Below are positions 1 through 64,000 of a stretch of DNA of 64,000 nt, piece after piece. Origin of the DNA: Thermalbibacter longus (GTDB lineage: Bacteria > Chloroflexota > Chloroflexia > Thermomicrobiales > Thermomicrobiaceae); assembly GCF_023806485.1 (NCBI RefSeq), contig NZ_JAMSLR010000013.1, positions 1,045 to 65,044 on the forward strand, in the 5' to 3' direction. The notes under the pieces are model-generated. The model had not been told where the DNA came from, searched no databases, and saw only the letters and a list, made by a program, of their open reading frames with translations. A program made the translations under genes and the position numbers. How positions within the stretch are numbered: the first letter of the stretch is position 1; each line of letters begins with the position of its first letter.

Positions 1-89
1 GGTCAGAGCAGGCCAGGGTAGCAAAGGACCTTCGTTAGACAACGTCGTGAGTTCACCCGCCAGGCGATGAGACAGGTGCGCCGCGCCGC

Positions 90-1481
90 TCACGAGGGCG
101 GATCGCCCGGAGGCCCGGCACGTTCCGCCTGGTCTGCGTTGCGGACGGCAGCTCCATCATCGCTCCCTCGGCCCCAGGCGAGCGCCAGGTGGGCGATCGG
201 GCACTCGTAGCAGCGGAGCTGGCGGCACCCGGCGTAGTAGAGGTGGAGCAGGCCCTGCTCGGCCCGGGCTGTCGGCACGCGGAGCCGGTGGGGGCCACAG
301 ATCTGCTCGGCTGTCCGGCGCACGATCGCGTTGCCGCGGCCGGCTGGGAGCCTGGCCCAGAGCTCGCCGGCTGCACAGACCAGCTCCTCCTGCTGCACGG
401 CCTCGCCGTAGGCCAGCGCGAACGGCGCCACCACGTTGACCACGATCTCGTGCGCGCGATCCTGCCCGAGGTAGGGGTTGTCTCGCGCCAGCCAGCTCCG
501 GAGGGCTAGCGCTGCGTCCGGCTGGAGCAGGCGGCTCAGGAGCGCGGGCAGCAGCCCCTGGTCGTCCCTGGCGAGCAGCCAGGCCAGGGCGAGGAGCCGG
601 CGGAGCGGGTGGTTGGCTGGCCGCTGGCGGTGCAGCCGCCAGGCGGTCGGAGCCAGCTCCAGCCCTCGCCAGGCTCCGCCGTGCGCCTGCCATGCCTGCT
701 CGACCGCGCGCGCCTCGCGTGGGCTCAACCCGGCCAGCTCCTGGTCGGCCGGTGAGAGCGGCAGGAACCCGGCGACGCCGAGCAGGAGTCCAGCCGCTCG
801 TCGCCAGCGCTCGTCTGTCGACCGGCCGGCCACCCGGCTATCCAGGTGGTCGTAGGGCAAGCGCTCGGCGATCGCCCGCATGCCCTCGCGGTTACGGCTA
901 TAGCCGAGGGCATCGAGCAGGAGCCAGTAGAGCGTCTGGGCGGGTGGCTCCAGGGCGAGCCGGGCCGCGATCCGCGCGACTTTGTCTGCTAGCCGCGCGT
1001 CACCGGCCGCTTCCCAGACCTGGATCAGGCGCTCCGGCGCAGCGGCGGCGACCTGCGGCGCGCAGTAGTCGAAGCCGATGGCGCCGAGCGGGCGCAGGCC
1101 GGACAGCGCCGGGAAGCTCGCCAGCGGTCCGGGTAGGCAGGTGCTCAAGACCAGCGTCGGCACGCGCTCGCCAGTACGGCGCCGGACAGGCTGGCCCAGG
1201 TCGTCCTCGAGCACCACATGCAGGGTGACCCGGTCGTAGGCTGGATCCAGGTGGTGGCCGTGGGCGAGCCAGTCGGATGCGCGCCGGTGTAGCTCGACGT
1301 CGCCGCTGACCAGCCGGCCGTCGAGCTCGAGCAGCGCGCCGGTGAAGTCGGGGCCCTCGGCGTGGGTCCAGACCCCGCGGTAGACCACGCGCAGCGTGTG
1401 CCCCTCGCTCGTCCGCAGCTCGGGAGCGAGCCACTGGGCGTTCCAGACCTGAGCCAGCAGCAGTTCGGACTCCTCCGCCAT
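90..1481 (-). CDS. DUF2851 family protein
   Basis: A 463-residue protein recognised as DUF2851, a family of unknown function common in Chloroflexota and Bacteroidota. The N-terminal half carries the family pattern of an early Gln-Trp stretch, GPDF (about residue 43) and GDVELHRRASDW (about 60-71). The C-terminal part has CGPHRLRVPTAR near residue 392 and a Cys cluster CRQLRCYEC near 420, which could bind metal (inference). No signal peptide or membrane segment is seen, so it is probably cytoplasmic. It lies 144 bases downstream of two small same-strand genes and may be cotranscribed with them. Its ribosome binding site is weak. Confidence 0.8.
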   Translation of the reverse strand: MAEESELLLAQVWNAQWLAPELRTSEGHTLRVVYRGVWTHAEGPDFTGALLELDGRLVSGDVELHRRASDWLAHGHHLDPAYDRVTLHVVLEDDLGQPVRRRTGERVPTLVLSTCLPGPLASFPALSGLRPLGAIGFDYCAPQVAAAAPERLIQVWEAAGDARLADKVARIAARLALEPPAQTLYWLLLDALGYSRNREGMRAIAERLPYDHLDSRVAGRSTDERWRRAAGLLLGVAGFLPLSPADQELAGLSPREARAVEQAWQAHGGAWRGLELAPTAWRLHRQRPANHPLRRLLALAWLLARDDQGLLPALLSRLLQPDAALALRSWLARDNPYLGQDRAHEIVVNVVAPFALAYGEAVQQEELVCAAGELWARLPAGRGNAIVRRTAEQICGPHRLRVPTARAEQGLLHLYYAGCRQLRCYECPIAHLALAWGRGSDDGAAVRNADQAERAGPPGDPPS

Positions 1482-1625
1482 CGCGGCGGCATTGTCGCCG
1501 CGCAGCGCGCACAGCGCAATCGCTGTGCCACTGGCTGAAGGCCCGCATGCTCCGACCGGCGGGTGGTTCCCTGGTGAGCTCGTGCTCCCGGGCGCTGGGT
1601 GTTTCCGCCTGGGGGTACGCTATCG

Positions 1626-1913
1626 CTAGAGGTCGGTAAGGCCGGCGTCGTGGATGTGGTAATCGACGTGGCGGAATGCCTCGCTCAGGTCGAGCAGGGC
1701 ATCGCGAAACGCCTCTAGATCGTGTGCCTCGAGGAGGCGGGGGACGATCTCCCCGTAGATCTCGGAGAGTGCCTCGGCGATATCGACGAGTGCGTGAGCA
1801 ACAGCTTCAGCGCGAGCGGGATCGAGCAGCTCTCCCTTTTCGAGGAAGGCAACGAGCTTACCCCGCAGAAAGCTGTCGCGGAGGCGCTCGTAATCATGCG
1901 CGGTGATGCTCAT
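1626..1913 (-). CDS. small acidic hypothetical protein, second gene of an overlapping pair
   Basis: A 95-residue acidic protein rich in Glu, Asp, Ala and Leu, predicted mostly helical, ending with His-rich HVDYHIHDAG. I do not recognise the family. Its ATG overlaps the TGA of the upstream gene by four bases. A strong AGAGGAGG ribosome site lies inside that gene, so the two are very probably translationally coupled. It has no signal peptide or membrane segment. Antitoxin-like size and coupling are noted, but nothing shows that role. Confidence 0.6.
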   Translation of the reverse strand: MSITAHDYERLRDSFLRGKLVAFLEKGELLDPARAEAVAHALVDIAEALSEIYGEIVPRLLEAHDLEAFRDALLDLSEAFRHVDYHIHDAGLTDL

Positions 1914-2158
1914 CCGTGTTCCTCCTCTGGGGTAGGACAGTAGCGTTGGGCAAAGTGCCAGGCCGTCTCGAGTTGCCGTTCGAAGGTGGCAATTTCCCGC
2001 AGGATACTACTCCTATGTTCGGCGCGACCCAGCTTTGCGTAGTGTTCGGATCGTCGCCTTTCCAAGCTGCGAATCGTTCGCCAGATACTGCGTGGACCAT
2101 GGCGCGCAAGTTGCCTCTCGAGCTGCCGCGCAAATGCGGGATCTGGATAATCGTCCAT
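1910..2158 (-). CDS. small basic hypothetical protein, first gene of an overlapping pair
   Basis: An 82-residue basic protein rich in Arg and His, with a central helical stretch containing RRRSEHYAKLGRAEHRSS and an acidic tail. I do not recognise a family. The stop overlaps the start of the 95-residue acidic partner as ATGA. A basic protein beside an acidic one suggests the products may bind each other (inference). Base composition is a little lower in GC than the flanking genes. Confidence 0.55.
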   Translation of the reverse strand: MDDYPDPAFARQLERQLARHGPRSIWRTIRSLERRRSEHYAKLGRAEHRSSILREIATFERQLETAWHFAQRYCPTPEEEHG

Positions 2159-2238
2159 GCAAAAGGAGCCCTCTTATGCCCACCTCCGGCAACGCCAAGC
2201 GTGCATCTGCCGCGTTTCAATGTCAAGAGTCGTTGTCT

Positions 2239-2994
2239 TCACATCCAGGCGCCGCCGTTGGGGCTGATCACCTGCCCGGTCACGAACTCCGCCTCGTCCG
2301 ACGCCAGGTACACCGCCAGCCAGGCGACGTCCTCCGGCATCCCGATCCGCGGCCAGAGGACGGCCCGGCGTGACTCTTCCTGCCCGCGCGCTCGCGACAT
2401 CTCGGTGTCGATCAGCCCCGGCGCGATCGCGTTCACGTTGATCCGGTGCGGAGCCAGCTCCTTGGCGAGCGACTTGGTGAGGCCGAGCACGCCGGCCTTG
2501 GCGGCCGCATAGGGGATGCTGCCAGCCGTCCCGGCCAAGCCGGTGATCGAGGACAGGTTGATGATGCTGCCCCGTCCCTGCTCGATCATCAGCGGCACCA
2601 CGGCCTGGCAGCAGAGGAAGACGCTCGTCAGGTCGACGCGCAGGAAGCGCTCCCACTCCTCGAGCGAGAGCTCGAGCAGCGTCTTACCGGTGCCGCCGAT
2701 GGCCGCGTTGTTGACCAGCACGTCGACCCCGCCGAAGGCCTCGCGGGCCAGCGCTACCATCTCGGCCACCGCTCCAGGATCGGAGACATCGCCCTGGTGA
2801 AAGGCGACGTGCCCGGTCGCAGCGGGCAGGCGCAAGCGGGCACGCTCGAGGAGTTCGGCCTGGATATCGTTGGCTAGCACGCGGGCGCCTTCCTGCAGGA
2901 AGGCGGTGGCGATGGCCAGTCCGATCCCCCGGCCGGCGCCGGTGACGATCGCGCGCTTACCGGCCAAGCGGCCGAGAAGAACTGACCGGGTCAT
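2239..2994 (-). CDS. SDR family NAD(P)-dependent oxidoreductase
   Basis: A 251-residue classical short-chain dehydrogenase/reductase, like glucose 1-dehydrogenase or 3-oxoacyl-ACP reductase. Visible are the Rossmann motif TGAGRGIG (18-25), the structural NNAA (95-98) and the catalytic Ser149, Tyr162 and Lys166 (YAAAK). The substrate cannot be read from sequence. I chose the ATG at 2994 because AGGGGCGGA lies just upstream; an alternative start at 3018 adds eight residues. Either start overlaps the 3' end of the upstream polysaccharide deacetylase (38 bases for the chosen start), so the two are cotranscribed and coupled. Confidence 0.85.
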   Translation of the reverse strand: MTRSVLLGRLAGKRAIVTGAGRGIGLAIATAFLQEGARVLANDIQAELLERARLRLPAATGHVAFHQGDVSDPGAVAEMVALAREAFGGVDVLVNNAAIGGTGKTLLELSLEEWERFLRVDLTSVFLCCQAVVPLMIEQGRGSIINLSSITGLAGTAGSIPYAAAKAGVLGLTKSLAKELAPHRINVNAIAPGLIDTEMSRARGQEESRRAVLWPRIGMPEDVAWLAVYLASDEAEFVTGQVISPNGGAWM

Positions 2995-3829
2995 AGATCC
3001 GCCCCTGACGCCCCTCATCCGGGTTCTCGCGCACGTGCTGCGCCCAGTACTCGGCCACCTCGCTGCCGGTCGCGAACCAGACGTGAGGGAAGCTCCGGAT
3101 GAAGTCGATCACCTGCTGAAGCATCAGCACTCGGCCCGGCCGGCCGATGAGCTGCGGGTGCATGGTCAGATTGAACAGCCCGCCGTAGTGATAGATGCCG
3201 CGGAATTCCTCCGTCCACGCCTGGTATGCCACCGCCGCGGGCTGGATGGGCCGCGAGCCGGGGCCGGAGCGAAAGAGAAAGAAGGGCGCGTCATCGAGCA
3301 GCCACTGCACTGGCAGCTCGATGATCTCGGTATCTGGATGCTGCCAGGGGAGAAAGTGGCTCATCAGGTTCGAGGAGTAGCGAAAGCCGTGCTCCTTGAG
3401 GAGCTGGAGCGTATTGGCCGAGAACTCCCAGGCCGGCGAGCGGTAGCCGCGGGGCGCTTCGCCGGTGATCCGCCGGAGCGCCTCGATGCCCTTGACCAGC
3501 ACCTCGGCCTCCTGCTCGCGGGTCAGCTCGGTCGGCCGCTCGTGCAGGTAGCCGTGGTGCGCGAGCTCGTGCCCCTGGTCGCGGATAGCCTCGATGATGT
3601 CCGGGTGCTGCTCGACCGTCCACCCCGGGACGAAGAACGTGGCCTTGATGTCGTTCTGGCGCAGGAGTTGGAGGATCAGGGGCGTACCGACCCGGGCACC
3701 GTAGGTGCCGTGCGAGAGCATGCCCGGCTTGTTCAGGTTCTCCAGAGACCCGGCCAGCCAGAGCGTCTCCGCGTCGAGATCGAACGTCAGCATCACGGCG
3801 CACTGCGCGCCATCCTTCCAGCGGCCCAC
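2957..3829 (-). CDS. polysaccharide deacetylase family protein
   Basis: A 290-residue NodB-homology (carbohydrate esterase 4) protein of the type often annotated as PuuE/HpPgdA-like. It has the catalytic Asp motif TFDLDAE (15-21), the metal ligands H92 and H96 in HHGYLHE, and the RSPAWEF motif. No signal peptide is present, which suggests a cytoplasmic amide or imide hydrolase rather than a cell-wall enzyme (inference). The 3' end overlaps the SDR gene that follows. A 247-base gap separates it from the divergent gene at 4077. Confidence 0.8.
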   Translation of the reverse strand: MGRWKDGAQCAVMLTFDLDAETLWLAGSLENLNKPGMLSHGTYGARVGTPLILQLLRQNDIKATFFVPGWTVEQHPDIIEAIRDQGHELAHHGYLHERPTELTREQEAEVLVKGIEALRRITGEAPRGYRSPAWEFSANTLQLLKEHGFRYSSNLMSHFLPWQHPDTEIIELPVQWLLDDAPFFLFRSGPGSRPIQPAAVAYQAWTEEFRGIYHYGGLFNLTMHPQLIGRPGRVLMLQQVIDFIRSFPHVWFATGSEVAEYWAQHVRENPDEGRQGRIYDPVSSSRPLGR

Positions 3830-4076
3830 GGTTAACCTCCCTCCGCCGGCTGCGTTTGCCCGCGCGCGTCCATCCTAGCAGCCTGACCGGTGGGCGCAAG
3901 GGCGGGCTCGCCGCCGGCCGATCACAGGCAGACCTGGGGGAAGGAATCGCGCCAGTTAACTCCTCCTCGCTCAGGGCGCGGTCGTACCCTTGCAATGCCG
4001 GCTCGCCTCTACCGTTGTACAATCCCGCCTATACTAACCGGATCCGAGCCACTATGCCGGTGAGAGGAGGAATACG

Positions 4077-4580
4077 ATGCGATCTCGCGATGTGCTCGAC
4101 TTGCTGGCAGCGTCCGGCCCGTTCGCTAGCTATGCCGAGCGCGTCATGCTCTATGGCCGGTTCGTCGGCTCCTGGGACGTCGAAGCGACCTGGTACGACA
4201 GCGAAGAGGTTCGCCGGAGTACGGGCGAGTGGCACTTTGCCTGGGTGCTCGGCGGGCGTGGGGTTCAGGACGTGCTCTACGGTGCCGGTGCGCCACCGGA
4301 CAGGTTCGGCACGACGCTGCGCTGCTACGATCCGGAGAAGGATGCCTGGCACATCGCCTGGATGCAGCCGGCGAGCGGCGAGTTCGTCTATCTCCAGGGC
4401 CGGCAGGTCGGCGACGACATCGTGCAAGAGGTCCTCTTCCCCGTAGCCGGCGGCCAATGCGAGCGCTGGCGGTTCACCGAGATCGCGCCGGACTCCTTCC
4501 GCTGGCTCGGAGAGGTGTCGAAGGACGGCGGGGCAACCTGGGAGCTAGTGCAGGAGATGCGCGCCCGTCGCCGCGCGTAG
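4077..4580 (+). CDS. hypothetical protein, DUF1579-like beta-barrel
   Basis: A 167-residue protein with alternating aromatic beta-strand patterns: YGRFVGSWDVEATWYDS near residue 25, then GEWHFAWVLGGRGVQDV and SFRWLGEVSKDGG. This resembles small lipocalin-like or DUF1579-type barrels. The function is unknown. GAGAGGAGG precedes the ATG. TATACT at 4030-4035 and TACAAT at 4018-4023 are -10-like boxes upstream, but neither has a convincing -35 partner. Confidence 0.6.
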   Translation: MRSRDVLDLLAASGPFASYAERVMLYGRFVGSWDVEATWYDSEEVRRSTGEWHFAWVLGGRGVQDVLYGAGAPPDRFGTTLRCYDPEKDAWHIAWMQPASGEFVYLQGRQVGDDIVQEVLFPVAGGQCERWRFTEIAPDSFRWLGEVSKDGGATWELVQEMRARRRA

Positions 4581-4667
4581 CCGCGGTTGCCGGCCATACC
4601 GCGTTGCCGAGGGAGATGCGCTCCGAGGTCATTACTCTAGAGATCCTTAGAATTAAGGAGGTGGATC

Positions 4668-5510
4668 ATGAGTCGCCGTTTCCAGCTCGTCGATGTCTTT
4701 CACGAGCAGCAGTTCTCCGGTAACCCGCTCGCCGTGATTCTCGATGCCGAGGGGCTATCCACTGAGGAGATGCAGCGGATCGCTCGCTGGCTGAATCTGT
4801 CGGAGACAGCCTTCCTCTTGCCGCCGACGGCCAGGGATGCCGACTATCGCGTCCGCATCTTCACGTTGGAGCGCGAGATGCCGTTCGCCGGCCACCCGAC
4901 GCTGGGGAGTTGCCATGCCTGGCTCGCAGCCGGTGGCATGCCGCGGAGCGCCGACGAGATCGTGCAGGAATGCGGGGTGGGGCTCGTTCGGGTCCGCCGG
5001 CAGCAGGGTCTCCTGTCGTTCGCCGCGCCGCCCCTCATCCGCAGTGGCCCCGTCGATGAGCCCACGCTTCGCACGATCGAGACGGTTCTCCAGCTCGACC
5101 GGTCACGCTTCGTCGATGTCCAGTGGGTGGATAACGGGCCGGGCTGGGTCGGCGTCCTCCTCGCGTCGGCAGAAGAGGTGCTGGCCCTCGATCCGCTCCG
5201 GCAGTTCCCGACCCGCGTCGATATCGGCGTCGTTGGCCCGTACCCGCCCGGTAGCCCGGTTGCATTCGAGCTACGCACGTTCTTCAGCGACCACAAGGGC
5301 GGTATCGTCGAAGATCCGGTCACGGGCAGCTTCAACGCGTCGGCCGCGCAGTGGCTCCTCGCCTCCGGCCGTGCGCGGGTACCGTATGTCGCTTCCCAGG
5401 GGACGCGCCTCGGACGCTCCGGCCGGGTCGTGATCGATCAGGACGGCGAGGGCACCGTCTGGGTCGGCGGGAAGACGACCACGTGCTTTGCCGGCGAGTA
5501 CGTGCTCTAG
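4668..5510 (+). CDS. PhzF family isomerase/epimerase-like protein
   Basis: A 280-residue PhzF-fold protein. The N-terminal motifs [14 protein letters not shown] and LSETAFLL, the conserved [12 protein letters not shown] (about residue 72-83), and [15 protein letters not shown] (about 214-228) define the two-domain fold of diaminopimelate-epimerase type. Without other phenazine genes this is not evidence of phenazine synthesis; most members have unknown substrates. The start is well fixed by AAGGAGGTGGATC directly before ATG. It is monocistronic, with 255 bases to parA. Confidence 0.85.
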
Positions 5511-5692
5511 GCGCCGGGCCGCTCTAGTGCTACCCTCGCCTGGCTGATCCAGCCTCGGCCGCGAGCGTCGAGCGCGGCTGGCTCCTGACCTGTATCGCCA
5601 GGCGAGCTGGTGGCCAGATGGGCAAGACCCGGCGCGCACGTCGCAAGCGATCGGCGGGCGGTGCGCGGTGTCCTGAGAGGAGGCGTGCCCGC

Positions 5693-5722
5693 TGGACACA
5701 ACCTGCCCGGTTCTGGTAGGCT
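5693..5722 (+). promoter_or_regulatory. candidate promoter for parAB
   Basis: TGGACA at 5693-5698 and TAGGCT at 5717-5722 are separated by 18 bases, a moderate match to the housekeeping sigma consensus. The predicted transcript would begin about 35 bases before the parA ATG. Confidence 0.35.
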
Positions 5723-5732
5723 ACAGAGGCGA

Positions 5733-5744
5733 CTGTACGTACAG
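5733..5744. promoter_or_regulatory. perfect 12-bp palindrome upstream of parA
   Basis: CTGTACGTACAG reads identically on both strands and lies between the candidate -10 box and the parA start. It is placed like an operator; ParA or ParB autoregulation is possible but not shown. It does not resemble the parS consensus. Confidence 0.4.
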
Positions 5745-5765
5745 ATTCGCAGGGGGACGATCTCG

Positions 5766-6548
5766 ATGACGCCGGCTGTCGCCTTCTTCAACCAGAAGGG
5801 TGGGACTGCCAAGACCACCAGCACCCTCAACGTCGGGGCCGCCATGGCCGAGCAGGGGCTCCGCGTCCTCGCCTTCGACCTCGATCCCCAGGCTAGCCTG
5901 ACGATGGCGCTCGGCATCGATGTCCAATCGCTCCCGCTCTCCGTCTACGACCTGCTGGTCGACGAGGCGGTCACGCTGGCCGAGGTGGCACAACCCACCC
6001 GCATCCCCGGGTTCGACCTCGTGCCGAGCCACCCAGACCTCGCGGCCGCCGAGCTGGAGCTGCTGAGCGAGCTGGAGCGCGAGCGCAAGCTGAGCCTCAA
6101 GCTCCAGGCCTCCCAGCCCCTCCCGTACGACGTGGTGTTGATCGATAGCCCGCCGGCGCTCAACATCCTCAGCATCAACATCCTGGTGGCTGCCGACGCG
6201 CTGGTCATCCCGATCGAGCCTCACCCGCTCTCGTTGATGGTGCTGCGCCGGCTGTTCGAGACCGTCAACCGGGTGCGCCGGCTCAACCCGCGGCTCGAGG
6301 TGCTGGGTTTCCTGCCCACGAAAGTGCACCACTCGTCGCGCCTGGCGGCCGACATGCTGGCGACGCTGCGCGAGCAGTTCCCGGACTTGCCGCTCTTGCC
6401 CCCGATCCCGCTCTCGGTCAAGGGAGCCGAGTCGGTGGCCGAGCACAGCTCGATCCTGCAGTACCAGCCGCGATCCTCGCTGGCCGCGGCCTACCGGCAG
6501 GCGGCGGCCGAGATCGCTCGACGCGTAGGGAGCCCCAGCCATGTCTGA
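5766..6548 (+). CDS. parA: ParA/Soj family chromosome-partitioning ATPase
   Basis: A 260-residue ParA-type ATPase that acts with ParB in chromosome origin segregation. The deviant Walker A motif KGGTAKTT carries both the signature Lys11 and Lys16. Walker B lies in FDLDPQASL, and VLIDSPPAL is the A' motif region. The ATG at 5766 follows AGGGGGA and removes a non-homologous upstream extension. parB follows with an 8-base overlap, so the pair is one operon. Confidence 0.92.
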
Positions 6549-7608
6549 AGCGCGCCCGCTCCATGAGCCAGCCCCATCGCTGCGACCGATCCACGGTGAC
6601 CAGGCGACCACCGGCAGCCAGCCGCTGCGCCGGCGCCGCCGCTTCACGGTAGACGCCCTCTTCGCCGATACCTCGCCGCGGGCAGTCGGCACGCGCGAGC
6701 TGGCGACGGCGAAAGAGATCCGGCTGGATCGCATCGAGCCCGACCCCGACCAGCCACGACGCTCCTTCGATGAGGAGCGGCTGGAGGAGCTGGCGGCTTC
6801 GATCCGTCTCGAGGGGGTGCTCCAGCCGATCGCGGTGCGCTACGACGCCGAGCGCGACCGCTACGTGATCATCCACGGCGAGCGTCGCTGGCGGGCGGCT
6901 CAGCTCGCTGGGCTGGAGAGCATCCCGGCGATCGTTCGCGAGGTGGGCGATGAGCAGCGGCTGATCCAGCAGCTTATGGAGAACATCCTGCGCGAGGATC
7001 TGAACGCGCTGGATCGGGCCGCCGCGCTGCGCCGGTTGAAGCGGCAGATGGGCGACGCGCCCTGGGAGCAGGTGGCCGAGGCGGTCGGGATCAAGCGCAG
7101 CCGGCTGTTCCAGCTCCTGAGCACCGAGAAGCTGCCAGAGCCGGTGCAGGCCGAGATCCGCGCCGGCCGACTCTCGGAGAAGCAGAGCCGCCCGCTGCAC
7201 GGCTTGCCGGAGCGGGCACAGGCGGCGCTAGCCGAGCTGATCGTCGAGGACGGGCTCGAGCAGCGAGAGATCGAGCGGCTGGCCAGGGCGCTGCGCGCGA
7301 ACCCCGCGCTGGCGCAGGAAGACGACGGCGCGCTGCGCGAGCAGCTCCGCCGCATGCGGGCAACGCTCGCCGCCGGTCAGGTTCGCCGGGGCCGCCTGGC
7401 CGAGCCGGCGGCCCGGCCAGGCTCGCCGCAGCCAGCGAGTGCCGCCAGACCGGCCATAGCCGCGCTGGAGCAGGCCAGGGCGCTCGGGGAGACACTGGCC
7501 CGGCTGGAGATCGCCCATCTGGCCGACGACGAGCGTGCCCGGCTGGCCGCTGGGCTGCGCGGCCTGGCCCAGCAGGTCCGCCGGACGCTGCGCGCGCTGG
7601 AAGACTGA
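6541..7608 (+). CDS. parB: ParB/Spo0J family partition protein
   Basis: A 355-residue ParB homologue. The N-domain has IRLDRIEPDPDQPRRSF and the CTP/arginine-patch motif GERRWRAAQLAGL. NILREDLNALDRA follows, then a helix-turn-helix around EQVAEAVGIKRSRLFQLL (about residue 179-196). The C-terminus is Ala/Arg-rich and probably mediates dimerisation. The ATG lies inside the parA 3' end. No 16-bp parS-like site was noticed in this window. A 9-bp perfect hairpin follows the stop. Confidence 0.92.
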   Translation: MSEARPLHEPAPSLRPIHGDQATTGSQPLRRRRRFTVDALFADTSPRAVGTRELATAKEIRLDRIEPDPDQPRRSFDEERLEELAASIRLEGVLQPIAVRYDAERDRYVIIHGERRWRAAQLAGLESIPAIVREVGDEQRLIQQLMENILREDLNALDRAAALRRLKRQMGDAPWEQVAEAVGIKRSRLFQLLSTEKLPEPVQAEIRAGRLSEKQSRPLHGLPERAQAALAELIVEDGLEQREIERLARALRANPALAQEDDGALREQLRRMRATLAAGQVRRGRLAEPAARPGSPQPASAARPAIAALEQARALGETLARLEIAHLADDERARLAAGLRGLAQQVRRTLRALED

Positions 7609-7611
7609 CTC

Positions 7612-7638
7612 GCCGGGCGGCAGGAGAGACCGCCCGGC
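7612..7638 (+). terminator. hairpin after parB
   Basis: Perfect 9-bp arms GCCGGGCGG and CCGCCCGGC around a 9-base loop begin three bases after the parB stop. There is no T-run, so it may be a weak or factor-assisted terminator. It lies between two convergent operons. Confidence 0.5.
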
Positions 7639-7852
7639 TGTCCCCGCCGGAGAGCTGGCTCCTGGCCGCTAGCCATGCGCTGCCCCGGGTTCACGACGCC
7701 TGGCTACTCACTAGCCGTGGCAGTCTCCCGACGACATCGAGCACAGGGCTGGAGCGGCGCGCTCGACTCGGGGAGCCGGTCTAGATGCCGACTACAGCAG
7801 TCCCGCGCCAGCGCTCGCCGGCATGCCGGAGAAGACTCGGGTACCGGGATCC

Positions 7853-8623
7853 TCAGCGGCGCGCCAGGACTTCGCGGAGCGGCCGGACCTCCACGCCCGC
7901 CTGGGTCAGCCGCTCCCGCACACGCCGGGCGATGTCCGGCGCGTTGGGCGCGTCGCCGTGGATGCAGATCGTCTGCACCTGGGCATGCAGGTCAGTCCCG
8001 TCCACCGTCCGGATGCGCCCTTCGAGCGCCAGCTCCTCGGCGCGCCGGGCGACCTCGTCTGGATCCCAGGCCTGCTTGCGCCGCTCCAGCACGAGTTGCC
8101 CCTGCGCGTTGTAGTTGAGGTCGACATATCCTTCCGCCGCGTGGGGCACGCCGACCGCAGCCGCAGCGCGGGGAGCGATCTCGCCCATCATCACCAGGGC
8201 CACGTCGTCGCCGAGCGCCTTGATCGCCCGGCAGAGCGCCTCGCACAGCTCCTGATTCTGGGAGCACATGACGTAGAAGGCGCCGTGCGGCTTCACGTGC
8301 TGGAGGCGCGAGCCGGCCGCCTGGGCGAAGGCCTGGAGTGCCCCGGCCTGGTAGAGCGTGTACTCGTACACCTCCTCGGGGCTCACGTCCATGCGCCGGC
8401 GGCCGAACCCCAGCAGGTCGGGGAACGCCACGTGGGCCCCGATGCCAACTCCGTGCTCGACCGCCAGCCGGACGGTCTCGCGCATCGTCGCCGGGTCGCC
8501 AGCGTGCCAGCCGCAGGCGATGTTGGCCGAGGTGATCAACGGCATCAGGGCCGCGTCGTTGCCGAGCGTCCAGCGCCCGAAGCTCTCGCCCATGTCGCAG
8601 TTGATGTCGATCGCGCGGGCCAT
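7853..8623 (-). CDS. pxpA: LamB/YcsF family protein, 5-oxoprolinase subunit PxpA
   Basis: A 256-residue PxpA (LamB/YcsF) protein. It has the family start INCDMGESFGRW, SANIACGWHAGDP, HPHGAFY-like KPHGAFYVM and the C-terminal VQTICIHGDAPNA. In characterised PxpABC the three subunits together hydrolyse 5-oxoproline using ATP. Here PxpA is the last gene, three bases after a carboxyltransferase subunit. That subunit looks more like urea carboxylase than KipA, so the real substrate may differ (inference). It is cytoplasmic. Confidence 0.88.
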   Translation of the reverse strand: MARAIDINCDMGESFGRWTLGNDAALMPLITSANIACGWHAGDPATMRETVRLAVEHGVGIGAHVAFPDLLGFGRRRMDVSPEEVYEYTLYQAGALQAFAQAAGSRLQHVKPHGAFYVMCSQNQELCEALCRAIKALGDDVALVMMGEIAPRAAAAVGVPHAAEGYVDLNYNAQGQLVLERRKQAWDPDEVARRAEELALEGRIRTVDGTDLHAQVQTICIHGDAPNAPDIARRVRERLTQAGVEVRPLREVLARR

Positions 8624-8626
8624 GGC

Positions 8627-9619
8627 TCAGCTCCTCTCCAGGTTCTCCTCGCTGATGGACGCGTCCTGCCTGGCCAGCAGCTCGATCGCCTCCTCCAGCG
8701 AGACCTCCTTGAAGTGGATGTAGCTCCAGCCGGGCACCATCTGCCCCAGCTTCCACATCGCCGCCTTGGCCACCACCGCGTTGCAGATGAAGCCGCCGAG
8801 CGTCGGCCCATCGATGCAGAGGATGATCGGCTGGTCGCCACAGACGTTGACCGCGCCGACCGGGTAGCCGTTGTCGATGATGTTCGAGGGGTGCCCGCCA
8901 CCAGCACCGCCGCTGGTGCGCGCCCACTGCCACTTGTAGATATCGAGCCGGTAGCCGGTACGGTTGGAGGCGGCGTCGAGCTTCCAGTGGTGGCTGAAGA
9001 AGGCGTCCATGTCCTCCCTGGTCATGTAGTCGGGGTCGGCCTGGGGCCCGCGGGTAGCCTCGACCTCCCAGACCTCGTTGTAGCCGGCGTAGCCCGGTAT
9101 CAGGTCGGCCCGAACCCGCCGGTCGATCACCTGGCCGAGGTCGACGCGCGGCTCGCCCAGCGGCAAGCGGTCGCCCGCCTGGAGCTTGCGGCCGTCGAGG
9201 CCCCCGACGCTGCCAGGCAGGTAGGTCGACCGGCTGCCGAGCACTGGCGGCACGTCGATCCCGCCGCTGACCGCGAGGTAGGTGCGGAATCCCGCCCCCT
9301 GCAGATAGTCGAACTCCAGCACGTCGCCTGGCCGCGCCCGGTAGCTGCGCCAGAGCACGACCGGCTGCCCGTTGAGCCGGGCAGCCATATCGGCCCCACA
9401 GACGGCGAACGCCCGCTCGTCGTGGAAGGCGACCACCAGGCCCCCAGCGGTGATCTCGAGCCCGGCCGCCCCGGGCGGGTTGCCGACCAGCACGTTCGCG
9501 AAGCGGAACGCGTAGTCGTCCATCGGCCCGGCCGGAGCGAAGCCGAGCGAGAGCATGCCGATCCGGCCGGGATAGTCTTGCACCGTCGTCTCGAACCCGC
9601 CGTTGCGCACTTCCAGCAT
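8627..9619 (-). CDS. biotin-dependent carboxyltransferase subunit (PxpC/AHS2-like, urea-carboxylase type)
   Basis: A 330-residue carboxyltransferase-domain protein. It starts with VQDYPGRIG and GFAPAGPMDDYAF and ends with VGAVNVCGDQPIILCIDGP, GGFICNAVVA and AMWKLGQMVPG. These C-terminal motifs match the second half of the urea carboxylase CT domain as I know that family, more closely than the shorter KipA. The ATG at 9619 follows GGGAGGAG; upstream codons are not homologous. It lies 43 bases after the partner half and would form one CT unit with it. Confidence 0.8.
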   Translation of the reverse strand: MLEVRNGGFETTVQDYPGRIGMLSLGFAPAGPMDDYAFRFANVLVGNPPGAAGLEITAGGLVVAFHDERAFAVCGADMAARLNGQPVVLWRSYRARPGDVLEFDYLQGAGFRTYLAVSGGIDVPPVLGSRSTYLPGSVGGLDGRKLQAGDRLPLGEPRVDLGQVIDRRVRADLIPGYAGYNEVWEVEATRGPQADPDYMTREDMDAFFSHHWKLDAASNRTGYRLDIYKWQWARTSGGAGGGHPSNIIDNGYPVGAVNVCGDQPIILCIDGPTLGGFICNAVVAKAAMWKLGQMVPGWSYIHFKEVSLEEAIELLARQDASISEENLERS

Positions 9620-9662
9620 CGCCCAGTTCTCCTCCCTGTGATCTCGCCGCGCTCCCGGGTCG

Positions 9663-10658
9663 TCAGGGGATAGGGACGCGCGTGGCCGCCTCGGCCTGGT
9701 GGCGGCGGAACGCCTCCGCCTCCTCGCGCACGCTGTCGAGGAACCGGAGGTACTCGCCGACATCGAAGGTCGCTGTCTCGTCGATCACGTACTGGTAGGT
9801 GCCGTCGTAGACGGCCTGGATCATCGCCTCCAGCTCCTCGTCGGTGACGCGCGGGCGGAAGCGCAGCCGGTCACCGGGCCGGAGCAGCACCGGGCTCTCG
9901 CGGAAGGCGGGGTTCCGCTGCTGCGGGTCGTAGATCGGAACTGTGTGGGCGAAGATCTGGTAGCCGCCGGCCGACTCGACCGGGTAGATGGCGAGGCACG
10001 GCCCAGCGATGCCGATCGTGCCGGCCGGTGTCCAGTGCCGGGTCGGGTTGTACTTGGGGATAACGACGGCCCGGCGCGGGTCGAGCGGGTAGGCGAAGGG
10101 GAGGCCAGGGAAGAAGCCGAGCGCCGCGTTCCACCAGTCGGTCGCCATGATGTACTCGAAGAACTCCTCCTTGTCGCGCAGGCCGTTGTACATGGCCGCG
10201 TACTCGGAGTTCGTGCCGTTGATGATGTTAGGGGCATCCGCGCGCTGGTACTGGACGTAGCGGGCGATCGCCTCGCGCGTCCACTTGTCGTCGAATGCGA
10301 TCGGCAGCTCGACGATGCGGCTGGGGACGACCAGGTCATGGAACGGGGGCAATTCCTCGTACTGGGCCTGGACGAACTCGATGAGCCGCTTTGCCGGCAG
10401 CACGCGGCTGTCGTAGTTGATGAGCACGCTGCGCAGCGCCGGGATCACCTCGATCAGCCCCTCGGGCCTGTGGCGCTTGATAGCGTCGTCGAGCCCGAGG
10501 ACGCGGAAGCTCATCGTGAGATCGAAAACCATGTCTCCGAACTCGACGAGCAGGAAGCTATCGCCGGCGTTCCGGTAGACCACCCCCGGCCGCCCGTTGT
10601 GCTCGGGGAAGGTGGCCAGGATCACCCCGGATGGCTGGGCGGCGGTATGCTCGGTCAT
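9663..10658 (-). CDS. biotin-dependent carboxyltransferase subunit (PxpB/AHS1-like, urea-carboxylase type)
   Basis: A 331-residue protein, about 100 residues longer than usual PxpB/KipI. The core has GFFPGLPFAYPLDPRR, then IPKYNPTRHWTPAGTIGIAG and ESAGGYQIFAHT. The KYNP-R-WTP pattern is typical of the first half of the urea carboxylase CT domain. It should pair with the following subunit to move the carboxyl group from carboxybiotin to an amide-like acceptor (inference). The start at 10658 follows GGAAGGAG. The biotin carrier gene ends 43 bases before it. Confidence 0.78.
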   Translation of the reverse strand: MTEHTAAQPSGVILATFPEHNGRPGVVYRNAGDSFLLVEFGDMVFDLTMSFRVLGLDDAIKRHRPEGLIEVIPALRSVLINYDSRVLPAKRLIEFVQAQYEELPPFHDLVVPSRIVELPIAFDDKWTREAIARYVQYQRADAPNIINGTNSEYAAMYNGLRDKEEFFEYIMATDWWNAALGFFPGLPFAYPLDPRRAVVIPKYNPTRHWTPAGTIGIAGPCLAIYPVESAGGYQIFAHTVPIYDPQQRNPAFRESPVLLRPGDRLRFRPRVTDEELEAMIQAVYDGTYQYVIDETATFDVGEYLRFLDSVREEAEAFRRHQAEAATRVPIP

Positions 10659-10701
10659 GGTGTGCTCCTTCCGCTGACAGTCCTGTCGGCCGGCGGGCGA
10701 G

Positions 10702-10956
10702 CTACTCGTCACCGGCGTCGGTCAGCACGGCGATCTCCTGGCCTGGCCGGATCGGCTCCTCGTTCTCGACCAGGAACCGCACCACGCGCCCGCCGGAGTC
10801 GGCCGTGATCTGGTGGAACGTCTTCATCACGCCGACGAGGCCGATCACCGTCCCCGGCTGGATCACGTCGCCCTCTTTGACGAACGGCTCGGCGTCGGGG
10901 CTGGGCTGGCGGTAGAAGATGCCGGGGAGCGGCGACCGGATCGTTCGTTCGGCCAT
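10702..10956 (-). CDS. biotin carboxyl carrier protein (biotinyl/lipoyl domain)
   Basis: An 84-residue stand-alone biotinyl domain. It begins IRSPLPGIFYRQP, contains EGDVIQPG, and carries the biotinylation motif as GVMKTFHQI (Lys about residue 45) in place of the common AMKM. It ends IRPGQEIAVL. It would carry carboxybiotin between the biotin carboxylase encoded at 15081 and the two CT halves downstream. It is shorter than AccB of fatty-acid synthesis because it lacks the Pro/Ala-rich N-terminal arm. Confidence 0.82.
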   Translation of the reverse strand: MAERTIRSPLPGIFYRQPSPDAEPFVKEGDVIQPGTVIGLVGVMKTFHQITADSGGRVVRFLVENEEPIRPGQEIAVLTDAGDE

Positions 10957-11053
10957 CGCGAAACCCTCCCTTACCCTTCTCTGCTGGGTAACGCACAGGG
11001 GTTGTTAGTCCCCGTCCATGATAACCGCTATAACCGCTGGCCTAGCAGGCACG

Positions 11054-13414
11054 TCAGCGGCTTTCGCTCGACCTAAGTGCTTCAACGATGCGCTCTGGCG
11101 TCAGCGGAAGGCGCTCGATCCGCGCATCGAACGGCGCTAGCGCGTCGAGCACCGCGCCGGCTACCGAGGCCGGCGTTGCCAGGAGCCCTCCTTCCCCGAT
11201 GCCCTTGATACCCCCGATCGTGACCGGCGACGGCGACTCCAGGTGCTCGATCGTGAGCGGCGGTACCTCGGTCGCGCTCGGCAGGAGGTAGTTCACGAAC
11301 GTGTCCGTCATGAGCTGGCCGCTCTCGTCGTAGGCCATCTCCTCGTACAGCGCGCCGCCGATCCCCTGCGCGATCGCGCCCATGACCTGCCCCTCGACGA
11401 TCATCGGGTTGAGCATCGTGCCGCAGTCCTCGACCGCGACCACCTTGTCCAGCTGCACGAGACCGGTCTCGATGTCGACCTCGCACACGGTCACGATGCA
11501 GCCGTTCGAGTAGGTCGCCCGGGGGTCGTAGAACTTGGTCGCGCTCAGCAGGGGTTCCTCGCCCTCGGCGCGCGTCCGGTTGTCGAGGTACGCGGCGAAG
11601 GCCACCTGGAACATCGAGAGCGAGCGGTCGGGCGCGCCCTTGACGAACACGGTGCCGTCCTGGATGTCCAGGTCTTCGGGCGCGACCTCGAGCAGCCGGC
11701 TGGCGGCGCGTAGCACCTTCTCGCGCACTTCCTGGGCGGCCAGCGCGACCATCCCACCACCGATCACCGCGCTGCGGCTCGCATAGGTGCCCATCCCCCA
11801 GGGAGCGCGATCGGTATCGCCGTGCTCGACGACCACGTCCTCGATCGACACGCCGAGGATCTCCGCCGCTACCTGGGCCAGCGTGGTCTCGTGGCCCTGG
11901 CCGTGGCTATGCACGCTGACCGCGACACGCACCTTGCCGGACGGGTCGATGGTCACCGTGGCATTGTCGTGCGAGGGGAAGGGGAAGCCGGCCTGGAGCG
12001 CGATCTCCGATCCCCAGGCGGTCGGCTCGACGTAGAGGCTGATGCCGACCCCGAGGTAACGTCCCTGCTGGCGGAGCTCGGCCTGCCTGCGTCGCAGCTC
12101 CTCGTAGCCTACCAGCTCCAGCGCCCGTTCCAGCGACTCGCGGTAGGTGCCGCTGTCGTAGACCATGCCGGTGCAGGTCGTATAGGGAAACCGTTCCGGC
12201 GGGATCACGTTGCGGCGGCGAAGCTCGGCCGGGTCGAGGCCCAGCTCGCGGGCGATCTCGTCGAAGAACAGCTCGCGCGCGGTTTGGGCGGCCGTCCAGC
12301 CGACGGCTCGGAAGGCGCCGACCGGTGCCTTGTTGGTGCAGACGGCGATGACCTCGTGCTGGTAGTGCTGGATGTCGTAGACACCGGGCATGAGGCCAGC
12401 GCCGGCCAGCGGCTCGATCAGCGCGCTGGCCGTGTTGAACGAGTAGGCGCCCGCGTCGCCGATCAGCCGCGCTTTGAGCCCGAGGATCGTGCCGTCGTTG
12501 CGGACGGCGGCCTCCAGCTCGATGATCTGCTCCTTGGCGTGCGTCGCGGCTGCGAGGTTCTCCCGCCGGTCTTCGACCCACTTCACCGGGCGGCCGAGCA
12601 CCTTGCCGAGGTAGGCCACGACCACCTCTTCGGGGTAAATCGTCATCTTCTGGCCGAAGCCGCCGCCGACCTCGGGCGAGATGACGCGCACCTTATGCTC
12701 GGGGATCCCCAGGAACAGCGCCAGGAAGAGCCGCAGCATGTGGGGCATCTGGGTCGAGGAGTAGAACGTGAGGTGACCAGAGGCGCGCTCGTAGACGCTA
12801 AGGCAGCCGCGCGTCTCCATCGGCGCGGCGACGAAGCGGTTCGTGTGCAGTCGCCGCCGGAAGACGCGGTCGGCCTGAGCGAAGGCCCCCTCGATATCGC
12901 CGAGCGTGGTCGTCTTCTGGTAGACGATGTTGGTGCCTAGCTCCTCGTGGAGGATCGGCGCGTCGGGGTGCATGGCCCGCTCGGCGTCGACGACCGCCGG
13001 GAGCGGCTCGTAGTCGACGACGACCTGCTCGGCGGCGTCTTCGGCAAGGTAGCGGCTCTCGGCCACCACGGCGGCGATCGCCTCGCCCACGAAGCGCACC
13101 TTGTCCTTTGCCAGAACAGGCTGTGGCGTCGGTTGTAGCCCTTCGACCGGGAGACCGCTGGCCAGCGGCGGCAGCGCGGTCACGTCGTCAGCGGTGAAGA
13201 CGGCGAGCACGCCGGGCATCGTCTTTGCTGCGGACGTGTCGATGCTCTTGATCCGGGCATGGCCGTACGGAGAGCGGACGAAGGCGACGTGGACGGTGCC
13301 CGGCAGGACGATGTCGGCGAGGTACTTCGCCTCACCGGTGAGGAAGCGCGGGTCTTCGACGCGCTTTACCCGAGCGCCCAGCCATTTCCCACGGGGTAAG
13401 ACCTGGAGCGTCAT
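11054..13414 (-). CDS. molybdenum hydroxylase large (molybdopterin-binding) subunit, CoxL/XdhB family
   Basis: A 786-residue xanthine-oxidase-family catalytic subunit. Motifs are GKWLGARVKRVEDPRFLTG at the start, AFVRSPYGHA, VGGGFGQKM (molybdopterin contact) and the catalytic Glu region IKGIGEGGLLATP near the end. The loop that reads VAYRCSFR in true CO dehydrogenase reads PVGAFRAVGWTA here, so aerobic CO oxidation is unlikely and the substrate is probably an N-heterocycle or aldehyde. The ATG at 13414 has GAGGAGG upstream; a start at 13438 lacks a site. It follows the iron-sulfur subunit by 31 bases. Confidence 0.88.
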   Translation of the reverse strand: MTLQVLPRGKWLGARVKRVEDPRFLTGEAKYLADIVLPGTVHVAFVRSPYGHARIKSIDTSAAKTMPGVLAVFTADDVTALPPLASGLPVEGLQPTPQPVLAKDKVRFVGEAIAAVVAESRYLAEDAAEQVVVDYEPLPAVVDAERAMHPDAPILHEELGTNIVYQKTTTLGDIEGAFAQADRVFRRRLHTNRFVAAPMETRGCLSVYERASGHLTFYSSTQMPHMLRLFLALFLGIPEHKVRVISPEVGGGFGQKMTIYPEEVVVAYLGKVLGRPVKWVEDRRENLAAATHAKEQIIELEAAVRNDGTILGLKARLIGDAGAYSFNTASALIEPLAGAGLMPGVYDIQHYQHEVIAVCTNKAPVGAFRAVGWTAAQTARELFFDEIARELGLDPAELRRRNVIPPERFPYTTCTGMVYDSGTYRESLERALELVGYEELRRRQAELRQQGRYLGVGISLYVEPTAWGSEIALQAGFPFPSHDNATVTIDPSGKVRVAVSVHSHGQGHETTLAQVAAEILGVSIEDVVVEHGDTDRAPWGMGTYASRSAVIGGGMVALAAQEVREKVLRAASRLLEVAPEDLDIQDGTVFVKGAPDRSLSMFQVAFAAYLDNRTRAEGEEPLLSATKFYDPRATYSNGCIVTVCEVDIETGLVQLDKVVAVEDCGTMLNPMIVEGQVMGAIAQGIGGALYEEMAYDESGQLMTDTFVNYLLPSATEVPPLTIEHLESPSPVTIGGIKGIGEGGLLATPASVAGAVLDALAPFDARIERLPLTPERIVEALRSSESR

Positions 13415-13445
13415 CTTGGCCTCCTCGTCGGCGTACATGGCCGTT

Positions 13446-13922
13446 CTAGCGCGCGCCGGCCAGCTTCTCGGCCGCGGCGCGGACGGCGACGACGATGTTC
13501 TGGTAGCCAGTGCAGCGGCACAGGTTGCCAGCCAGGGCCTCGCGGATCTCCTCCTCGCTCGGGCTCGGGCGCTCCTGGAGGAGGGCATAGGCCGTCAGTA
13601 CCATGCCTGGGGTGCAGAAGCCGCACTGGAGCCCGTGGTGTTCCCAGAAGGCCTCCTGCACCGGGTGCAGCCCGTCGCCCGCAAGCCCCTCGATCGTCAA
13701 GACATCGGCCCCCTCGGCCTGGACGGCGAGTATCAGGCAGGAGCGAACCGCCGCGCCGTCGACGAGCACGGTACAGGCGCCGCAGACACCGTGCTCGCAG
13801 CCCAGCTTCGTGCCGGTCAGGCCGAGCTCGTCCCGCAGGAAGTCGGCGAGCGTGACGCGGGGCTCTACCTCGGCGCGCACTGCTTGCCCGTTCACCGTAA
13901 GCGTAATCGGCACTGTCGCCAT
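13446..13922 (-). CDS. molybdenum hydroxylase small subunit, two [2Fe-2S] clusters (CoxS-like)
   Basis: A 158-residue electron-transfer subunit. The N-terminal plant-ferredoxin-type cluster uses GCEHGVCGACTVLVDG plus a later Cys in SCLI. The C-terminal cluster uses LQCGFCTPGM and GNLCRCTGY. All eight expected Cys are present, so it should be functional. It moves electrons from the molybdenum site to FAD on the CoxM-like subunit. The ATG at 13922 has AAAGGA upstream. It is the middle gene of a three-subunit operon. Confidence 0.93.
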   Translation of the reverse strand: MATVPITLTVNGQAVRAEVEPRVTLADFLRDELGLTGTKLGCEHGVCGACTVLVDGAAVRSCLILAVQAEGADVLTIEGLAGDGLHPVQEAFWEHHGLQCGFCTPGMVLTAYALLQERPSPSEEEIREALAGNLCRCTGYQNIVVAVRAAAEKLAGAR

Positions 13923-13953
13923 AACCGGTGTCCTTTCGCTGCGCATCGTGCTG

Positions 13954-14826
13954 CTATGCCCCGGCCCGCCGGCTCGCCTCCTCCAGCGCCCGCCGCGCGA
14001 CGACCTCGGCCATCCGGCGACGGTAAGCGGCCGAGCCATGCACGTCGGAGAGCGGCTCGTCGATCCACCCCGCGGCGAGCGAGGCTGCCTCGCGGATGGC
14101 TTCGCTCGTCAGCGGCCGGCCGGCAAGGGCCTGCTCTGCGGCGCTCGCGCGCAGCGGCCGGGTCGCCACCCCGAAGAGCGCGATGGCTGCGTGCTGGCAG
14201 GTGCCGTCGGACGCCTTGCGGAGCAGGACGGTCGCGCCGGCAAGGGCGAAGTCGCCGTGGCGCCGGGCGATCTCCTGGATCGACCAGCCGGTGCCTGGGG
14301 GAGGCACCGGAATTCTCACCGCGGTCAGGAGCTCGCCGGGCGCGAGGGCTGTCGTGAAGAGGTCGACGAAGAAGTCACGCGCTGGGATGACCCGCTCGCC
14401 GGAGGCGCTCCGCACGACGAGCTCGGCGTCGAGTGCCAGGGCGAGCGCTGGGTACTCGGCCGAAGGGTCGGCGTGGGCGAGACTTCCGCCGACGGTGCCG
14501 CGGTTGCGGATCGGCGGGTGACCAACCAGCCGCGTGGCCTCGGCGAGCACCGGGAGTCGCTGAGCAACCTGCGCGTCTCGCTCGAGAGCCCGTTGCCGCA
14601 CCATCGCGCCGAGGACGGTGGTACCGTTCTCCGCCTGCACGCTGGCCAGGCCGGGGATGAACGAGAGGTCGACGAGCAGGCTCGGCCGGGCCAGCCGGAG
14701 ACTGAGCAGCGGGATCAAGCTCTGACCGCCGGCCAGCGGCCGCGCATCGGCGCCGTGCGCGGCGAGGGTTGCCAGGGCTTCATCCAGGCTCCGTGGACGG
14801 GCATAGTCGAACGGCGGAGGCTTCAT
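13954..14826 (-). CDS. molybdenum hydroxylase FAD-binding subunit (CoxM-like)
   Basis: A 290-residue FAD-binding PCMH-type subunit. The AGGQSLIP motif (about residue 32-39) and RNRGTVGGSLAHADPSAE (about 108-125) are the two flavin-contact motifs, and the C-terminal CO-dehydrogenase flavoprotein domain follows. It is first in the minus-strand operon, and its promoter should lie in the 254 bases shared with the divergent biotin carboxylase gene. That gap holds an ATAC-N7-GTAT dyad near 14953, a possible operator. Confidence 0.9.
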   Translation of the reverse strand: MKPPPFDYARPRSLDEALATLAAHGADARPLAGGQSLIPLLSLRLARPSLLVDLSFIPGLASVQAENGTTVLGAMVRQRALERDAQVAQRLPVLAEATRLVGHPPIRNRGTVGGSLAHADPSAEYPALALALDAELVVRSASGERVIPARDFFVDLFTTALAPGELLTAVRIPVPPPGTGWSIQEIARRHGDFALAGATVLLRKASDGTCQHAAIALFGVATRPLRASAAEQALAGRPLTSEAIREAASLAAGWIDEPLSDVHGSAAYRRRMAEVVARRALEEASRRAGA

Positions 14827-15080
14827 TCGCTTCCCTCCCTTCCCGGTTCACGGCAACAACGCGTATGAGAAGCCAACCCTCGCAGGTGCACTCGGCTGCC
14901 GAACCGACCTGCTCGGTGACGCTGCTGTGCCGGATCCGATGCCGCGGGTGGAATACGTTTAAAGTATGCTAAGCGCTGGCTGTGAGGGTGTCAAGATACG
15001 AGTGAGTAGACATCCTCTGCGCCTGTGCAAATCAGGCCAGTGTCGACGACGCGGGCAAGCAGGAAGAGAGCAGGATCGGC

Positions 15081-16415
<1,335 letters not shown>

Positions 16416-16449
16416 AACAGCGCGCAGCAAGGCTGGATCGGATGGCTGC

Positions 16450-17375
16450 CTAGCTAGCGCTGCGTTGCTGCTGTCTCACGGCGGAGAAGTCGGCCAGCGT
16501 GACTTGGTGGGCCGCCAGCGCCGCTGGCAGGCGAGGGTCGAGCAGCACCGCGAGCTCAGCTTCGCGCTCCGCCACGTAGCCCCCGCCCAGCCGCCGTAGC
16601 CCCTCGTCGACGTAGCCGGGGTGCACTGCTACCTCGCTTATCCCTGGTGGCAGTTGTCGTAGGAGAGCAAGGAAGCGCTCTACCGAGGGCCGGCCGAAAT
16701 AGCCGTCGATGAAGAGGTCTGGCGCCGGAACGCCGCGGGTGGCCAGGAGCGCGGCCTTCTGCTCGAAAGCTCTGGGTGAGAGCTGAGGGAATAGCCGCCA
16801 CGCCAGCAGCGGGTGGCGCAGCGCGAAGCGCACCATACGCCCGATGACGGCTGCTGCGCCCCCGCCGGGAAGTCGAATTTGCCCGCGCGCCGATGCTGGC
16901 ACCGGCTGCCGCACCGGAACGCCGTACTCGACAGCCAGCTCGAGCACGACCTCGTAGAAGGGCGTGTAGAGCAGGAGGATATGCTCGTGGTAGTCGATGT
17001 GGTCGAACTGAACACCGGCTCCGAGCAGACGCTCGGCCTGTGCCCGCAACTCGGCGCGCAGCTCATCGAGCGAGATGGCCGGCAGACGTGCCAGCATGGC
17101 CTGGCTGCGGTAGAAGCAGCCCGCGCGGTCGACCAGGGTCGGTACGCGCTCGGGCGGCAAGACTGGGCGACCAGTCGTGATGTTGAGATGCAGGCCGCGC
17201 GGGCCCGGGCGATCTGCTCGAGCGCGCCCGCGATGTTGACTACCGCTGAGGCCGAGGTGAGGATGCCCCGCTGGCGCGCCTCGATAATGGCCGCGCTTGT
17301 GCCCTCGCTTAGCCCGAGGTCGTCAGCGTTGACGATGAGCTGGCGTTCCTCCGTTCCCGTTTCCCTACCGGGCAT
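16450..17375 (-). pseudogene. ChbG/HpnK-family deacetylase, interrupted by a frameshift
   Basis: Two overlapping frames together make one ChbG/HpnK (YdjC-fold) carbohydrate deacetylase. The N-terminal frame (from 17375) has LIVNADDLGLSEG, with the metal-binding Asp pair. The other frame, readable from about 17193, continues LHLNITTGRPVLPPERVP, then HIDYHEH and VHPGY. Joining them needs one extra base in the GC-rich run at 17194-17200, which would restore the usual GLHLN. Everything else is intact. It is therefore a recent mutation or a sequencing error. The family removes acetyl groups from chitooligosaccharides or related amino sugars. Confidence 0.75.
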
Positions 17376-17413
17376 CGCACTGTCCCCGTCTCCACTCTCA
17401 GCGCAGCATTATG

Positions 17414-17444
17414 CCGCCCCTCCGCAAGGCGAGCGGAGGGGCGG
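17414..17444 (-). terminator. strong hairpin after the Lrp-domain gene
   Basis: Perfect 12-bp arms CCGCCCCTCCGC and GCGGAGGGGCGG flank a 7-base loop. It lies downstream of the 17572-17805 gene and upstream of the frameshifted deacetylase. No U-run follows on the minus strand. Confidence 0.5.
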
Positions 17445-17571
17445 TTGCCGGCGCTGGCTCGGCCTGCACGCTTCCCTTGTGGTCACGGCCGCGCGCGGCA
17501 GGGGCGCGTCGTGGTTTCGACCCGCTCGTCGTTCCGGTGGATGGTGGAGTTGCCTCTTCAGCCGGGATGCG

Positions 17572-17805
17572 CTAACCGACGACCACGTGGGTGCTGGTCG
17601 CGGTCACCCCAGGGGTGGCGTGGATGTGCTCCATCACCAGCTTCCCCAGTTCCTCGGTCGTGGCCTGCTCGATGGCGACGACCACGTCGTAGTCGCCGGT
17701 CACGATGTCGGCGCTGCGCACCCCCGGAAGGTTCGCGAGCGCTTCTTTAACCGCCTTCGCTTTGCCGACCTCGGACTTGATCAAGACGTAGGCCCGCGCC
17801 GCCAT
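17572..17805 (-). CDS. Lrp/AsnC ligand-binding (RAM) domain protein
   Basis: A 77-residue protein that is only the effector-binding RAM domain of the Lrp/AsnC family: AYVLIKSEVGKA, LPGVRSADIVTGDYDVVVAI and VMEHIHATPGVTATSTHVVV. It lacks the helix-turn-helix, so it cannot bind DNA alone. Such stand-alone domains form ligand-binding oligomers. It is a single gene, separated from its neighbours on both sides. Confidence 0.85.
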   Translation of the reverse strand: MAARAYVLIKSEVGKAKAVKEALANLPGVRSADIVTGDYDVVVAIEQATTEELGKLVMEHIHATPGVTATSTHVVVG

Positions 17806-18026
17806 GACTCTGCCTCCGGTCGCTGTGCTCGCCTCTGGAGGAGACTAGCATGATTATCGGAAAGAGCGATCGTCCAGGCAAGAGCGGCGCCAGCGAGTCC
17901 GATGCTGTCTCGCACACCCTTCGGGACTGACGGTGAAGCTGCGCCGGTACGTGCCGTCCGAAAGCTTCGGTATACTGGAGGCGATGCCGCAGTGTGCAGG
18001 CGCAGCCGTGCCTGGCCGGAGGTGGG

Positions 18027-18818
18027 ATGGCCAGCGACCCGAACCCGATCAGACCTGTGCGACGCCGCTGGAGCGCCGGCAACCTCTTGATCGTCCTGGG
18101 AATCCTCTTCCTAGGCGCGGCCCTCGGTATGGCCGCATTCGAGCCCTCAGGCGCCAGCCGGCAGCCTCCGCCTGATCAGATCGCGACCCCGGGCGGCGGG
18201 GATGTCTCGCGCTGGCCGCCCCTAGTGCAAGCGCAGGAGCCTACCCCGATCCCCGCGCCGTCACCGACCCCGAGGGCTCGACCAACGCCATCCCCGGCCG
18301 GGACGCCCGAGACGGTCGTGCCGACGCCGAGCCCGACGCCGACGGCCACGCCCGTGCCGGATATGCCTCCACCGACCCGCATCCGCATCCCGTCTGTCGG
18401 GATCGATGCTCCGGTCGTCGAGGTCGGCTACGAGGTCGTCGAGATCAACGGCCAGCAGGTCATCCAGTGGCAAGTGGCGGACTACGCGGCCGGCCACCAC
18501 AGCACGTCCGCCAGCCCGGGCGAAGGTGGCAATATCGTCATCTCCGGCCACAACGATTGGCGGGGCGAGGTCTTCCGCACGCTGGAGTTCGCCAAGCTCG
18601 GCGACGAGGTGATCCTCACGAGCGACGCCGGCGAGTTCACCTACCGGATCGTCGAGATCCACTATCGCAAGGAGGTCGGTGTCCCGCTCGAGGAGCGGAT
18701 CGCAACCGGCCGGTTCCTCGATCCGATGCCCGAGGAGCGGGTGACGCTGGTCACCTGCTGGCCCTACGGTATAGACGATCACCGGATCATCGTCGTCGCC
18801 AAGCCAGTTCAGCCGTAG
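18027..18818 (+). CDS. sortase family transpeptidase (class D/E-like)
   Basis: A 263-residue membrane-anchored sortase. One N-terminal membrane helix (about residues 22-40) is followed by a long Pro/Thr/Ala linker. The catalytic domain has ISGHNDWRG (His), TLVTCWPYG (Cys) and DDHRIIVVAK (Arg), the complete triad. It would attach surface proteins through a C-terminal sorting signal. The ATG at 18027 has GGAGGT immediately upstream; a GTG at 17994 is the alternative. TATACT at 17971 is a -10-like box. Substrates may include the large repeat protein at 60.7 kb, whose C-terminus lies outside the window. Confidence 0.85.
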   Translation: MASDPNPIRPVRRRWSAGNLLIVLGILFLGAALGMAAFEPSGASRQPPPDQIATPGGGDVSRWPPLVQAQEPTPIPAPSPTPRARPTPSPAGTPETVVPTPSPTPTATPVPDMPPPTRIRIPSVGIDAPVVEVGYEVVEINGQQVIQWQVADYAAGHHSTSASPGEGGNIVISGHNDWRGEVFRTLEFAKLGDEVILTSDAGEFTYRIVEIHYRKEVGVPLEERIATGRFLDPMPEERVTLVTCWPYGIDDHRIIVVAKPVQP

Positions 18819-19125
18819 CGGATCATCTCCGGCCCCCGTTCAACCCCGCCGCAGATCTCCGCAAGAGACTCGCGCCGAGGTGAGGGCCGTCTGCCGGATG
18901 GCCGGGTGGTCTCTCCTCCACCTCCCGGTCTCCGCGCGCGCCGGAGCCCGCGGTTCACCGGAGAGCCGGGGCGAGGTGCCGAGATCGCTCTCACCTGTAT
19001 GCGCGTGCCAGTGAGCCGGGGGAATCCCGAGCGGGCTCGTTGGGAAGTATCCAGTGCAGGTCGTACAATCCAGAACGTTGGACGAGTTGTCAAGCGCCGG
19101 TCTCTGAGTGTCGAGGAGAGGACGC
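18819..19125. other. intergenic region between sortase and kinase genes
   Basis: A 307-base stretch with no supported coding sequence. Its distal end contains the kinase promoter (19040-19069). The middle is GC-rich and partly self-complementary, but I see no clean terminator or recognised riboswitch. Confidence 0.4.
19040..19069 (+). promoter_or_regulatory. candidate promoter of the kinase gene
   Basis: TTGGGA at 19040-19045 and TACAAT at 19064-19069, spacer 18. Transcription would start near 19076, about 50 bases before the kinase start. Confidence 0.45.
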
Positions 19126-20832
19126 TTGCCTCCAACGGGATCGAGAGTCATCGCCGGACGCTATCACCTACTCGAGCGGCTGGGCGATGGCAGCACCGCC
19201 ACTACCTATTTGGCCGAGGACGATCTGCTCGGCCGTCGCGTGGCGGTCAAGCTCTTCCGATCGGAATACCTCGTCGACCCGCGCGACCGGGCCCGCTTCG
19301 AGCGGGAAGCGCGGGCCGCGGCGGCTGTCTCCCACCCGAACGTCGTCCAGGTCTTCGACGTCGGCCAGGAGGGCGACACGCGCTACCTGGTCATGGAGTG
19401 GGTCGACGGCACCGACCTCAAGCGCCTGATCCGCGAGCAGGCGCCGCTTCCGGCGGACGAGGCCGTCCGGATCGCGCTCGACCTGCTTCGCGGCCTGGCG
19501 GCGATCCACCGCGCGGGGATCGTCCACCGCGACGTCAAGCCCCAGAACGTGCTGATCGACCGTGCGGGACGGGCAAAGCTCGCCGATTTCGGCATCGCCC
19601 GCACCGCTCGCGACACCGGGTTGACCGAAACCGGCTCGGTGATCGGTACGGCGGCCTATATGGCGCCAGAGCAGGCGACTGGCCGGCCGGTCTCGCCGGC
19701 GACCGATCTCTACGCTGCAGGCGTGATCCTCTACGAGTTGCTCACCGGGCGGCTCCCCTTCAGCGGCGAGAACCCGCTGGAGGTGCTCTACCAGCACGTC
19801 CACGAGTCACCGGTTCCGCCGCGCCGCCACAACCCGGCTATCTCTCCGGCGCTGGAGGCGGTGGTGCTCCGGGCCCTGGCCAAGAGCCCAGAGGAGCGGT
19901 TCCGCTCAGCCGAGGCGATGGCCGCGGCGCTGGAAGCCGCCGTCGCCGCGCCGCAGAAGGTGCCGCTGGGGAGCGCGCTCGCGTCCCCGCTCTCGCGCCG
20001 CGGGCGGGGGCGTGCCCTCGTCCAACCATCCCAGCGTGCCGCCGGGCGCTCCGGCTGGCAGCCGGTTCTGATGGCCGGTGGGGTCACCGTGCTGGCCTTA
20101 ATCCTTGTGCTGGCGCTTACCCTGGCTTCGTCCGGCGGTGGGAACCCGGAGACGACACCGACGCCAGACGCGGTGCCCACCGCGACTGTCCAGGCGAGTG
20201 CGCCGGAGCCGACTCAGACACCGACGGCGACGCCGGCGCCGACTGCCACGCCGACGCCACAACCAACTCCCACCCCAGCGCCGACGGCCACGCCGACGCC
20301 GACGCCGGCACCCACCGCAACCCCGACCCCTGAGCCTCAACCACCGGCGACCATCGTGTTACCGCCCGAGATCAGGCGATTCCTCCAGGAACTCGACAAA
20401 GAGCTGGACAGGCGGGAGTTCAACCCCAAGGATCTCGAGGGCGCCTACGTGCCGGAGCGTGACGGAGATCGGGATCTTCCAAGAGATCTAAGGGACGTGG
20501 CCCTGCTGTTCGGGGAGCCGAGCGGTTTCCAAACCGGCACGGTGGCCACCGAGGTCGATAATGCCCAGGGGCCGCTCGTCGTCGAGATCGAGGGCCGGAG
20601 CGCCGAGGGGACACCGTTCCAGCTCCTGGTCAATGGGGTAATCGTCTGGGAGGGGGAGGCTCCCTTCTCGGATCGCCGCTGGGAGCAGACCGTCTTCTCG
20701 ATCCCCACCGTCCCACCTGGTTCTGAGGGGACGCTCGTGGTTGCGCTCCGGAATGCCAGCCCAGAGGGGGAAGTCGCCGAGGAGCCCTGGCTGGCTGTGC
20801 GGTCGCTCGCGCTCTACGTCCGGGCTGATTGA
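19126..20832 (+). CDS. transmembrane serine/threonine protein kinase (PknB-like, no PASTA domains)
   Basis: A 568-residue Hanks-type kinase. Visible are the Gly loop LGDGSTATTY, VAVKLF (ATP Lys), HRDVKPQN (catalytic loop), DFGIA and GTAAYMAPEQ. The kinase domain covers about residues 10-270. A Pro/Arg juxtamembrane stretch, one membrane helix (about 320-340), a Thr/Pro/Ala linker of about 75 residues and an extracytoplasmic beta-rich domain of about 160 residues follow. There are no PASTA repeats, so the sensor is of another kind. The TTG at 19126 is preferred because GAGGAGAGG precedes it; the GTG at 19108 has no site. Confidence 0.9.
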   Translation: MPPTGSRVIAGRYHLLERLGDGSTATTYLAEDDLLGRRVAVKLFRSEYLVDPRDRARFEREARAAAAVSHPNVVQVFDVGQEGDTRYLVMEWVDGTDLKRLIREQAPLPADEAVRIALDLLRGLAAIHRAGIVHRDVKPQNVLIDRAGRAKLADFGIARTARDTGLTETGSVIGTAAYMAPEQATGRPVSPATDLYAAGVILYELLTGRLPFSGENPLEVLYQHVHESPVPPRRHNPAISPALEAVVLRALAKSPEERFRSAEAMAAALEAAVAAPQKVPLGSALASPLSRRGRGRALVQPSQRAAGRSGWQPVLMAGGVTVLALILVLALTLASSGGGNPETTPTPDAVPTATVQASAPEPTQTPTATPAPTATPTPQPTPTPAPTATPTPTPAPTATPTPEPQPPATIVLPPEIRRFLQELDKELDRREFNPKDLEGAYVPERDGDRDLPRDLRDVALLFGEPSGFQTGTVATEVDNAQGPLVVEIEGRSAEGTPFQLLVNGVIVWEGEAPFSDRRWEQTVFSIPTVPPGSEGTLVVALRNASPEGEVAEEPWLAVRSLALYVRAD

Positions 20833-21070
20833 GCGCCTGGTGAGTGCCGGGATGCGGTTCGGCGCGGAGGTAGCCCGTCTCTCCATTCAGCAGAGCGATA
20901 GACCTGGCTGCTGCCTTGCCGCTCGTACACAGGCGATCGCCGCTTGTACTCCCCAGCGGAGCGGTCGCCGGCGCGGGAGCAGTCGCTGCTCCGAGGGGTG
21001 TGTTACGCTGGTGACGCGGCGTGGCTGGTGAACGCGCCGGTGCGTGCTCGCGGACCGGGGAGGCGCGGAG

Positions 21071-21931
21071 GTGTTCGAGATCACGATCGGGATCGATCCG
21101 AATATCGCCCAGGTCGGGCCGTTCCTGCTGACCTGGCATGGACTGTTCACCGCGCTCGCGATCCTGGCCGCGCTGCCGATCGCCCACCACGAGCTGCGCC
21201 GACGTGGCCTGGAACTCCCGAACTTCGACACTTTCGCGTTCTTCACCGTGATCGGCGGGATCATCGGTGCCCGGCTCTTCTACGTTCTGGATCACCCCGA
21301 GCTGTTCGCCGACGACCCCCTCCGGGTTCTGGCTGTGCAGGAGGGTGGCCTGGCGATCTACGGGGCGGTCTTCGGCGGCTTCGTCACCGTGTTCCTGCTC
21401 TCCCGGATCTACGGACAACCCTTCGGCGTGCTGGCCGATTCGATCATTCCTGGGCTGCTCCTTGCCCAGGCTATCGGGAGGATCGGCTGCGTGATCAACG
21501 GCGACGCCTGGGGCGGGCCCTGCACCTGCCTCGCCTGCTCAGGCGCGCGGGCCGCGGTCCCGGGGGGCGGTGGCCTAGGCTACTGTCCCTTCGCCTTCAC
21601 CTACACCCATCCTGACGCGATCATTCCCCACGACCTGCTCGGCGTGCCGACCCACCCCTACCCGGTCTACGACATCGCCGTCAACCTGCTGGTGCTCGCG
21701 GTCGTCTGGCGACTGCGCGGTCGCTCGTTGCCCTCCGGCGCGCTCTTCGCGCTCGCGGCGGTGCTCTACGCCGTGGGCCGGTTCTTCATCAGCTTCGTGC
21801 GGCAGGAGCGTGTCTGGTTCTGGGGGCTTCAGCAGGCGCAGGTCGTCGCGATCGTCGCCGGGCTCGCTGCCCTGATCGCCCTGATCTGGCTGCTGCGCCG
21901 GCCGTCCCCAGTGACCACCCCGGCTGCCTAG
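21071..21931 (+). CDS. lgt: prolipoprotein diacylglyceryl transferase
   Basis: A 286-residue integral membrane enzyme that adds diacylglycerol to the lipobox Cys of prolipoproteins. It starts FEITIGIDPNIAQVGPF, has HGLFTALAIL, GGIIGARLFYV, GGLAIYGAVFGG and the signature GRIGCVINGD (about residue 138-147), and ends in membrane helices. A Cys-rich insert CTCLACSG follows the signature, which is unusual. GTG at 21071 is chosen because GGGGAGG lies seven bases upstream. Several lipobox proteins in this window (24.3, 45.1, 46.3 and 52.7 kb) are likely substrates. Confidence 0.92.
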   Translation: MFEITIGIDPNIAQVGPFLLTWHGLFTALAILAALPIAHHELRRRGLELPNFDTFAFFTVIGGIIGARLFYVLDHPELFADDPLRVLAVQEGGLAIYGAVFGGFVTVFLLSRIYGQPFGVLADSIIPGLLLAQAIGRIGCVINGDAWGGPCTCLACSGARAAVPGGGGLGYCPFAFTYTHPDAIIPHDLLGVPTHPYPVYDIAVNLLVLAVVWRLRGRSLPSGALFALAAVLYAVGRFFISFVRQERVWFWGLQQAQVVAIVAGLAALIALIWLLRRPSPVTTPAA

Positions 21932-22095
21932 TCGGGCGCGTCGGTTGCCCAGGAGGCGCGAGGCGCCTCGACCACCCTACCTTTGCCTTGTGCCCCTTGC
22001 GGAACTGGCTTACCCTTGCCCTGCATGGCACGGCTCCACGAGCGATGGCGCGAGGACGGCTCGGGTGAGCCGCTTGAATCAGGAGAGGTGGTTGC

Positions 22096-23751
22096 ATGCA
22101 GGTCGCCGACGCTGTGGCAGAGATCCTCAAGCGCGAGGGCGTAGAGTTCCTCTTCGGGTACCCGGTCAACCCGATCATCGAGGCTGCAGCGCGGGCCGAT
22201 ATCCGGACGATCATCGTGCGCCAGGAGCGAACCGGTATCCACATGGCCGATGCCGTTAGCCGGGTGACCTCCGGCGAGCGGATCGGCGTCTTCGCGATGC
22301 AGCACGGGCCAGGCACCGAGAACTCGTTCGGCGGCGTGGCCCAGGCCTATGGCGACTCGGTGCCGATCGTGGTTCTCCCGGCCGGCTATCCCCGCCGGCT
22401 CACCAACATCTCGCCCAACTTCAACGCGTTCCTGAACTACCAGCACATCACCAAGTGGGCCGAGCAGGTGGTCGTAGCGGCAGCCGTGCCCGATGCCCTG
22501 CGGCGTGCCTTTACCCAGGCTCGGAACGGCCGGCCACGGCCAGCACTGGTCGAGATCCCGACAGACCTCTTCGCCGAGGAGGTGCCCGAGCCGCTCAGCT
22601 ACCGCCCGGCGCCGCGGCTGCGCACGGCGCCGGATCCTCAGGCAGTCGAGGAGGTGGCGCGCGTGCTGTTGGCGGCCGAGCGGCCAGTCATCTACGCCGG
22701 CCAGGGAGTCCACTACGCGCGCGCCTGGGGTGCCCTGCGGGAACTAGCCGAGCTGCTGGAGGCCCCAGTGACCACGAGCCTCCAGGGGAAGAGCGCCTTC
22801 CCGGAAGATCACCCGCTCTCGCTCGGTTCGGGCGGCCGGGCCATCCCGAAGACCGTGCACCACTTCCTGCAGCGAGCCGACGTGATCTTCGGCATCGGGT
22901 GCAGCTTCGCAACGACGAACTACGGAGTCACGATCCCGGCTGGCAAGACGATCGTGCACGCGACGCTGGACCCGGCCGATATCAACAAAGACGTGCCAGC
23001 CGACTACGCGCTGCTGGGCGATGCCGGCCTCACGCTGGAGGCGCTGGTCGAGGCGGTGCGCGACCTGCTCAGCGGTCGGCCACGCGGCCGCGCGGAGACG
23101 GTGGCCGCCGAGATCCGCGCGGTGAGGGAGGAATGGCTGCGATCGTGGATGCCCCGGCTCACGTCCGATGAGAAGCCGCTCTCTCCTTACCGGGTCATCT
23201 GGGATCTGATGCGCACGGTGGACGTCGCCAACACGATCATCACCCACGACGCCGGCAGCCCGCGGGATCAGCTCTCGCCGTTCTGGGTGTGCCGGGAGCC
23301 GCTGACCTATATCGGGTGGGGCAAGACGACGCAGCTCGGCTACGGGTTAGGCCTGGCGCTGGGAGCCAAGCTTGCCCGGCCGGAGAAGCTCTGCATCAAC
23401 ATCTGGGGTGACGCGGCGATTGGCTTCACTGGCATGGACTTCGAGACAGCCGTACGGGAGCGTATCCCGATCCTCTCGGTGCTGCTGAACAACTTCTCGA
23501 TGGCGATCGAGCTGCCGGTGATGCCCGTGGCCACGGAGAAATACCGGGCGACCGATATCAGCGGCAACTATGCCGAGTTCGCGCGGGCGCTGGGGGGCTA
23601 CGGCGAGCGGGTGACCGAGCCCGGCGAGATCGTTCCGGCGATCCAGCGCGCGCTACGCCAGGTCGAGGACGGCACGCCTGCCCTGCTCGAGTTCATCACT
23701 GCGAAGGAGATCACGTTTTCGATGTTCCCTGATCCCGCAGCGTCTTCCTGA
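22096..23751 (+). CDS. thiamine diphosphate-requiring enzyme (acetolactate synthase/benzoylformate decarboxylase superfamily)
   Basis: A 551-residue three-domain ThDP enzyme. The N-terminal PYR domain has FLFGYPVNPI and the catalytic Glu in RQERTGIHMADA. A central domain is followed by a PP domain with the ThDP/Mg motif starting GDAAIGFTGMDFETA and ending LLNN. It lacks an obvious regulatory subunit, so it need not be acetolactate synthase. As first gene of the 12-kb plus-strand block it could decarboxylate or carboligate a 2-oxo acid from aromatic breakdown (inference). AGGAGAGG precedes the ATG. Confidence 0.8.
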   Translation: MQVADAVAEILKREGVEFLFGYPVNPIIEAAARADIRTIIVRQERTGIHMADAVSRVTSGERIGVFAMQHGPGTENSFGGVAQAYGDSVPIVVLPAGYPRRLTNISPNFNAFLNYQHITKWAEQVVVAAAVPDALRRAFTQARNGRPRPALVEIPTDLFAEEVPEPLSYRPAPRLRTAPDPQAVEEVARVLLAAERPVIYAGQGVHYARAWGALRELAELLEAPVTTSLQGKSAFPEDHPLSLGSGGRAIPKTVHHFLQRADVIFGIGCSFATTNYGVTIPAGKTIVHATLDPADINKDVPADYALLGDAGLTLEALVEAVRDLLSGRPRGRAETVAAEIRAVREEWLRSWMPRLTSDEKPLSPYRVIWDLMRTVDVANTIITHDAGSPRDQLSPFWVCREPLTYIGWGKTTQLGYGLGLALGAKLARPEKLCINIWGDAAIGFTGMDFETAVRERIPILSVLLNNFSMAIELPVMPVATEKYRATDISGNYAEFARALGGYGERVTEPGEIVPAIQRALRQVEDGTPALLEFITAKEITFSMFPDPAASS

Positions 23752-24331
23752 GGGTGCTGCCACTCACGAAATGGATTCGATGCCACCTGCCTCGAAGGCG
23801 GATGGTATGCGTCCTCTCTCCGATCTGTTCGCAGCTCTGCTGGGGCTACGGTGATTCCCATCGCATGACTGGATCTGTGTGAGTGCGCTTATGGTTTGTA
23901 TCCAGTGGCGGAGCGATTGGCCAGTTCTCTATGAGCGTCTGCATTGGAAAGCAGAAATTGTTCATCTATGCTGAACAGGCTACTTGCTCGCGTCGATGTT
24001 CGCCAATACCCTGGAGCCAGTGCAGGTAGGTGGGGAACCGGGTTGGGTAGCGCTTGCCTCCTATGCCTGGTTCGCCTATTGGGCGTGTCCTTCATAGAGA
24101 TGCCGAGCACGTATTGTGGCGCTCTGCGCTCCCGAGGCTTTCGTGCGTACGATCCACCAGGCAATAAGAAGGATGTCGCGACGGCTCGGCATAACCCTGC
24201 TGTGGGCAGTGGATCCGCCCTGCGGGAAGAGGGGGTGAGCTGCGGGTCGATCGGCATCGTCCGTCCGGGGCGTGTTATGGTGAGTGTAGAGAGGAGTTGT
24301 GACAGGAATGGCACGAGGACGTGAGGAGGCG
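23752..24331. other. long noncoding gap upstream of the ABC transporter block
   Basis: About 580 bases without a supportable gene. The middle (23.8-24.2 kb) is visibly lower in GC than its surroundings, and six-frame reading gives only short frames with no recognisable motif. It may hold the promoter of the transporter/catabolic block or the remains of a lost gene. Confidence 0.4.
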
Positions 24332-25684
24332 ATGAACATGCTCGAACGACGACTGAGCCGGCGCGCGATGCTTCGCGTCTTCGGTGGGGGGCTCGCAACG
24401 AGCGTGCTGTTGAGCGCCTGCCGCGGGGAACAGACTCCGACCACAGCCCCTGCGGCTACGCCCACAAGCGCGCCGGCTGCGACTCCTACGGCAGCGGCCA
24501 CGCCGACCGGTGCGGCGGGTGCCGCGACCCCCACAACTGCCCCAGCCGCCGCTACGCCCACGGTCAGCGCTGAGCCGATCCGGCTGGGCATTCTTCTCGA
24601 CCTGTCGGGCCCAGCGGCCCCCAACGGCGAGGGCAACCTCCGCGGGCTGCAGCTTGCTCTCGAGCAAGCTGGCATGACGGTCGCCGGGCGAACGATTCAA
24701 ACCTTCGTCGAAGACTCCGCCAGCCAGCCCGAGCAAGCGCTCACGAAGGCGCGGCAGCTCGTCGAGCGTGACCGCGTGCACCTGCTGGCTGGCATTACCC
24801 TGAGTAACCAGGCTGCTGCGCTGAAAGACTATCTCGTGCAGAACGAGTTACCCACGATTGTCACGAACGCTGGCCTGCAGGCCCTGACGCGCGATCCGGC
24901 CATGCGGAGCCCGTACATCTTCCGCGTCGCCATTACCAACGGCCAGCAGGATGCCCCGATGGCATCGTACGCATACAACACTCTCGGATACCAGCGAGTG
25001 GCCGTCACGGCAGCCGACTACGCTGCGGGGCACGAGCACGTCGCCGCGTTCCGAAGCGCATTCGAGAAGGCTGGCGGGCAGATCGTCGATGAAGTGTATG
25101 CTCCGTTCGGGACGCAGGATTTCGGACCCTACCTGCAACGGCTCGGCCAGCTCGTTGGCCAGGTCGATGCCATCTACGCCTTCCACGGCACGAGTACCGA
25201 CGCGATCCGGTTCATCGTGCAGTACCAGGAGTTCGGGCTCAAGGACCAGATCCCGCTGGTTCCGTCAGGGGAGAACCTCGATCAATCGCTGCTCTCGGAG
25301 ATGGGCGACGCTGCCCTGGATCTGATGGGCGGTCTGGCCTACACGGCGTTCTTCGAAAGCCCGGAGAATCAAGCCTTCGTGGAAGCGTTCCAGGCCAAGC
25401 ACAACAGTCTCCCCGGAAAGGTCGCCTATAGCGGCTATCTCGGAGGGCTGGTCATCCTAGAAGCGCTCGAGAGCATCGATGGGCAGGTCGAGGATAAGCA
25501 AGGCCTGCTCCAGGCGCTGAAGCAGGTACAGATTACCGGGCCGGCGGGCGAGTTTCGGTTCCATCCGGAGTCGCAGGGAGCAGTGGTGACGATTTTCATC
25601 TGCCGCGTCGAGCAGGTCGAAGGTGGACAGCTCGGGAACGTGGTTGTCGAGCAGGTACCCAATGTCGATGACCTGTCGTTCTAG
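24332..25684 (+). CDS. Liv-type ABC transporter substrate-binding lipoprotein (Tat signal)
   Basis: A 450-residue periplasmic-binding-fold protein of the branched-chain amino acid (Peripla_BP_6) class. The N-terminus has a twin-arginine motif LSRRAML, a hydrophobic stretch and the lipobox LLSAC, then a Thr/Pro/Ala linker of about 60 residues. The mature domain starts PIRLGILLDLSGPAA. The ATG at 24332 follows GAGGAGG. Permeases and ATPases of the same importer follow from 27.4 kb, with a LigM-like gene between. In this class aromatic acids are as common as amino acids as ligands, and the neighbours suggest an aromatic ligand (inference). Confidence 0.88.
   Translation: MNMLERRLSRRAMLRVFGGGLATSVLLSACRGEQTPTTAPAATPTSAPAATPTAAATPTGAAGAATPTTAPAAATPTVSAEPIRLGILLDLSGPAAPNGEGNLRGLQLALEQAGMTVAGRTIQTFVEDSASQPEQALTKARQLVERDRVHLLAGITLSNQAAALKDYLVQNELPTIVTNAGLQALTRDPAMRSPYIFRVAITNGQQDAPMASYAYNTLGYQRVAVTAADYAAGHEHVAAFRSAFEKAGGQIVDEVYAPFGTQDFGPYLQRLGQLVGQVDAIYAFHGTSTDAIRFIVQYQEFGLKDQIPLVPSGENLDQSLLSEMGDAALDLMGGLAYTAFFESPENQAFVEAFQAKHNSLPGKVAYSGYLGGLVILEALESIDGQVEDKQGLLQALKQVQITGPAGEFRFHPESQGAVVTIFICRVEQVEGGQLGNVVVEQVPNVDDLSF
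24343..24363 (+). repeat. 21-base direct repeat, copy 1
   Basis: Matches 27323-27343 with one mismatch (20 of 21). This copy encodes the Tat motif at the start of the binding protein. Confidence 0.6.
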
Positions 25685-25828
25685 GTGCCCGCGTGGTCCT
25701 CGAGACGACGCGGTGCGGGATGCCGGAAGGCTGAGCTGCCCCCGGGAGTTGACGGGCTTCACGGTCTCCGTCTTCGGCCTTCCTGAGCGCGACAGCGATC
25801 GGTACGTGTCTCGTAGGAGGATCGAGCG

Positions 25829-27229
25829 ATGAGCGCTTCGCCGGTGAACAACCTGCAGCAGATCATCGACCAGGGGCCGAACATCGTCGAACGCCTGTAC
25901 AACAACCCGGTCGGCGCGCGCGTCTACCCGGTCGTGCCCCCGGAGTTCTCCAACTGGCGCGATGAGCAGCACTCCTGGCGGGAGACCGTCTGCCTCTTCG
26001 ACCTCTCCTATCACATGACGGATCTCTTCCTGCGTGGCCCGGATGCCTTCGGGCTCCTGGAGCGGCTGGCGATCAATAGCTTCGCCAAGTTCTCTCCGGG
26101 GCAGGCCAAGCAGCTCATCTGCGTGACGCCCGATGGCTACCTGATCGGCGACGGCATCCTGTTCTACCTCGAGGACGGGACGTTCCAGATCGTTGGTCGC
26201 CCGTCGCTCCATAACTGGGTGCAATATCACGCGGCAACCAGCGGCGCGGCCGTGCAGTGGGAGCGCGACGAGTGGTCGGTGGCTGATCCCCACCGGCCGC
26301 GCAAGACCTACCGGTTCCAGATCCAGGGGCCGAACGCCATGCCGCTCCTGGAGCGACTGCTGGGAGGACCGCCACCGGAGCTGCCGTTCTTCCACTTCAC
26401 GCGGGTGACGATCGCCGGTCGCCAGGTCGGGATGCTGCACCACGGGATGGCGGGCGCGCCAGGGGCCGAGTTCTTCGGTCCCTTCGAGGACGGCCAGGCG
26501 GTGAAGGCGGCGATTCTGGAAGCGGGCCGGGATCTCGGTTTGCGCCAGGTCGGCTCGCGTGCCTACGCGACGAACGGCCTCGAGTCCGGCTGGATTCCCA
26601 ACCCGCTCCCGGCGATCTATACCGGTGAGGAGCTGCGACCGTACCGCGAGTGGCTGCCGGCGACGGCGTACGAGGCGGCTGGCTCGCTGGGAGGAAGCTT
26701 CCTCTCCGAGGACATCAGCGCCTACTACCTGACGCCCTGGGACCTCGGGTACGGGCGGCTCGTGAAGTTCGACCACGATTTCGTGGGCCGCGCCGCACTC
26801 GAGCGGATGAAGCAGGGACCGCATCGCAAGAAGGTGACGCTGGTCTGGGATCCGGACGACGTGGCTCGGGTGATCGGGAGCCTCTATATGAGGCCGAAGG
26901 GCGAGCGCTACAAGTACCTCGACCTGCCACTCGGGCAGTACGCTACCTGGATGTACGACGCGGTCTTGAACGATCGTGGCGAGGTGGTAGGCTTCGCGAT
27001 GTGGACCGGGTACACCTCGAACGAGGGGGCAGAGCTCTCGCTCGCGACGGTGCGGGAAGAGTATGCGCAGCCTGGCACGCGGCTGACCCTCGTGTGGGGC
27101 GAGCCGAACGGCGGCTCGCGCAAGCCCTCTGTCGAGCGACACGTGCAGACTGAGATCCGGGTCACAGTCGGCCCGGCACCCTACTCGGAGGCCGCGCGGC
27201 GCTACCGCGAGACGGTCACGCGCCACTGA
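25829..27229 (+). CDS. aminomethyltransferase-fold protein, LigM-like tetrahydrofolate-dependent O-demethylase
   Basis: A 466-residue GcvT-fold protein, the length of LigM/DesA (vanillate/3-O-methylgallate and syringate O-demethylases) and longer than GcvT itself. Motifs include LFDLSYHMTDLFLRGPDA, NSFAKFSPGQAKQLICVTPDGYLIGD split across residues 78-105, and the C-terminal DYDFVGRAAL-like DHDFVGRAALERM. These proteins move a methyl group from an aromatic methoxyl to tetrahydrofolate. No glycine-cleavage partner genes are nearby, while ring-cleavage genes follow, which favours O-demethylation. The exact substrate is unknown. GTAGGAGGATCGAGCG precedes the ATG. Confidence 0.78.
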   Translation: MSASPVNNLQQIIDQGPNIVERLYNNPVGARVYPVVPPEFSNWRDEQHSWRETVCLFDLSYHMTDLFLRGPDAFGLLERLAINSFAKFSPGQAKQLICVTPDGYLIGDGILFYLEDGTFQIVGRPSLHNWVQYHAATSGAAVQWERDEWSVADPHRPRKTYRFQIQGPNAMPLLERLLGGPPPELPFFHFTRVTIAGRQVGMLHHGMAGAPGAEFFGPFEDGQAVKAAILEAGRDLGLRQVGSRAYATNGLESGWIPNPLPAIYTGEELRPYREWLPATAYEAAGSLGGSFLSEDISAYYLTPWDLGYGRLVKFDHDFVGRAALERMKQGPHRKKVTLVWDPDDVARVIGSLYMRPKGERYKYLDLPLGQYATWMYDAVLNDRGEVVGFAMWTGYTSNEGAELSLATVREEYAQPGTRLTLVWGEPNGGSRKPSVERHVQTEIRVTVGPAPYSEAARRYRETVTRH

Positions 27230-27317
27230 GGGCCAGGGGCCGAACCTGAACGCTTCACCCCTGGTCGCTCGCCGCGCAGGCCGCGAGCGGTCGCGCTCCG
27301 AGAGGAGGGAGTGAGGC

Positions 27318-27443
27318 GTGCACGAGCGACGACTGAGCCGGCGTTTGGAACAGTTGCCGAACGGCAGTTACGGCACTCTCGTGATCGATATGCTCGGCAA
27401 GATGGACCATTCGGTGTACGGGCTGCGAGGTGGGCGAAGCTGA
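27318..27443 (+). CDS. possible 41-residue peptide or gene remnant
   Basis: A GTG-start frame with an AGAGGAGGGAG ribosome site encodes HERRLSRRLEQL followed by an unrecognised tail (residues 13-41) and ends just before livH. Its first codons repeat the Tat-signal start of the 24.3-kb binding protein, so it may be what remains of a second binding-protein gene after internal deletion, or a real small protein. There is no hydrophobic segment, so it cannot be a working signal peptide. Confidence 0.35.
   Translation: MHERRLSRRLEQLPNGSYGTLVIDMLGKMDHSVYGLRGGRS
27323..27343 (+). repeat. 21-base direct repeat, copy 2
   Basis: Second copy of the repeat at 24343-24363, in the same reading phase relative to the ERRLSRR codons. 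Confidence 0.6.
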
Positions 27444-27461
27444 CGGTGGTGGGAGGATAGC

Positions 27462-28322
27462 GTGCCGCTCAACACGGCGAGCGTCGTCATCGGCTTGTCG
27501 TATGCCAGCCTGCTCTTCCTGGTGGCGGTGGGGCTGTCGGTTGTCTTCGGGCTGATGCGCTTCGTCAACCTGGCCACTGGGTCGCTCTACCTGATCGGTG
27601 GGTACCTGGCCTGGACGATCGCCGGGGAGCTGGGGAGCTTCTGGCTGGCGCTGCTCGGCGGCGCGCTCGGCGCGCTGGCGGTCGGGGTAGTGATCGAGCG
27701 GGGCTTTCTCGAGCGGCTGCATCGCAACGAGCTCTTGCAGGTGTGCCTCACGCTCGGCGTCGCCTACGTGGTGCAGGACGTGACGCGCTGGATCTGGGGT
27801 GGCGACCCGCTGCGGCTGCGGCCGCCGGAGTCCTTGCGCGGCTCGATCTTGCTGCTGGGCTCCATCGTGCCGACCTATCGCGTCGCTCTCATCGTGGCTG
27901 GGGTGGTGCTGGCTGGCCTGGTCTGGTACCTGCTGGAGCGCACCAAGTGGGGCGCCTATGTCCGGGCGGGGGTGGATGACCTGGAGATGCTCGAGTGCCT
28001 GGGGATCAACGGGCGGCGGGTGTTCGCGATCGTCTTCGCGCTGGGCGCGCTGCTGTGCGGACTGGGCGGGGCGCTGGGGACCCCGGTCACTGGGGTGGCG
28101 CCGGGGGCGGACATCCAGATTCTGCTGATGGCGCTGATCGTGGTGGTGCTGGGCGGGCTGGGCTCGGTCTCCGGGGCGGTGGTGGCAAGCGTGGTGGTCG
28201 GGTTGGTCGATAGCATGGTGCGCACCTACTGGCCGGAGGCCTCGTTCTTTGCGGTGTGGGTGCTGGCGGCGCTGGTGCTGGCCGTGCGGCCACAGGGGCT
28301 TTTGGGCCGGGTGACCGCGTAG
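27462..28322 (+). CDS. branched-chain amino acid-type ABC transporter permease, LivH family
   Basis: A 286-residue membrane protein with about eight helices. It has the LivH pattern GLSYASLLFLVAVGLSVVFG, LMRFVNLATGSLY at the start, VAYVVQDVTRWIWGGDP, and VVVLGGLGSVSGAVV near the end. It forms the membrane channel together with LivM. GTG at 27462 follows GGGAGGA. The next gene starts 12 bases after its stop. Confidence 0.9.
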   Translation: MPLNTASVVIGLSYASLLFLVAVGLSVVFGLMRFVNLATGSLYLIGGYLAWTIAGELGSFWLALLGGALGALAVGVVIERGFLERLHRNELLQVCLTLGVAYVVQDVTRWIWGGDPLRLRPPESLRGSILLLGSIVPTYRVALIVAGVVLAGLVWYLLERTKWGAYVRAGVDDLEMLECLGINGRRVFAIVFALGALLCGLGGALGTPVTGVAPGADIQILLMALIVVVLGGLGSVSGAVVASVVVGLVDSMVRTYWPEASFFAVWVLAALVLAVRPQGLLGRVTA

Positions 28323-28334
28323 GGCAGGAAGGGT

Positions 28335-29375
28335 ATGCCGATGGAGCAGATGAGCCGGCTGAGGCAGCGATGGCAGCTCCTCGCCTACGTGGTCGCCGTC
28401 GCGGCGCTGCTCCTGGCGCCGGCGGTGCTGTCGACCTATCCACTGAGCGTGCTGACCGAGATCCTGATCTTCGGGCTCTTCGCCATGTCGCTCAACCTGC
28501 TTTTGGGCTATACCGGGCTGCCGACCCTGGGGCATTCGGCCTTCTTCGGCGCCGGCGGGTACGTCGTGGGCTTGCTCGCCAAGTACTACCAGGTGCCCCT
28601 GGGGCCGGCGCTGCTACTGGCCATCCTCGCGGGCGTGGTCCTGGCGCTGGTGACGGGGCCGATCGTGCTGCGGACGAGCGGGGCCTACTTCCTGATGCTG
28701 ACCCTCTCGCTCACTCAGGTGCTGTTCGGGGTCGTCTGGCTGGCGCGGGGGGTGACTGGGGGCGATGACGGGTTGCCAGGCATTCCGACGCCGCAGCTCG
28801 CGTTCCTGGCTGGGTCGCTGGAGCCGACAGCGAACTTCTACTACCTGGCGCTGGCCATCGTGGTGGTCGCAATCGCGAGCATGGCCTGGGTGGTGCGCTC
28901 GTCATTCGGGCTGGCGCTGCTGGCCATTCGGGAGAACGAGCGGGTGGTGGAAGGGTTGGGATACCCGACCTGGCTGGTGAAGTACGCGGTCTACGCGCTG
29001 GCCGGTGGGTACGGGGCGCTGGCCGGGGCGCTCTACACCTTCTTCAAGGGCTACGTCGGGCCGGGCCAGTTGAGCTGGCTGGTGGCGGGGGAAGGGCTGG
29101 TGATGACGATCGTCGGCGGCGCGGGCACTTTCTGGGGCCCGATGGTAGGGGCAGCGGTGGTGCTGCTCCTGCGCTACGAGGTGAGCACCTTCACCCAGCG
29201 CTGGTTGCTGATTCTCGGATTGATCTTCATTGCCACTGTCGTCCTCATGCCCCGCGGCATCGTGCGGCTACCTGAGCGGCTGCGCGAAGTGCGGGCTCGG
29301 GTGCGCCGGGAGGAGCTGCTGGAGCCGGTGGCGGGGGAGCGGCAGCCGGCCGAGCAGGTCGTGGAGCGGTCGTAG
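28335..29375 (+). CDS. branched-chain amino acid-type ABC transporter permease, LivM family
   Basis: A 346-residue permease with an N-terminal extra helix and the LivM signature SLNLLLGYTGLPTLGHSAFF, AIRENERVVEGLGYP, and GGAGTFWGPMVGAAV near residue 258. The charged C-terminal tail (about the last 40 residues) is cytoplasmic. GGAAGGG precedes the ATG. Its stop is separated by one base from the ATPase gene. Confidence 0.9.
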   Translation: MPMEQMSRLRQRWQLLAYVVAVAALLLAPAVLSTYPLSVLTEILIFGLFAMSLNLLLGYTGLPTLGHSAFFGAGGYVVGLLAKYYQVPLGPALLLAILAGVVLALVTGPIVLRTSGAYFLMLTLSLTQVLFGVVWLARGVTGGDDGLPGIPTPQLAFLAGSLEPTANFYYLALAIVVVAIASMAWVVRSSFGLALLAIRENERVVEGLGYPTWLVKYAVYALAGGYGALAGALYTFFKGYVGPGQLSWLVAGEGLVMTIVGGAGTFWGPMVGAAVVLLLRYEVSTFTQRWLLILGLIFIATVVLMPRGIVRLPERLREVRARVRREELLEPVAGERQPAEQVVERS

Positions 29376-29376
29376 C

Positions 29377-30141
29377 ATGGCTGAAACGGCGCTGCAGCTC
29401 GAGCACATTACCAAGACGATCGGCGGGCTCACGATCCTCGATGACGTGTCGCTCACGGTGATGCCGGGGGAGCGGCGGGCGGTGATCGGCCCGAACGGGG
29501 CCGGCAAGACGACGCTGCTCAACGTGATTGCTGGCTTTCTCCCCCCGAGCCGGGGGCGGGTGGTCGTGTTCGGGCGTGACGTGACGCGATTGCCGGCGCA
29601 CCGGCGGGTCGATGTTGGGCTGTTGAAGACGAACCAGCAACCGGCCGTCTTTCGCGAGCTGACAGTCCGGCAGAACATCCTGCTGGCGCTGCTGCGCGGC
29701 CGTCACCCGCTGCTGGGGCTGACGGCGCTCGTGAGTCTCGATCGCGAGGTCCAGCGGCAGGCCGAGGACGTGCTGGAGGAGTGGGACCTGCTGGCAGTGG
29801 CAGACGACGAGGTGCGGCACCTGCCGCACGGGTACCAGCGGCGGGTGGAGCTAGCGGCGCGCTTTGCGATGCAGCCGCGGCTGCTGTTGCTCGACGAGCC
29901 GGCGGCAGGGCTGGCGGCCGAGGAGATACCGGGCTTCATCGAGCGGCTGCGCCGGCTCCCGCGCGAGGTGACCGTGGTGCTGGTGGAGCACAGCATGCGG
30001 GTGGTGTTCGCCTTTGCCGATCGGGTGACCGTGCTGCACCACGGGGCGGTGCTGGCCGACGGTACGCCTGAGGCGGTGCAGCAGGACGAGCGGGTGCAGG
30101 AGGCGTACCTCTCGGGCGCGATGCGGAGGGGTCATGCTTGA
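29377..30141 (+). CDS. ABC transporter ATP-binding protein, LivG family
   Basis: A 254-residue ATPase. Walker A is GPNGAGKTT, Walker B is LLLLDEPAAGLA and the switch His is in VEHSM. The ABC signature is degenerate, LPHGYQRRVELA instead of LSGGQ-type, but the Gly needed for ATP contact is kept. The inserted LivG-specific loop around QQPAVFRELTVRQN is present. ATG at 29377 directly follows the LivM stop, and the 3' end overlaps LivF by 8 bases. Confidence 0.9.
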   Translation: MAETALQLEHITKTIGGLTILDDVSLTVMPGERRAVIGPNGAGKTTLLNVIAGFLPPSRGRVVVFGRDVTRLPAHRRVDVGLLKTNQQPAVFRELTVRQNILLALLRGRHPLLGLTALVSLDREVQRQAEDVLEEWDLLAVADDEVRHLPHGYQRRVELAARFAMQPRLLLLDEPAAGLAAEEIPGFIERLRRLPREVTVVLVEHSMRVVFAFADRVTVLHHGAVLADGTPEAVQQDERVQEAYLSGAMRRGHA

Positions 30142-30862
30142 GCTGCACGAGGTCTACGGCGGCTACGGGGACGGGCTGGTGCTGAACGGCCTGTCGCTGA
30201 GCGTGGGCGAGGGGCAGGTGGTGGCGCTGCTGGGGCGGAACGGGGCTGGCAAGACGACCACGATGCGGGCCGTCTTCGGGCTGCTGCCGCGCCTGGCGGG
30301 CAGGATCACGCTGCGGGGGGAGTCGCTGCGGGGGCTGGCTCCGTACGCCGTGGCGGCGCGCGGAGTGGCGCTGGTGCCGCAGGGGCGCCGGATCTTCCCC
30401 TCGCTGACGGTAACCGAGAATCTGCTGATCGGCGTGCGGCCGCCGCGTGGGGAGCAGCGGGTGCGCTGGACCCTGGAGGAGATCTACCGGTTGTTCCCCA
30501 TCCTGCGGGAGCGAGGGAACCTGCGGGGCACGCTGCTGAGCGGGGGAGAGCAGCAGATGCTGACGATTGCCCGCTCGCTGCTGACGCAGCCGCTGGTCCT
30601 GCTGTGCGATGAGCCGTCGGAAGGGCTGGCGCCGGTGATGGTGCAGCGGGTGGCTGAGATCCTGCACCGGCTCAAGGAGGCCGGGCTCTCGATCCTGCTG
30701 GCGGAGCAGAACCTGGACCTGGCGCTGTCGGTAGCGGACGTGGCCTACATCCTCGAAGAGGGCCGGGTCATCTGGCAGGGCACCGCCGAGGAGTTGCTGG
30801 CCGACACGCACGTGCAGGCAACCTATCTGGGGCTTCGCGTCGAGGCGAGCGAAGGCGCCTGA
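30134..30862 (+). CDS. ABC transporter ATP-binding protein, LivF family
   Basis: A 242-residue ATPase partner of the LivG-like protein. It has Walker A GRNGAGKTT, the Q-loop VPQGRRIFPSLTV typical of LivF, signature LLSGGEQQMLTIARSL and Walker B LLCDEPSEGLAP. The start lies within the upstream gene, a usual coupling for LivG-LivF. An imperfect palindrome at 30902-30925 follows. Confidence 0.92.
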   Translation: MLELHEVYGGYGDGLVLNGLSLSVGEGQVVALLGRNGAGKTTTMRAVFGLLPRLAGRITLRGESLRGLAPYAVAARGVALVPQGRRIFPSLTVTENLLIGVRPPRGEQRVRWTLEEIYRLFPILRERGNLRGTLLSGGEQQMLTIARSLLTQPLVLLCDEPSEGLAPVMVQRVAEILHRLKEAGLSILLAEQNLDLALSVADVAYILEEGRVIWQGTAEELLADTHVQATYLGLRVEASEGA

Positions 30863-30901
30863 ACTCGGCTGCCCGCGCGGGCGGGCATGCCTGGCAGGTT
30901 C

Positions 30902-30925
30902 AGGAATTCGGCCGGCCCGGAATTC
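30902..30925. repeat. near-perfect palindrome after livF
   Basis: GGAATTC and GGAATTCC arms enclose GGCC-rich inner arms with one unpaired base. It may act as a terminator or processing signal between the transporter and catabolic genes. No T-run is present. Confidence 0.35.
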
Positions 30926-31032
30926 CAGAGGCGACTTTCTCTTCACACGTGGGTGGTACAGGGAGGCCATTCGATCGCCCGAGGCGAGAGATGCGGGATG
31001 GCACGGCGGTGGAGCAGGGAGCGGAGCTGGGT

Positions 31033-31974
31033 ATGTCGGAGCAGCGAGCGAGAGAGCATCCCGTCCCTTCGGCGCGAGCCCGTGAGCTCGTCCGTGGGGC
31101 GTACGACCTTCACGTCCACTCGGGACCGGACGTCATGCGGCGGCGCATCGACGACCTCGAGCTCGCGGGCCGGTTCCGCGAGCTGGGCCTGGCTGGCTAC
31201 GTCATCAAGTCGCACTACGTGCCGACGGCCGAGCGGGCGGCGGTCGTCCGCCGTGCCGTGCCGGGCGTCCGCGTGCTGGGCTCGATCACCCTCAACGCAG
31301 CCGTCGGCGGGCTGAATCCGCTGGCGGTCGAGATCGCGGCGCGCGAAGGGGCGCGCATCGTCTGGCTTCCGACGGTCGATTCGGTCAACGAGCGCCGGCA
31401 CCACGCATCGGACCAGGCAGCGGACGCGACGAAGCTTCCCTACTGGGCCCGCCTGCAGCGCGAGATGCGCGCTGCAGGGTTCGAGTCCGAGCCGGTTGAG
31501 GTCGTCGACCAGGATGGGCGGGCGCTGCCCCTGCTGCGGCAGGTGCTCCGGGTGGTGGCGCGCCACGACATGGTGCTCGCCACCGGTCATCTCGGTCGCG
31601 ATGAGATCTTCGCGGCCGTCGCCGCCGCGCGCGAGGAAGGGGTGCGCCACATCGTCGTGACGCATCCGGACTTCCCTAGCCAGGCGCTGCCGGTCGGAGA
31701 TCAGATCGAGCTGGCGCAGCAAGGCGCGATCCTCGAGCACTGCTTCACTCCGGTCTACACTGGCAAAGTCTCCTGGGAGACCATGTTCGAGCATATCCGG
31801 GCGGTCGGTCCAACCTCGGTCGTGCTCAGCAGCGACCTCGGCCAGCCGGATAACCCGCCAGTGGAAGACGGCCTCGCGCTGATGGTCGATCGCCTGCTCG
31901 AAGCAGGCTTCAGCGAAGACGAGATCCACACGATGGCGGTCCGCAATACGGTGCGATTGGCAGGTGAGGCGTGA
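31033..31974 (+). CDS. DUF6282 family amidohydrolase-like protein
   Basis: A 313-residue protein with amidohydrolase (TIM-barrel) metal motifs: AYDLHVHSGPD (HxH, about residue 23-33), then SHYV, ATGHL, THPDF and SSDLGQPDNPP (final Asp). It matches the family annotated DUF6282, of unknown reaction. It lies between the aromatic importer and genes for a 4-oxalomesaconate-type hydratase and aldolase. A lactonase role like LigI is a testable idea. ATG at 31033 follows GCGGAG; ATG at 30991 is an alternative. Confidence 0.75.
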   Translation: MSEQRAREHPVPSARARELVRGAYDLHVHSGPDVMRRRIDDLELAGRFRELGLAGYVIKSHYVPTAERAAVVRRAVPGVRVLGSITLNAAVGGLNPLAVEIAAREGARIVWLPTVDSVNERRHHASDQAADATKLPYWARLQREMRAAGFESEPVEVVDQDGRALPLLRQVLRVVARHDMVLATGHLGRDEIFAAVAAAREEGVRHIVVTHPDFPSQALPVGDQIELAQQGAILEHCFTPVYTGKVSWETMFEHIRAVGPTSVVLSSDLGQPDNPPVEDGLALMVDRLLEAGFSEDEIHTMAVRNTVRLAGEA

Positions 31975-31976
31975 CG

Positions 31977-32708
31977 ATGAGCGGCATACAGCGTCTCCTC
32001 GTGGTCGGTGCGCATGCGGCCGACTTCGTCTGGCGTGCCTCGGGGGTGATCGCGCTGGCGACGGAGCGCGGCGCGCAGGCGACGGTGCTTGCCCTCTCTT
32101 ACGGCGAGCGGGGCGAGTCGGGCGAGCTCTGGAAGGAACCCGGACAGACGGTGGAGCGGGTCAAGCGCATTCGCCACGAGCAGGGGGAGCAGGCGGCGAA
32201 GATCGTCGGCGCCGAGTTTCGCTGTCTCGACCTTGGCGATTACCCGCTGGAGGTAGGCCGCGAGGCATTGGACCAGCTCGCCCAGGTGATCCGCGATCTC
32301 GCGCCCGATGTCATCATCACTCATACCGCGGTGGACCCCTTCAACCCTGATCACCCCGTGACTCACGACGCGGTGATGAAAGCGCGGCTGCTCGCCTCTG
32401 GTGCTGGCGTCGCGAGCGCATTCGAGACGGTCAAGCCGCCAGTCATCTACCTCTTCGAGCCCCACCAGCCGGAGCTCTGCGGCTTCGTGCCCAACGCGTT
32501 CGTCGACATTACCCCGGTCTACGAGAAGAAGCTCGAGGCGATGCGCGCTGTCGGCTCGCAGCAGTACTTGCAGAAGTACTACGCCGAGCTGGCCGAGCGG
32601 CGCGGCAACCACGCTCGCCGCATCTCCGGCAACGGCGCCGTGCGCTACGCCGAGGCGTTCCAGCGCGTCACTCCGCTGGTCTCGAGTGACCTTATCGGGC
32701 ACGGATGA
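31977..32708 (+). CDS. PIG-L-fold hydrolase, GalB-like 4-oxalomesaconate hydratase
   Basis: A 243-residue LmbE/PIG-L-fold protein. The metal motif is AHAADFVWRASG instead of the AHPDD of deacetylases. This substitution, along with SYGERGESGELW and FFEPHQPE-like YLFEPHQPELCGF, is what I know from Pseudomonas GalB, a zinc hydratase in the gallate pathway. It would hydrate 4-oxalomesaconate to 4-carboxy-4-hydroxy-2-oxoadipate. ATG at 31977 follows GGTGAGGCG; a GTG at 31971 overlaps the upstream stop. The following aldolase gene supports the call. Confidence 0.78.
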   Translation: MSGIQRLLVVGAHAADFVWRASGVIALATERGAQATVLALSYGERGESGELWKEPGQTVERVKRIRHEQGEQAAKIVGAEFRCLDLGDYPLEVGREALDQLAQVIRDLAPDVIITHTAVDPFNPDHPVTHDAVMKARLLASGAGVASAFETVKPPVIYLFEPHQPELCGFVPNAFVDITPVYEKKLEAMRAVGSQQYLQKYYAELAERRGNHARRISGNGAVRYAEAFQRVTPLVSSDLIGHG

Positions 32709-32725
32709 GCCGAAAGGAGCAGGCG

Positions 32726-33391
32726 ATGCACCAGATGGACGAAGCCGGGCGCGCCGCGCTCGAACGAGCCTGCGCGGAGCTGGCCGAGCTAGGCGTGGCG
32801 ACCGTCTACGAGGCCTCCGGCCGCCAGGGCTTGATCGATATCCCGCTGCAGCCGCTGAGCCCCGGCAGCCGGGTCGCCGGGCCGGCGCTCACCGTGCTGT
32901 GCGGGCAGGGCGACAACCTGATGGTGCACGCGGTGATGGAGCGCGTCTACCCGGGCGCCGTGCTCGTCATCACGATGCCCGAGCCCGAGCCGGTGGCACT
33001 GGTGGGCGAGCTGCTCGCCATCCAGGCCAAAGTTCGCGGGGCGGCCGCGCTGCTGGTGGACGCGGCGGTGCGGGACGTGGACGAGCTGCGTCGGATGGGG
33101 TTGCCGGTGTGGGCGCGATTCGTGCGAGTGCGCGGAGCGGCCAAGGACGCGGTGGGCGCGATCGACGTGCCGGTCACGGTCGGCGGTGCGCGGATCGAGC
33201 CAGGCGACGTGGTCGTGCTCGACGATGACGGCGCGGTCGTCGTCGCGCGGGCGCGCCTCGAGCAGGTGCTGGACGCCTCCCGGGCCCGGGCCGAGCGGGA
33301 GGCCAGGCTCCGGGAAGAGCTGCTTGCCGGAAAGCTCTCCTACGACCTGCACGGGTTGCGAGCGGTCGTCGAGTCGCGAGCGCGGCCGTAG
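32726..33391 (+). CDS. RraA-family protein, probable 4-carboxy-4-hydroxy-2-oxoadipate aldolase
   Basis: A 221-residue RraA-fold protein. Family motifs are GVATVYEASGRQG at the start, PGAVLVI, and the active-site block ALLVDAAVRDVDELR, in which Arg-Asp are the catalytic/metal residues of HMG/CHA aldolases. PGDVVVLDDDGAVVV follows. It would cleave 4-carboxy-4-hydroxy-2-oxoadipate to pyruvate and oxaloacetate, the step after GalB. ATG at 32726 has AAAGGAG upstream, better than the overlapping ATG at 32705. An RNase E regulator role is unlikely in this context. Confidence 0.8.
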   Translation: MHQMDEAGRAALERACAELAELGVATVYEASGRQGLIDIPLQPLSPGSRVAGPALTVLCGQGDNLMVHAVMERVYPGAVLVITMPEPEPVALVGELLAIQAKVRGAAALLVDAAVRDVDELRRMGLPVWARFVRVRGAAKDAVGAIDVPVTVGGARIEPGDVVVLDDDGAVVVARARLEQVLDASRARAEREARLREELLAGKLSYDLHGLRAVVESRARP

Positions 33392-33415
33392 TCGAGAGAC
33401 AGGAGACGGGTCACA

Positions 33416-34384
33416 ATGCAGGACGTTCGTTTCTGGAGCGGAGAGCCCTGCTTCGATATCGCGCACCTGGCGCACGTGGAGCTCTTGACCCCCGCGCTCG
33501 ACGAGAGCGTCCGCTTCTTCGTCGATATCCTGGGGATGACGGTGAGCGCGCGGCGCGGCAACTCGGTCTACCTGCGAGGGTGGGATGACTATGCCCATCA
33601 CACGCTGAAGCTCACGGCCGGGCCGGTGGCTGCCATGGAGCACTTCGCCTTTCGGACGAGCTCGCCTGAGGCGCTAGAGCGGCGCGTCGCGGCTCTGGAG
33701 CGGAGTGGCCTGGGACTGGGGTGGATCGAGGGCGACGAGGGGCACGGCCCCGCCTACCGCTTCCGCACGCCCGACGGCCACATCGTGGAAGTGCTCTGGG
33801 AGGTCGACTGGTACCAGCCCACGCCCGAGACGCGGCCGGCGCTGAAGAACCAGGCTTCGCGCTTCCCTGCCCGAGGCTGCAATGTGCGCCGGCTCGACCA
33901 CATCAACCTGTTCGCCGTCGACGTGCGGGCCAGCCGCCTCGCCCTGCAGGACTATCTGGGACTGCGGCTGACCGAAATCATCATCTTCGATGACGGTTCG
34001 GAGAAGGGCTCCTGGGTCACCTCCAACAACAAGGGATACGAGGTCGCGATCACCGAGGACGCGACCGGCACTCCCGGCCGGTTCCATCACGTCTGCTACG
34101 CGGTCGATACGCGGGAGGAGGTGCTGCGGGCAGCCGACATCATGCTGGAGTCCGGCGTGCGCATCGAGTACGGGCCGCACAAGCACGCAATCCAGCAGAC
34201 CGTGTTCCTGTACGTCTACGAGCCGGGTGGGCACCGGGTGGAGATCGGCTGCCCCGGAGCGCGGCTGGTTCTGGCGCCCGACTGGAAGCCGGTGGTGTGG
34301 AGCCAGGAGGAGCGCAAGCGCGGGCAGGCCTGGGGCTTGCCCACCGTGGCCACCTTCCACACCTACGGCACGCCGCCGGTGTGA
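33416..34384 (+). CDS. extradiol ring-cleavage dioxygenase, catechol 2,3-dioxygenase (XylE-like) family
   Basis: A 322-residue two-domain VOC protein. Each half has the babababb module. The C-terminal half keeps the iron ligands His in RLDHINLF (about residue 162), His in GRFHHVCYAV (about 223) and Glu in HRVEIGCPG (about 276), plus the conserved Tyr in FLYVYEPGG. It should cleave a catechol-type ring next to the diol. It closes a run of catabolic genes with an aldolase and hydratase for the carboxylated meta-cleavage product. GGAGACGG precedes the ATG. Confidence 0.85.
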   Translation: MQDVRFWSGEPCFDIAHLAHVELLTPALDESVRFFVDILGMTVSARRGNSVYLRGWDDYAHHTLKLTAGPVAAMEHFAFRTSSPEALERRVAALERSGLGLGWIEGDEGHGPAYRFRTPDGHIVEVLWEVDWYQPTPETRPALKNQASRFPARGCNVRRLDHINLFAVDVRASRLALQDYLGLRLTEIIIFDDGSEKGSWVTSNNKGYEVAITEDATGTPGRFHHVCYAVDTREEVLRAADIMLESGVRIEYGPHKHAIQQTVFLYVYEPGGHRVEIGCPGARLVLAPDWKPVVWSQEERKRGQAWGLPTVATFHTYGTPPV

Positions 34385-34577
34385 GGCAATTCGCGTCTTA
34401 CCGGGAGCTAGTCAGGTCGCTCCAAGCGGGAGACGTATGCGCTGCTTTCTCCCCCGCTCTCCCCTTCGTGTATCCCTGTCCTGTGCGTACGGGCAGAGGG
34501 CCTGAGCTACGGGCGACAAGCGGTGACCGCCGCAGACGGGATCGCGGCTGCGGGCCGCGGCCGGCAGGGCGAAGCGC

Positions 34578-35816
34578 TCAGTCCTCGTAGCGGCGGAAAA
34601 CGGCGACGGCATTCTGGCCGCCGAAGCCGAAGGCGTTGGCGATAGCCGCGTTCACTCTCATCCGGCGCGCGACGTTCGGCACGTAATCGAGGTCGCACTC
34701 CGGGTCCGGGTTCTCCAGGTTGATCGTCGGTGGCACGATGTTATCGCGGATCGCCAGCGCGCACACCACGCCGGACACCGCGCCGGCTGCCCCCACCAGG
34801 TGGCCGATCATGCTCTTGGGCGAGCTGATCGCCACCCGGTAGGCGTGCTCGCCGAAGGTCGTCTTGATCGCCACCGTCTCGGAGACGTCGTTCAGCGGGG
34901 TCGAGGTGCCATGCGCGCAGATGTAGTCGATCTCGTCCGGCCGCGTGCGCGCGTCCGCAAGCGCCAGCTCCATCGCTCGGGCCGCGCCGGCCCCATTGGG
35001 CGCTGGGGCGCTGATGTGGAAGGCATCGCCGGTGACCGCGCCGCCGATCAGCTCACAGTAGATGCGGGCATCGCGTCGCCGGGCGTGCTCTTCCGTCTCG
35101 AGCACCATCACCGCGCAGCCCTCGCCGAAGACGAAGCCGTCCCGGTCGCGGTCGAAGGGCCGGCTGGCCTTCTGTGGCTGGTCGTTGCGCCGGGAGAGCG
35201 CGCCCATGTTGGCGAAGGCGGTCACGGCGACCGGCTCCAGTCCCGCTTCAGTGCCGCCGGCGATCATGACGTCGATCTCACCGAGCCGGAGCATGCGCAG
35301 GGCATCGACGAACGCCTGGGTGCCGGCGGCGCAGGCGGCCACCGAGGCCATGATCGGCCCGGTGATCCCGTAGACGATCGAGATCTGGCAGGCCCCCATA
35401 TTGGGCGCGAACATGGGCACGAAGAACGGGCTGACCCGGCTGGGCCCGCGCTGGTAGAAGTTGAGAACCTCGCGTACCATGCTGTGGATGCCGCCACCGC
35501 CAGTGTTGAGCATAACGCCGATCCGCTGGGCGTTCTCCGGCGTGATCGCCAGACCAGCATCCTGGATGGCTTGCCCAGCCGCGGCGACGGCGAACTGCGC
35601 GAAGCGGTCCATGCGGCGGGCGGCTTTGAAGTCCATGAAGTCCTTCGGGTCGAACCCCTTTACCTCCGCAGCGATCTGCACCTCGAGGTCGCTCGGATCG
35701 AAGCTGGAGATGCGGTCGATACCGGATTCGCCGTTCAACAGCCGTGACCAGAATGTCTCGATGTCCAGACCCAGCGGGGTGATCACGCCGAGCCCGGTGA
35801 CAACGACGCGATGCAC
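34578..35816 (-). CDS. fabF: beta-ketoacyl-ACP synthase II
   Basis: A 412-residue condensing enzyme of fatty-acid elongation. It starts HRVVVTGLGVITPLG. The active-site Cys lies in VAACAAGTQAF (STACATG in most homologues), the first His in HGTSTPLND and the second in SMIGHLVGAAG. GTG at 35816 follows GGCGGGAGG. It lies downstream of fabD, but fabG and acpP, which often stand between them, are absent here. Confidence 0.93.
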   Translation of the reverse strand: MHRVVVTGLGVITPLGLDIETFWSRLLNGESGIDRISSFDPSDLEVQIAAEVKGFDPKDFMDFKAARRMDRFAQFAVAAAGQAIQDAGLAITPENAQRIGVMLNTGGGGIHSMVREVLNFYQRGPSRVSPFFVPMFAPNMGACQISIVYGITGPIMASVAACAAGTQAFVDALRMLRLGEIDVMIAGGTEAGLEPVAVTAFANMGALSRRNDQPQKASRPFDRDRDGFVFGEGCAVMVLETEEHARRRDARIYCELIGGAVTGDAFHISAPAPNGAGAARAMELALADARTRPDEIDYICAHGTSTPLNDVSETVAIKTTFGEHAYRVAISSPKSMIGHLVGAAGAVSGVVCALAIRDNIVPPTINLENPDPECDLDYVPNVARRMRVNAAIANAFGFGGQNAVAVFRRYED

Positions 35817-35894
35817 GCCTCATCCTCCCGCCGGAACCCGGTCGGCCGGGCTCCAGCCCTTGCGGGACTCCTGCCCCCTGTGAGTCTTGCGCAT

Positions 35895-35922
35895 GCCGGG
35901 TACCGGAGACCCGGTACCCGGC
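35895..35922. repeat. perfect hairpin between fabD and fabF
   Basis: Arms GCCGGGTACCGG and CCGGTACCCGGC (12 bp) around a 4-base loop. It could attenuate fabF relative to fabD or protect mRNA ends. No U-tract follows. Confidence 0.5.
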
Positions 35923-35935
35923 TGGCTCATCGGCG

Positions 35936-36886
35936 CTATGGCTCGAAACCGAAATCCCGCACCGAGTAGGCCTCAACGTCCTGGCGGATCTTGCGCACCA
36001 GCCCGGTTAGCACCTGTCCCGGTCCCACCTCGAGGAAGGCGGTCGTGCCCCGGTTCGCCATCTCTCGTACCGCGTCGGTCCACTGCACCGGCGAGACGAC
36101 CTGCTGCGCCAGCTCGTGCCGGATCTCCTCGACCGTCGACAGGATCTTGCCAGTAATGTTGGCGACGATCGGGATCTCCGGCTCGCGGAGCGGGACACGG
36201 GCCAGCAGCTCGCTCAACGCGTGGGCTACCCGCTCCATCAACGGCGAGTGCGAGGCGATCGTCACGCCGAGGCGGACGACGCGTTTCGCCCCCCGCTCCT
36301 GGGCCAGCTCCATGGCCCGTCGCAGCGCCGCCTCCTCGCCGGAGATCACGAGCTGCCCGGGACAGTTGTCGTTCGCCACGACGACCAGCCCGAGCTCGCT
36401 CGCCTCCTGGCACACCTGCTCGAGTGCCGCGCGGTCCAACCCGATGACGGCTGCCATTCCACCAGGCCGCTCCTGGCCGCTCTCCTTCATGAGCCGGCCA
36501 CGCTCCCGCACTAGCGCTAGCGCGTCCTCGAAGCTCAACACGCCGGCCGCCACCAGCGCGGTGAATTCGCCCAGGCTGTGCCCGGCAACGAAGGCCGGCT
36601 GGATGGTATGCCCCAGTTCGCGGAGGCGCTCTCGGAGTGCCTCCAGATAGGCCAGGCTGACGGTCAGGATTGCCGGTTGGGCGTTGAACGTGTCCGCCAG
36701 CTCATCGGCCGGGCCTTTGAAGCAGAGCTGGGACAGCGGGAAGCGCAAGATCTCATCAGCCTGGTTGAAGATACGCCGCGCAGCGGACGAGACCTCGTGG
36801 ATCCGCTGGCCCATGCCCACGTGCTGGCTCCCCTGTCCGGGGAAAATCAAGGCTAATCGCTTGCCGACGAGCGTCGAGAGCTCCAT
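35936..36886 (-). CDS. fabD: malonyl-CoA:ACP transacylase
   Basis: A 316-residue acyltransferase that loads malonyl groups onto ACP. Motifs are FPGQGSQHVGMG (about residue 14-25), the nucleophile GHSLGEFTALVAAG (Ser about 92) and the catalytic His in IASHSPLM. ATG at 36886 follows GGGGAG and excludes a non-homologous upstream extension. It shares a divergent intergenic region with the PhoX gene. Confidence 0.93.
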   Translation of the reverse strand: MELSTLVGKRLALIFPGQGSQHVGMGQRIHEVSSAARRIFNQADEILRFPLSQLCFKGPADELADTFNAQPAILTVSLAYLEALRERLRELGHTIQPAFVAGHSLGEFTALVAAGVLSFEDALALVRERGRLMKESGQERPGGMAAVIGLDRAALEQVCQEASELGLVVVANDNCPGQLVISGEEAALRRAMELAQERGAKRVVRLGVTIASHSPLMERVAHALSELLARVPLREPEIPIVANITGKILSTVEEIRHELAQQVVSPVQWTDAVREMANRGTTAFLEVGPGQVLTGLVRKIRQDVEAYSVRDFGFEP

Positions 36887-37209
36887 GGACGGTGACTTCT
36901 CCCCTTCCCCAGACGGCCAGCGCTCGCACTGCCGCCGTATCTTACCAGTTTGCAGCCACTGGTGGGAGAAATCCGAGCGCGGTAGCTCGCACGCGGCGAG
37001 CGAAGTCACTCGCGGGGCCGCCGTGCGGCCTGGGATAGGGCCGCGCGTGAGGCCAGCGCAGCCTCTGGTTGCGAATGGGGAGACGAGATCGTCTCACCGG
37101 GCCGCGGGGTTCAAGAATTGTTCACCACCCCGGTGCTCGAGGCTGCTACAGGTACACCAGGTGCGCCGCTGCTGGCTGGGTTGTTTCCGGATGGGAGGTC
37201 GTGCGACCG
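36887..37209. other. divergent intergenic region fabD/phoX
   Basis: 323 bases without a gene. It contains a 16-base dyad at 37080-37095 (GAGACGA-GA-TCGTCTC), placed like an operator for one of the divergent genes. I see no clear -35/-10 pair. Confidence 0.4.
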
Positions 37210-39255
37210 ATGACCGAGACCAGGGTCAATCGCTCACGCCGCTCTACGCTGATGCTCCTGCCGCTGCGCCGGGCTCTTCAGACCTGCCGGTGGGCATGTG
37301 GGTCAAAGTGTTTTCAACAGCCGGTCAATCCGAGCGACAATCCGACCTTCGAATCGATCTTGCAGCGACGGCTTGACCGGCGCGTCCTGCTCAAGGGCGC
37401 GGCGCTGAGCGCCTCGTTCCTGGTAGCCGGCTCGACCCCGCTCGCCCGGCTCAGCGCCGGAGAGGTCGCCGCGCGGGGAGCTTCTCTCGGCTTCGATCCG
37501 ATCTCGCTCAATACCGAAGACCGGGTGACTGTCCCGGAGGGGTATCAGTCTCAGGTACTGATTCGCTGGGGGGATCCGCTCACGTCGACTGCTCCTGCCT
37601 TCCAGCTCGATGCCCAGCGTGCCGCTGCCCAGGCCGAGCAGTTCGGCTACAACTGCGACTTCGTGGGCTTCTTCCCGCTGCCGAGGTGGGGTGCCCGCGT
37701 ATCGACCATGGGACTGCTCGCGGTCAACCACGAGTACACGAACCCCGAATTGATGTTCCCGGATTACGTGGCGGGGAACCCGACGCAGGAGCAGGTCGCC
37801 ATCGAGCTCGCGGCCCACGGGGTGAGCATCGTCGAGGTACGACGCCGGCGGCGAGGTGCCATCCCGTTCGTGCCCAGTGGTGAAGCCGGGGTGGAGCGGT
37901 GGACATACGTCGTGGGATCGGCGTACAACCGGCGCATCACCGCGGAGACGTCCATGGAGATCACCGGGCCTGCCAAGGGGCATCCCTGGCTCCGCACCTC
38001 CGACGACCCCAGCGGCGTCACCGTACGTGGCACGCTGAACAACTGCGCGGGAGGGAAGACGCCCTGGGGCACGCTCCTCACCTGCGAGGAGAACTTCCAC
38101 CAATACTTCGCCAATCTGGACGCACTACCGGACGACGACCCGCGCAAGGCCGCGCACGCGCGCTACGGGCTGCCAGCGGGAGCGACGGAGCGGCGGTGGG
38201 AGCTGTATCATGCGCGCTTCGACCTGGCTCGGGAGCCGAACGAGCCCTTCCGCTTCGGCTGGGTCGTCGAGATCGACCCGTACGACCCGAGCTCGACGCC
38301 GCGCAAGCGTACAGCGCTGGGGCGCTTCAAGCATGAAGGCGCGACGGTCGTGGTGAACGGCGATGGCCGCGTGGTCGTCTATTCGGGAGACGACGAGCGG
38401 TTCGAGTATATCTACAAGTTCGTCAGTTCCGGGCGGTTCGATCCGCGCTCGCGCGAGGCGAACTTCGACCTGCTCGACGAGGGAACCCTGTACGTCGCGA
38501 GGTTCAACGACGATGGCACTGGGGAGTGGTTGCCGCTGGTACACGGCGCGGGGCCGTTAACCGCCGAGAACGGATTCGCCTCCCAGGCAGACGTGCTCAT
38601 CAATACGCGCGGGGCCGCTGATCTGCTCGGGGCGAACAAGATGGATCGCCCTGAGGATATCGAGGTTAACCCGGTCAACGGCAAGGTCTACTGTGTGCTG
38701 ACGAACAACACGCGGCGGCAGCCGGACCAGGTGAATGCCGCGAACCCGCGCCCGAACAACAAGCATGGGCACATCATCGAGCTGACTGAAGACGGCAATG
38801 ACTACGCGGCGACGACGTTCACCTGGGAGATCTTCATGCTCTGCGGCGACCCGGCGAATCCCGATGACCAGGCCTACTTCGCCGGGTTCGATCCCAGCCT
38901 GGTGAGCCCGATCTCCTCGCCGGACAACATCACCTTCGACCGCGCGGGCAATCTCTGGATCGCCACCGATGGCCAGCCGGGGACGTTCCGAAAGAACGAC
39001 GGCATCTTCGTGGTGCCAGTGGAGGGGCCGGAGCGGGGCTACCTGCGGCAGTTCCTGAGTGGCCCCCGTGGCGCCGAGATCTGCGGGCCCGAGTTCACGC
39101 CGAACGGCGCCGGGCTCTTCTGTGCCGTGCAGCACCCCGGTGAGGGCGGCACGTTCGCCCAGCCGGCGAGCACCTGGCCCGATGGCATCGCGCCGCCGCG
39201 GCCGAGCGTGGTCGTCGTCACCAGGGAGCACGGGCGCCCGGTTATCGGCAGCTAG
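37210..39255 (+). CDS. PhoX family phosphatase (DUF839), Tat-exported
   Basis: A 681-residue member of the PhoX/DUF839 family, calcium- and iron-dependent alkaline phosphatases or related esterases. After a long N-terminal stretch there is a twin-arginine signal RRLDRRVLLKGAALSAS (about residues 54-70). Family motifs are GLLAVNHEYTNPEL, NCAGGKTPWGTLLTCEEN, FKHEGATVVV, DRPEDIEVNP and SPDNITFDRAGNLWIATDG. The signal RR lies unusually far from the start, so a start internal to 37210 cannot be excluded. ATG at 37210 and GTG at 37201 share one GGGAGG site. Confidence 0.85.
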   Translation: MTETRVNRSRRSTLMLLPLRRALQTCRWACGSKCFQQPVNPSDNPTFESILQRRLDRRVLLKGAALSASFLVAGSTPLARLSAGEVAARGASLGFDPISLNTEDRVTVPEGYQSQVLIRWGDPLTSTAPAFQLDAQRAAAQAEQFGYNCDFVGFFPLPRWGARVSTMGLLAVNHEYTNPELMFPDYVAGNPTQEQVAIELAAHGVSIVEVRRRRRGAIPFVPSGEAGVERWTYVVGSAYNRRITAETSMEITGPAKGHPWLRTSDDPSGVTVRGTLNNCAGGKTPWGTLLTCEENFHQYFANLDALPDDDPRKAAHARYGLPAGATERRWELYHARFDLAREPNEPFRFGWVVEIDPYDPSSTPRKRTALGRFKHEGATVVVNGDGRVVVYSGDDERFEYIYKFVSSGRFDPRSREANFDLLDEGTLYVARFNDDGTGEWLPLVHGAGPLTAENGFASQADVLINTRGAADLLGANKMDRPEDIEVNPVNGKVYCVLTNNTRRQPDQVNAANPRPNNKHGHIIELTEDGNDYAATTFTWEIFMLCGDPANPDDQAYFAGFDPSLVSPISSPDNITFDRAGNLWIATDGQPGTFRKNDGIFVVPVEGPERGYLRQFLSGPRGAEICGPEFTPNGAGLFCAVQHPGEGGTFAQPASTWPDGIAPPRPSVVVVTREHGRPVIGS

Positions 39256-39309
39256 GCGAGCTCTCGCTTGCCTGGCTAACGCCGTAGCGTGCGCTGGGAA
39301 GTCTGCGCG

Positions 39310-40050
39310 CTACTCCAGCCGGAAGGGGGAGAGGCTGACACCGTAGTCGTAGGTGTCAACGCCCTCGGCGCGCTTCAGCGCGTTCACGACCGCATAGGTG
39401 AGCGGGGTAGCCAGCGCCTCGTAAGCCGATTTGACCAGCCAGGCCGTGACGATGGTGCGGAGGAGGTCGGCGCCGGCGATGGTGCCGATGAACGCGACGG
39501 TGACGAAGACCAGCGAGTCGAGTCCCTGCCCCACCAGCGTGGAGCCGATGGTGCGGGTCCAGAGCCAGCGGCCCTGGGTCAGCAGCTTCATCCGCGAGAG
39601 GACGGCGGCGTTGGCGAACTCGCCGACGAGGTAGGCCAGGAACGAGGCGGCCAGCAGGCGCGGCGTGTAGCCCAGGATGCGCTCGTAGGCGGCTTGCCCG
39701 TCCCAGAAGGCAGCCGGCGGCAGGTACTGGGTGACGGTGATCGCGATGACCGCCAGCAGGTTGCAGGCGAACCCGAGCCAGATGATCAGCCGCGCCCGGC
39801 GGTAGCCGTAGACCTCAGTCAAGATGTCGCCGAAGATGTAGCTCAAGGGGAACACTGTCACCGTGCCGGCCGGGACGACCAGCCCGCCGATATCGACGAT
39901 TTTCACCGCCACGATGTTGGAGGTGATCAGCGCGGTGACGAAGAGCGCGGCGACGGCCACGAACCAGCGGCTGTAGCCGGGAGCGGGGCCAGAGCCGGGT
40001 AGCGTCACGCGCTCGTCGACGTGTCTCGACCGGAGCGGCCCGCGCGACAC
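39310..40050 (-). CDS. VUT family queuosine precursor transporter (YhhQ-like)
   Basis: A 246-residue membrane protein with about six helices: VTALITSNIVAVKIVDI, FPLSYIFGDILTEVYGY, FLAYLVGEFANAAVLSRMK and GSTLVGQGLDSLVFV are characteristic of the VUT/YhhQ family. Members import queuine or preQ precursors for tRNA modification. GTG at 40050 has CCGGAGGG upstream and lies 14 bases after the ftsH stop, so it is probably cotranscribed with ftsH. Confidence 0.88.
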   Translation of the reverse strand: MSRGPLRSRHVDERVTLPGSGPAPGYSRWFVAVAALFVTALITSNIVAVKIVDIGGLVVPAGTVTVFPLSYIFGDILTEVYGYRRARLIIWLGFACNLLAVIAITVTQYLPPAAFWDGQAAYERILGYTPRLLAASFLAYLVGEFANAAVLSRMKLLTQGRWLWTRTIGSTLVGQGLDSLVFVTVAFIGTIAGADLLRTIVTAWLVKSAYEALATPLTYAVVNALKRAEGVDTYDYGVSLSPFRLE

Positions 40051-40064
40051 AGGCGCCCTCCGGG

Positions 40065-42056
40065 TTACTCGTCCGCCCCAGCAGCCGCGCCGGTCGGGGT
40101 CCGCGCCGGCACCTCACCGAGCACTTCCCGGATCTTCTCCGGCCCGACCGTCTCCTCGATGACCAGCAGGTCAGCCAGACGGTCGAGCTCGTGCCGGTGC
40201 TCGATGAGGATCGCCTGCGCCTGCTCCTTGGCGCTGTTGAGGATGCGCTGCACGGCGGCATCGACGCGGTCGAGCGTGGTCTCGGCGATCTGGTGATCCT
40301 GGGCGATCTCGCGCCCAAGGAACACGTGCTGCTCGCCGAGGCCGAGGTAGAGAGGACCGATCTCCTCGCTCATCCCCCAGAGCCCGACCATCCGACGGGC
40401 GAGCTGGGTCGCCTCCTTGAGGTCGTTCTGGGCGCCAGTAGAGACCTCATGGAAGACCAGCTCCTCGGCGGCGCGCCCGCCCAGCAGGACCGCCAGCCGG
40501 CCGAAGAGCTGGCTCTTCGTGTAGTTGAAGCGGTCCTCCTCTGGCGTCTGCACGGTGACGCCGAGCGAACGGCCCCGCGGCACGATGCTGATCTTGCGCA
40601 GCGGGTCGGAGCCTGGCGTGAAGTAGGCGACGACTGCATGTCCAGCCTCGTGGTACGCCACTACCCGCCGCTCCTCCTCGCTCATCAGCATGGAGCGGGT
40701 GGTGCCGAGGAGGATCTTGTCCAGCGCCTCCTCGAAGTCGGCACGGTCCACGATCTCCTTGCCGCGGCGCGCTGCGACGAGCGCCGCCTCGTTGACCAGG
40801 TTGGCCAGGTCGGCCCCGGAAAAGCCAGGGGTGGCGGCGGCCAGCGAATCGAAGTCGACGTCGGGGGCAACCGGGATGCCCCGCGCGTGGATGCGCAGGA
40901 TGGCGAGGCGACCTCGCCGATCGGGTAGGCCGACGGTCACCTGCCGGTCGAAGCGGCCGGGCCGGAGCAGGGCCGGGTCGAGGACGTCGGGCCGGTTGGT
41001 CGCGGCGATCACCACCACGTCGTGGTGCGCCTCGAACCCATCCATCTCGACCAGGAGCTGGTTGAGGGTCTGCTCGCGCTCGTCGTTGCCGACGCCGAGC
41101 CCAGCGAAGCGCTGCCGGCCCACTGCGTCGAGCTCGTCGATGAAGATGATCGACGGTGCCTGCGCCTTCGCCCGCTCGAAGAGATCGCGTACCCGGCTGG
41201 CGCCGACGCCGACGAACATCTCGACGAACTCCGAGGCGCTGACGCTGAAGAAGGGCACGCCGGCCTCGCCGGCGACCGCGCGGGCCAGGAGCGTCTTCCC
41301 GGTGCCTGGCGGCCCGATGAGCAGGACGCCTCGTGGCAGGCGCGCGCCGATCCGGTGGTACTTGGCCGGGTTGCGCAGGAAGTCGACGACCTGCGTCAGC
41401 TCGGCCTTGGCCTCTTCCTCGCCAGCGACGTCAGCGAAGGTCACCCGCGGGCGCTCCACATCGTAGACTCTGGCGCGCGAGCGGCCGAAACTGAACACGT
41501 TCTGCTGCCCACGGGAGAGGTTCCGTCCGAGCAGGACGAGGAGGCCGAGCAGGATGAGAAACGGCAGGAACCCCAGCAGCAGGCTCGGGAGGGCTGATCC
41601 GCCACCGGGCTCCACGTTGATCGGGTGGACACCGTTCGCCTGCAAGAGCTCGATGACCTGCGGTTGTGTGTTCTCTGCGAGGTTGGTGCGGAACCGGGTG
41701 ACCATCGTCCCCGAGCGCTCGTCCACCCCCGGCGGGAGCGGTTCACCAGGTTGGATGAGCTGGCCCTCGACGATCCTGACTGGCTGCGTGAATCGTCCCT
41801 GGACCGTCTGGTTGGAGATCGTGGCCTCCTGTACCAGGCCCTGTTCGACCGCCTCGACGAAGGTGGAGTACGGGATGGTCGGCTGCTCCTCGACACGTGG
41901 CCGCAGGAAAGCGTAGACGTTCCAGAAGACGACGAGGGCCAGGATCAGCCAGAGCAGGCCGTAGCGGGAGCTCAGGAGTCGTCGCACGGTGCGGAAGCCG
42001 AACGGTCTGCGAGTGTCTGGATCCCGGTCTCGCCGGTTGCGCTCGTTGTCGGCCAT
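40065..42056 (-). CDS. ftsH: ATP-dependent zinc metalloprotease FtsH
   Basis: A 663-residue membrane AAA+ protease for quality control of membrane and regulatory proteins. Two membrane helices flank an extracytoplasmic loop (about residues 30-50 and 155-175). The AAA domain has [19 protein letters not shown] and the SRH region [19 protein letters not shown]; the protease has HEAGH and the third zinc ligand in [14 protein letters not shown] at 42056 follows CGAGGA. TACAAT on the minus strand at 42136-42131 is a likely -10 box, giving a leader that contains a 15-base inverted repeat. Confidence 0.95.
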
Positions 42057-42094
42057 TCGCGATCCTCGATACGCTAGCCCATGCCCGTGCTCGC

Positions 42095-42109
42095 GTGCCA
42101 CACTGGCAC
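42095..42109. promoter_or_regulatory. 15-base inverted repeat in the ftsH leader
   Basis: GTGCCA-CAC-TGGCAC, perfect 6-bp arms, lying between the candidate ftsH -10 box and its start codon. It could be a repressor site or a small leader hairpin. It does not match CIRCE or HAIR. Confidence 0.35.
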
Positions 42110-42184
42110 ATGGGCGAATGAACTGACGTGATTGTACCCAGCGGGAACGAGCGCTGCCGCTCGATCTCCTCGCCTCGAACCGCA

Positions 42185-42213
42185 CGAGGCAGCCGAGTTG
42201 GTCGGCTGCCTCG
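42185..42213. repeat. perfect 12-bp hairpin upstream of ftsH
   Basis: Arms of 12 bp built on GAGGCAGCCGA and its complement around a 5-base loop GTTGG. It sits between divergent genes, upstream of the candidate ftsH promoter, so it is not a normal terminator for either neighbour. Confidence 0.45.
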
Positions 42214-42492
42214 CACGTGAGGAGGAGATGAGACTGGTGTGCTCGGTTGGGGCGGGAGAACGCCTTCGCTCTCCCGGCACCTCCTAGTATGCCTCAGCCA
42301 GGCCTGCTTGTCCAGGGGCGAGAGCGGTACTTCTCGGTGAATTTCTGGTGAATCGTCCGCTCGCTCCTCGCCTCTGGCGGCGTTCGGCAGGCCTGAGCGG
42401 GATCGAGGATGGCGCACTTGGCAAACTTCTGCTGGCCGGGCAAGATGGAGGGTGCCCGGTCGGCGGGATCGATCGAGAGATGGGAGGACACT

Positions 42493-43629
42493 GTGGTGCT
42501 GGGGGAAGCCTTTCACCGTCAGGTCGTGTCCGCGCTCGCCGCCCGCCTGAGTGAGTTGAACCGGCATGCCGTGCTTCTGTTCGATCCGGCCAATATCCGC
42601 TACGTGACTGGAGTGGGACTCTCCCCGTCGCCGTTCCCGGTGGCTGCCTGTGTCTGGGCCGATGGGAAGGCGGCGCTGCTGGTGCCGGCGACCGATCTGG
42701 AGCTGGCAGGGCAGAGCTGGGTGCGTGACGTGCGCCATTACGACGATGACCTCGACGATGTCGAACCGTACCGCTGGATGGCCCGCGAGGCCGGTGGCCC
42801 GCTGTTGATCGATACCCTCCCGGCAGCGGCCTGGCAGGCGATCGCAGCCGAGGTGGACGAGATCGCGCTCCAGGATCTCGCCAGCGAGCTTCGCCGTGTG
42901 AAGTCTCCGGCCGAGCTGGCGCTGATCGAGCGAGCGGCCGAATACGCCGACATCGCGCTCGAACGGACATTCGCCCGGCTGGCGAGCGGGAGCACCGAGC
43001 TCGAGATCCTATCTGACGTCGTCCACTCGGTCACCAGGCTGATGCGGGACGAGCTCGGGGAGCACTACGAGCTGGTTCATCCGGCGCTGGAGGGCGTCAT
43101 CCAGAGCGGAGTTCGGGCCGCCTTGCCATCTGCCCCCACGAGCACCCGGCGGCTCAGCCGGGGCGATGTGGTCATCGCCGAGTTCACTGCCTGCGTCGCT
43201 GGCTATCACGCCAAGTCGGGCTGCACCTTCTTCGTCGGTGATCCGCTGCGCGATGTCGTGAGCTGGGTCGAGGCGGCGGTGCAGGCGCAGGCGGCGGCGC
43301 TCGAGGTGGCTGTTCCCGGAACCGCTGCCGGCGAGGTCGACAACGCGGCGCGCCGGGTCATCGAGCGCGCGGGGCTGGCCCGGGCACTGCGCGGGCCGAC
43401 CGGGCACGGTATCGGGCTGGCGCGCTGGGAGTTGCCGTGGTTACGACCAGATGCTCCCACGCCGCTGGAAGAGGGGATGGTGGTGGTTCTCCGCCCCGGC
43501 CTGAGCATTACCGGACGCACCGGCGCGCGGCACGCGCAGACGGTCGTGATCGAGGCCGAGGGGCCGCGCATCCTCAATCCCCGGCAGGAGCGCTGGGCCC
43601 GGCTGGAAGACCGTCTCAAGGAGTTCTAG
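42493..43629 (+). CDS. M24 (creatinase/prolidase-fold) protein with altered metal ligands
   Basis: A 378-residue two-domain pita-bread protein. The N-domain has LLFDPANIRYVTGVG, and the C-domain has ELRRVKSPAELALIERAAE and GHGIGLARWE. Aligned by eye with methionine aminopeptidase, the five metal ligands Asp, Asp, His, Glu, Glu read Glu, Lys, His, Arg, Ala. It should therefore not be a di-metal aminopeptidase. Creatinase, which needs no metal, is a precedent. GTG at 42493 (or 42496) follows GGGAGG; an ATG at 42409 gives 28 more residues with no similarity to the family start. Confidence 0.75.
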   Translation: MVLGEAFHRQVVSALAARLSELNRHAVLLFDPANIRYVTGVGLSPSPFPVAACVWADGKAALLVPATDLELAGQSWVRDVRHYDDDLDDVEPYRWMAREAGGPLLIDTLPAAAWQAIAAEVDEIALQDLASELRRVKSPAELALIERAAEYADIALERTFARLASGSTELEILSDVVHSVTRLMRDELGEHYELVHPALEGVIQSGVRAALPSAPTSTRRLSRGDVVIAEFTACVAGYHAKSGCTFFVGDPLRDVVSWVEAAVQAQAAALEVAVPGTAAGEVDNAARRVIERAGLARALRGPTGHGIGLARWELPWLRPDAPTPLEEGMVVVLRPGLSITGRTGARHAQTVVIEAEGPRILNPRQERWARLEDRLKEF

Positions 43630-43638
43630 CGAGCCGGC

Positions 43639-44097
43639 TCACGAGCCGGTCTGCCGGACGAGCTCGATCAGCGCGGCGAGGTCGAAGTAGCAGGACTGCC
43701 GGACGATAACCCCTTCTCGCACTGTATAGAAGGCGGCCATCGGCTGGGCGATGCGCTGCCCGTTGTGCGTGGCCACTGCCACGAGTTCGACCGCGACGTG
43801 GTCGCCGTCGACCACCAGCGTCTTGACCGCGCTCCACATGTCGGGCCACTGTGCCTCACTGGCCTCCAGCAGGGCGCGGAGCTGCTGTTTCCCCCGGATC
43901 TCCTGCCCGTCGAGCTGCGGGCTAGGTACCCAGACCACGATATCGTCGGCGCAGTAGCGGAGCGCGGCCTCGATGTCTCCGCGGTTCAGCGCGGCGATCG
44001 AGGCTCGGACGACCTCGGCCGGCGTGCTCGCTCGCCCCTCGACCACGGCCCTGCCATCGCCTCCTCGCTCGATGCGGCAACGCAGCGTCCAAATCAT
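43639..44097 (-). CDS. SnoaL/NTF2-like protein
   Basis: A 152-residue NTF2-fold protein: TPAEVVRASIAALNRGD, ALRYCADDIVVWVPS, QLRALLEAS and FYTVREGVIVRQSCYFDLAALIELV. The fold serves isomerases, dehydratases and binding proteins; the ligand is unknown. It is convergent with the M24 gene, nine bases apart. The first 20-odd residues are Arg-rich and the true start may be an internal GTG. Confidence 0.72.
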   Translation of the reverse strand: MIWTLRCRIERGGDGRAVVEGRASTPAEVVRASIAALNRGDIEAALRYCADDIVVWVPSPQLDGQEIRGKQQLRALLEASEAQWPDMWSAVKTLVVDGDHVAVELVAVATHNGQRIAQPMAAFYTVREGVIVRQSCYFDLAALIELVRQTGS

Positions 44098-44142
44098 ACT
44101 CCGGGCTCGCTCGCGGCGGGCACCTGTGCTGGTGCCGGCGGG

Positions 44143-44841
44143 CTACGCCCTGTTCACCGTCACGACGAGCTGATCCTGCTCCAGGGTCACGTCCTCGACC
44201 GTTACTCCCTCGGAGGCGAGCCGCCGCTGCAGCTCGGTCGTGAGCCGGGAGCGCAGATCGTCCGCATCGACGACGAGTCCCAGTGGCCCATCGACGCGAG
44301 CGTCCTCCAGCTCGATCGTACCGTCGCGCGCGACCGGCCGCGCGCGGAACGCGCCGCCGAGCCCATACGCCGTGAACCGCATGGTAATGCCAGAAGGGTC
44401 GATCTCCGCTCGCACATTGCGGGCAGGGCCGAAGGCTCGAGGGTTCTCCGCGATCTCCCGGTTGAGCTCCTCCTCGGTGATGACGACCTGCTCGGAGCCT
44501 GAGGTAGGTGTGGTGTCCGCTGGCCTGGACTCGGGGGTTAGCGATGGCGAAGGAGGAGGGCTCTGCTCAGCAGGTGGCCCCGTCGTGGGGCTTCCCGTCT
44601 CGGAAGTCAAAAACGCTGCCAGCGCGATCAAGATGAGCGTGGCCACCACCAGCGTCATCAGGCATCCGAGGGCCCGGCCACCGATGCCTCCACGTCGCTC
44701 CCAGCGTGTTCCCGGACGGGGGCGCTGGGCGATCGTCGTCGAGCGCGGCTGTCGATTGGGCGGGAGTCGAGCGAAGGAGGCACCACAGGCGATGCAGCGC
44801 CGACCGGGCGACTGGCGGGTGCCGCAGTAGGGACAGTACAT
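44143..44841 (-). CDS. zinc-ribbon membrane protein with a DUF2993-like C-terminal domain
   Basis: A 232-residue protein. The N-terminus MYCPYCGT plus CIACGASF is a zinc ribbon (four Cys). An Arg/Pro stretch, one membrane helix (about residues 60-82), a Pro/Thr/Ser linker and a domain starting VVITEEELNREI follow. This domain resembles the LmeA/DUF2993 lipid-binding fold (moderate certainty). ATG at 44841 follows GGGAGGAAAG. The promoter region is shared with the divergent iron operon. The role is unknown, possibly at the membrane surface. Confidence 0.65.
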   Translation of the reverse strand: MYCPYCGTRQSPGRRCIACGASFARLPPNRQPRSTTIAQRPRPGTRWERRGGIGGRALGCLMTLVVATLILIALAAFLTSETGSPTTGPPAEQSPPPSPSLTPESRPADTTPTSGSEQVVITEEELNREIAENPRAFGPARNVRAEIDPSGITMRFTAYGLGGAFRARPVARDGTIELEDARVDGPLGLVVDADDLRSRLTTELQRRLASEGVTVEDVTLEQDQLVVTVNRA

Positions 44842-44989
44842 CTCGGCGCTTTCCTCCCGCTCTGCTGACCAACCGCAGGCACCGGTCATCCTTCTGTCCG
44901 GTACCTGGCGCTCTAGGATACTTAACCGGGAGTAGCACCGGCCGGGCCGAGCTCATCCCGTCCTGCCCAGATCCTCTTGTACCAGCGCA

Positions 44990-45018
44990 TTGACACCCAG
45001 GCAGCCCGTTGCTAGAGT
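44990..45018 (+). promoter_or_regulatory. strong sigma-70-type promoter of the iron-siderophore operon
   Basis: TTGACA at 44990-44995 and TAGAGT at 45013-45018 with a 17-base spacer, the best consensus match seen in the window. The transcript would start near 45025, inside the dyad that follows. Confidence 0.7.
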
Positions 45019-45043
45019 AATCCCGAGTAACGGAGTCGGGATT
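45019..45043. promoter_or_regulatory. operator-like dyad at the transcription start
   Basis: AATCCCGA and TCGGGATT are perfect 8-bp arms separated by 9 bases, beginning right after the -10 box. The position and the iron-uptake genes suggest an iron-responsive repressor site. It does not match the E. coli Fur box. Confidence 0.55.
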
Positions 45044-45072
45044 GGTGGCGCCGGCAGCGACCCGGCGCCACC
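45044..45072 (+). promoter_or_regulatory. leader hairpin before the first iron-operon gene
   Basis: Arms GGTGGCGCCGG and CCGGCGCCACC (11 bp) with a 7-base loop end three bases before the GAGGAG ribosome site. It could affect translation or mRNA stability. Confidence 0.5.
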
Positions 45073-45087
45073 TGTGAGGAGTGGTCG

Positions 45088-46296
45088 ATGAGGGCAGGCA
45101 GACCGGAACAGTGGATAGCCGGGACAGACCGAGCATGTCTTCACCGGGCACTGTCCCGCCGGGGATTCTTGCGCGCGCTCGCTGGTGCCGGCGGAGCGCT
45201 CTCGCTGGCTGCGTTCCTCCCAGGCTGTCGTGCGGGGAATGAATCGGCGGCAGTGCCAGGGACATCACCGGAAGCCACCTCACCGACTCCGGCCGCCGTG
45301 CTCAGCGAGCCGGCTCCATCGCGACCGTCTTCTCCCACTCCCGCGCCTCGAACCACGCCGGCTACGCAGGAGCAGCCAGTCTTCCCCCTCGTGATCCGGC
45401 ACAAGTTCGGCACCACAGAGATCCCCGAACAGCCTCAGCGTGTTGCCACCGTGGGCTTCAGCGAGCAGGATCCGGTGCTCGCCCTTGGCGTCAAGCCGAT
45501 CGCCGTGCGGGAGTGGTTCGGCGACCAGCCATATGCCGTCTGGCCCTGGGCGCAGGACGAGCTGGGCGATGCCACGCCCACCGTCTTGCGGATGCCGTTC
45601 GGTGAACTCGACTTCGAAGCCATCGCAGCGCTGCGCCCAGATCTTCTCGTCGCCACCCATTCCGGTATCACGGCCGACGAGTACGAGGCGCTCTCGCGTA
45701 TCGCCCCCACTGTGGCCCAACCAGGCGAATACCCGGACTTCGGCGTGCCATGGCAAGAGCAGACCCGCATCATCGGCCAGGCGCTCGGTCGCGCGGAGCG
45801 AGCAGAGGTGCTGATCGCCGAGGTCGAGGCGCAGATTGCCGCCGCGAGGGCTGCGCATCCCCAGTTCGAGGGCGCCACGATCGCCTGGGCCTCGCCGAGC
45901 GGCGACGGCGAGTACTGGGCAGTTGGCCCGAACACTCCCCCCATGCGCTTCCTCAGCGCGCTCGGCTTCCGAATGCCGGACGACCTTGCCGCGGTCGTCG
46001 GTGAGCTGGACTCGGCGCAGATCAGCGGCGAGCAACTGGGCCTGCTCGACACCGACGCGCTGATCCTCCAGGTGAACACGCCCGAGGAGCGCGCGGCGAT
46101 CGAAGCGAACCCCCTCTACCAGCAGCTCCGGGCCGCGCGCGAGGGGCGAGCGCTGTTCTTCGTCGGTCTGGACGACCCGCTCTACGGCGCGCTGAGCTTC
46201 AGCACGGTGTTGAGCTTGCCGTACGCGCTCGAGCACCTGCTGCCGCTGCTGGTGGCCGCGCTCGATGGCGATCCTTCGACCGGGGCGACGCCGTGA
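45088..46296 (+). CDS. iron-siderophore ABC transporter substrate-binding lipoprotein 1
   Basis: A 402-residue FecB/FepB-class binding protein. The N-terminus has a Tat motif LSRRGFLRAL, a hydrophobic stretch and a lipobox-like FLPGC, then a Ser/Pro/Thr linker. The mature part starts FPLVIRHKFGTTEIPEQPQRV, here read at residues 99-118, with WPWAQDELGDATPTVLRM and the family core LRPDLLVATHSGIT. It captures ferric siderophore for the FecCD permeases encoded downstream. GAGGAG precedes the ATG. It is followed by a paralogue. Confidence 0.9.
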   Translation: MRAGRPEQWIAGTDRACLHRALSRRGFLRALAGAGGALSLAAFLPGCRAGNESAAVPGTSPEATSPTPAAVLSEPAPSRPSSPTPAPRTTPATQEQPVFPLVIRHKFGTTEIPEQPQRVATVGFSEQDPVLALGVKPIAVREWFGDQPYAVWPWAQDELGDATPTVLRMPFGELDFEAIAALRPDLLVATHSGITADEYEALSRIAPTVAQPGEYPDFGVPWQEQTRIIGQALGRAERAEVLIAEVEAQIAAARAAHPQFEGATIAWASPSGDGEYWAVGPNTPPMRFLSALGFRMPDDLAAVVGELDSAQISGEQLGLLDTDALILQVNTPEERAAIEANPLYQQLRAAREGRALFFVGLDDPLYGALSFSTVLSLPYALEHLLPLLVAALDGDPSTGATP

Positions 46297-46348
46297 CAGT
46301 CGCTAGAGAGGCTCGATCGATCGGAAGGAGAGGGAGGGAGTTGACGGG

Positions 46349-47524
46349 GTGAAGGGGTTGAGCCTCGAGGGTGCGAGGGTGCTCGACGCTCGATTGACGC
46401 GCCGGGCACTGGTGCGTGGCGCGCTGCTGGCCAGCGTCGTCGGCGTGTTGGCCGCCTGCGGCGATGGCCGACCGGAGGCGGGCGAGGGTGGGAGCGCGTC
46501 CGCGCCGGCAAGCGTCGAAGCGAGCGCAACTCCACATGCCCCGGCAGGGGTGTCCAGCTCTCCGACGGCGGCGCGGGTCGAGACGCCGCTAGCTACTGCC
46601 GCGTCTTCAGCGTTTCCGGTCGCCATCGAGCACAAGTTCGGCGTGACCGAGATCCCGGCTCAGCCGCAGCGCGTCGTGGCCCTCGGCTACAGCGATCAGG
46701 ATCCGCTCCTGGCGCTGGGAGTGCGACCGATCGCAGTGCGCTATTGGTTCGGAGACGAACCGCATGCGGTTTTCCCCTGGGCGCAGGACGAGCTGGGTGA
46801 CGCGACGCCTGACGTGCTGAACATGCCGTTCGGTCAGCTCGATTTCGAGCGGGTCGCAGCCCTGCGCCCCGACCTGATCAGCGCGGTCTATTCTGGCATC
46901 ACGCAAGAGGAATACCAGCGGCTCGCGCAGATCGCGCCGACGCTCGCACAGTCCAGCGAGTACATCGATTTCGGCATGCCCTGGCAGGAGGCTACCCTGT
47001 TGATAGGGCGTGCCCTCGGGCGAGAGGCGCTGGCGCACGAGCTCGTGACCGAGGTCGAAGCCCGGTTCGCGGCCGCCCGTGCTGGGCACCCGGAGTGGGC
47101 TGGCAAGCGTGTCGTCGTCGGATCTCCGAGGGGTGACGGGCAGTTCGGCTTCGTCGCCTCACAGGATGCGCGCTCGCGCGTCTTCACCGCGCTCGGCTTC
47201 GAGGTACCGCCCGAGCTGGACGAGATTGCCGGTGGCCAGTTCTGGGGAACGGTCAGCCTCGAGCGCGCAGACCTGCTCGACCAGGATCTCCTGGTCTTCC
47301 ACCAGCTCGCCTGGGTAGAAGGCGGGCGGGCTGCGATCGAGAGCGACCCGTTGCTCGGGAGACTCCGGGCGATGCAGGAGGGGCGCGTACTCTTCCTAGA
47401 GGGCCAGCTCGACGACGCGTTGCAGTTCAGCACCGTACTGAGCTTGCCGTTCCTGCTGGATCGCCTCGTGCCGATGGTCGAGGCTGCGATGGACGGAGAC
47501 CCCGAAACCGAGGCTGCGCCATGA
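46349..47524 (+). CDS. iron-siderophore ABC transporter substrate-binding lipoprotein 2
   Basis: A 391-residue paralogue of the preceding gene, sharing HKFGVTEIPAQPQRVVALGY and PWAQDELGDATPDVLNMPFG. The signal ends in lipobox VLAAC, without a full twin-arginine motif, so it may use Sec or a degenerate Tat route. Divergence between the two mature domains suggests different siderophores sharing one permease. GTG start with GGGAGGGAG upstream. Confidence 0.88.
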   Translation: MKGLSLEGARVLDARLTRRALVRGALLASVVGVLAACGDGRPEAGEGGSASAPASVEASATPHAPAGVSSSPTAARVETPLATAASSAFPVAIEHKFGVTEIPAQPQRVVALGYSDQDPLLALGVRPIAVRYWFGDEPHAVFPWAQDELGDATPDVLNMPFGQLDFERVAALRPDLISAVYSGITQEEYQRLAQIAPTLAQSSEYIDFGMPWQEATLLIGRALGREALAHELVTEVEARFAAARAGHPEWAGKRVVVGSPRGDGQFGFVASQDARSRVFTALGFEVPPELDEIAGGQFWGTVSLERADLLDQDLLVFHQLAWVEGGRAAIESDPLLGRLRAMQEGRVLFLEGQLDDALQFSTVLSLPFLLDRLVPMVEAAMDGDPETEAAP

Positions 47525-47576
47525 GTGCCCCGAGACTCGAGGCGACTCCGATGGCAGGCGCTGCTCACTTAGAAGG

Positions 47577-48626
47577 ATGCCGGGAATGGTAGCGAGCGCC
47601 CACGGGGCCAGGCGGGCCGGTCGCGGGCTGCTTCTAACGCGCTCGGCAACGCTGGCGCTCTGCGCGGTGGCGCTGGGCGTGGTCGCGCTCGCGAGCCTGC
47701 GGATCGGCTCGATCGGCATCACGACCGCCGATGCGGTCGATGCCCTCGTCCGCTACGCGCCGGAGTCGTACGAGCAGACCGTGGTGCGCACGCTCAGGCT
47801 GCCGCGCACGCTGATCGGCCTGGGCGTCGGCGCGGCGCTCGCGGTCGCTGGGGCCGCGCTGCAAGGGATGACGAGGAACCCGCTGGCTGACCCCTCCATC
47901 CTGGGCGTGAACAGTGGCGCGGCGTTCGGCGTGGTCACGGCCGTCTACCTCGGGGAGCTCACCCATCCGCTCCAGTTCGTCTGGTTCGCCTTCGCCGGCG
48001 GGCTGATCGCCGCGATGCTGGTGTACGGTATCGCGTCGGCCGGTCCTGGTGGGGCGACGCCGGTGAAGCTCGCGCTGGCCGGTGTCGTCGTCTCCTCGCT
48101 GCTCAGCTCCTGGCTCACGGCCTTGCTGTTGCTCGACCAGCAGACGCTCGATGTCGTGCGCTTCTGGCTCGCGGGGTCGTTGGCCGGGCGCGACCTCAGC
48201 GTCTTTCTCGTCGCGCTCCCGTTCCTGCTGCTCGGTCTGGCTGGCATGCTGCTGTTGAGCCATCAGATCAACATCCTGAGCCTGGGCGAAGAGACGGCCC
48301 GCTCACTCGGCATGCACACCGGACGGGTGCGGGCACTGGTCACCCTCCTGGTCGTGCTGCTTGCCGGGGCCTCAGTGGCGGTGGCCGGCCCCATCGGCTT
48401 CGTCGGGCTGGCCGTGCCCCACATCGTGCGGGTGGTCACCGGGCCCGACTACCGCTGGGTGCTCGCCTACTGCCTGGTGGTGGGGCCGCTCCTGCTGCTC
48501 AGCGCGGACATCGCTGGGCGCGTCGTCGCCCGGCCGTCTGAGGTGCAGGTCGGAATCGTCACTGCCATGGTCGGCGCGCCGTTCCTGATCGCCCTGGCGC
48601 GCCGGCGGCGCGTCGCGGAGTTGTGA
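47577..48626 (+). CDS. FecCD family siderophore ABC permease 1
   Basis: A 349-residue permease with about nine to ten helices. Motifs are RLPRTLIGLGVGAALAVAG, LQGMTRNPLADPSILGVNSG (residues 98-117), LGEETARSLGM and VAGPIGFVGLAVPHIVR. It forms a heterodimer channel with the next gene product. AGAAGG precedes the ATG. The TGA overlaps the next ATG by one base. Confidence 0.92.
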   Translation: MPGMVASAHGARRAGRGLLLTRSATLALCAVALGVVALASLRIGSIGITTADAVDALVRYAPESYEQTVVRTLRLPRTLIGLGVGAALAVAGAALQGMTRNPLADPSILGVNSGAAFGVVTAVYLGELTHPLQFVWFAFAGGLIAAMLVYGIASAGPGGATPVKLALAGVVVSSLLSSWLTALLLLDQQTLDVVRFWLAGSLAGRDLSVFLVALPFLLLGLAGMLLLSHQINILSLGEETARSLGMHTGRVRALVTLLVVLLAGASVAVAGPIGFVGLAVPHIVRVVTGPDYRWVLAYCLVVGPLLLLSADIAGRVVARPSEVQVGIVTAMVGAPFLIALARRRRVAEL

Positions 48627-49687
48627 TGGTACGAGCGCTCGTCTCCTCCCAGACGGAAAGGCGTCCCCGGCTGCGGGTGGTGCGAGTGGGCGGGGTCGCC
48701 TTTCGGGTCGATGCCAGCGTCCTGGCGATGACCGGCCTCGCGCTGGCTGCCCTCCTCGCGCTCAGCGCCTGGGCGCTGACCCTCGGGAGCTACCGGCTCC
48801 CGCTCGCCGCGGTCATCGCGGCACTCTCCGGGAGCGGCAGCGACGAGGCCCAGTTCATCGTGCTCGACTTGCGGTTGCCCCGCATCCTCGCCGCCGTGCT
48901 GATCGGCCCCATGCTCGCCATGTCGGGGGCGATCTTCCAGGGACTGGTGCGCAATCCCCTGGTCTCGCCGGACGTGATCGGCGTCAACGCCGGCGCGGCC
49001 TTCGTCGCGGTCTTCTGGATCACCACCAGGCACTCGCCCGCCGCGCTCCCGCTGGTGGCGTTCGCGGGCGCGGTCGTGGCCGCGTCGATCGTGTACCTGC
49101 TGAGCTGGCGCGGGCATATCGCCGGCCCCCGGCTGATCCTCGTCGGCATCGGCGTGAACGCGGCGCTGTCAGCCGCGACGTCCTTCATGGTCGTCCGCGC
49201 TGAGATCAACGACGCGAGCCGGGCAGTGCTCTGGATGACCGGGAGCGTGTACGCCAGCACCTGGAACGATGTCCGGACGCTTGCGCTCGCGCTGGCCGTG
49301 CTGGGGCCGGTAGGTATCGCCCTGATGTGGTCGCTGCGGGTCATTCAAGCTGGTGACCTGGTGGCCCGAAGCGTCGGCATGCCGCTGGAGCGCGTGCGCC
49401 TGTCCTTGATCCTGGTCGGCTGCGGGCTGAGTGCGGTAGCGGTATCGGTGGCCGGGCCGATCGGCTTCGTGGCGTTGATGGTGCCTCACCTGGCCCGGAT
49501 GCTGGCCGGGCCGATGTGCGGGAGCGTCTTTGCTTTCACCGGCGTCCTCGGCGCCCTGCTGCTCCTAGGCGCGGACATGGTAGGCCAGCACGCGCTGCCG
49601 GTGGGGTTGCCGGTGGGAGTGGTGACGGCGGCCGTGGGCGCGCCCTACTTCCTGTACCTGCTCTACCGGGTCAACGCGCGGCTGTAG
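48626..49687 (+). CDS. FecCD family siderophore ABC permease 2
   Basis: A 353-residue permease partner, with RLPRILAAVLIGPMLAMSG, FQGLVRNPLVSPDVIGVN, ARSVGMPLERVRL and VAGPIGFVALMVPHLARM. Start ATG at 48626 in a TGATG overlap with permease 1; a GTG three bases earlier is in frame. Tight coupling supports equal subunit ratio. Confidence 0.92.
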   Translation: MVRALVSSQTERRPRLRVVRVGGVAFRVDASVLAMTGLALAALLALSAWALTLGSYRLPLAAVIAALSGSGSDEAQFIVLDLRLPRILAAVLIGPMLAMSGAIFQGLVRNPLVSPDVIGVNAGAAFVAVFWITTRHSPAALPLVAFAGAVVAASIVYLLSWRGHIAGPRLILVGIGVNAALSAATSFMVVRAEINDASRAVLWMTGSVYASTWNDVRTLALALAVLGPVGIALMWSLRVIQAGDLVARSVGMPLERVRLSLILVGCGLSAVAVSVAGPIGFVALMVPHLARMLAGPMCGSVFAFTGVLGALLLLGADMVGQHALPVGLPVGVVTAAVGAPYFLYLLYRVNARL

Positions 49688-49696
49688 GGGGTGGAG

Positions 49697-51354
<1,658 letters not shown>

Positions 51355-51358
<4 letters not shown>

Positions 51359-52209
51359 CGTACCGGCCAACAGGTGTCTCCGGGCAGAGCGTCTCGCTCT
51401 CGTCCCCGCCGATCCAGCAGACGCTGGCCCGGGCCACCGCGCGGTGCCCGCAGGTGAGCGCCCGCTGGGGCCTGCCGCCCGAGGGGTGGTGGCTCGCTGC
51501 CGACATCGTGAGCGACCCGTCCGCCGTGAGCGAGCTCCTCGACCAGCTCTGCTGCTGGTACGAGATGGATGACCGGCAGGTCGCGGCGAGCTTTCTGGTG
51601 CTCGCGTACTTCTGGTACCTGCTGTGTGGCGCGGTGGCCTGCTACTTCCTGGAGCGGCGCGTCCCCGATCTGTCGGCCGGCGCGGTAGCGCTCCATCTCC
51701 GGCAGGGCGTGGCGTTTCTCTCTCCGCGCTGCTGGGCACTGCCGGACGACCCGGCGGCCGGGCACCCGGCTGTGCTCGTCGTGGCCGACGAGGACGCGCT
51801 GCGTCGCCAGCTCGTCGACCAGCTCGAGCGCGAGCACGCCGAGCCGCTCTTCTCGACGCTGCGCCGGGTGGCACCGTTCGGCCTGGTCGGGATGCGAGCG
51901 AACTACGTCGATCGTCTGGCTAGCGTCGTGCTCTGGCTGGCCGAGCAGCTCGGAGACCAGGAGCTCGCGCGCCGCGAGGTGCCGGCTCTGGTCGCCCTCG
52001 CGGGCCCGAAGGCGCGGACTGGCATCCTCGAAATCGAGTGCGAGGGCCGCTCGGGGCTCGTCCTGCGACGCGGTGGGTGCTGCCTGAACTACCGGCTGCC
52101 CGGCAGAGAGAAGTGCGATACCTGCTGCCTGCGCCCGCTGGAGGAGCGCGCTGTCCTGCTGCGGCGGTATCTCGCTCCTGGCGAGGGCGCCGCGTCTAGC
52201 GCACGATGA
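51355..52209 (+). CDS. FhuF-like (2Fe-2S) siderophore-iron reductase
   Basis: A 284-residue protein ending in the FhuF signature C-C-x10-C-x2-C (GGCCLNYR to KCDTCC), which binds a [2Fe-2S] cluster. FhuF-type proteins reduce ferric siderophore in the cytoplasm to release iron. GTG at 51355 overlaps the ATPase stop (GTGA) and has GGAGGGG upstream; GTG at 51343 is the alternative. The last 14 bases overlap the convergent cupredoxin gene. Confidence 0.82.
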
Positions 52210-52747
52210 CTTTGCCCTCCATGTCCGGGTGGAGCAGGCACCAGTACTCGTACTCGCCCGGCGTATCGAACGTCATCTGGAAGCGCTGGCCCTGCTCGAA
52301 GAAACCGGAATCCCAGCGCCGCTCCTTGTCGGTGACGGTATGGGTGGTCGGGCTCGTGTTGATCCAGACGACGGTCGTCCCTGGCGAGATCGTGATCTCA
52401 GCGGGTCTGAAGCCGAAATTGAAGACTTCTACTTCGACCTGTTGCCCGCTGGTCGGGCCCGCAGTCGGGGTAGCGGCCGCCGCCGGTGCTGGCGTCGCGG
52501 TGGCCGGCGGCGCTGCGGTCGGCGTGGCGGTCGGCGCGGGAGTGCTGGTGCCGTCGCTCCCGCCGTACGGCTCGCCGTAGCCGTACGAGCGGTCGGCTTG
52601 CGTCGGCGTTGCGGCCGGCGCTGAACCGGCCGCGGCTGGGGTGTTCATAGCCGGCTGGGTACCACTGCCGGTACTAGCGCAGGCCACGACGGCGATCGTG
52701 AGCGCGAGCGGCAGGGCGAGGAGGGCGAGCATGCGGGCACGAAACAT
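52196..52747 (-). CDS. cupredoxin (plastocyanin/azurin-like) lipoprotein
   Basis: A 183-residue secreted blue-copper protein. The signal ends in lipobox VVACA, then a long Ala/Thr/Pro linker (about residues 30-90). The copper site is His in PTTHTVTD, and Cys, His and Met in YWCLLHPDM. It should transfer electrons outside the membrane. ATG at 52747 follows GGAGG; 52762 would add five residues. Its stop overlaps the convergent FhuF-like gene. Confidence 0.87.
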   Translation of the reverse strand: MFRARMLALLALPLALTIAVVACASTGSGTQPAMNTPAAAGSAPAATPTQADRSYGYGEPYGGSDGTSTPAPTATPTAAPPATATPAPAAAATPTAGPTSGQQVEVEVFNFGFRPAEITISPGTTVVWINTSPTTHTVTDKERRWDSGFFEQGQRFQMTFDTPGEYEYWCLLHPDMEGKVIVR

Positions 52748-52773
52748 GTCCCGGGCCTCCATCGGTGGGTCGT

Positions 52774-52811
52774 ACCCCTCCCCACCGGCTGGGGAGCTGG
52801 TGGGGAGGGGT
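52774..52811 (-). terminator. strong hairpin between CHRD and cupredoxin genes
   Basis: 13-bp perfect stem (core CCCCTCCCCACC and GGTGGGGAGGGG) with a 12-base loop, lying 15 bases after the CHRD gene stop. There is no U-run. It could end the CHRD transcript or shield the cupredoxin leader. Confidence 0.5.
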
Positions 52812-52826
52812 CTCGACGTCAGGCGC

Positions 52827-53360
52827 TCAGGCGCGGGCGCGACGCAGGGTGAGCCCGGCGCCGACCGCCACCAGGGCGAGGGCAGCCAGCCCGCCGATCA
52901 GCGGGAGCTGGGCCGTGCCAGCGCGCGGCTGGCCGGTGGCCGGGGCGACCTGGGCTCGGGCCGGGATGTCGCCGCAGGCCACGTAGACGGAGATTTCCTG
53001 CCCCGACTTGTGGACGTTGATCGCGAAGTTGCCGGTGAGCAGGTTCGCCAACGGCACGTCGACTACCGTCTCCGAGGTCCCATTGACGACGTTGTTGAGC
53101 GGGTACTGTGGCTGCGGGTTCAGGTTGGCGCAGGTACCCGGGTGGATGTGTGCCGGCTGGGGCGTGTCGCCAGGCGGGTTGCTCAACTGGATCGTCACCC
53201 GCGTCTGGTTCCCCATCGCTGTCAGCGTGGCAGTCCCCGACTGCCCTGAATCGCTCTGCTCCGACAGGTTGACGGTGACGGTCTCCTGCGCCGAGGCCGC
53301 TACCGCCGTGAACAGCGCTCCCAACAGCGCGATGGTGAGCGCGAACATGACTCGTCGCAT
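52827..53360 (-). CDS. CHRD-domain surface protein with C-terminal membrane anchor
   Basis: A 177-residue exported protein. A Sec signal ends near AASAQ. The beta-rich domain has QSGTATLTAMGNQTRVTI and PAHIHPGTC, typical of CHRD-like domains. The C-terminus is AQLPLIGG, a hydrophobic helix and RRARA, the layout of a sortase sorting signal but without the Thr-Gly of LPxTG. It is probably membrane- or wall-attached. GGAGAGGAGAG precedes the ATG. Confidence 0.72.
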   Translation of the reverse strand: MRRVMFALTIALLGALFTAVAASAQETVTVNLSEQSDSGQSGTATLTAMGNQTRVTIQLSNPPGDTPQPAHIHPGTCANLNPQPQYPLNNVVNGTSETVVDVPLANLLTGNFAINVHKSGQEISVYVACGDIPARAQVAPATGQPRAGTAQLPLIGGLAALALVAVGAGLTLRRARA

Positions 53361-53583
53361 AGGGTGCTCTCCTCTCCTAAACCAACGCTCGGGTCCGGGT
53401 CGACGTCGTCCCGTCCCCCTCGCCCGACCCTCAACAGCAATACGAGATCGATCGCTCGACGGATTGCCCGGATCAGCTCATTCCCGCGTGGTACACTGAT
53501 GTGTTAGCTCGGCCGCAGGAAAATCCGCTCCTGCTGGCCCGCCGGTATAGGCCAGTCCACGCGAGCATCATCGAGGAGAGGAC

Positions 53584-54333
53584 GTGCCGATCCTACTCAA
53601 GCGCCCAGAGCAGCTCAAGCTGATGCGCGAAGCTGGCAGGATCGTCGCCGAGACCCTCCTCCTCCTGCGCGAAGCGGTGCGCCCCGGAATCACGACCGCC
53701 GAGCTGGATGCCTTAGCCGAGCGCCACATCCGCCGCCGCGGCGCGACCCCGTCGTTCAAGGGCTACCGCGGGTTCCCGGCGACGATCTGCGTCGCGGTCA
53801 ACGATGAAGTCGTCCACGGCATCCCTGGCCCGCGGGTGCTGCGCGAGGGCGACATCGTCGGCATCGATATCGGAGCACGTTACCGCGGCTTCCACGGCGA
53901 CGCCACGATCACCGTCCCCGTGGGGCGGGTCTCCCCCGAAGCCGAGCGGCTGCTGCGGGTGTGCCGCGAAGCGCTGGACATCGGTATCGAGCAGGCGCGG
54001 GCCGGCAACCGGCTGACGGACATCTCCGCGGCGATCCAGCGGCACGTCGAGGCGGCGGGCTTCTCGGTGGTGCGCGACCTGTACGGGCACGGCATCGGCC
54101 GCGCGCTGCACGAAGAGCCGATGCTCCCGCACTATGGGCCTCCGGGGCAGGGCCCGCTGCTGCGGCCGGGGATGGTGCTCACCATCGAGCCGATGATCGC
54201 GGCCGGCAGGCCCGACACCCGCCTGCTCGACGACCATTGGACTATCGTCACCGCCGACGGTAGCCTCTCGGCCCAGTTCGAGCATACCGTGGCCATCACC
54301 GACAACGGCCCGGAGATCCTGACCCTCCCTTGA
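53584..54333 (+). CDS. map: type I methionine aminopeptidase
   Basis: A 249-residue enzyme that removes initiator Met. All metal ligands are present: Asp in VGIDIGARY, Asp in GFHGDATITVPVG, His in YGHGIGRALHEEP, Glu in LTIEPMI and Glu in FEHTVAI. GTG start follows CGAGGAGAGGAC. An extended -10 box (TGG-TACACT, about 53489-53497) is the likely promoter. The intact ligands contrast with the M24 protein at 42.5 kb. Confidence 0.94.
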   Translation: MPILLKRPEQLKLMREAGRIVAETLLLLREAVRPGITTAELDALAERHIRRRGATPSFKGYRGFPATICVAVNDEVVHGIPGPRVLREGDIVGIDIGARYRGFHGDATITVPVGRVSPEAERLLRVCREALDIGIEQARAGNRLTDISAAIQRHVEAAGFSVVRDLYGHGIGRALHEEPMLPHYGPPGQGPLLRPGMVLTIEPMIAAGRPDTRLLDDHWTIVTADGSLSAQFEHTVAITDNGPEILTLP

Positions 54334-54416
54334 GACCGCTCACCGGCCATGCCCGGGCCGCGACCGGGCGCGCAGCCGTCGAACCTCGGGGCGTCGTGGC
54401 TCCCGGCGGGCGCCGC

Positions 54417-55334
54417 CTACTGCTCTGCCACGCAGGCCGCCGACTGTTGCGGCCGGCGCAGCGGGAACGGAATCTTGCCCTGCACCACCGCTAGCCCGGC
54501 CAGGATGCCGGCCACGCCCGCCACGGTGCGCCAACCGACCGGCTCGCCGAGGACGAGCCAGCCCAGCGTCACCCCGACCGGTGGCATGAGATAGGTCGAG
54601 AGCGAGGCGTTCACCGCTCCCACCTGCGCGATCAGACGATAGTACAAGATGTAGGCCAGCCCGCTGCTCACGGCGCCCAGCCCGATCCAGGCCGCCAGCC
54701 GGGGCAGTGTGAGCTCGAGCGCCGGCGGATCGGTCAGCAGAAGCGTTGGCGGCGCGAGGAGAGCGCTGGCGACCAGGATCTGCCCGGCCGAGAGCGCCAG
54801 CGGCTCGCCGCGCAGGCGCGCCCGAGCGTAGGCGAAGCCGAAGCCGTAGCAGGCGCTCGAGAGCAGGATCGCGAGTTGCCCCTGGGCCGACGAGCTGGCC
54901 AGCGTCGCCAGGTCGGCGCCGCTGAGGACGAGCACGCCGCCGAAGCCGAGCAGCAGCCCGGCCAGCTTGGCGGTGCTGAACCGCTCAGCACGGAAGGCGA
55001 GGACGGCGAAGAGCACGGCGAAGAACGGCGTGGTGGCGTTGAGCACGGCAGCCAGCCCTGAGTCGATGTGCTGCTCTCCCCAGGCGATCAGCAGGAACGG
55101 GACGATGTTGCCGGTGAGCGCCATCACCGTCAGGTCGACCCAGGTGGCCGGGCGGCGCGGCAGCCGGATGCCCCGCAGGGCGAGCACTACAAGCAGTGTG
55201 GCGGCCCCCAGCACTAGCCGGCCGCCGACCAGCGGCAGGGGCGGAATGCCGGCGACGGCGACCTTGATCATCAGGTAGGAGCTGCCCCAGATGGTGCCGA
55301 GCAGCACGAGCTGCGCGAGTTGGCCGAGCGTCAT
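54417..55334 (-). CDS. EamA family (DMT superfamily) transporter
   Basis: A 305-residue ten-helix membrane protein made of two EamA repeats: GTIWGSSYLMIKVAV in the first, and LGAVSSGLAYILYYRLI plus STYLMPPVGVTLGWLVLGE in the second. It is a probable metabolite or amino-acid exporter; substrate unknown. GGAGAGAGG precedes the ATG. Confidence 0.87.
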   Translation of the reverse strand: MTLGQLAQLVLLGTIWGSSYLMIKVAVAGIPPLPLVGGRLVLGAATLLVVLALRGIRLPRRPATWVDLTVMALTGNIVPFLLIAWGEQHIDSGLAAVLNATTPFFAVLFAVLAFRAERFSTAKLAGLLLGFGGVLVLSGADLATLASSSAQGQLAILLSSACYGFGFAYARARLRGEPLALSAGQILVASALLAPPTLLLTDPPALELTLPRLAAWIGLGAVSSGLAYILYYRLIAQVGAVNASLSTYLMPPVGVTLGWLVLGEPVGWRTVAGVAGILAGLAVVQGKIPFPLRRPQQSAACVAEQ

Positions 55335-55473
55335 GCCTCTCTCCAGCCTTCAGGACATCGCCGGGGCGCGCCTGTGTGCCACCGCCGGCTCGTATACCTG
55401 AACGCCAGAGCCGCTCGAGCCATTCCGGCGAGTCCACCGGCCTGCCGCACCGTCGCGCAGCGGGTGCTCTCGC

Positions 55474-56958
55474 CTAGAGGTCATCCACAGTAAACGTCAC
55501 CGAGTCGAGCAGCACATCGAGATCCGGGTCGAGCTGGCCGTTAGCGTTGCTATCCCAGTAGGCATTCACGGTTACGGTATCGTTCACGCCGTCGTCGACG
55601 ATGCCGCAAGCGAAGAGCGGTCGGCTGAACTGGCCGATCGCGTCCGTCGCCCCAGGGGCGATGTCATCGTTGACCGGACACGCTGCAAACGAGGCACTCG
55701 CCCGCGTTCCGGAGGGCGTGTCCGAGTCACGGATCTCGAGCAGCACGGGTATCCCTTCGGCCGGCCCGCGCTCGTCGCGGACGACGAGCGTAGCGGTGGC
55801 GTCGGCCGTCGCGTCCCCGACTTCGGCCTCGGTAGTCATCGCGTCCGGCCGGACGGTCAGCGAGCCGGCAAGCCACCGCTTGGTCGCACGGTCCTGTGGC
55901 TCGTTCGGGTCCCGATCACCGTCGTTGTTCACGTCGATGAAGCCGCGCACGATGTTCGTCACCGGCTGATCGTTGGTGAAGGTAAAGCGCGCGTGGCCGC
56001 TTGCGTCGGTCAGGACCTCACCGGCGGCCGGCTCGGGGTTCCCGCCACCGGTAACGACGAAGGTCACCCGCACGTTTACCACCGGTCGCCCGCCGACCTC
56101 GACCCGGGCGACCACCGTGTGCTCGGTGCCGACCGGGTTGACGTCGCTGGTCGGCTCGAGCGAGAGGCGCGCGTCCTCCGGCGGTACGACCGGCTCCGGC
56201 GTGGGTGTCGGAGCGGGAGACGATGGCGCGAGGCGCTGGGCCAGGAGCTGGGCGCCCAGCCGGCCCAGCAGCACGTCGTACCGCTCCGGCCAGGCCCCCG
56301 GATGCCACTCGAACCGCTGCCGCTCGAAGTACTGGACCGTGTACTCCCGCCCGTCGTCCGGGTTCACCTCGCGGAACTCCTCGCTGATCGGGTAGCCGAA
56401 CACCGCTAGCCCGCCGAACTGTTCCCAGTAGGCCCGGAAGCCGGCACACAGGTTGTGGCCGGTCTCGGCGAAGTAGAGGCAGCCAGGCTTCGGCCCGGCC
56501 GGGGAAAAGGGCCCGGTCGGGAAGGTGGGATCGCTTCCCTCCCGCAAGGCGACCAGCTCGTGGCCGAGCAGCCCGAGCAGGACATCGTGCCGCTCGGGAT
56601 AGGTGCCCGGATGCCACTCAAAGCGGGCCCGCTCGAACCACTGAGTGGTGAGCCCGGTCTCGGGATCACGGTACTCCTCGGTCAGCGGGTAGCCGAAGAT
56701 TGCCAGCCCGCCGAACTGCTCCCAGTAGCGGAGAAAGCCGGCGCAGAGGTTATGGCCCGTTTCGGGGAAGTAGGTACAGCCAGGAATGGGCTCGGCAGGA
56801 GCAGCCGCGCTCTCGAGCGGGCCTGGCTGCGCTGCTGTCTCGCCCGGGGCGGAGATGTGTGCCGCCAGCAATGCCGCGATGACTGCCGCGGCCATCCAGA
56901 GTAGCGGCGCGCCGAGCTGTCGCCGGCGCCGGGAGCCGCTCACAGGTGTCTTCTCCAT
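55474..56958 (-). CDS. secreted protein with two Trp/Gly-rich repeats and an Ig-like domain
   Basis: A 494-residue envelope protein. An Arg-rich start and one hydrophobic segment (signal or anchor) are followed by two copies of a ~95-residue unit. Each unit contains ETGHNLCAGF, YWEQFGGLA, FGYP, FER-RFEWHPG and PER-DVLLG. A Pro-rich linker leads to an invasin-type Ig-like domain with PVVNVRVTFVVTGGGNPEP and a DVNNDGDRDPNEPQ loop that looks calcium-binding. A beta-rich tail ends VTFTVDDL. The function is unknown; cell-surface adhesion is the likeliest. ATG at 56958 is preferred over a TTG eight codons upstream. Confidence 0.75.
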   Translation of the reverse strand: MEKTPVSGSRRRRQLGAPLLWMAAAVIAALLAAHISAPGETAAQPGPLESAAAPAEPIPGCTYFPETGHNLCAGFLRYWEQFGGLAIFGYPLTEEYRDPETGLTTQWFERARFEWHPGTYPERHDVLLGLLGHELVALREGSDPTFPTGPFSPAGPKPGCLYFAETGHNLCAGFRAYWEQFGGLAVFGYPISEEFREVNPDDGREYTVQYFERQRFEWHPGAWPERYDVLLGRLGAQLLAQRLAPSSPAPTPTPEPVVPPEDARLSLEPTSDVNPVGTEHTVVARVEVGGRPVVNVRVTFVVTGGGNPEPAAGEVLTDASGHARFTFTNDQPVTNIVRGFIDVNNDGDRDPNEPQDRATKRWLAGSLTVRPDAMTTEAEVGDATADATATLVVRDERGPAEGIPVLLEIRDSDTPSGTRASASFAACPVNDDIAPGATDAIGQFSRPLFACGIVDDGVNDTVTVNAYWDSNANGQLDPDLDVLLDSVTFTVDDL

Positions 56959-57171
56959 GGCGTCCCCAATCCCTTCGAACAACGGCTGCCGACATCCCGC
57001 GATCGCTCCCGGTCACTCGGCTCTGGCTCGTGCGCTCGACCCGGTGCGGCCGAACGGTCACGGGTTCTATCGAGACGCGACGCCTCTACCTCTTCCGACG
57101 CTTGGAGAGGGCCACGGTTGCGAGCGGCCGTGCCTGGGGCGCTGCCTGGCAGCAATGCCTGGCGTCCCGGC

Positions 57172-57579
57172 TCAGCTCGCGAGGAGCTGGAAGCGGGGTG
57201 CCCGCTGCTCGATCCGCGCCTTGATCTCCTCTGGCGGATGCTGGCGGAAGCTGGCGATTTCCTCAGTATTGTGCACGTAGACCTTGATCTCGAAGGGGAT
57301 CGCGTCCCGGCGCTGGGCCTCGCGCCACCAGCGGTACAGCGCGTCGACCCACCCCAGCCCGGTCGCCTCGACGCGGAAGAGCGAGACCCCTTGTCCCTTG
57401 AGGTAAGCCAGCGCCTCGCCGAAGTAGACCCGCGCCTCGCCGGTGGACTCGATCACGTTCTTGATGTCCCAGTAGTGGTGGGGCACCGAGCGGAGCGTGA
57501 CCAGCCAGGCCCCCGGCATCGTCGGCGCGCTCGTCTTCTGCTTGGGCTGGAAAGGACGTCCCCGGCCGAACTCCGGCAT
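57172..57579 (-). CDS. conserved-looking hypothetical protein
   Basis: A 135-residue protein starting MPEFGRGRPFQPKQKT, with WLVTLRSVPHHYWDIKN and FEIKVYVHNTEEIASFRQ. It has alternating helix/strand character and no signal peptide. I do not recognise the family. The start is fixed by GGGAGGAG six bases before ATG; the longer upstream frame is low-complexity. Confidence 0.6.
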   Translation of the reverse strand: MPEFGRGRPFQPKQKTSAPTMPGAWLVTLRSVPHHYWDIKNVIESTGEARVYFGEALAYLKGQGVSLFRVEATGLGWVDALYRWWREAQRRDAIPFEIKVYVHNTEEIASFRQHPPEEIKARIEQRAPRFQLLAS

Positions 57580-58069
57580 CTCCGCTCCTCCCTCATCCGG
57601 CGTCTGGCCCCGCCGTCGCCACGGCGCGGGCAACCGCCACCGCAGCCGATTGTACCGGAACGAGCACCGGCGCGCGCGGTGGCCCGGGCCGCCGTCCCCG
57701 CGAGGCGGACGCGACCGGACGCCGGAGGGGCACGCCAGCGACGGCGCGCGTCCCACGGCACGGGACGACCGTGCCCAGTCCCGGTTCGACCTCTGGCCCA
57801 GCAGGTCGTGGCCGGACAGCGGCGGCCAGGGAACTGGACGATGGCTGGGCCGCGGCAACCGACGCATCGGAGCCGTCTCGGCCGCGGGCGTCCTCCACCG
57901 TCTCGTCGCCGCGCCACGGGGATCGCTCCGCGCCTGGCCTGTCGTGCTGTAGGGACGAAGGCCGGTCTTCCCTGCTATCGGTTAGGTCGAGGCGCCGCTG
58001 TGACGGTAGCGAGTCTCCTCGGGTGCGAGCAGCGTGCCCGGTCGTCGAGATGGCACGCCGGGCATCAGG
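57580..58069. other. GC-rich intergenic region
   Basis: 490 bases between two minus-strand genes. All six frames give only Arg/Pro/Ala-rich low-complexity translations. I see no terminator, RNA gene or clear promoter, only very high GC. Confidence 0.35.
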
Positions 58070-58570
58070 TCAGACGTCCGGCCGGATGCGGGCCATCGCG
58101 TAGGCGTCGACGTAGCGGCCGTCGCGCAGCGCGAAGTCGCGCAGGGTACCTTCGATCACGAAGCCGAACCGCTCGTAGAGCCGGATGGCGCGCTGGTTGT
58201 CGGTGTAGACCTCGAGCTCGAGCCGGTGCAGTCCCAGCCAGCGGTCGGCCAGCTCGATCGCGGCGGCCATCAGGGCCGTGCCGATGCCCCTCCCCTGGTG
58301 ATCGTCGTGTACCGCCATGCCGAGCGAGCCGGCGTGGCGTCGCCGGTCGGCCTGCTGCCGGTAGAGCGTGAGCATGCCCACGACCCGGCCGTCCAACTCG
58401 GCCACCAGCGGGTGGCGGTCAGGCGAGCGGCGACTCAGCCGCTCGCGCCAGTCCTCGAGCGAGCGGTAGGGGAGCTGCAAAGTGCCGTGGATCACGCCTG
58501 GGCAGCGGAAGATCTCGGCGATTGCCTCGAGGTCTCGCTCTTCAGCGGCGCGGACCCGGATATCCTTCAT
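58070..58570 (-). CDS. GNAT family N-acetyltransferase
   Basis: A 166-residue acetyltransferase. IRVRAAEERDLEAIAEIF is the N-terminal strand/helix, and the acetyl-CoA loop is DDHQGRGIGTALMAAAIELA (about residues 89-108). YTDNQRAIRLYERFGFVIEGTLRD is typical of the RimJ/RimL-like branch. The substrate is unknown. GGGGGAGG precedes the ATG. Confidence 0.88.
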   Translation of the reverse strand: MKDIRVRAAEERDLEAIAEIFRCPGVIHGTLQLPYRSLEDWRERLSRRSPDRHPLVAELDGRVVGMLTLYRQQADRRRHAGSLGMAVHDDHQGRGIGTALMAAAIELADRWLGLHRLELEVYTDNQRAIRLYERFGFVIEGTLRDFALRDGRYVDAYAMARIRPDV

Positions 58571-58600
58571 GCCTTTCCTCCCCCCTGCAAACGATTCGCG

Positions 58601-60061
58601 TCACGGCGTCTCTAGCGCTGACCGGTCCGGCGAGCGTGTCGAGCGCTCGGGCGAGCCGACCAGCAGCAGCGCCAGCAGCAGGGCGACCGCAGCGATCAGC
58701 GCCGCCAGCAGCCGCTCGTCCAGCGGGGACTGGGCGTAGGGCTGGAACGGCACCAGCCAGCGGCCAAGGTCGACCCCGAGCCGGCCGGAGACGACGCCCA
58801 CCAGCTTGTTGACGCCGTCCGGGTGGTGGTAGAAGCGCTGCGGGTCGAGGTAGCCGATGGCGGTCAGCATTGCCCCCCAACCCCAGAGCAGGGCGGTCGC
58901 CAGCCAGCCGGGCCAGCGGGCGTGGGCGAGCCAGGCGCCGAGCGGGGCCGCAACCAGCGGGACGACCGGCACGAGGTAGCGAGCCGGAGGCCCCCACTCG
59001 CCCCACCAGACCTTGTACGCGGCCATCAGGGCCAGGTAGGGCGCGACCGCCGCCAGCGCGATCCAGAAGGATCGCCGCTCGGCTTCGAGCCACCAGGGCA
59101 GCGCCGCGACCGCCAGGATCGTGACCGGGGCGACGACCCAGAGGCCCCACTGGGCGTCCAGCAATAGTCCGGCCGCTCCATTGAGGGCGCCGGCCAGGCC
59201 GTTGAAGCCGGCGTGATCCGCGGTGCGCTGCCAGGGCACCCCGTAGAGCCACAGGTTGTATCCGAGCAGCGCCAGCCCTCCGGCCAGCGCGGGCGCGATC
59301 GCCAGCGTCACCGGCCAGCGCGGCCGCGCGCGCAGCCAGCGGCCGAGCGCGACGAGGCCGAGCACGGCGGCGGTGAAAACGAAGCGCTGGTGCAGCCAGG
59401 GCAGGAAGCCGATCGCGCCGCCGGCCAGCAGCCATTGCCAGGGACGGCTGTTCGGCGCGGCCAGCCGCCGGACGGCGTAGATCAGGCACAGCGCGGCCGG
59501 CACCTCCGGGAACAGCAGCAGCGCGTAGGGGCCGACCGGCATCGCCAGGGCGAGCCCGAGCGCGACCGTGCCGGCCACGCCGGGCGGCGCGCCGCTTTCC
59601 CGGGCCAGCAAGAACATCTGGCCGAGCAGGAGCACGCCGCAGGCCAGCGGCACCAGCACGGCACCGGGCCGGCCCAGCGCGGCCCAGGGGAGCGCGATCA
59701 GCAAGGTGAGCCCCAGCCCGTGCTTGGTGTGGAGGCCGGGCAGGCGGGAGTGGGCGGGGTGCGGCGGCAGCTCGCGCGGGAAGCTGGGCCAGCCCTGCCA
59801 GCCCGGCGGCAGCGGGTCGGGCGGGTAGAACTGCTCGTAATCGCGCTGCGCGTAGTTATTGGACTCGTCGAGGTCGCCGTCCTGGAGCAGGCTGATGGCG
59901 GTCATCACGTAGAAAGGCTCGTCGCCGGTCAGCGGGTCGAGCCGGGTGAGGACGCGCGGCAGCAGGGCCAGCCAGGCGAGCAGGGCCAGCCCGCAGACGA
60001 CGAGCAGGCCGTGCTCGAGCGGTCTCTGGACGGGAGCGAGTTGTGCAGCCGGGTGGCCCAT
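58601..60061 (-). CDS. GT-C-like membrane glycosyltransferase
   Basis: A 486-residue protein with about ten to twelve membrane helices. After the first helix a large loop begins DPLTGDEPFYVMTAISLL. The acidic Asp-Glu near the first loop is the usual GT-C catalytic site, as in the PMT/GT39 and ArnT families. Long Leu/Ala/Gly/Trp helices follow. It probably moves a sugar from a polyprenyl carrier outside the membrane; the acceptor is unknown. GAGGG precedes the ATG. Confidence 0.65.
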   Translation of the reverse strand: MGHPAAQLAPVQRPLEHGLLVVCGLALLAWLALLPRVLTRLDPLTGDEPFYVMTAISLLQDGDLDESNNYAQRDYEQFYPPDPLPPGWQGWPSFPRELPPHPAHSRLPGLHTKHGLGLTLLIALPWAALGRPGAVLVPLACGVLLLGQMFLLARESGAPPGVAGTVALGLALAMPVGPYALLLFPEVPAALCLIYAVRRLAAPNSRPWQWLLAGGAIGFLPWLHQRFVFTAAVLGLVALGRWLRARPRWPVTLAIAPALAGGLALLGYNLWLYGVPWQRTADHAGFNGLAGALNGAAGLLLDAQWGLWVVAPVTILAVAALPWWLEAERRSFWIALAAVAPYLALMAAYKVWWGEWGPPARYLVPVVPLVAAPLGAWLAHARWPGWLATALLWGWGAMLTAIGYLDPQRFYHHPDGVNKLVGVVSGRLGVDLGRWLVPFQPYAQSPLDERLLAALIAAVALLLALLLVGSPERSTRSPDRSALETP

Positions 60062-60225
60062 CGTGTCCCTCGCGGGGAGGATAGCACGTGCCAGGACCGG
60101 ATGGTCTCGGAGTCGAGGACCTCGCGGGCGACCGGGAAGCGGCCGCAGCGTGTGGGGCGCCCGGGCCGGCGTGGCGCGTAGGCAGCGGGGCGACGGGGCC
60201 AGGGGCGGCTGCGGCGCGCGGGCGC

Positions 60226-60252
60226 GGTAGGGCGACCGGCTGGTCGCCCCTA
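60226..60252. repeat. REP-like inverted repeat
   Basis: GTAGGGCGACC and GGTCGCCCCTAC around GGCT, perfect except for one extra C. It is outside genes and has no T-run. It may be a dispersed element of this genome, but only one copy was noticed here. Confidence 0.45.
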
Positions 60253-60395
60253 CTCGATGCTCGATACGGAGACCGTCCCTGCGCCAGCCAGCTCGCCTGG
60301 GGTGCGCCCGGAACCGGGAGGGGCCGCGAGCGCTCTCGAGCGCCCCAGCGGTTGGGCGGGACTGCCGTCGGTTGGACGATAGGTACGGAAGTACC

Positions 60396-60425
60396 TTGAT
60401 CGTCCTAGCATTTTCGGGCTAGACT
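60396..60425 (+). promoter_or_regulatory. candidate promoter upstream of the repeat surface protein
   Basis: TTGATC at 60396-60401 and TAGACT at 60420-60425, spacer 18. The transcript would start near 60432, about 294 bases before the ATG. Confidence 0.5.
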
Positions 60426-60431
60426 CAGGAC

Positions 60432-60576
60432 AGGGGGTGGGCCAGCCCTCTGGTACCACTCTCCGGTGTGATAACCGAATAGTGACCGAGAGCGACGAAG
60501 CGTGGGCCGTAGCTGGGCGCCTGGCCCGCGTGGAGCGAGTGGCGCAACCGGCCGGTGGGACATCGGCCGGTTTTTT
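60432..60576 (+). ncRNA. candidate structured leader RNA/attenuator
   Basis: The region between the promoter and terminator folds by eye into several helices: CGGT-GTGATA-ACCG at 60466-60479, bracketed by CTCT/AGAG, then GTGGGCC with GGCCCGC, then the terminator. It does not match riboswitch classes I know (SAM, TPP, cobalamin, c-di-GMP-I, ydaO, ZTP). Confidence 0.4.
60547..60576 (+). terminator. intrinsic terminator in the leader
   Basis: CCGGCCG and CGGCCGG form a 7-bp stem (8 with the flanking A-T) followed by six T. It lies in the sense direction, 149 bases before the surface protein ATG, so it would attenuate that gene unless an antiterminator forms. Confidence 0.7.
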
Positions 60577-60590
60577 GTTCTCCCGGTTCT

Positions 60591-60612
60591 ACCGGGATTT
60601 GACCGGGATTTG
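60591..60612 (+). repeat. tandem 11-base direct repeat
   Basis: ACCGGGATTTG occurs twice head to tail between the terminator and the gene start. It could be an activator site or a second promoter element. Confidence 0.4.
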
Positions 60613-60725
60613 AACGATCGGGGAGGTGACGCGCCGAGCGTGAGACGGGAGTCGTGCACGAGATCGAGCAGTTTCCCAGCGATGTGTCTACGAGTGAACC
60701 GGAAGTGAAGTCGAGGAGGTTTTGG

Positions 60726-63700
60726 ATGCGCTTTTCACGTCGGCGACAGCCCCAAAGTCGAAGCGCGGTCGCTGCTTGGGCGAGTGTGCTCCTGGGCCTG
60801 TCCCTGGTGCTCGCGAGCTTTGTCCTGGCGGTGCAGCCGACCGCGGCGACCGGTGGCGGACAGGGCGGCACGCGTGACGTCCAGATCGAAAAGGACTGGG
60901 TGGGCGGCAACGGCACCTCGGTAACTCTTAGCATTACCTACACCGATAAGGACGGTAACCAGCAGCAGACGACGCGCAACTGCCCAGCCAACGACGGGGA
61001 CTGCGGCTCCGAGATCGAGGACGTCAAAGTCGGAACGACCGTGACCATCACCGAGCCGAGCCTCACCGGCTGGTGGACGGATCCGGCTTCACTGAGCTGT
61101 AGAGTCAGGTCAGGGAACGGGGATCAGGACTGCACGGTCAAGAACCACAAGCTCCGCGACGTCCAGATCAGGAAGAAGTGGGACACCGACTCCGGCGCCG
61201 GCATCGGCGTGCCCTCCGGCCCGGTGCAGCTCGAGATCCAGTCCGTCCTGGGATCGACGACGGTCACCTGCAACGGAACCGGGACGACCTGGGACTGCAC
61301 GCCTACTATCCAGGCGCCGGTCGGCACGACCGTCACCCTCTCTGAGCCCAGTCCGCCCGCCGGTTGGGCACCGCGTTCTGCAGACCTCAGTTTCACCGTG
61401 CCGACCTCCGGGAGCGGCACCGCGACGCACACGGTCGAGAACAAGCCGGTGACGCGCAAGCTCGAGGTCATGAAGCAGTGGCTCACGAACACGCCGCCCA
61501 ACCAGGACGTCCAGCTCCAGGTGACGGTGGACGACCCCGGGAGCGGCAGCCCGAAGCAGTACAACCTCACCTGCAAGAAAAGCAACCAGTCGACCTGGAG
61601 CTGCGGCAGCGTCTCGAACGTCCAGGTGGGGAGCAGTGTCACGATCACCGAGCCGAACCCGCCGAGCGGCTGGCAGCCGGTAGCGAGCACGCTCTCGTTC
61701 ACGATACCGTCCGGCAGCGGCACCTACACCCACACCGTCCAGAACGAGCCGCAGACGACTGGCGGCGGTGGTGGCAACGGCGGCACCACGGAGATCGAGA
61801 TCAAACAGGGGAACTTCACCAAATCGTGCCCGCAGGGCCAGCAGGTCGAGTGGCACTTCGTGATCACCCAGATCGACCAAGAGTCCAACGCGCCGAGCTC
61901 GATCACGGCGACGTTCCAGAACGCTGGCACCGTCACGATCACGCGTGAGAAGTTCACCGGCGGAACCGCGCACTACACGTACTACACCTCGGGCTCCGAC
62001 ACGCTCATCACGGCGACGGCCACGATCTACGAGGACTGGAACGGCCAGTTCAACCTCAGCCACGCTAAGTGCACCGGCGAACCCACGACGCTCAAACTCC
62101 GCTTCAAGAAGGTCTGGCTGGGCGACGGGCAGCTGCCCGGCGACGACGTGACCCTCACCGTCACCGTCGGCAAGACCGTCCACACCGTCACCTGCCAGGC
62201 TCAGAGCACGTCGACCTGGACGTGCACGCCCGACATCGACGTCGAGCCCGACCAGGAGTACACGGTCGACGAGCCCGACGTGCCCGATGGCTGGGAGGTG
62301 ACCGGCGGCACCGGCGACTTTACGGTGCCCTCGAAGTGCGAGAACGGGGTCTGCGTCCACACGGTGACGAACACGGCGGAGACGACCCCCTCGGAGGAGC
62401 CCCCCTACTTCCTGCGGGTCGACAAGGACTGGGATGGCCAGGCACCGGAGGGCGCAGCGCCGACGCTCACGCTGGAGGTGGACGCAGTCTCAGTTACCTG
62501 CACGGCTGGCCAGAACTGCCCGAGTGAGGTGATTATCATCGAGCCCGGCGATTCCTACAGCGTCTCCGAGACTGACCTGCCCGAGGGCTGGGAGCCCGAC
62601 CCGGCCACTGTCGGTGAGTTCATCTTCGACCCGAATGCACTGACCTGTGAAACAAGGTCCGAACAACTGGGCCTGATAAACGTTACCTTGGTGGTTTGCA
62701 CCCACACCGTCACGAACCGGCTGCGCACCTACGAGCTGAGCTTCGAGAAGCTTTGGCAGGGCGGCGCCCCGCCGGATGACCCAATTACGCTGACGATCAC
62801 GCGGACGCGGGGGCAAACGAGCACGCAGTACACCGCGACGTGCAGCGGTGGTGGCGACAGCACGACGTGGACGTGCGGAATCAACGAGGACAGCGCGATC
62901 GAGATCCAGCTCGGCGACCAGCTCACGATCGAGGAGAGCGGGCTGGGCCAGGAGTGGCAGGCGGACACGAGCACGCTGACACTGACGGTCGACGCCGACT
63001 TCCTCAATACGTGCAACACCGACGATGAGTGCACCCACACCGTCGTCAACCAGAAGCGCGGCACCGAGACCCGGTATCGGATACAGGTCGCGAAGGAGTG
63101 GCAGGGAGGACCGGGCGGCACATTTACGTTGCTCTTGACCTCGAGTGACAATCAGGAGATACACTGCGGCGCTGGTGGGGAGATAGAGCCCTGCTCGAAC
63201 TTGAGTATCCCGATCAGTGTGGGCCAGAGCTACAACGTCTCCGAGTATTACTTACCCGAGGGCTGGGAGCCCGACCCGGCCACTGTCGGTGACTTCACCT
63301 TCGATCCTGGCAATACCAACGATCCGGTGACGTGCGTCGAGGGTGACCCGGTGCTCGAGGACGAGATCCTGGTCACGACGGTCACCTGCACGCACACCGT
63401 CGTCAACCTGCGCCAGCACTACGAGATCGAGCTGGTGAAGCAGTGGGTCGGCGGCACCCCGCCGAGCGCTGCGCAGGCCGGCGGTTTCGAGCTGAGCGCC
63501 GGGAGCGGTGAGAACTCCATCGTCTGCACCTGGAACGGCACAGCGCTCGTCTGCACGCCTGAGACGCTGACCGTCGAGTGGGGCGACACGTTTACGGTCA
63601 CTGAGAGCGGGCTGCCCGACAACTGGCAGAACGAGAGTGGCCTGGGCATCATCGACCCCTCGACGCTCCAGAACTGCGCGACGTCGGAGCGGCTGATCCG

Positions 63701-64000
63701 CTGCACGCATACGGTGGTGAACCGGTTCCAGACCCAGCCGTCTGAGGAGCCCGAGCGCACGCTGACCCTCCGCAAGCAGTGGATCGGGAGCGGTCGCCCG
63801 GACTCGCTCGTCATCGAGGTGACCATCGGCTCGGAGACGACTGAGGTGACGTGCAGCGGCAGCGGCTCGCTCTGGACGTGCACGCCGACGCTGGATCTGC
63901 CGGCGGGCGACGACGTGACGGTCGTCATCGCCGAGCCCGATGTGCCGGCCGGCTGGGAGACGACGAGTGGCACCGGCACCTTCACGGTCGAGCAGCTCTG
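60726..64000 (+). CDS. giant multi-repeat surface protein (Cna-B/DUF5979-like), 3' end beyond the window
   Basis: Continuous reading frame of 1091 codons with no stop before the window end. It starts at ATG with GAGGAGG upstream and has a Sec-type signal (Arg-rich start, hydrophobic core, cleavage near PTAATGG). About nine tandem modules of 95-115 residues start near 60870, 61155, 61450, 62087, 62404, 62725, 63070, 63418 and 63757. Each has a Lys-x-Trp strand, a Cys pair around TWTCTP-type strands, EP-x-P-x-GW and a final THTVTN. A differing domain lies at 61786-62080. The type resembles prealbumin-like Cna-B/DUF5979 repeats of sortase-anchored adhesins; the anchor is not visible. Confidence 0.85.
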   Translation, partial: MRFSRRRQPQSRSAVAAWASVLLGLSLVLASFVLAVQPTAATGGGQGGTRDVQIEKDWVGGNGTSVTLSITYTDKDGNQQQTTRNCPANDGDCGSEIEDVKVGTTVTITEPSLTGWWTDPASLSCRVRSGNGDQDCTVKNHKLRDVQIRKKWDTDSGAGIGVPSGPVQLEIQSVLGSTTVTCNGTGTTWDCTPTIQAPVGTTVTLSEPSPPAGWAPRSADLSFTVPTSGSGTATHTVENKPVTRKLEVMKQWLTNTPPNQDVQLQVTVDDPGSGSPKQYNLTCKKSNQSTWSCGSVSNVQVGSSVTITEPNPPSGWQPVASTLSFTIPSGSGTYTHTVQNEPQTTGGGGGNGGTTEIEIKQGNFTKSCPQGQQVEWHFVITQIDQESNAPSSITATFQNAGTVTITREKFTGGTAHYTYYTSGSDTLITATATIYEDWNGQFNLSHAKCTGEPTTLKLRFKKVWLGDGQLPGDDVTLTVTVGKTVHTVTCQAQSTSTWTCTPDIDVEPDQEYTVDEPDVPDGWEVTGGTGDFTVPSKCENGVCVHTVTNTAETTPSEEPPYFLRVDKDWDGQAPEGAAPTLTLEVDAVSVTCTAGQNCPSEVIIIEPGDSYSVSETDLPEGWEPDPATVGEFIFDPNALTCETRSEQLGLINVTLVVCTHTVTNRLRTYELSFEKLWQGGAPPDDPITLTITRTRGQTSTQYTATCSGGGDSTTWTCGINEDSAIEIQLGDQLTIEESGLGQEWQADTSTLTLTVDADFLNTCNTDDECTHTVVNQKRGTETRYRIQVAKEWQGGPGGTFTLLLTSSDNQEIHCGAGGEIEPCSNLSIPISVGQSYNVSEYYLPEGWEPDPATVGDFTFDPGNTNDPVTCVEGDPVLEDEILVTTVTCTHTVVNLRQHYEIELVKQWVGGTPPSAAQAGGFELSAGSGENSIVCTWNGTALVCTPETLTVEWGDTFTVTESGLPDNWQNESGLGIIDPSTLQNCATSERLIRCTHTVVNRFQTQPSEEPERTLTLRKQWIGSGRPDSLVIEVTIGSETTEVTCSGSGSLWTCTPTLDLPAGDDVTVVIAEPDVPAGWETTSGTGTFTVEQL
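62580..62617 (+). repeat. 38-base exact repeat inside the surface protein gene, copy 1
   Basis: Encodes EGWEPDPATVG of one module; identical to 63255-63292 in the same frame. Confidence 0.8.
63255..63292 (+). repeat. 38-base exact repeat inside the surface protein gene, copy 2
   Basis: Second identical copy, two modules later. The surrounding sequence differs, which suggests recent local exchange or conversion. Confidence 0.8.

Follow-up and report, generated by a model that had tools for sequence, protein, structure and literature searches.

Genes at the locus

The region from 22096 to 34384 of the window, the 64,000-nucleotide stretch of DNA analysed here, contains eleven genes, all on the + strand and all with intact open reading frames, in a genome from the family of Thermomicrobium and Sphaerobacter. 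Its core unit, 24332 to 34384, has the order SBP-LigM/DesA-LivHMGF-DUF6282-GalB-RraA-VOC. The first gene of the region (22096 to 23751, + strand) encodes a ThDP enzyme of the PRK06154 family (NF004807, 933 bits). This neighbour probably lies outside the functional unit, because a gap of 580 bp separates it from the next gene and no orthologue is found in any relative's cluster; the best matches in the relatives' loci reach 23-26%, and we reject the enzyme as a member of the pathway. The original prediction had treated the whole region as one block. The genes of this block are real, but its first 1.7 kb probably do not belong to it and the DUF6282 gene at 31033 to 31974 (+ strand), which lies between livF and galB and overlaps galB by 4 nt, had been overlooked. 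A scan for sigma-70 promoters found none and is uninformative at the GC of this DNA. Terminator-like sites occur at chance level (6 observed vs 3.8 expected), and the Rfam search gave no match.

All components of the Liv importer claimed earlier are identified between 24332 and 30862. The substrate-binding protein (SBP) is of the lipoprotein type (24332 to 25684, + strand, start ATG at 24332; PF13458, 224 bits). It is accompanied, all on the + strand, by the permeases LivH (27462 to 28322; PF02653) and LivM (28335 to 29375; PF02653) and by the ATPases LivG (29377 to 30141; PF00005, PF12399) and LivF (30134 to 30862; TIGR03410, 227 bits; LivF, 184 bits). The top PDB match of the SBP is 4zpj with an E value of 1.5e-178, followed by 4ey3/4eyg/4eyk, 4f06, 4evs and 4evq. 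We take the 4ey3/4f06/4evs group to be SBPs with lignin-derived benzoates bound.

The protein first described as a GcvT-fold protein of LigM length (25829 to 27229, + strand, 466 aa) is a predicted THF-dependent aryl O-demethylase of the LigM/DesA family. It is similar over its full length to LigM 5x1i/5tl4, its top PDB match (E about 1e-153), and scores 87 bits or less against GcvT models. Tyr246 falls at the position of the tyrosine in the VGSRAY motif of LigM, presumably the catalytic Tyr247 of that enzyme. Of 26 homologues, a set that includes fragments, 24 have this motif. The protein stays below both curated cut-offs, narrowly for LigM (NF047885, 572 vs 580) and further for DesA (NF047633, 639 vs 800), and we designate it LigM/DesA-like. 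Recycling of the methyl group requires the folate genes FTHFS and MetF. A second LigM elsewhere in the genome exceeds the LigM cut-off with 613 bits and adjoins FTHFS and an MTHFR-family gene. LigM adjoins MetF in Rhizobiales clusters and MetF together with FTHFS in Thermomicrobium L081 and L080, where the order is MetF-FTHFS-LigM-...-DUF6282-GalB-RraA-VOC.

The two enzymes expected for the lower pathway are also borne out. The predicted GalB-like 4-oxalomesaconate/KCH hydratase (31971 to 32708, + strand; PIG-L fold, PF02585) carries the AHAADF motif, and its closest solved relative is the 4-oxalmesaconate hydratase 5cgz (E 1.4e-58); the runner-up stands at 6e-10 and no deacetylase is closer. 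The RraA-type protein (32705 to 33391, + strand; 3noj, E 1e-48), a predicted 4-carboxy-4-hydroxy-2-oxoadipate (CHA) aldolase/oxaloacetate decarboxylase, passes the cut-off of the CHA aldolase model NF006731 (206 bits vs 179) and falls under that of the narrower TIGR02798 (192 vs 304.5).

A tyrosine-type VOC clade linked to GalB and RraA

The last gene (33416 to 34384, + strand) matches, in family and fold, the XylE-type dioxygenase expected there and encodes a homologue of the type I (VOC) extradiol dioxygenases. Its AF2 model (pLDDT 92) aligns in Foldseek with 3lm4/7q2a at a TM of 0.91, and the nearest well-studied structures are AphC and RHA1 C23O. The protein lies barely above the TIGR03211 catechol 2,3-dioxygenase cut-off (321.7 vs 320.2). 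With C23O, AphC (TM 0.91) and HPCD it shares the VOC fold, an active-site Asn, a second His, a Tyr and the 2-His-1-Glu metal site, whose ligands H162, H225 and E276 are invariant across 34 aligned sequences. Unlike these enzymes, it has Tyr208, within an NKxY motif, at the position of the acid-base His200 (HPCD numbering), and it is linked to GalB and RraA, not to semialdehyde-processing enzymes. The same Tyr is seen in a structure already solved, 9wgj, whose deposited name is 'catechol 1,2-dioxygenase'.

Tyr replaces His200 in all GalB-associated VOC enzymes, whereas His is retained in 10 paralogues, none of them near GalB/RraA; this association corresponds to one deep split in the tree (support 100/99), and many of the Neorhizobium loci are near-copies. 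Two of the His-type paralogues lie in the same genome in a catechol cluster, with HpaB-like monooxygenases and a 4-hydroxy-2-oxovalerate aldolase. We regard the GalB-linked VOC as a family homologue with an altered catalytic residue and a putative extradiol-type activity.

The neighbourhood of VOC, GalB and RraA recurs at 38 loci in Thermomicrobiota/Chloroflexota, Armatimonadota, Acidobacteriota and Pseudomonadota; in one Bacillota genome the VOC gene is located away from the DUF6282-GalB-RraA set. Among cultured relatives, Thermomicrobium sp. CFH 73360 (L002) has the cluster. Since it recurs in dozens of genomes, the pairing is far beyond chance. The suggestion that such a pairing is unusual holds against the characterised pathways but not against genomes, where it is common, Proteobacteria included.

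The characterised ring-opening enzymes for gallate and methylgallate belong to the LigB superfamily (PMC4250580). No cluster protein matches the LigB domain PF02900. The lone LigB-fold gene of the genome (301 aa, C1:253683) is not linked to the cluster and sits in an unrelated context, and we reject a LigB-type dioxygenase as part of the cluster. A literature search, mostly without subscription journals, returned neither a type I gallate dioxygenase nor a paper on 9wgj. The GalB-associated Tyr-type clade looks new, with an earlier description still possible.

Alternation of DUF6282 and GalD

The DUF6282 protein (PF19799, 233 bits) is predicted to form an amidohydrolase-superfamily barrel. Conserved residues are H27xH29, K59, H186, H211, E235 and D268, and in the AF2 model (pLDDT 95) of the TIM barrel H27/H29 (strand 1), H186 (strand 5), H211 (strand 6) and D268 (strand 8) are placed at strand ends. 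As a single sequence the protein finds no match among solved structures, LigI included, and as a profile it finds only a weak phosphotriesterase-homology match. Foldseek gives broad amidohydrolase matches only, which do not discriminate hydrolase from isomerase; the PDC hydrolase homologue 2ffi is at rank 17 (TM 0.56/0.63). The DUF6282 family is broad and also occurs in other contexts, for example adjoining UbiD.

The third cluster position is occupied either by the tautomerase GalD or by DUF6282, never by both. GalD scores above cut-off in all six sampled GalD-type genomes and in none of the 12 sampled DUF6282-type genomes, and the tree requires at least three changes of the DUF6282 label. 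In the present genome (99.9% complete), GalD/PrpF (PF04303/NF033377) could be detected neither in the cluster nor elsewhere. Rhizobiales clusters combine VOC, GalB and RraA with LigM, MetF and a third gene that scores 527 bits against the NCBI 4-oxalomesaconate tautomerase cut-off of 440, which pins the lower pathway to 4-oxalomesaconate (OMA). DUF6282 probably either takes the place of GalD or acts on the lactone PDC to open it. G347, a probable Sphaerobacter, has the Tyr-type VOC, LigM, GalB and RraA and lacks both DUF6282 and GalD, so either there is no strict requirement for the two proteins or a different isomerase is present. The alternation looks new; the literature search, mostly without subscription journals, returned no paper naming DUF6282.

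Proposed route and alternatives

The best reading of the locus is the one originally proposed, in which a methoxylated aromatic acid is taken up, O-demethylated and degraded by meta-cleavage; the content of the Rhizobiales and Thermomicrobium clusters supports it. Judged from homology and gene order, the unit from 24332 to 34384 is rather likely to serve uptake and demethylation of a methoxylated benzoate, gallate-type meta-cleavage by the VOC enzyme, and the GalB and RraA steps. SBP-LivHMGF would import the methoxylated benzoate, for which syringate and 3-O-methylgallate are the likeliest candidates. The LigM/DesA-family enzyme would transfer one or more methyl groups to tetrahydrofolate, the second LigM copy probably taking the other methyl, and methyl-THF would be recycled via MetF/FTHFS. 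The VOC enzyme would then open the ring of gallate (or 3-O-methylgallate) in place of the LigB-type GalA/DesB. DUF6282 may ready OMA for hydration as a replacement for GalD or, with 3-O-methylgallate as ring substrate, would instead hydrolyse PDC or CHMOD; GalB would hydrate the product to CHA, and the RraA aldolase would cleave CHA to pyruvate and oxaloacetate, following the known gallate/OMA chemistry (PMC12314914).

The route from OMA via CHA to pyruvate and oxaloacetate, with GalB- and CHA-aldolase-type enzymes, is that of galA-galD-galB-galC in Pseudomonas putida KT2440, and Proteobacterial clusters of the present kind likewise contain GalD. In contrast to KT2440, where a LigB (type II) enzyme cleaves the ring, a VOC (type I) protein is present here, with a Liv-type ABC importer and with DUF6282 in place of a GalD that is missing genome-wide. 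The syringate/vanillate pathways of Sphingobium SYK-6 and Novosphingobium (DesA, LigM, DesB, LigAB, LigIUJK) share the THF-dependent DesA/LigM with MetF/FTHFS and the OMA end route; unlike them, the cluster has no recognised LigAB/DesB/DesZ, LigC, LigI, LigU or LigJ, and its hydratase is GalB-type. Pseudomonas sp. NGC7 (VanAB-MgaAB-MgaC-MgaD-GalDBC) resembles it in the lower enzymes GalB and GalC and in a methoxylated gallate as likely intermediate, and differs in its Rieske VanAB, its LigAB-like MgaAB and its retention of GalD.

The strongest alternative, though an unlikely one, takes 3-O-methylgallate as the ring substrate. DUF6282 would then be a hydrolase comparable to LigI or MgaC/DesC that acts on the lactone PDC or the methyl ester CHMOD, and OMA would isomerise spontaneously or by GalB. 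The full HxH/H/H/D set of the barrel is typical of hydrolases, the genome is wholly without GalD, and a linear route of this kind exists in NGC7 (PMC12314914). Against it, DUF6282 alternates with GalD and does not co-occur with it, whereas NGC7 and SYK-6 have both the hydrolase and GalD/LigU (PMC12314914).

Cleavage of protocatechuate at the 4,5 position is improbable. LigM would convert vanillate to protocatechuate, VOC would yield CHMS, an unlinked dehydrogenase PDC, and DUF6282 would act as a LigI analogue ahead of GalB and RraA. This agrees with the amidohydrolase-like model of DUF6282 and its structural neighbour 2ffi, with a second LigM above the LigM cut-off, and with vanillate being a substrate of LigM-family enzymes (PMC8091115). 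However, no CHMS dehydrogenase is present in the window's cluster, where no LigC/PmdC-like gene is recognised. Neither this genome nor its family (six family genomes) has the DUF1932 dehydrogenase seen in other clusters, which counts against a protocatechuate route relying on aldehyde oxidation encoded within the cluster; for this reason we also reject that dehydrogenase as a required step in this lineage. Because of these two absences, gallate or 3-O-methylgallate is a better fit than protocatechuate; in addition, GalD-type clusters have no recognised candidate PDC hydrolase.

That the VOC protein is an ordinary catechol/alkylcatechol 2,3-dioxygenase, with GalB/RraA serving another route in a loose collection of genes, is suggested by its TIGR03211 score and its AphC and C23O neighbours and is very improbable given the linkage conserved across phyla, the 4-nt gene overlaps, the His200-to-Tyr split and the two His-type catechol dioxygenases already in the genome's proper catechol cluster.

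Returning to the preferred gallate-type route, we more tentatively consider that it is one cross-phylum gallate/3-O-methylgallate pathway, in which the Tyr-for-His type I clade opens the ring and DUF6282 has repeatedly replaced GalD; this falls somewhat short of an even chance. If a VOC enzyme opens gallate or methylgallate, the reaction would have a second origin beside the LigB superfamily, and an enzyme of this kind without the acid-base His would be a test of how far the most thoroughly studied extradiol mechanism depends on His200. For the family DUF6282, to which no function is assigned, this would be a first definite role open to testing. With this gene set, lignin-acid use would reach into Thermomicrobia, Armatimonadota and Acidobacteriota; the set may also be a source of heat-stable enzymes for lignin conversion.

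Extent and gene content of the unit

The window lies on contig C5 (1045-65044) of a 3.63 Mb genome that is 99.9% complete. Its closest relatives are Thermomicrobium genomes (VOC dioxygenase 83% identical) and the two-contig genome G347 of the same family. Eleven open reading frames are found across 22096-34384, all on the + strand, which confirms the predicted gene block. The unit itself is taken to be 24332-34384. The first gene (22096-23751, +) codes for a PRK06154-family ThDP enzyme (933 bits). It ends 580 bp before the gene of the substrate-binding protein (SBP) and has no orthologue in the clusters of the relatives, so it is probably not a member of the unit. Judging by their translations, the genes next to the block encode Lgt and a protein kinase at one end; at the other end are FabF/FabD, on the opposite strand.

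LivH-M-G-F are joined by junctions of 12, 1 and -8 nt, and DUF6282-GalB-RraA-VOC by -4, -4 and 24 nt. Wider spacings separate SBP from LigM (144 nt), LigM from LivH (232 nt) and LivF from DUF6282 (170 nt). The best solved relative of the SBP is 4zpj, followed by 4ey3/4eyg/4eyk, 4f06 and 4evs, which we take to be SBPs for lignin-derived benzoates. The GcvT-fold protein belongs with LigM/DesA, at E about 1e-153 against LigM structures, and scores slightly below both curated cut-offs. GalB has 4-oxalmesaconate hydratase as its closest solved relative, RraA exceeds the cut-off of NF006731 (CHA aldolase), and the VOC-type dioxygenase (33416-34384) is close to the catechol 2,3-dioxygenases. A gene that the original prediction had not listed, at 31033-31974, belongs to PF19799/DUF6282.

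Conserved linkage and the predicted ring-cleaving enzyme

With the VOC protein as query, a scan of 84,980 genomes gave 40 loci, and a search of 400 genomes within the phylum gave 26 genomes. GalB and RraA are both nearby in 38 of the 56 VOC genes with readable surroundings. Among these loci are those of Thermomicrobium and close relatives (L002-L004, L011, L080, L081), another Chloroflexota family (L074, L087), Armatimonadota (L008-L010), Acidobacteriota (L032) and Proteobacteria, including many Rhizobiales. The DUF6282-GalB-RraA set of a Bacillota genome (L129; 67-76% identical) is separate from its VOC gene (L007). The VOC/GalB/RraA pairing had been called unusual; with 38 loci in several phyla it is no one-genome oddity, and it is unusual only when set against characterised pathways.

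Clusters of Neorhizobium read VOC-GalB-RraA-PrpF-DUF1932-GntR-LigM-MetF, and the PrpF scores 527 against the NCBI 4-oxalomesaconate (OMA) tautomerase cut-off of 440. Thermomicrobium L081 reads MetF-FTHFS-LigM-NMT1-DUF6282-GalB-RraA-VOC. The window genome carries a second LigM-family gene (L146, C1:171-175 kb; 613 bits, above the LigM cut-off) adjoining FTHFS and a divergent MTHFR-family gene. A PrpF above the tautomerase cut-off and LigM beside MetF/FTHFS support folate-dependent O-demethylation as the probable upper step and the OMA route as the probable lower one.

Alignment with homoprotocatechuate 2,3-dioxygenase by phmmer places the metal ligands of the VOC protein at H162, H225 and E276, and Tyr208 at the position of His200. 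His200 is the acid-base residue, without which the rate is reported to be vanishingly small (PMC10760822). The VOC genes examined comprise 46 Tyr-type and 10 His-type. All 38 GalB+RraA loci are Tyr-type and none of the 10 His-type genes has these partners; the Fisher p of about 1e-6 is not to be taken as 46 independent cases, since the His-type set is a single clade (split support 100/99) and the Tyr/His difference thus one deep event. Some Tyr-type loci, L014 and L036, lack the partners; L006 and L033 are contig ends. The AF2 model (pLDDT 92) superposes on AphC and RHA1 C23O with TM 0.91.

A solved Tyr-type enzyme, PDB 9wgj, was deposited as catechol 1,2-dioxygenase, though it is a VOC extradiol-type protein; we found no paper on it in the open-access literature. 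The window genome also holds a second aromatic cluster, its catechol cluster (L082, C1:342-355 kb), with two HpaB-like monooxygenases, 4-hydroxy-2-oxovalerate aldolase, IclR-like regulators, an SBP 53% identical to that of the window and two His-type VOC copies, the latter a useful internal control. A lone LigB-domain protein of 301 aa (L042:1462-2367; C1:253683-254492) lies outside the aromatic clusters and falls in no curated subfamily.

DUF6282 in the position of GalD

Of the 38 loci, 13 have DUF6282 as their third enzyme and 25 have PrpF/GalD; none has both. Among sampled genomes, an OMA tautomerase above cut-off is present in 6/6 of the GalD type vs 0/12 of the DUF6282 type. PrpF paralogues of Armatimonadota stay below it (323.6 bits at most), and the near-complete window genome contains nothing of the PrpF family. 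On the tree, the DUF6282 label must have changed at least three times, and the alternation looks like a non-orthologous replacement.

The DUF6282 model is a TIM barrel (pLDDT 95). H27xH29, H186, H211 and D268 occupy positions of amidohydrolase metal ligands, and K59 and H61 are also invariant. Foldseek retrieves amidohydrolases in general, including the PDC hydrolase homologue 2ffi; LigJ is a hydratase of this fold. The modelled fold would allow either an isomerase/hydratase or a lactone/ester hydrolase, and we rank the former somewhat ahead because DUF6282 alternates with GalD. Two observations are weak points of the overall reading. G347 (L154) has a Tyr-type VOC, LigM and, elsewhere, GalB/RraA, yet neither DUF6282 nor GalD, and DUF6282 occurs in other settings, e.g. 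beside UbiD. In that locus (L120:6370-10082) a DUF6282 of the same sub-branch (52% identical) adjoins a 192-aa protein and the UbiD decarboxylase, possibly another aromatic-acid context.

Substrate and related clusters

Protocatechuate 4,5-cleavage yields a semialdehyde that requires a dehydrogenase (see also PMC8091115). The window cluster contains no semialdehyde dehydrogenase, the DUF1932 dehydrogenase of other clusters was not found in six genomes of the family, and no PDC hydrolase was recognised in GalD-type clusters. Gallate is cleaved to OMA directly, 3-O-methylgallate to PDC or CHMOD (PMC12314914). Together these points favour gallate, formed from syringate by two demethylations, as the likely substrate; two LigM-family genes in the genome are consistent with this.

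Thermomicrobium L155 (G174:C11:1-15882) reads GntR-aldehyde dehydrogenase-HpaD-like VOC-LigM-SBP-LivHMGF-6PGDH-like-HpcH/HpaI-GalB-like (61%)-LigM (45%), apparently a homovanillate-type version of this cluster design. LigM-SBP-LivHMGF are again side by side in G347 (L148, C2:394000-413999), and folate O-demethylases and Liv importers are repeatedly paired in this group.

Uptake, O-demethylation and meta-cleavage of a methoxylated aromatic, as originally predicted, is upheld as the best reading, amended by including DUF6282, removing the ThDP gene and favouring gallate. The unit would represent a widespread variant of the gallate route, apparently undescribed in the open-access literature, in which a type I dioxygenase with an altered catalytic residue may cleave the ring and DUF6282 stands where GalD is expected.
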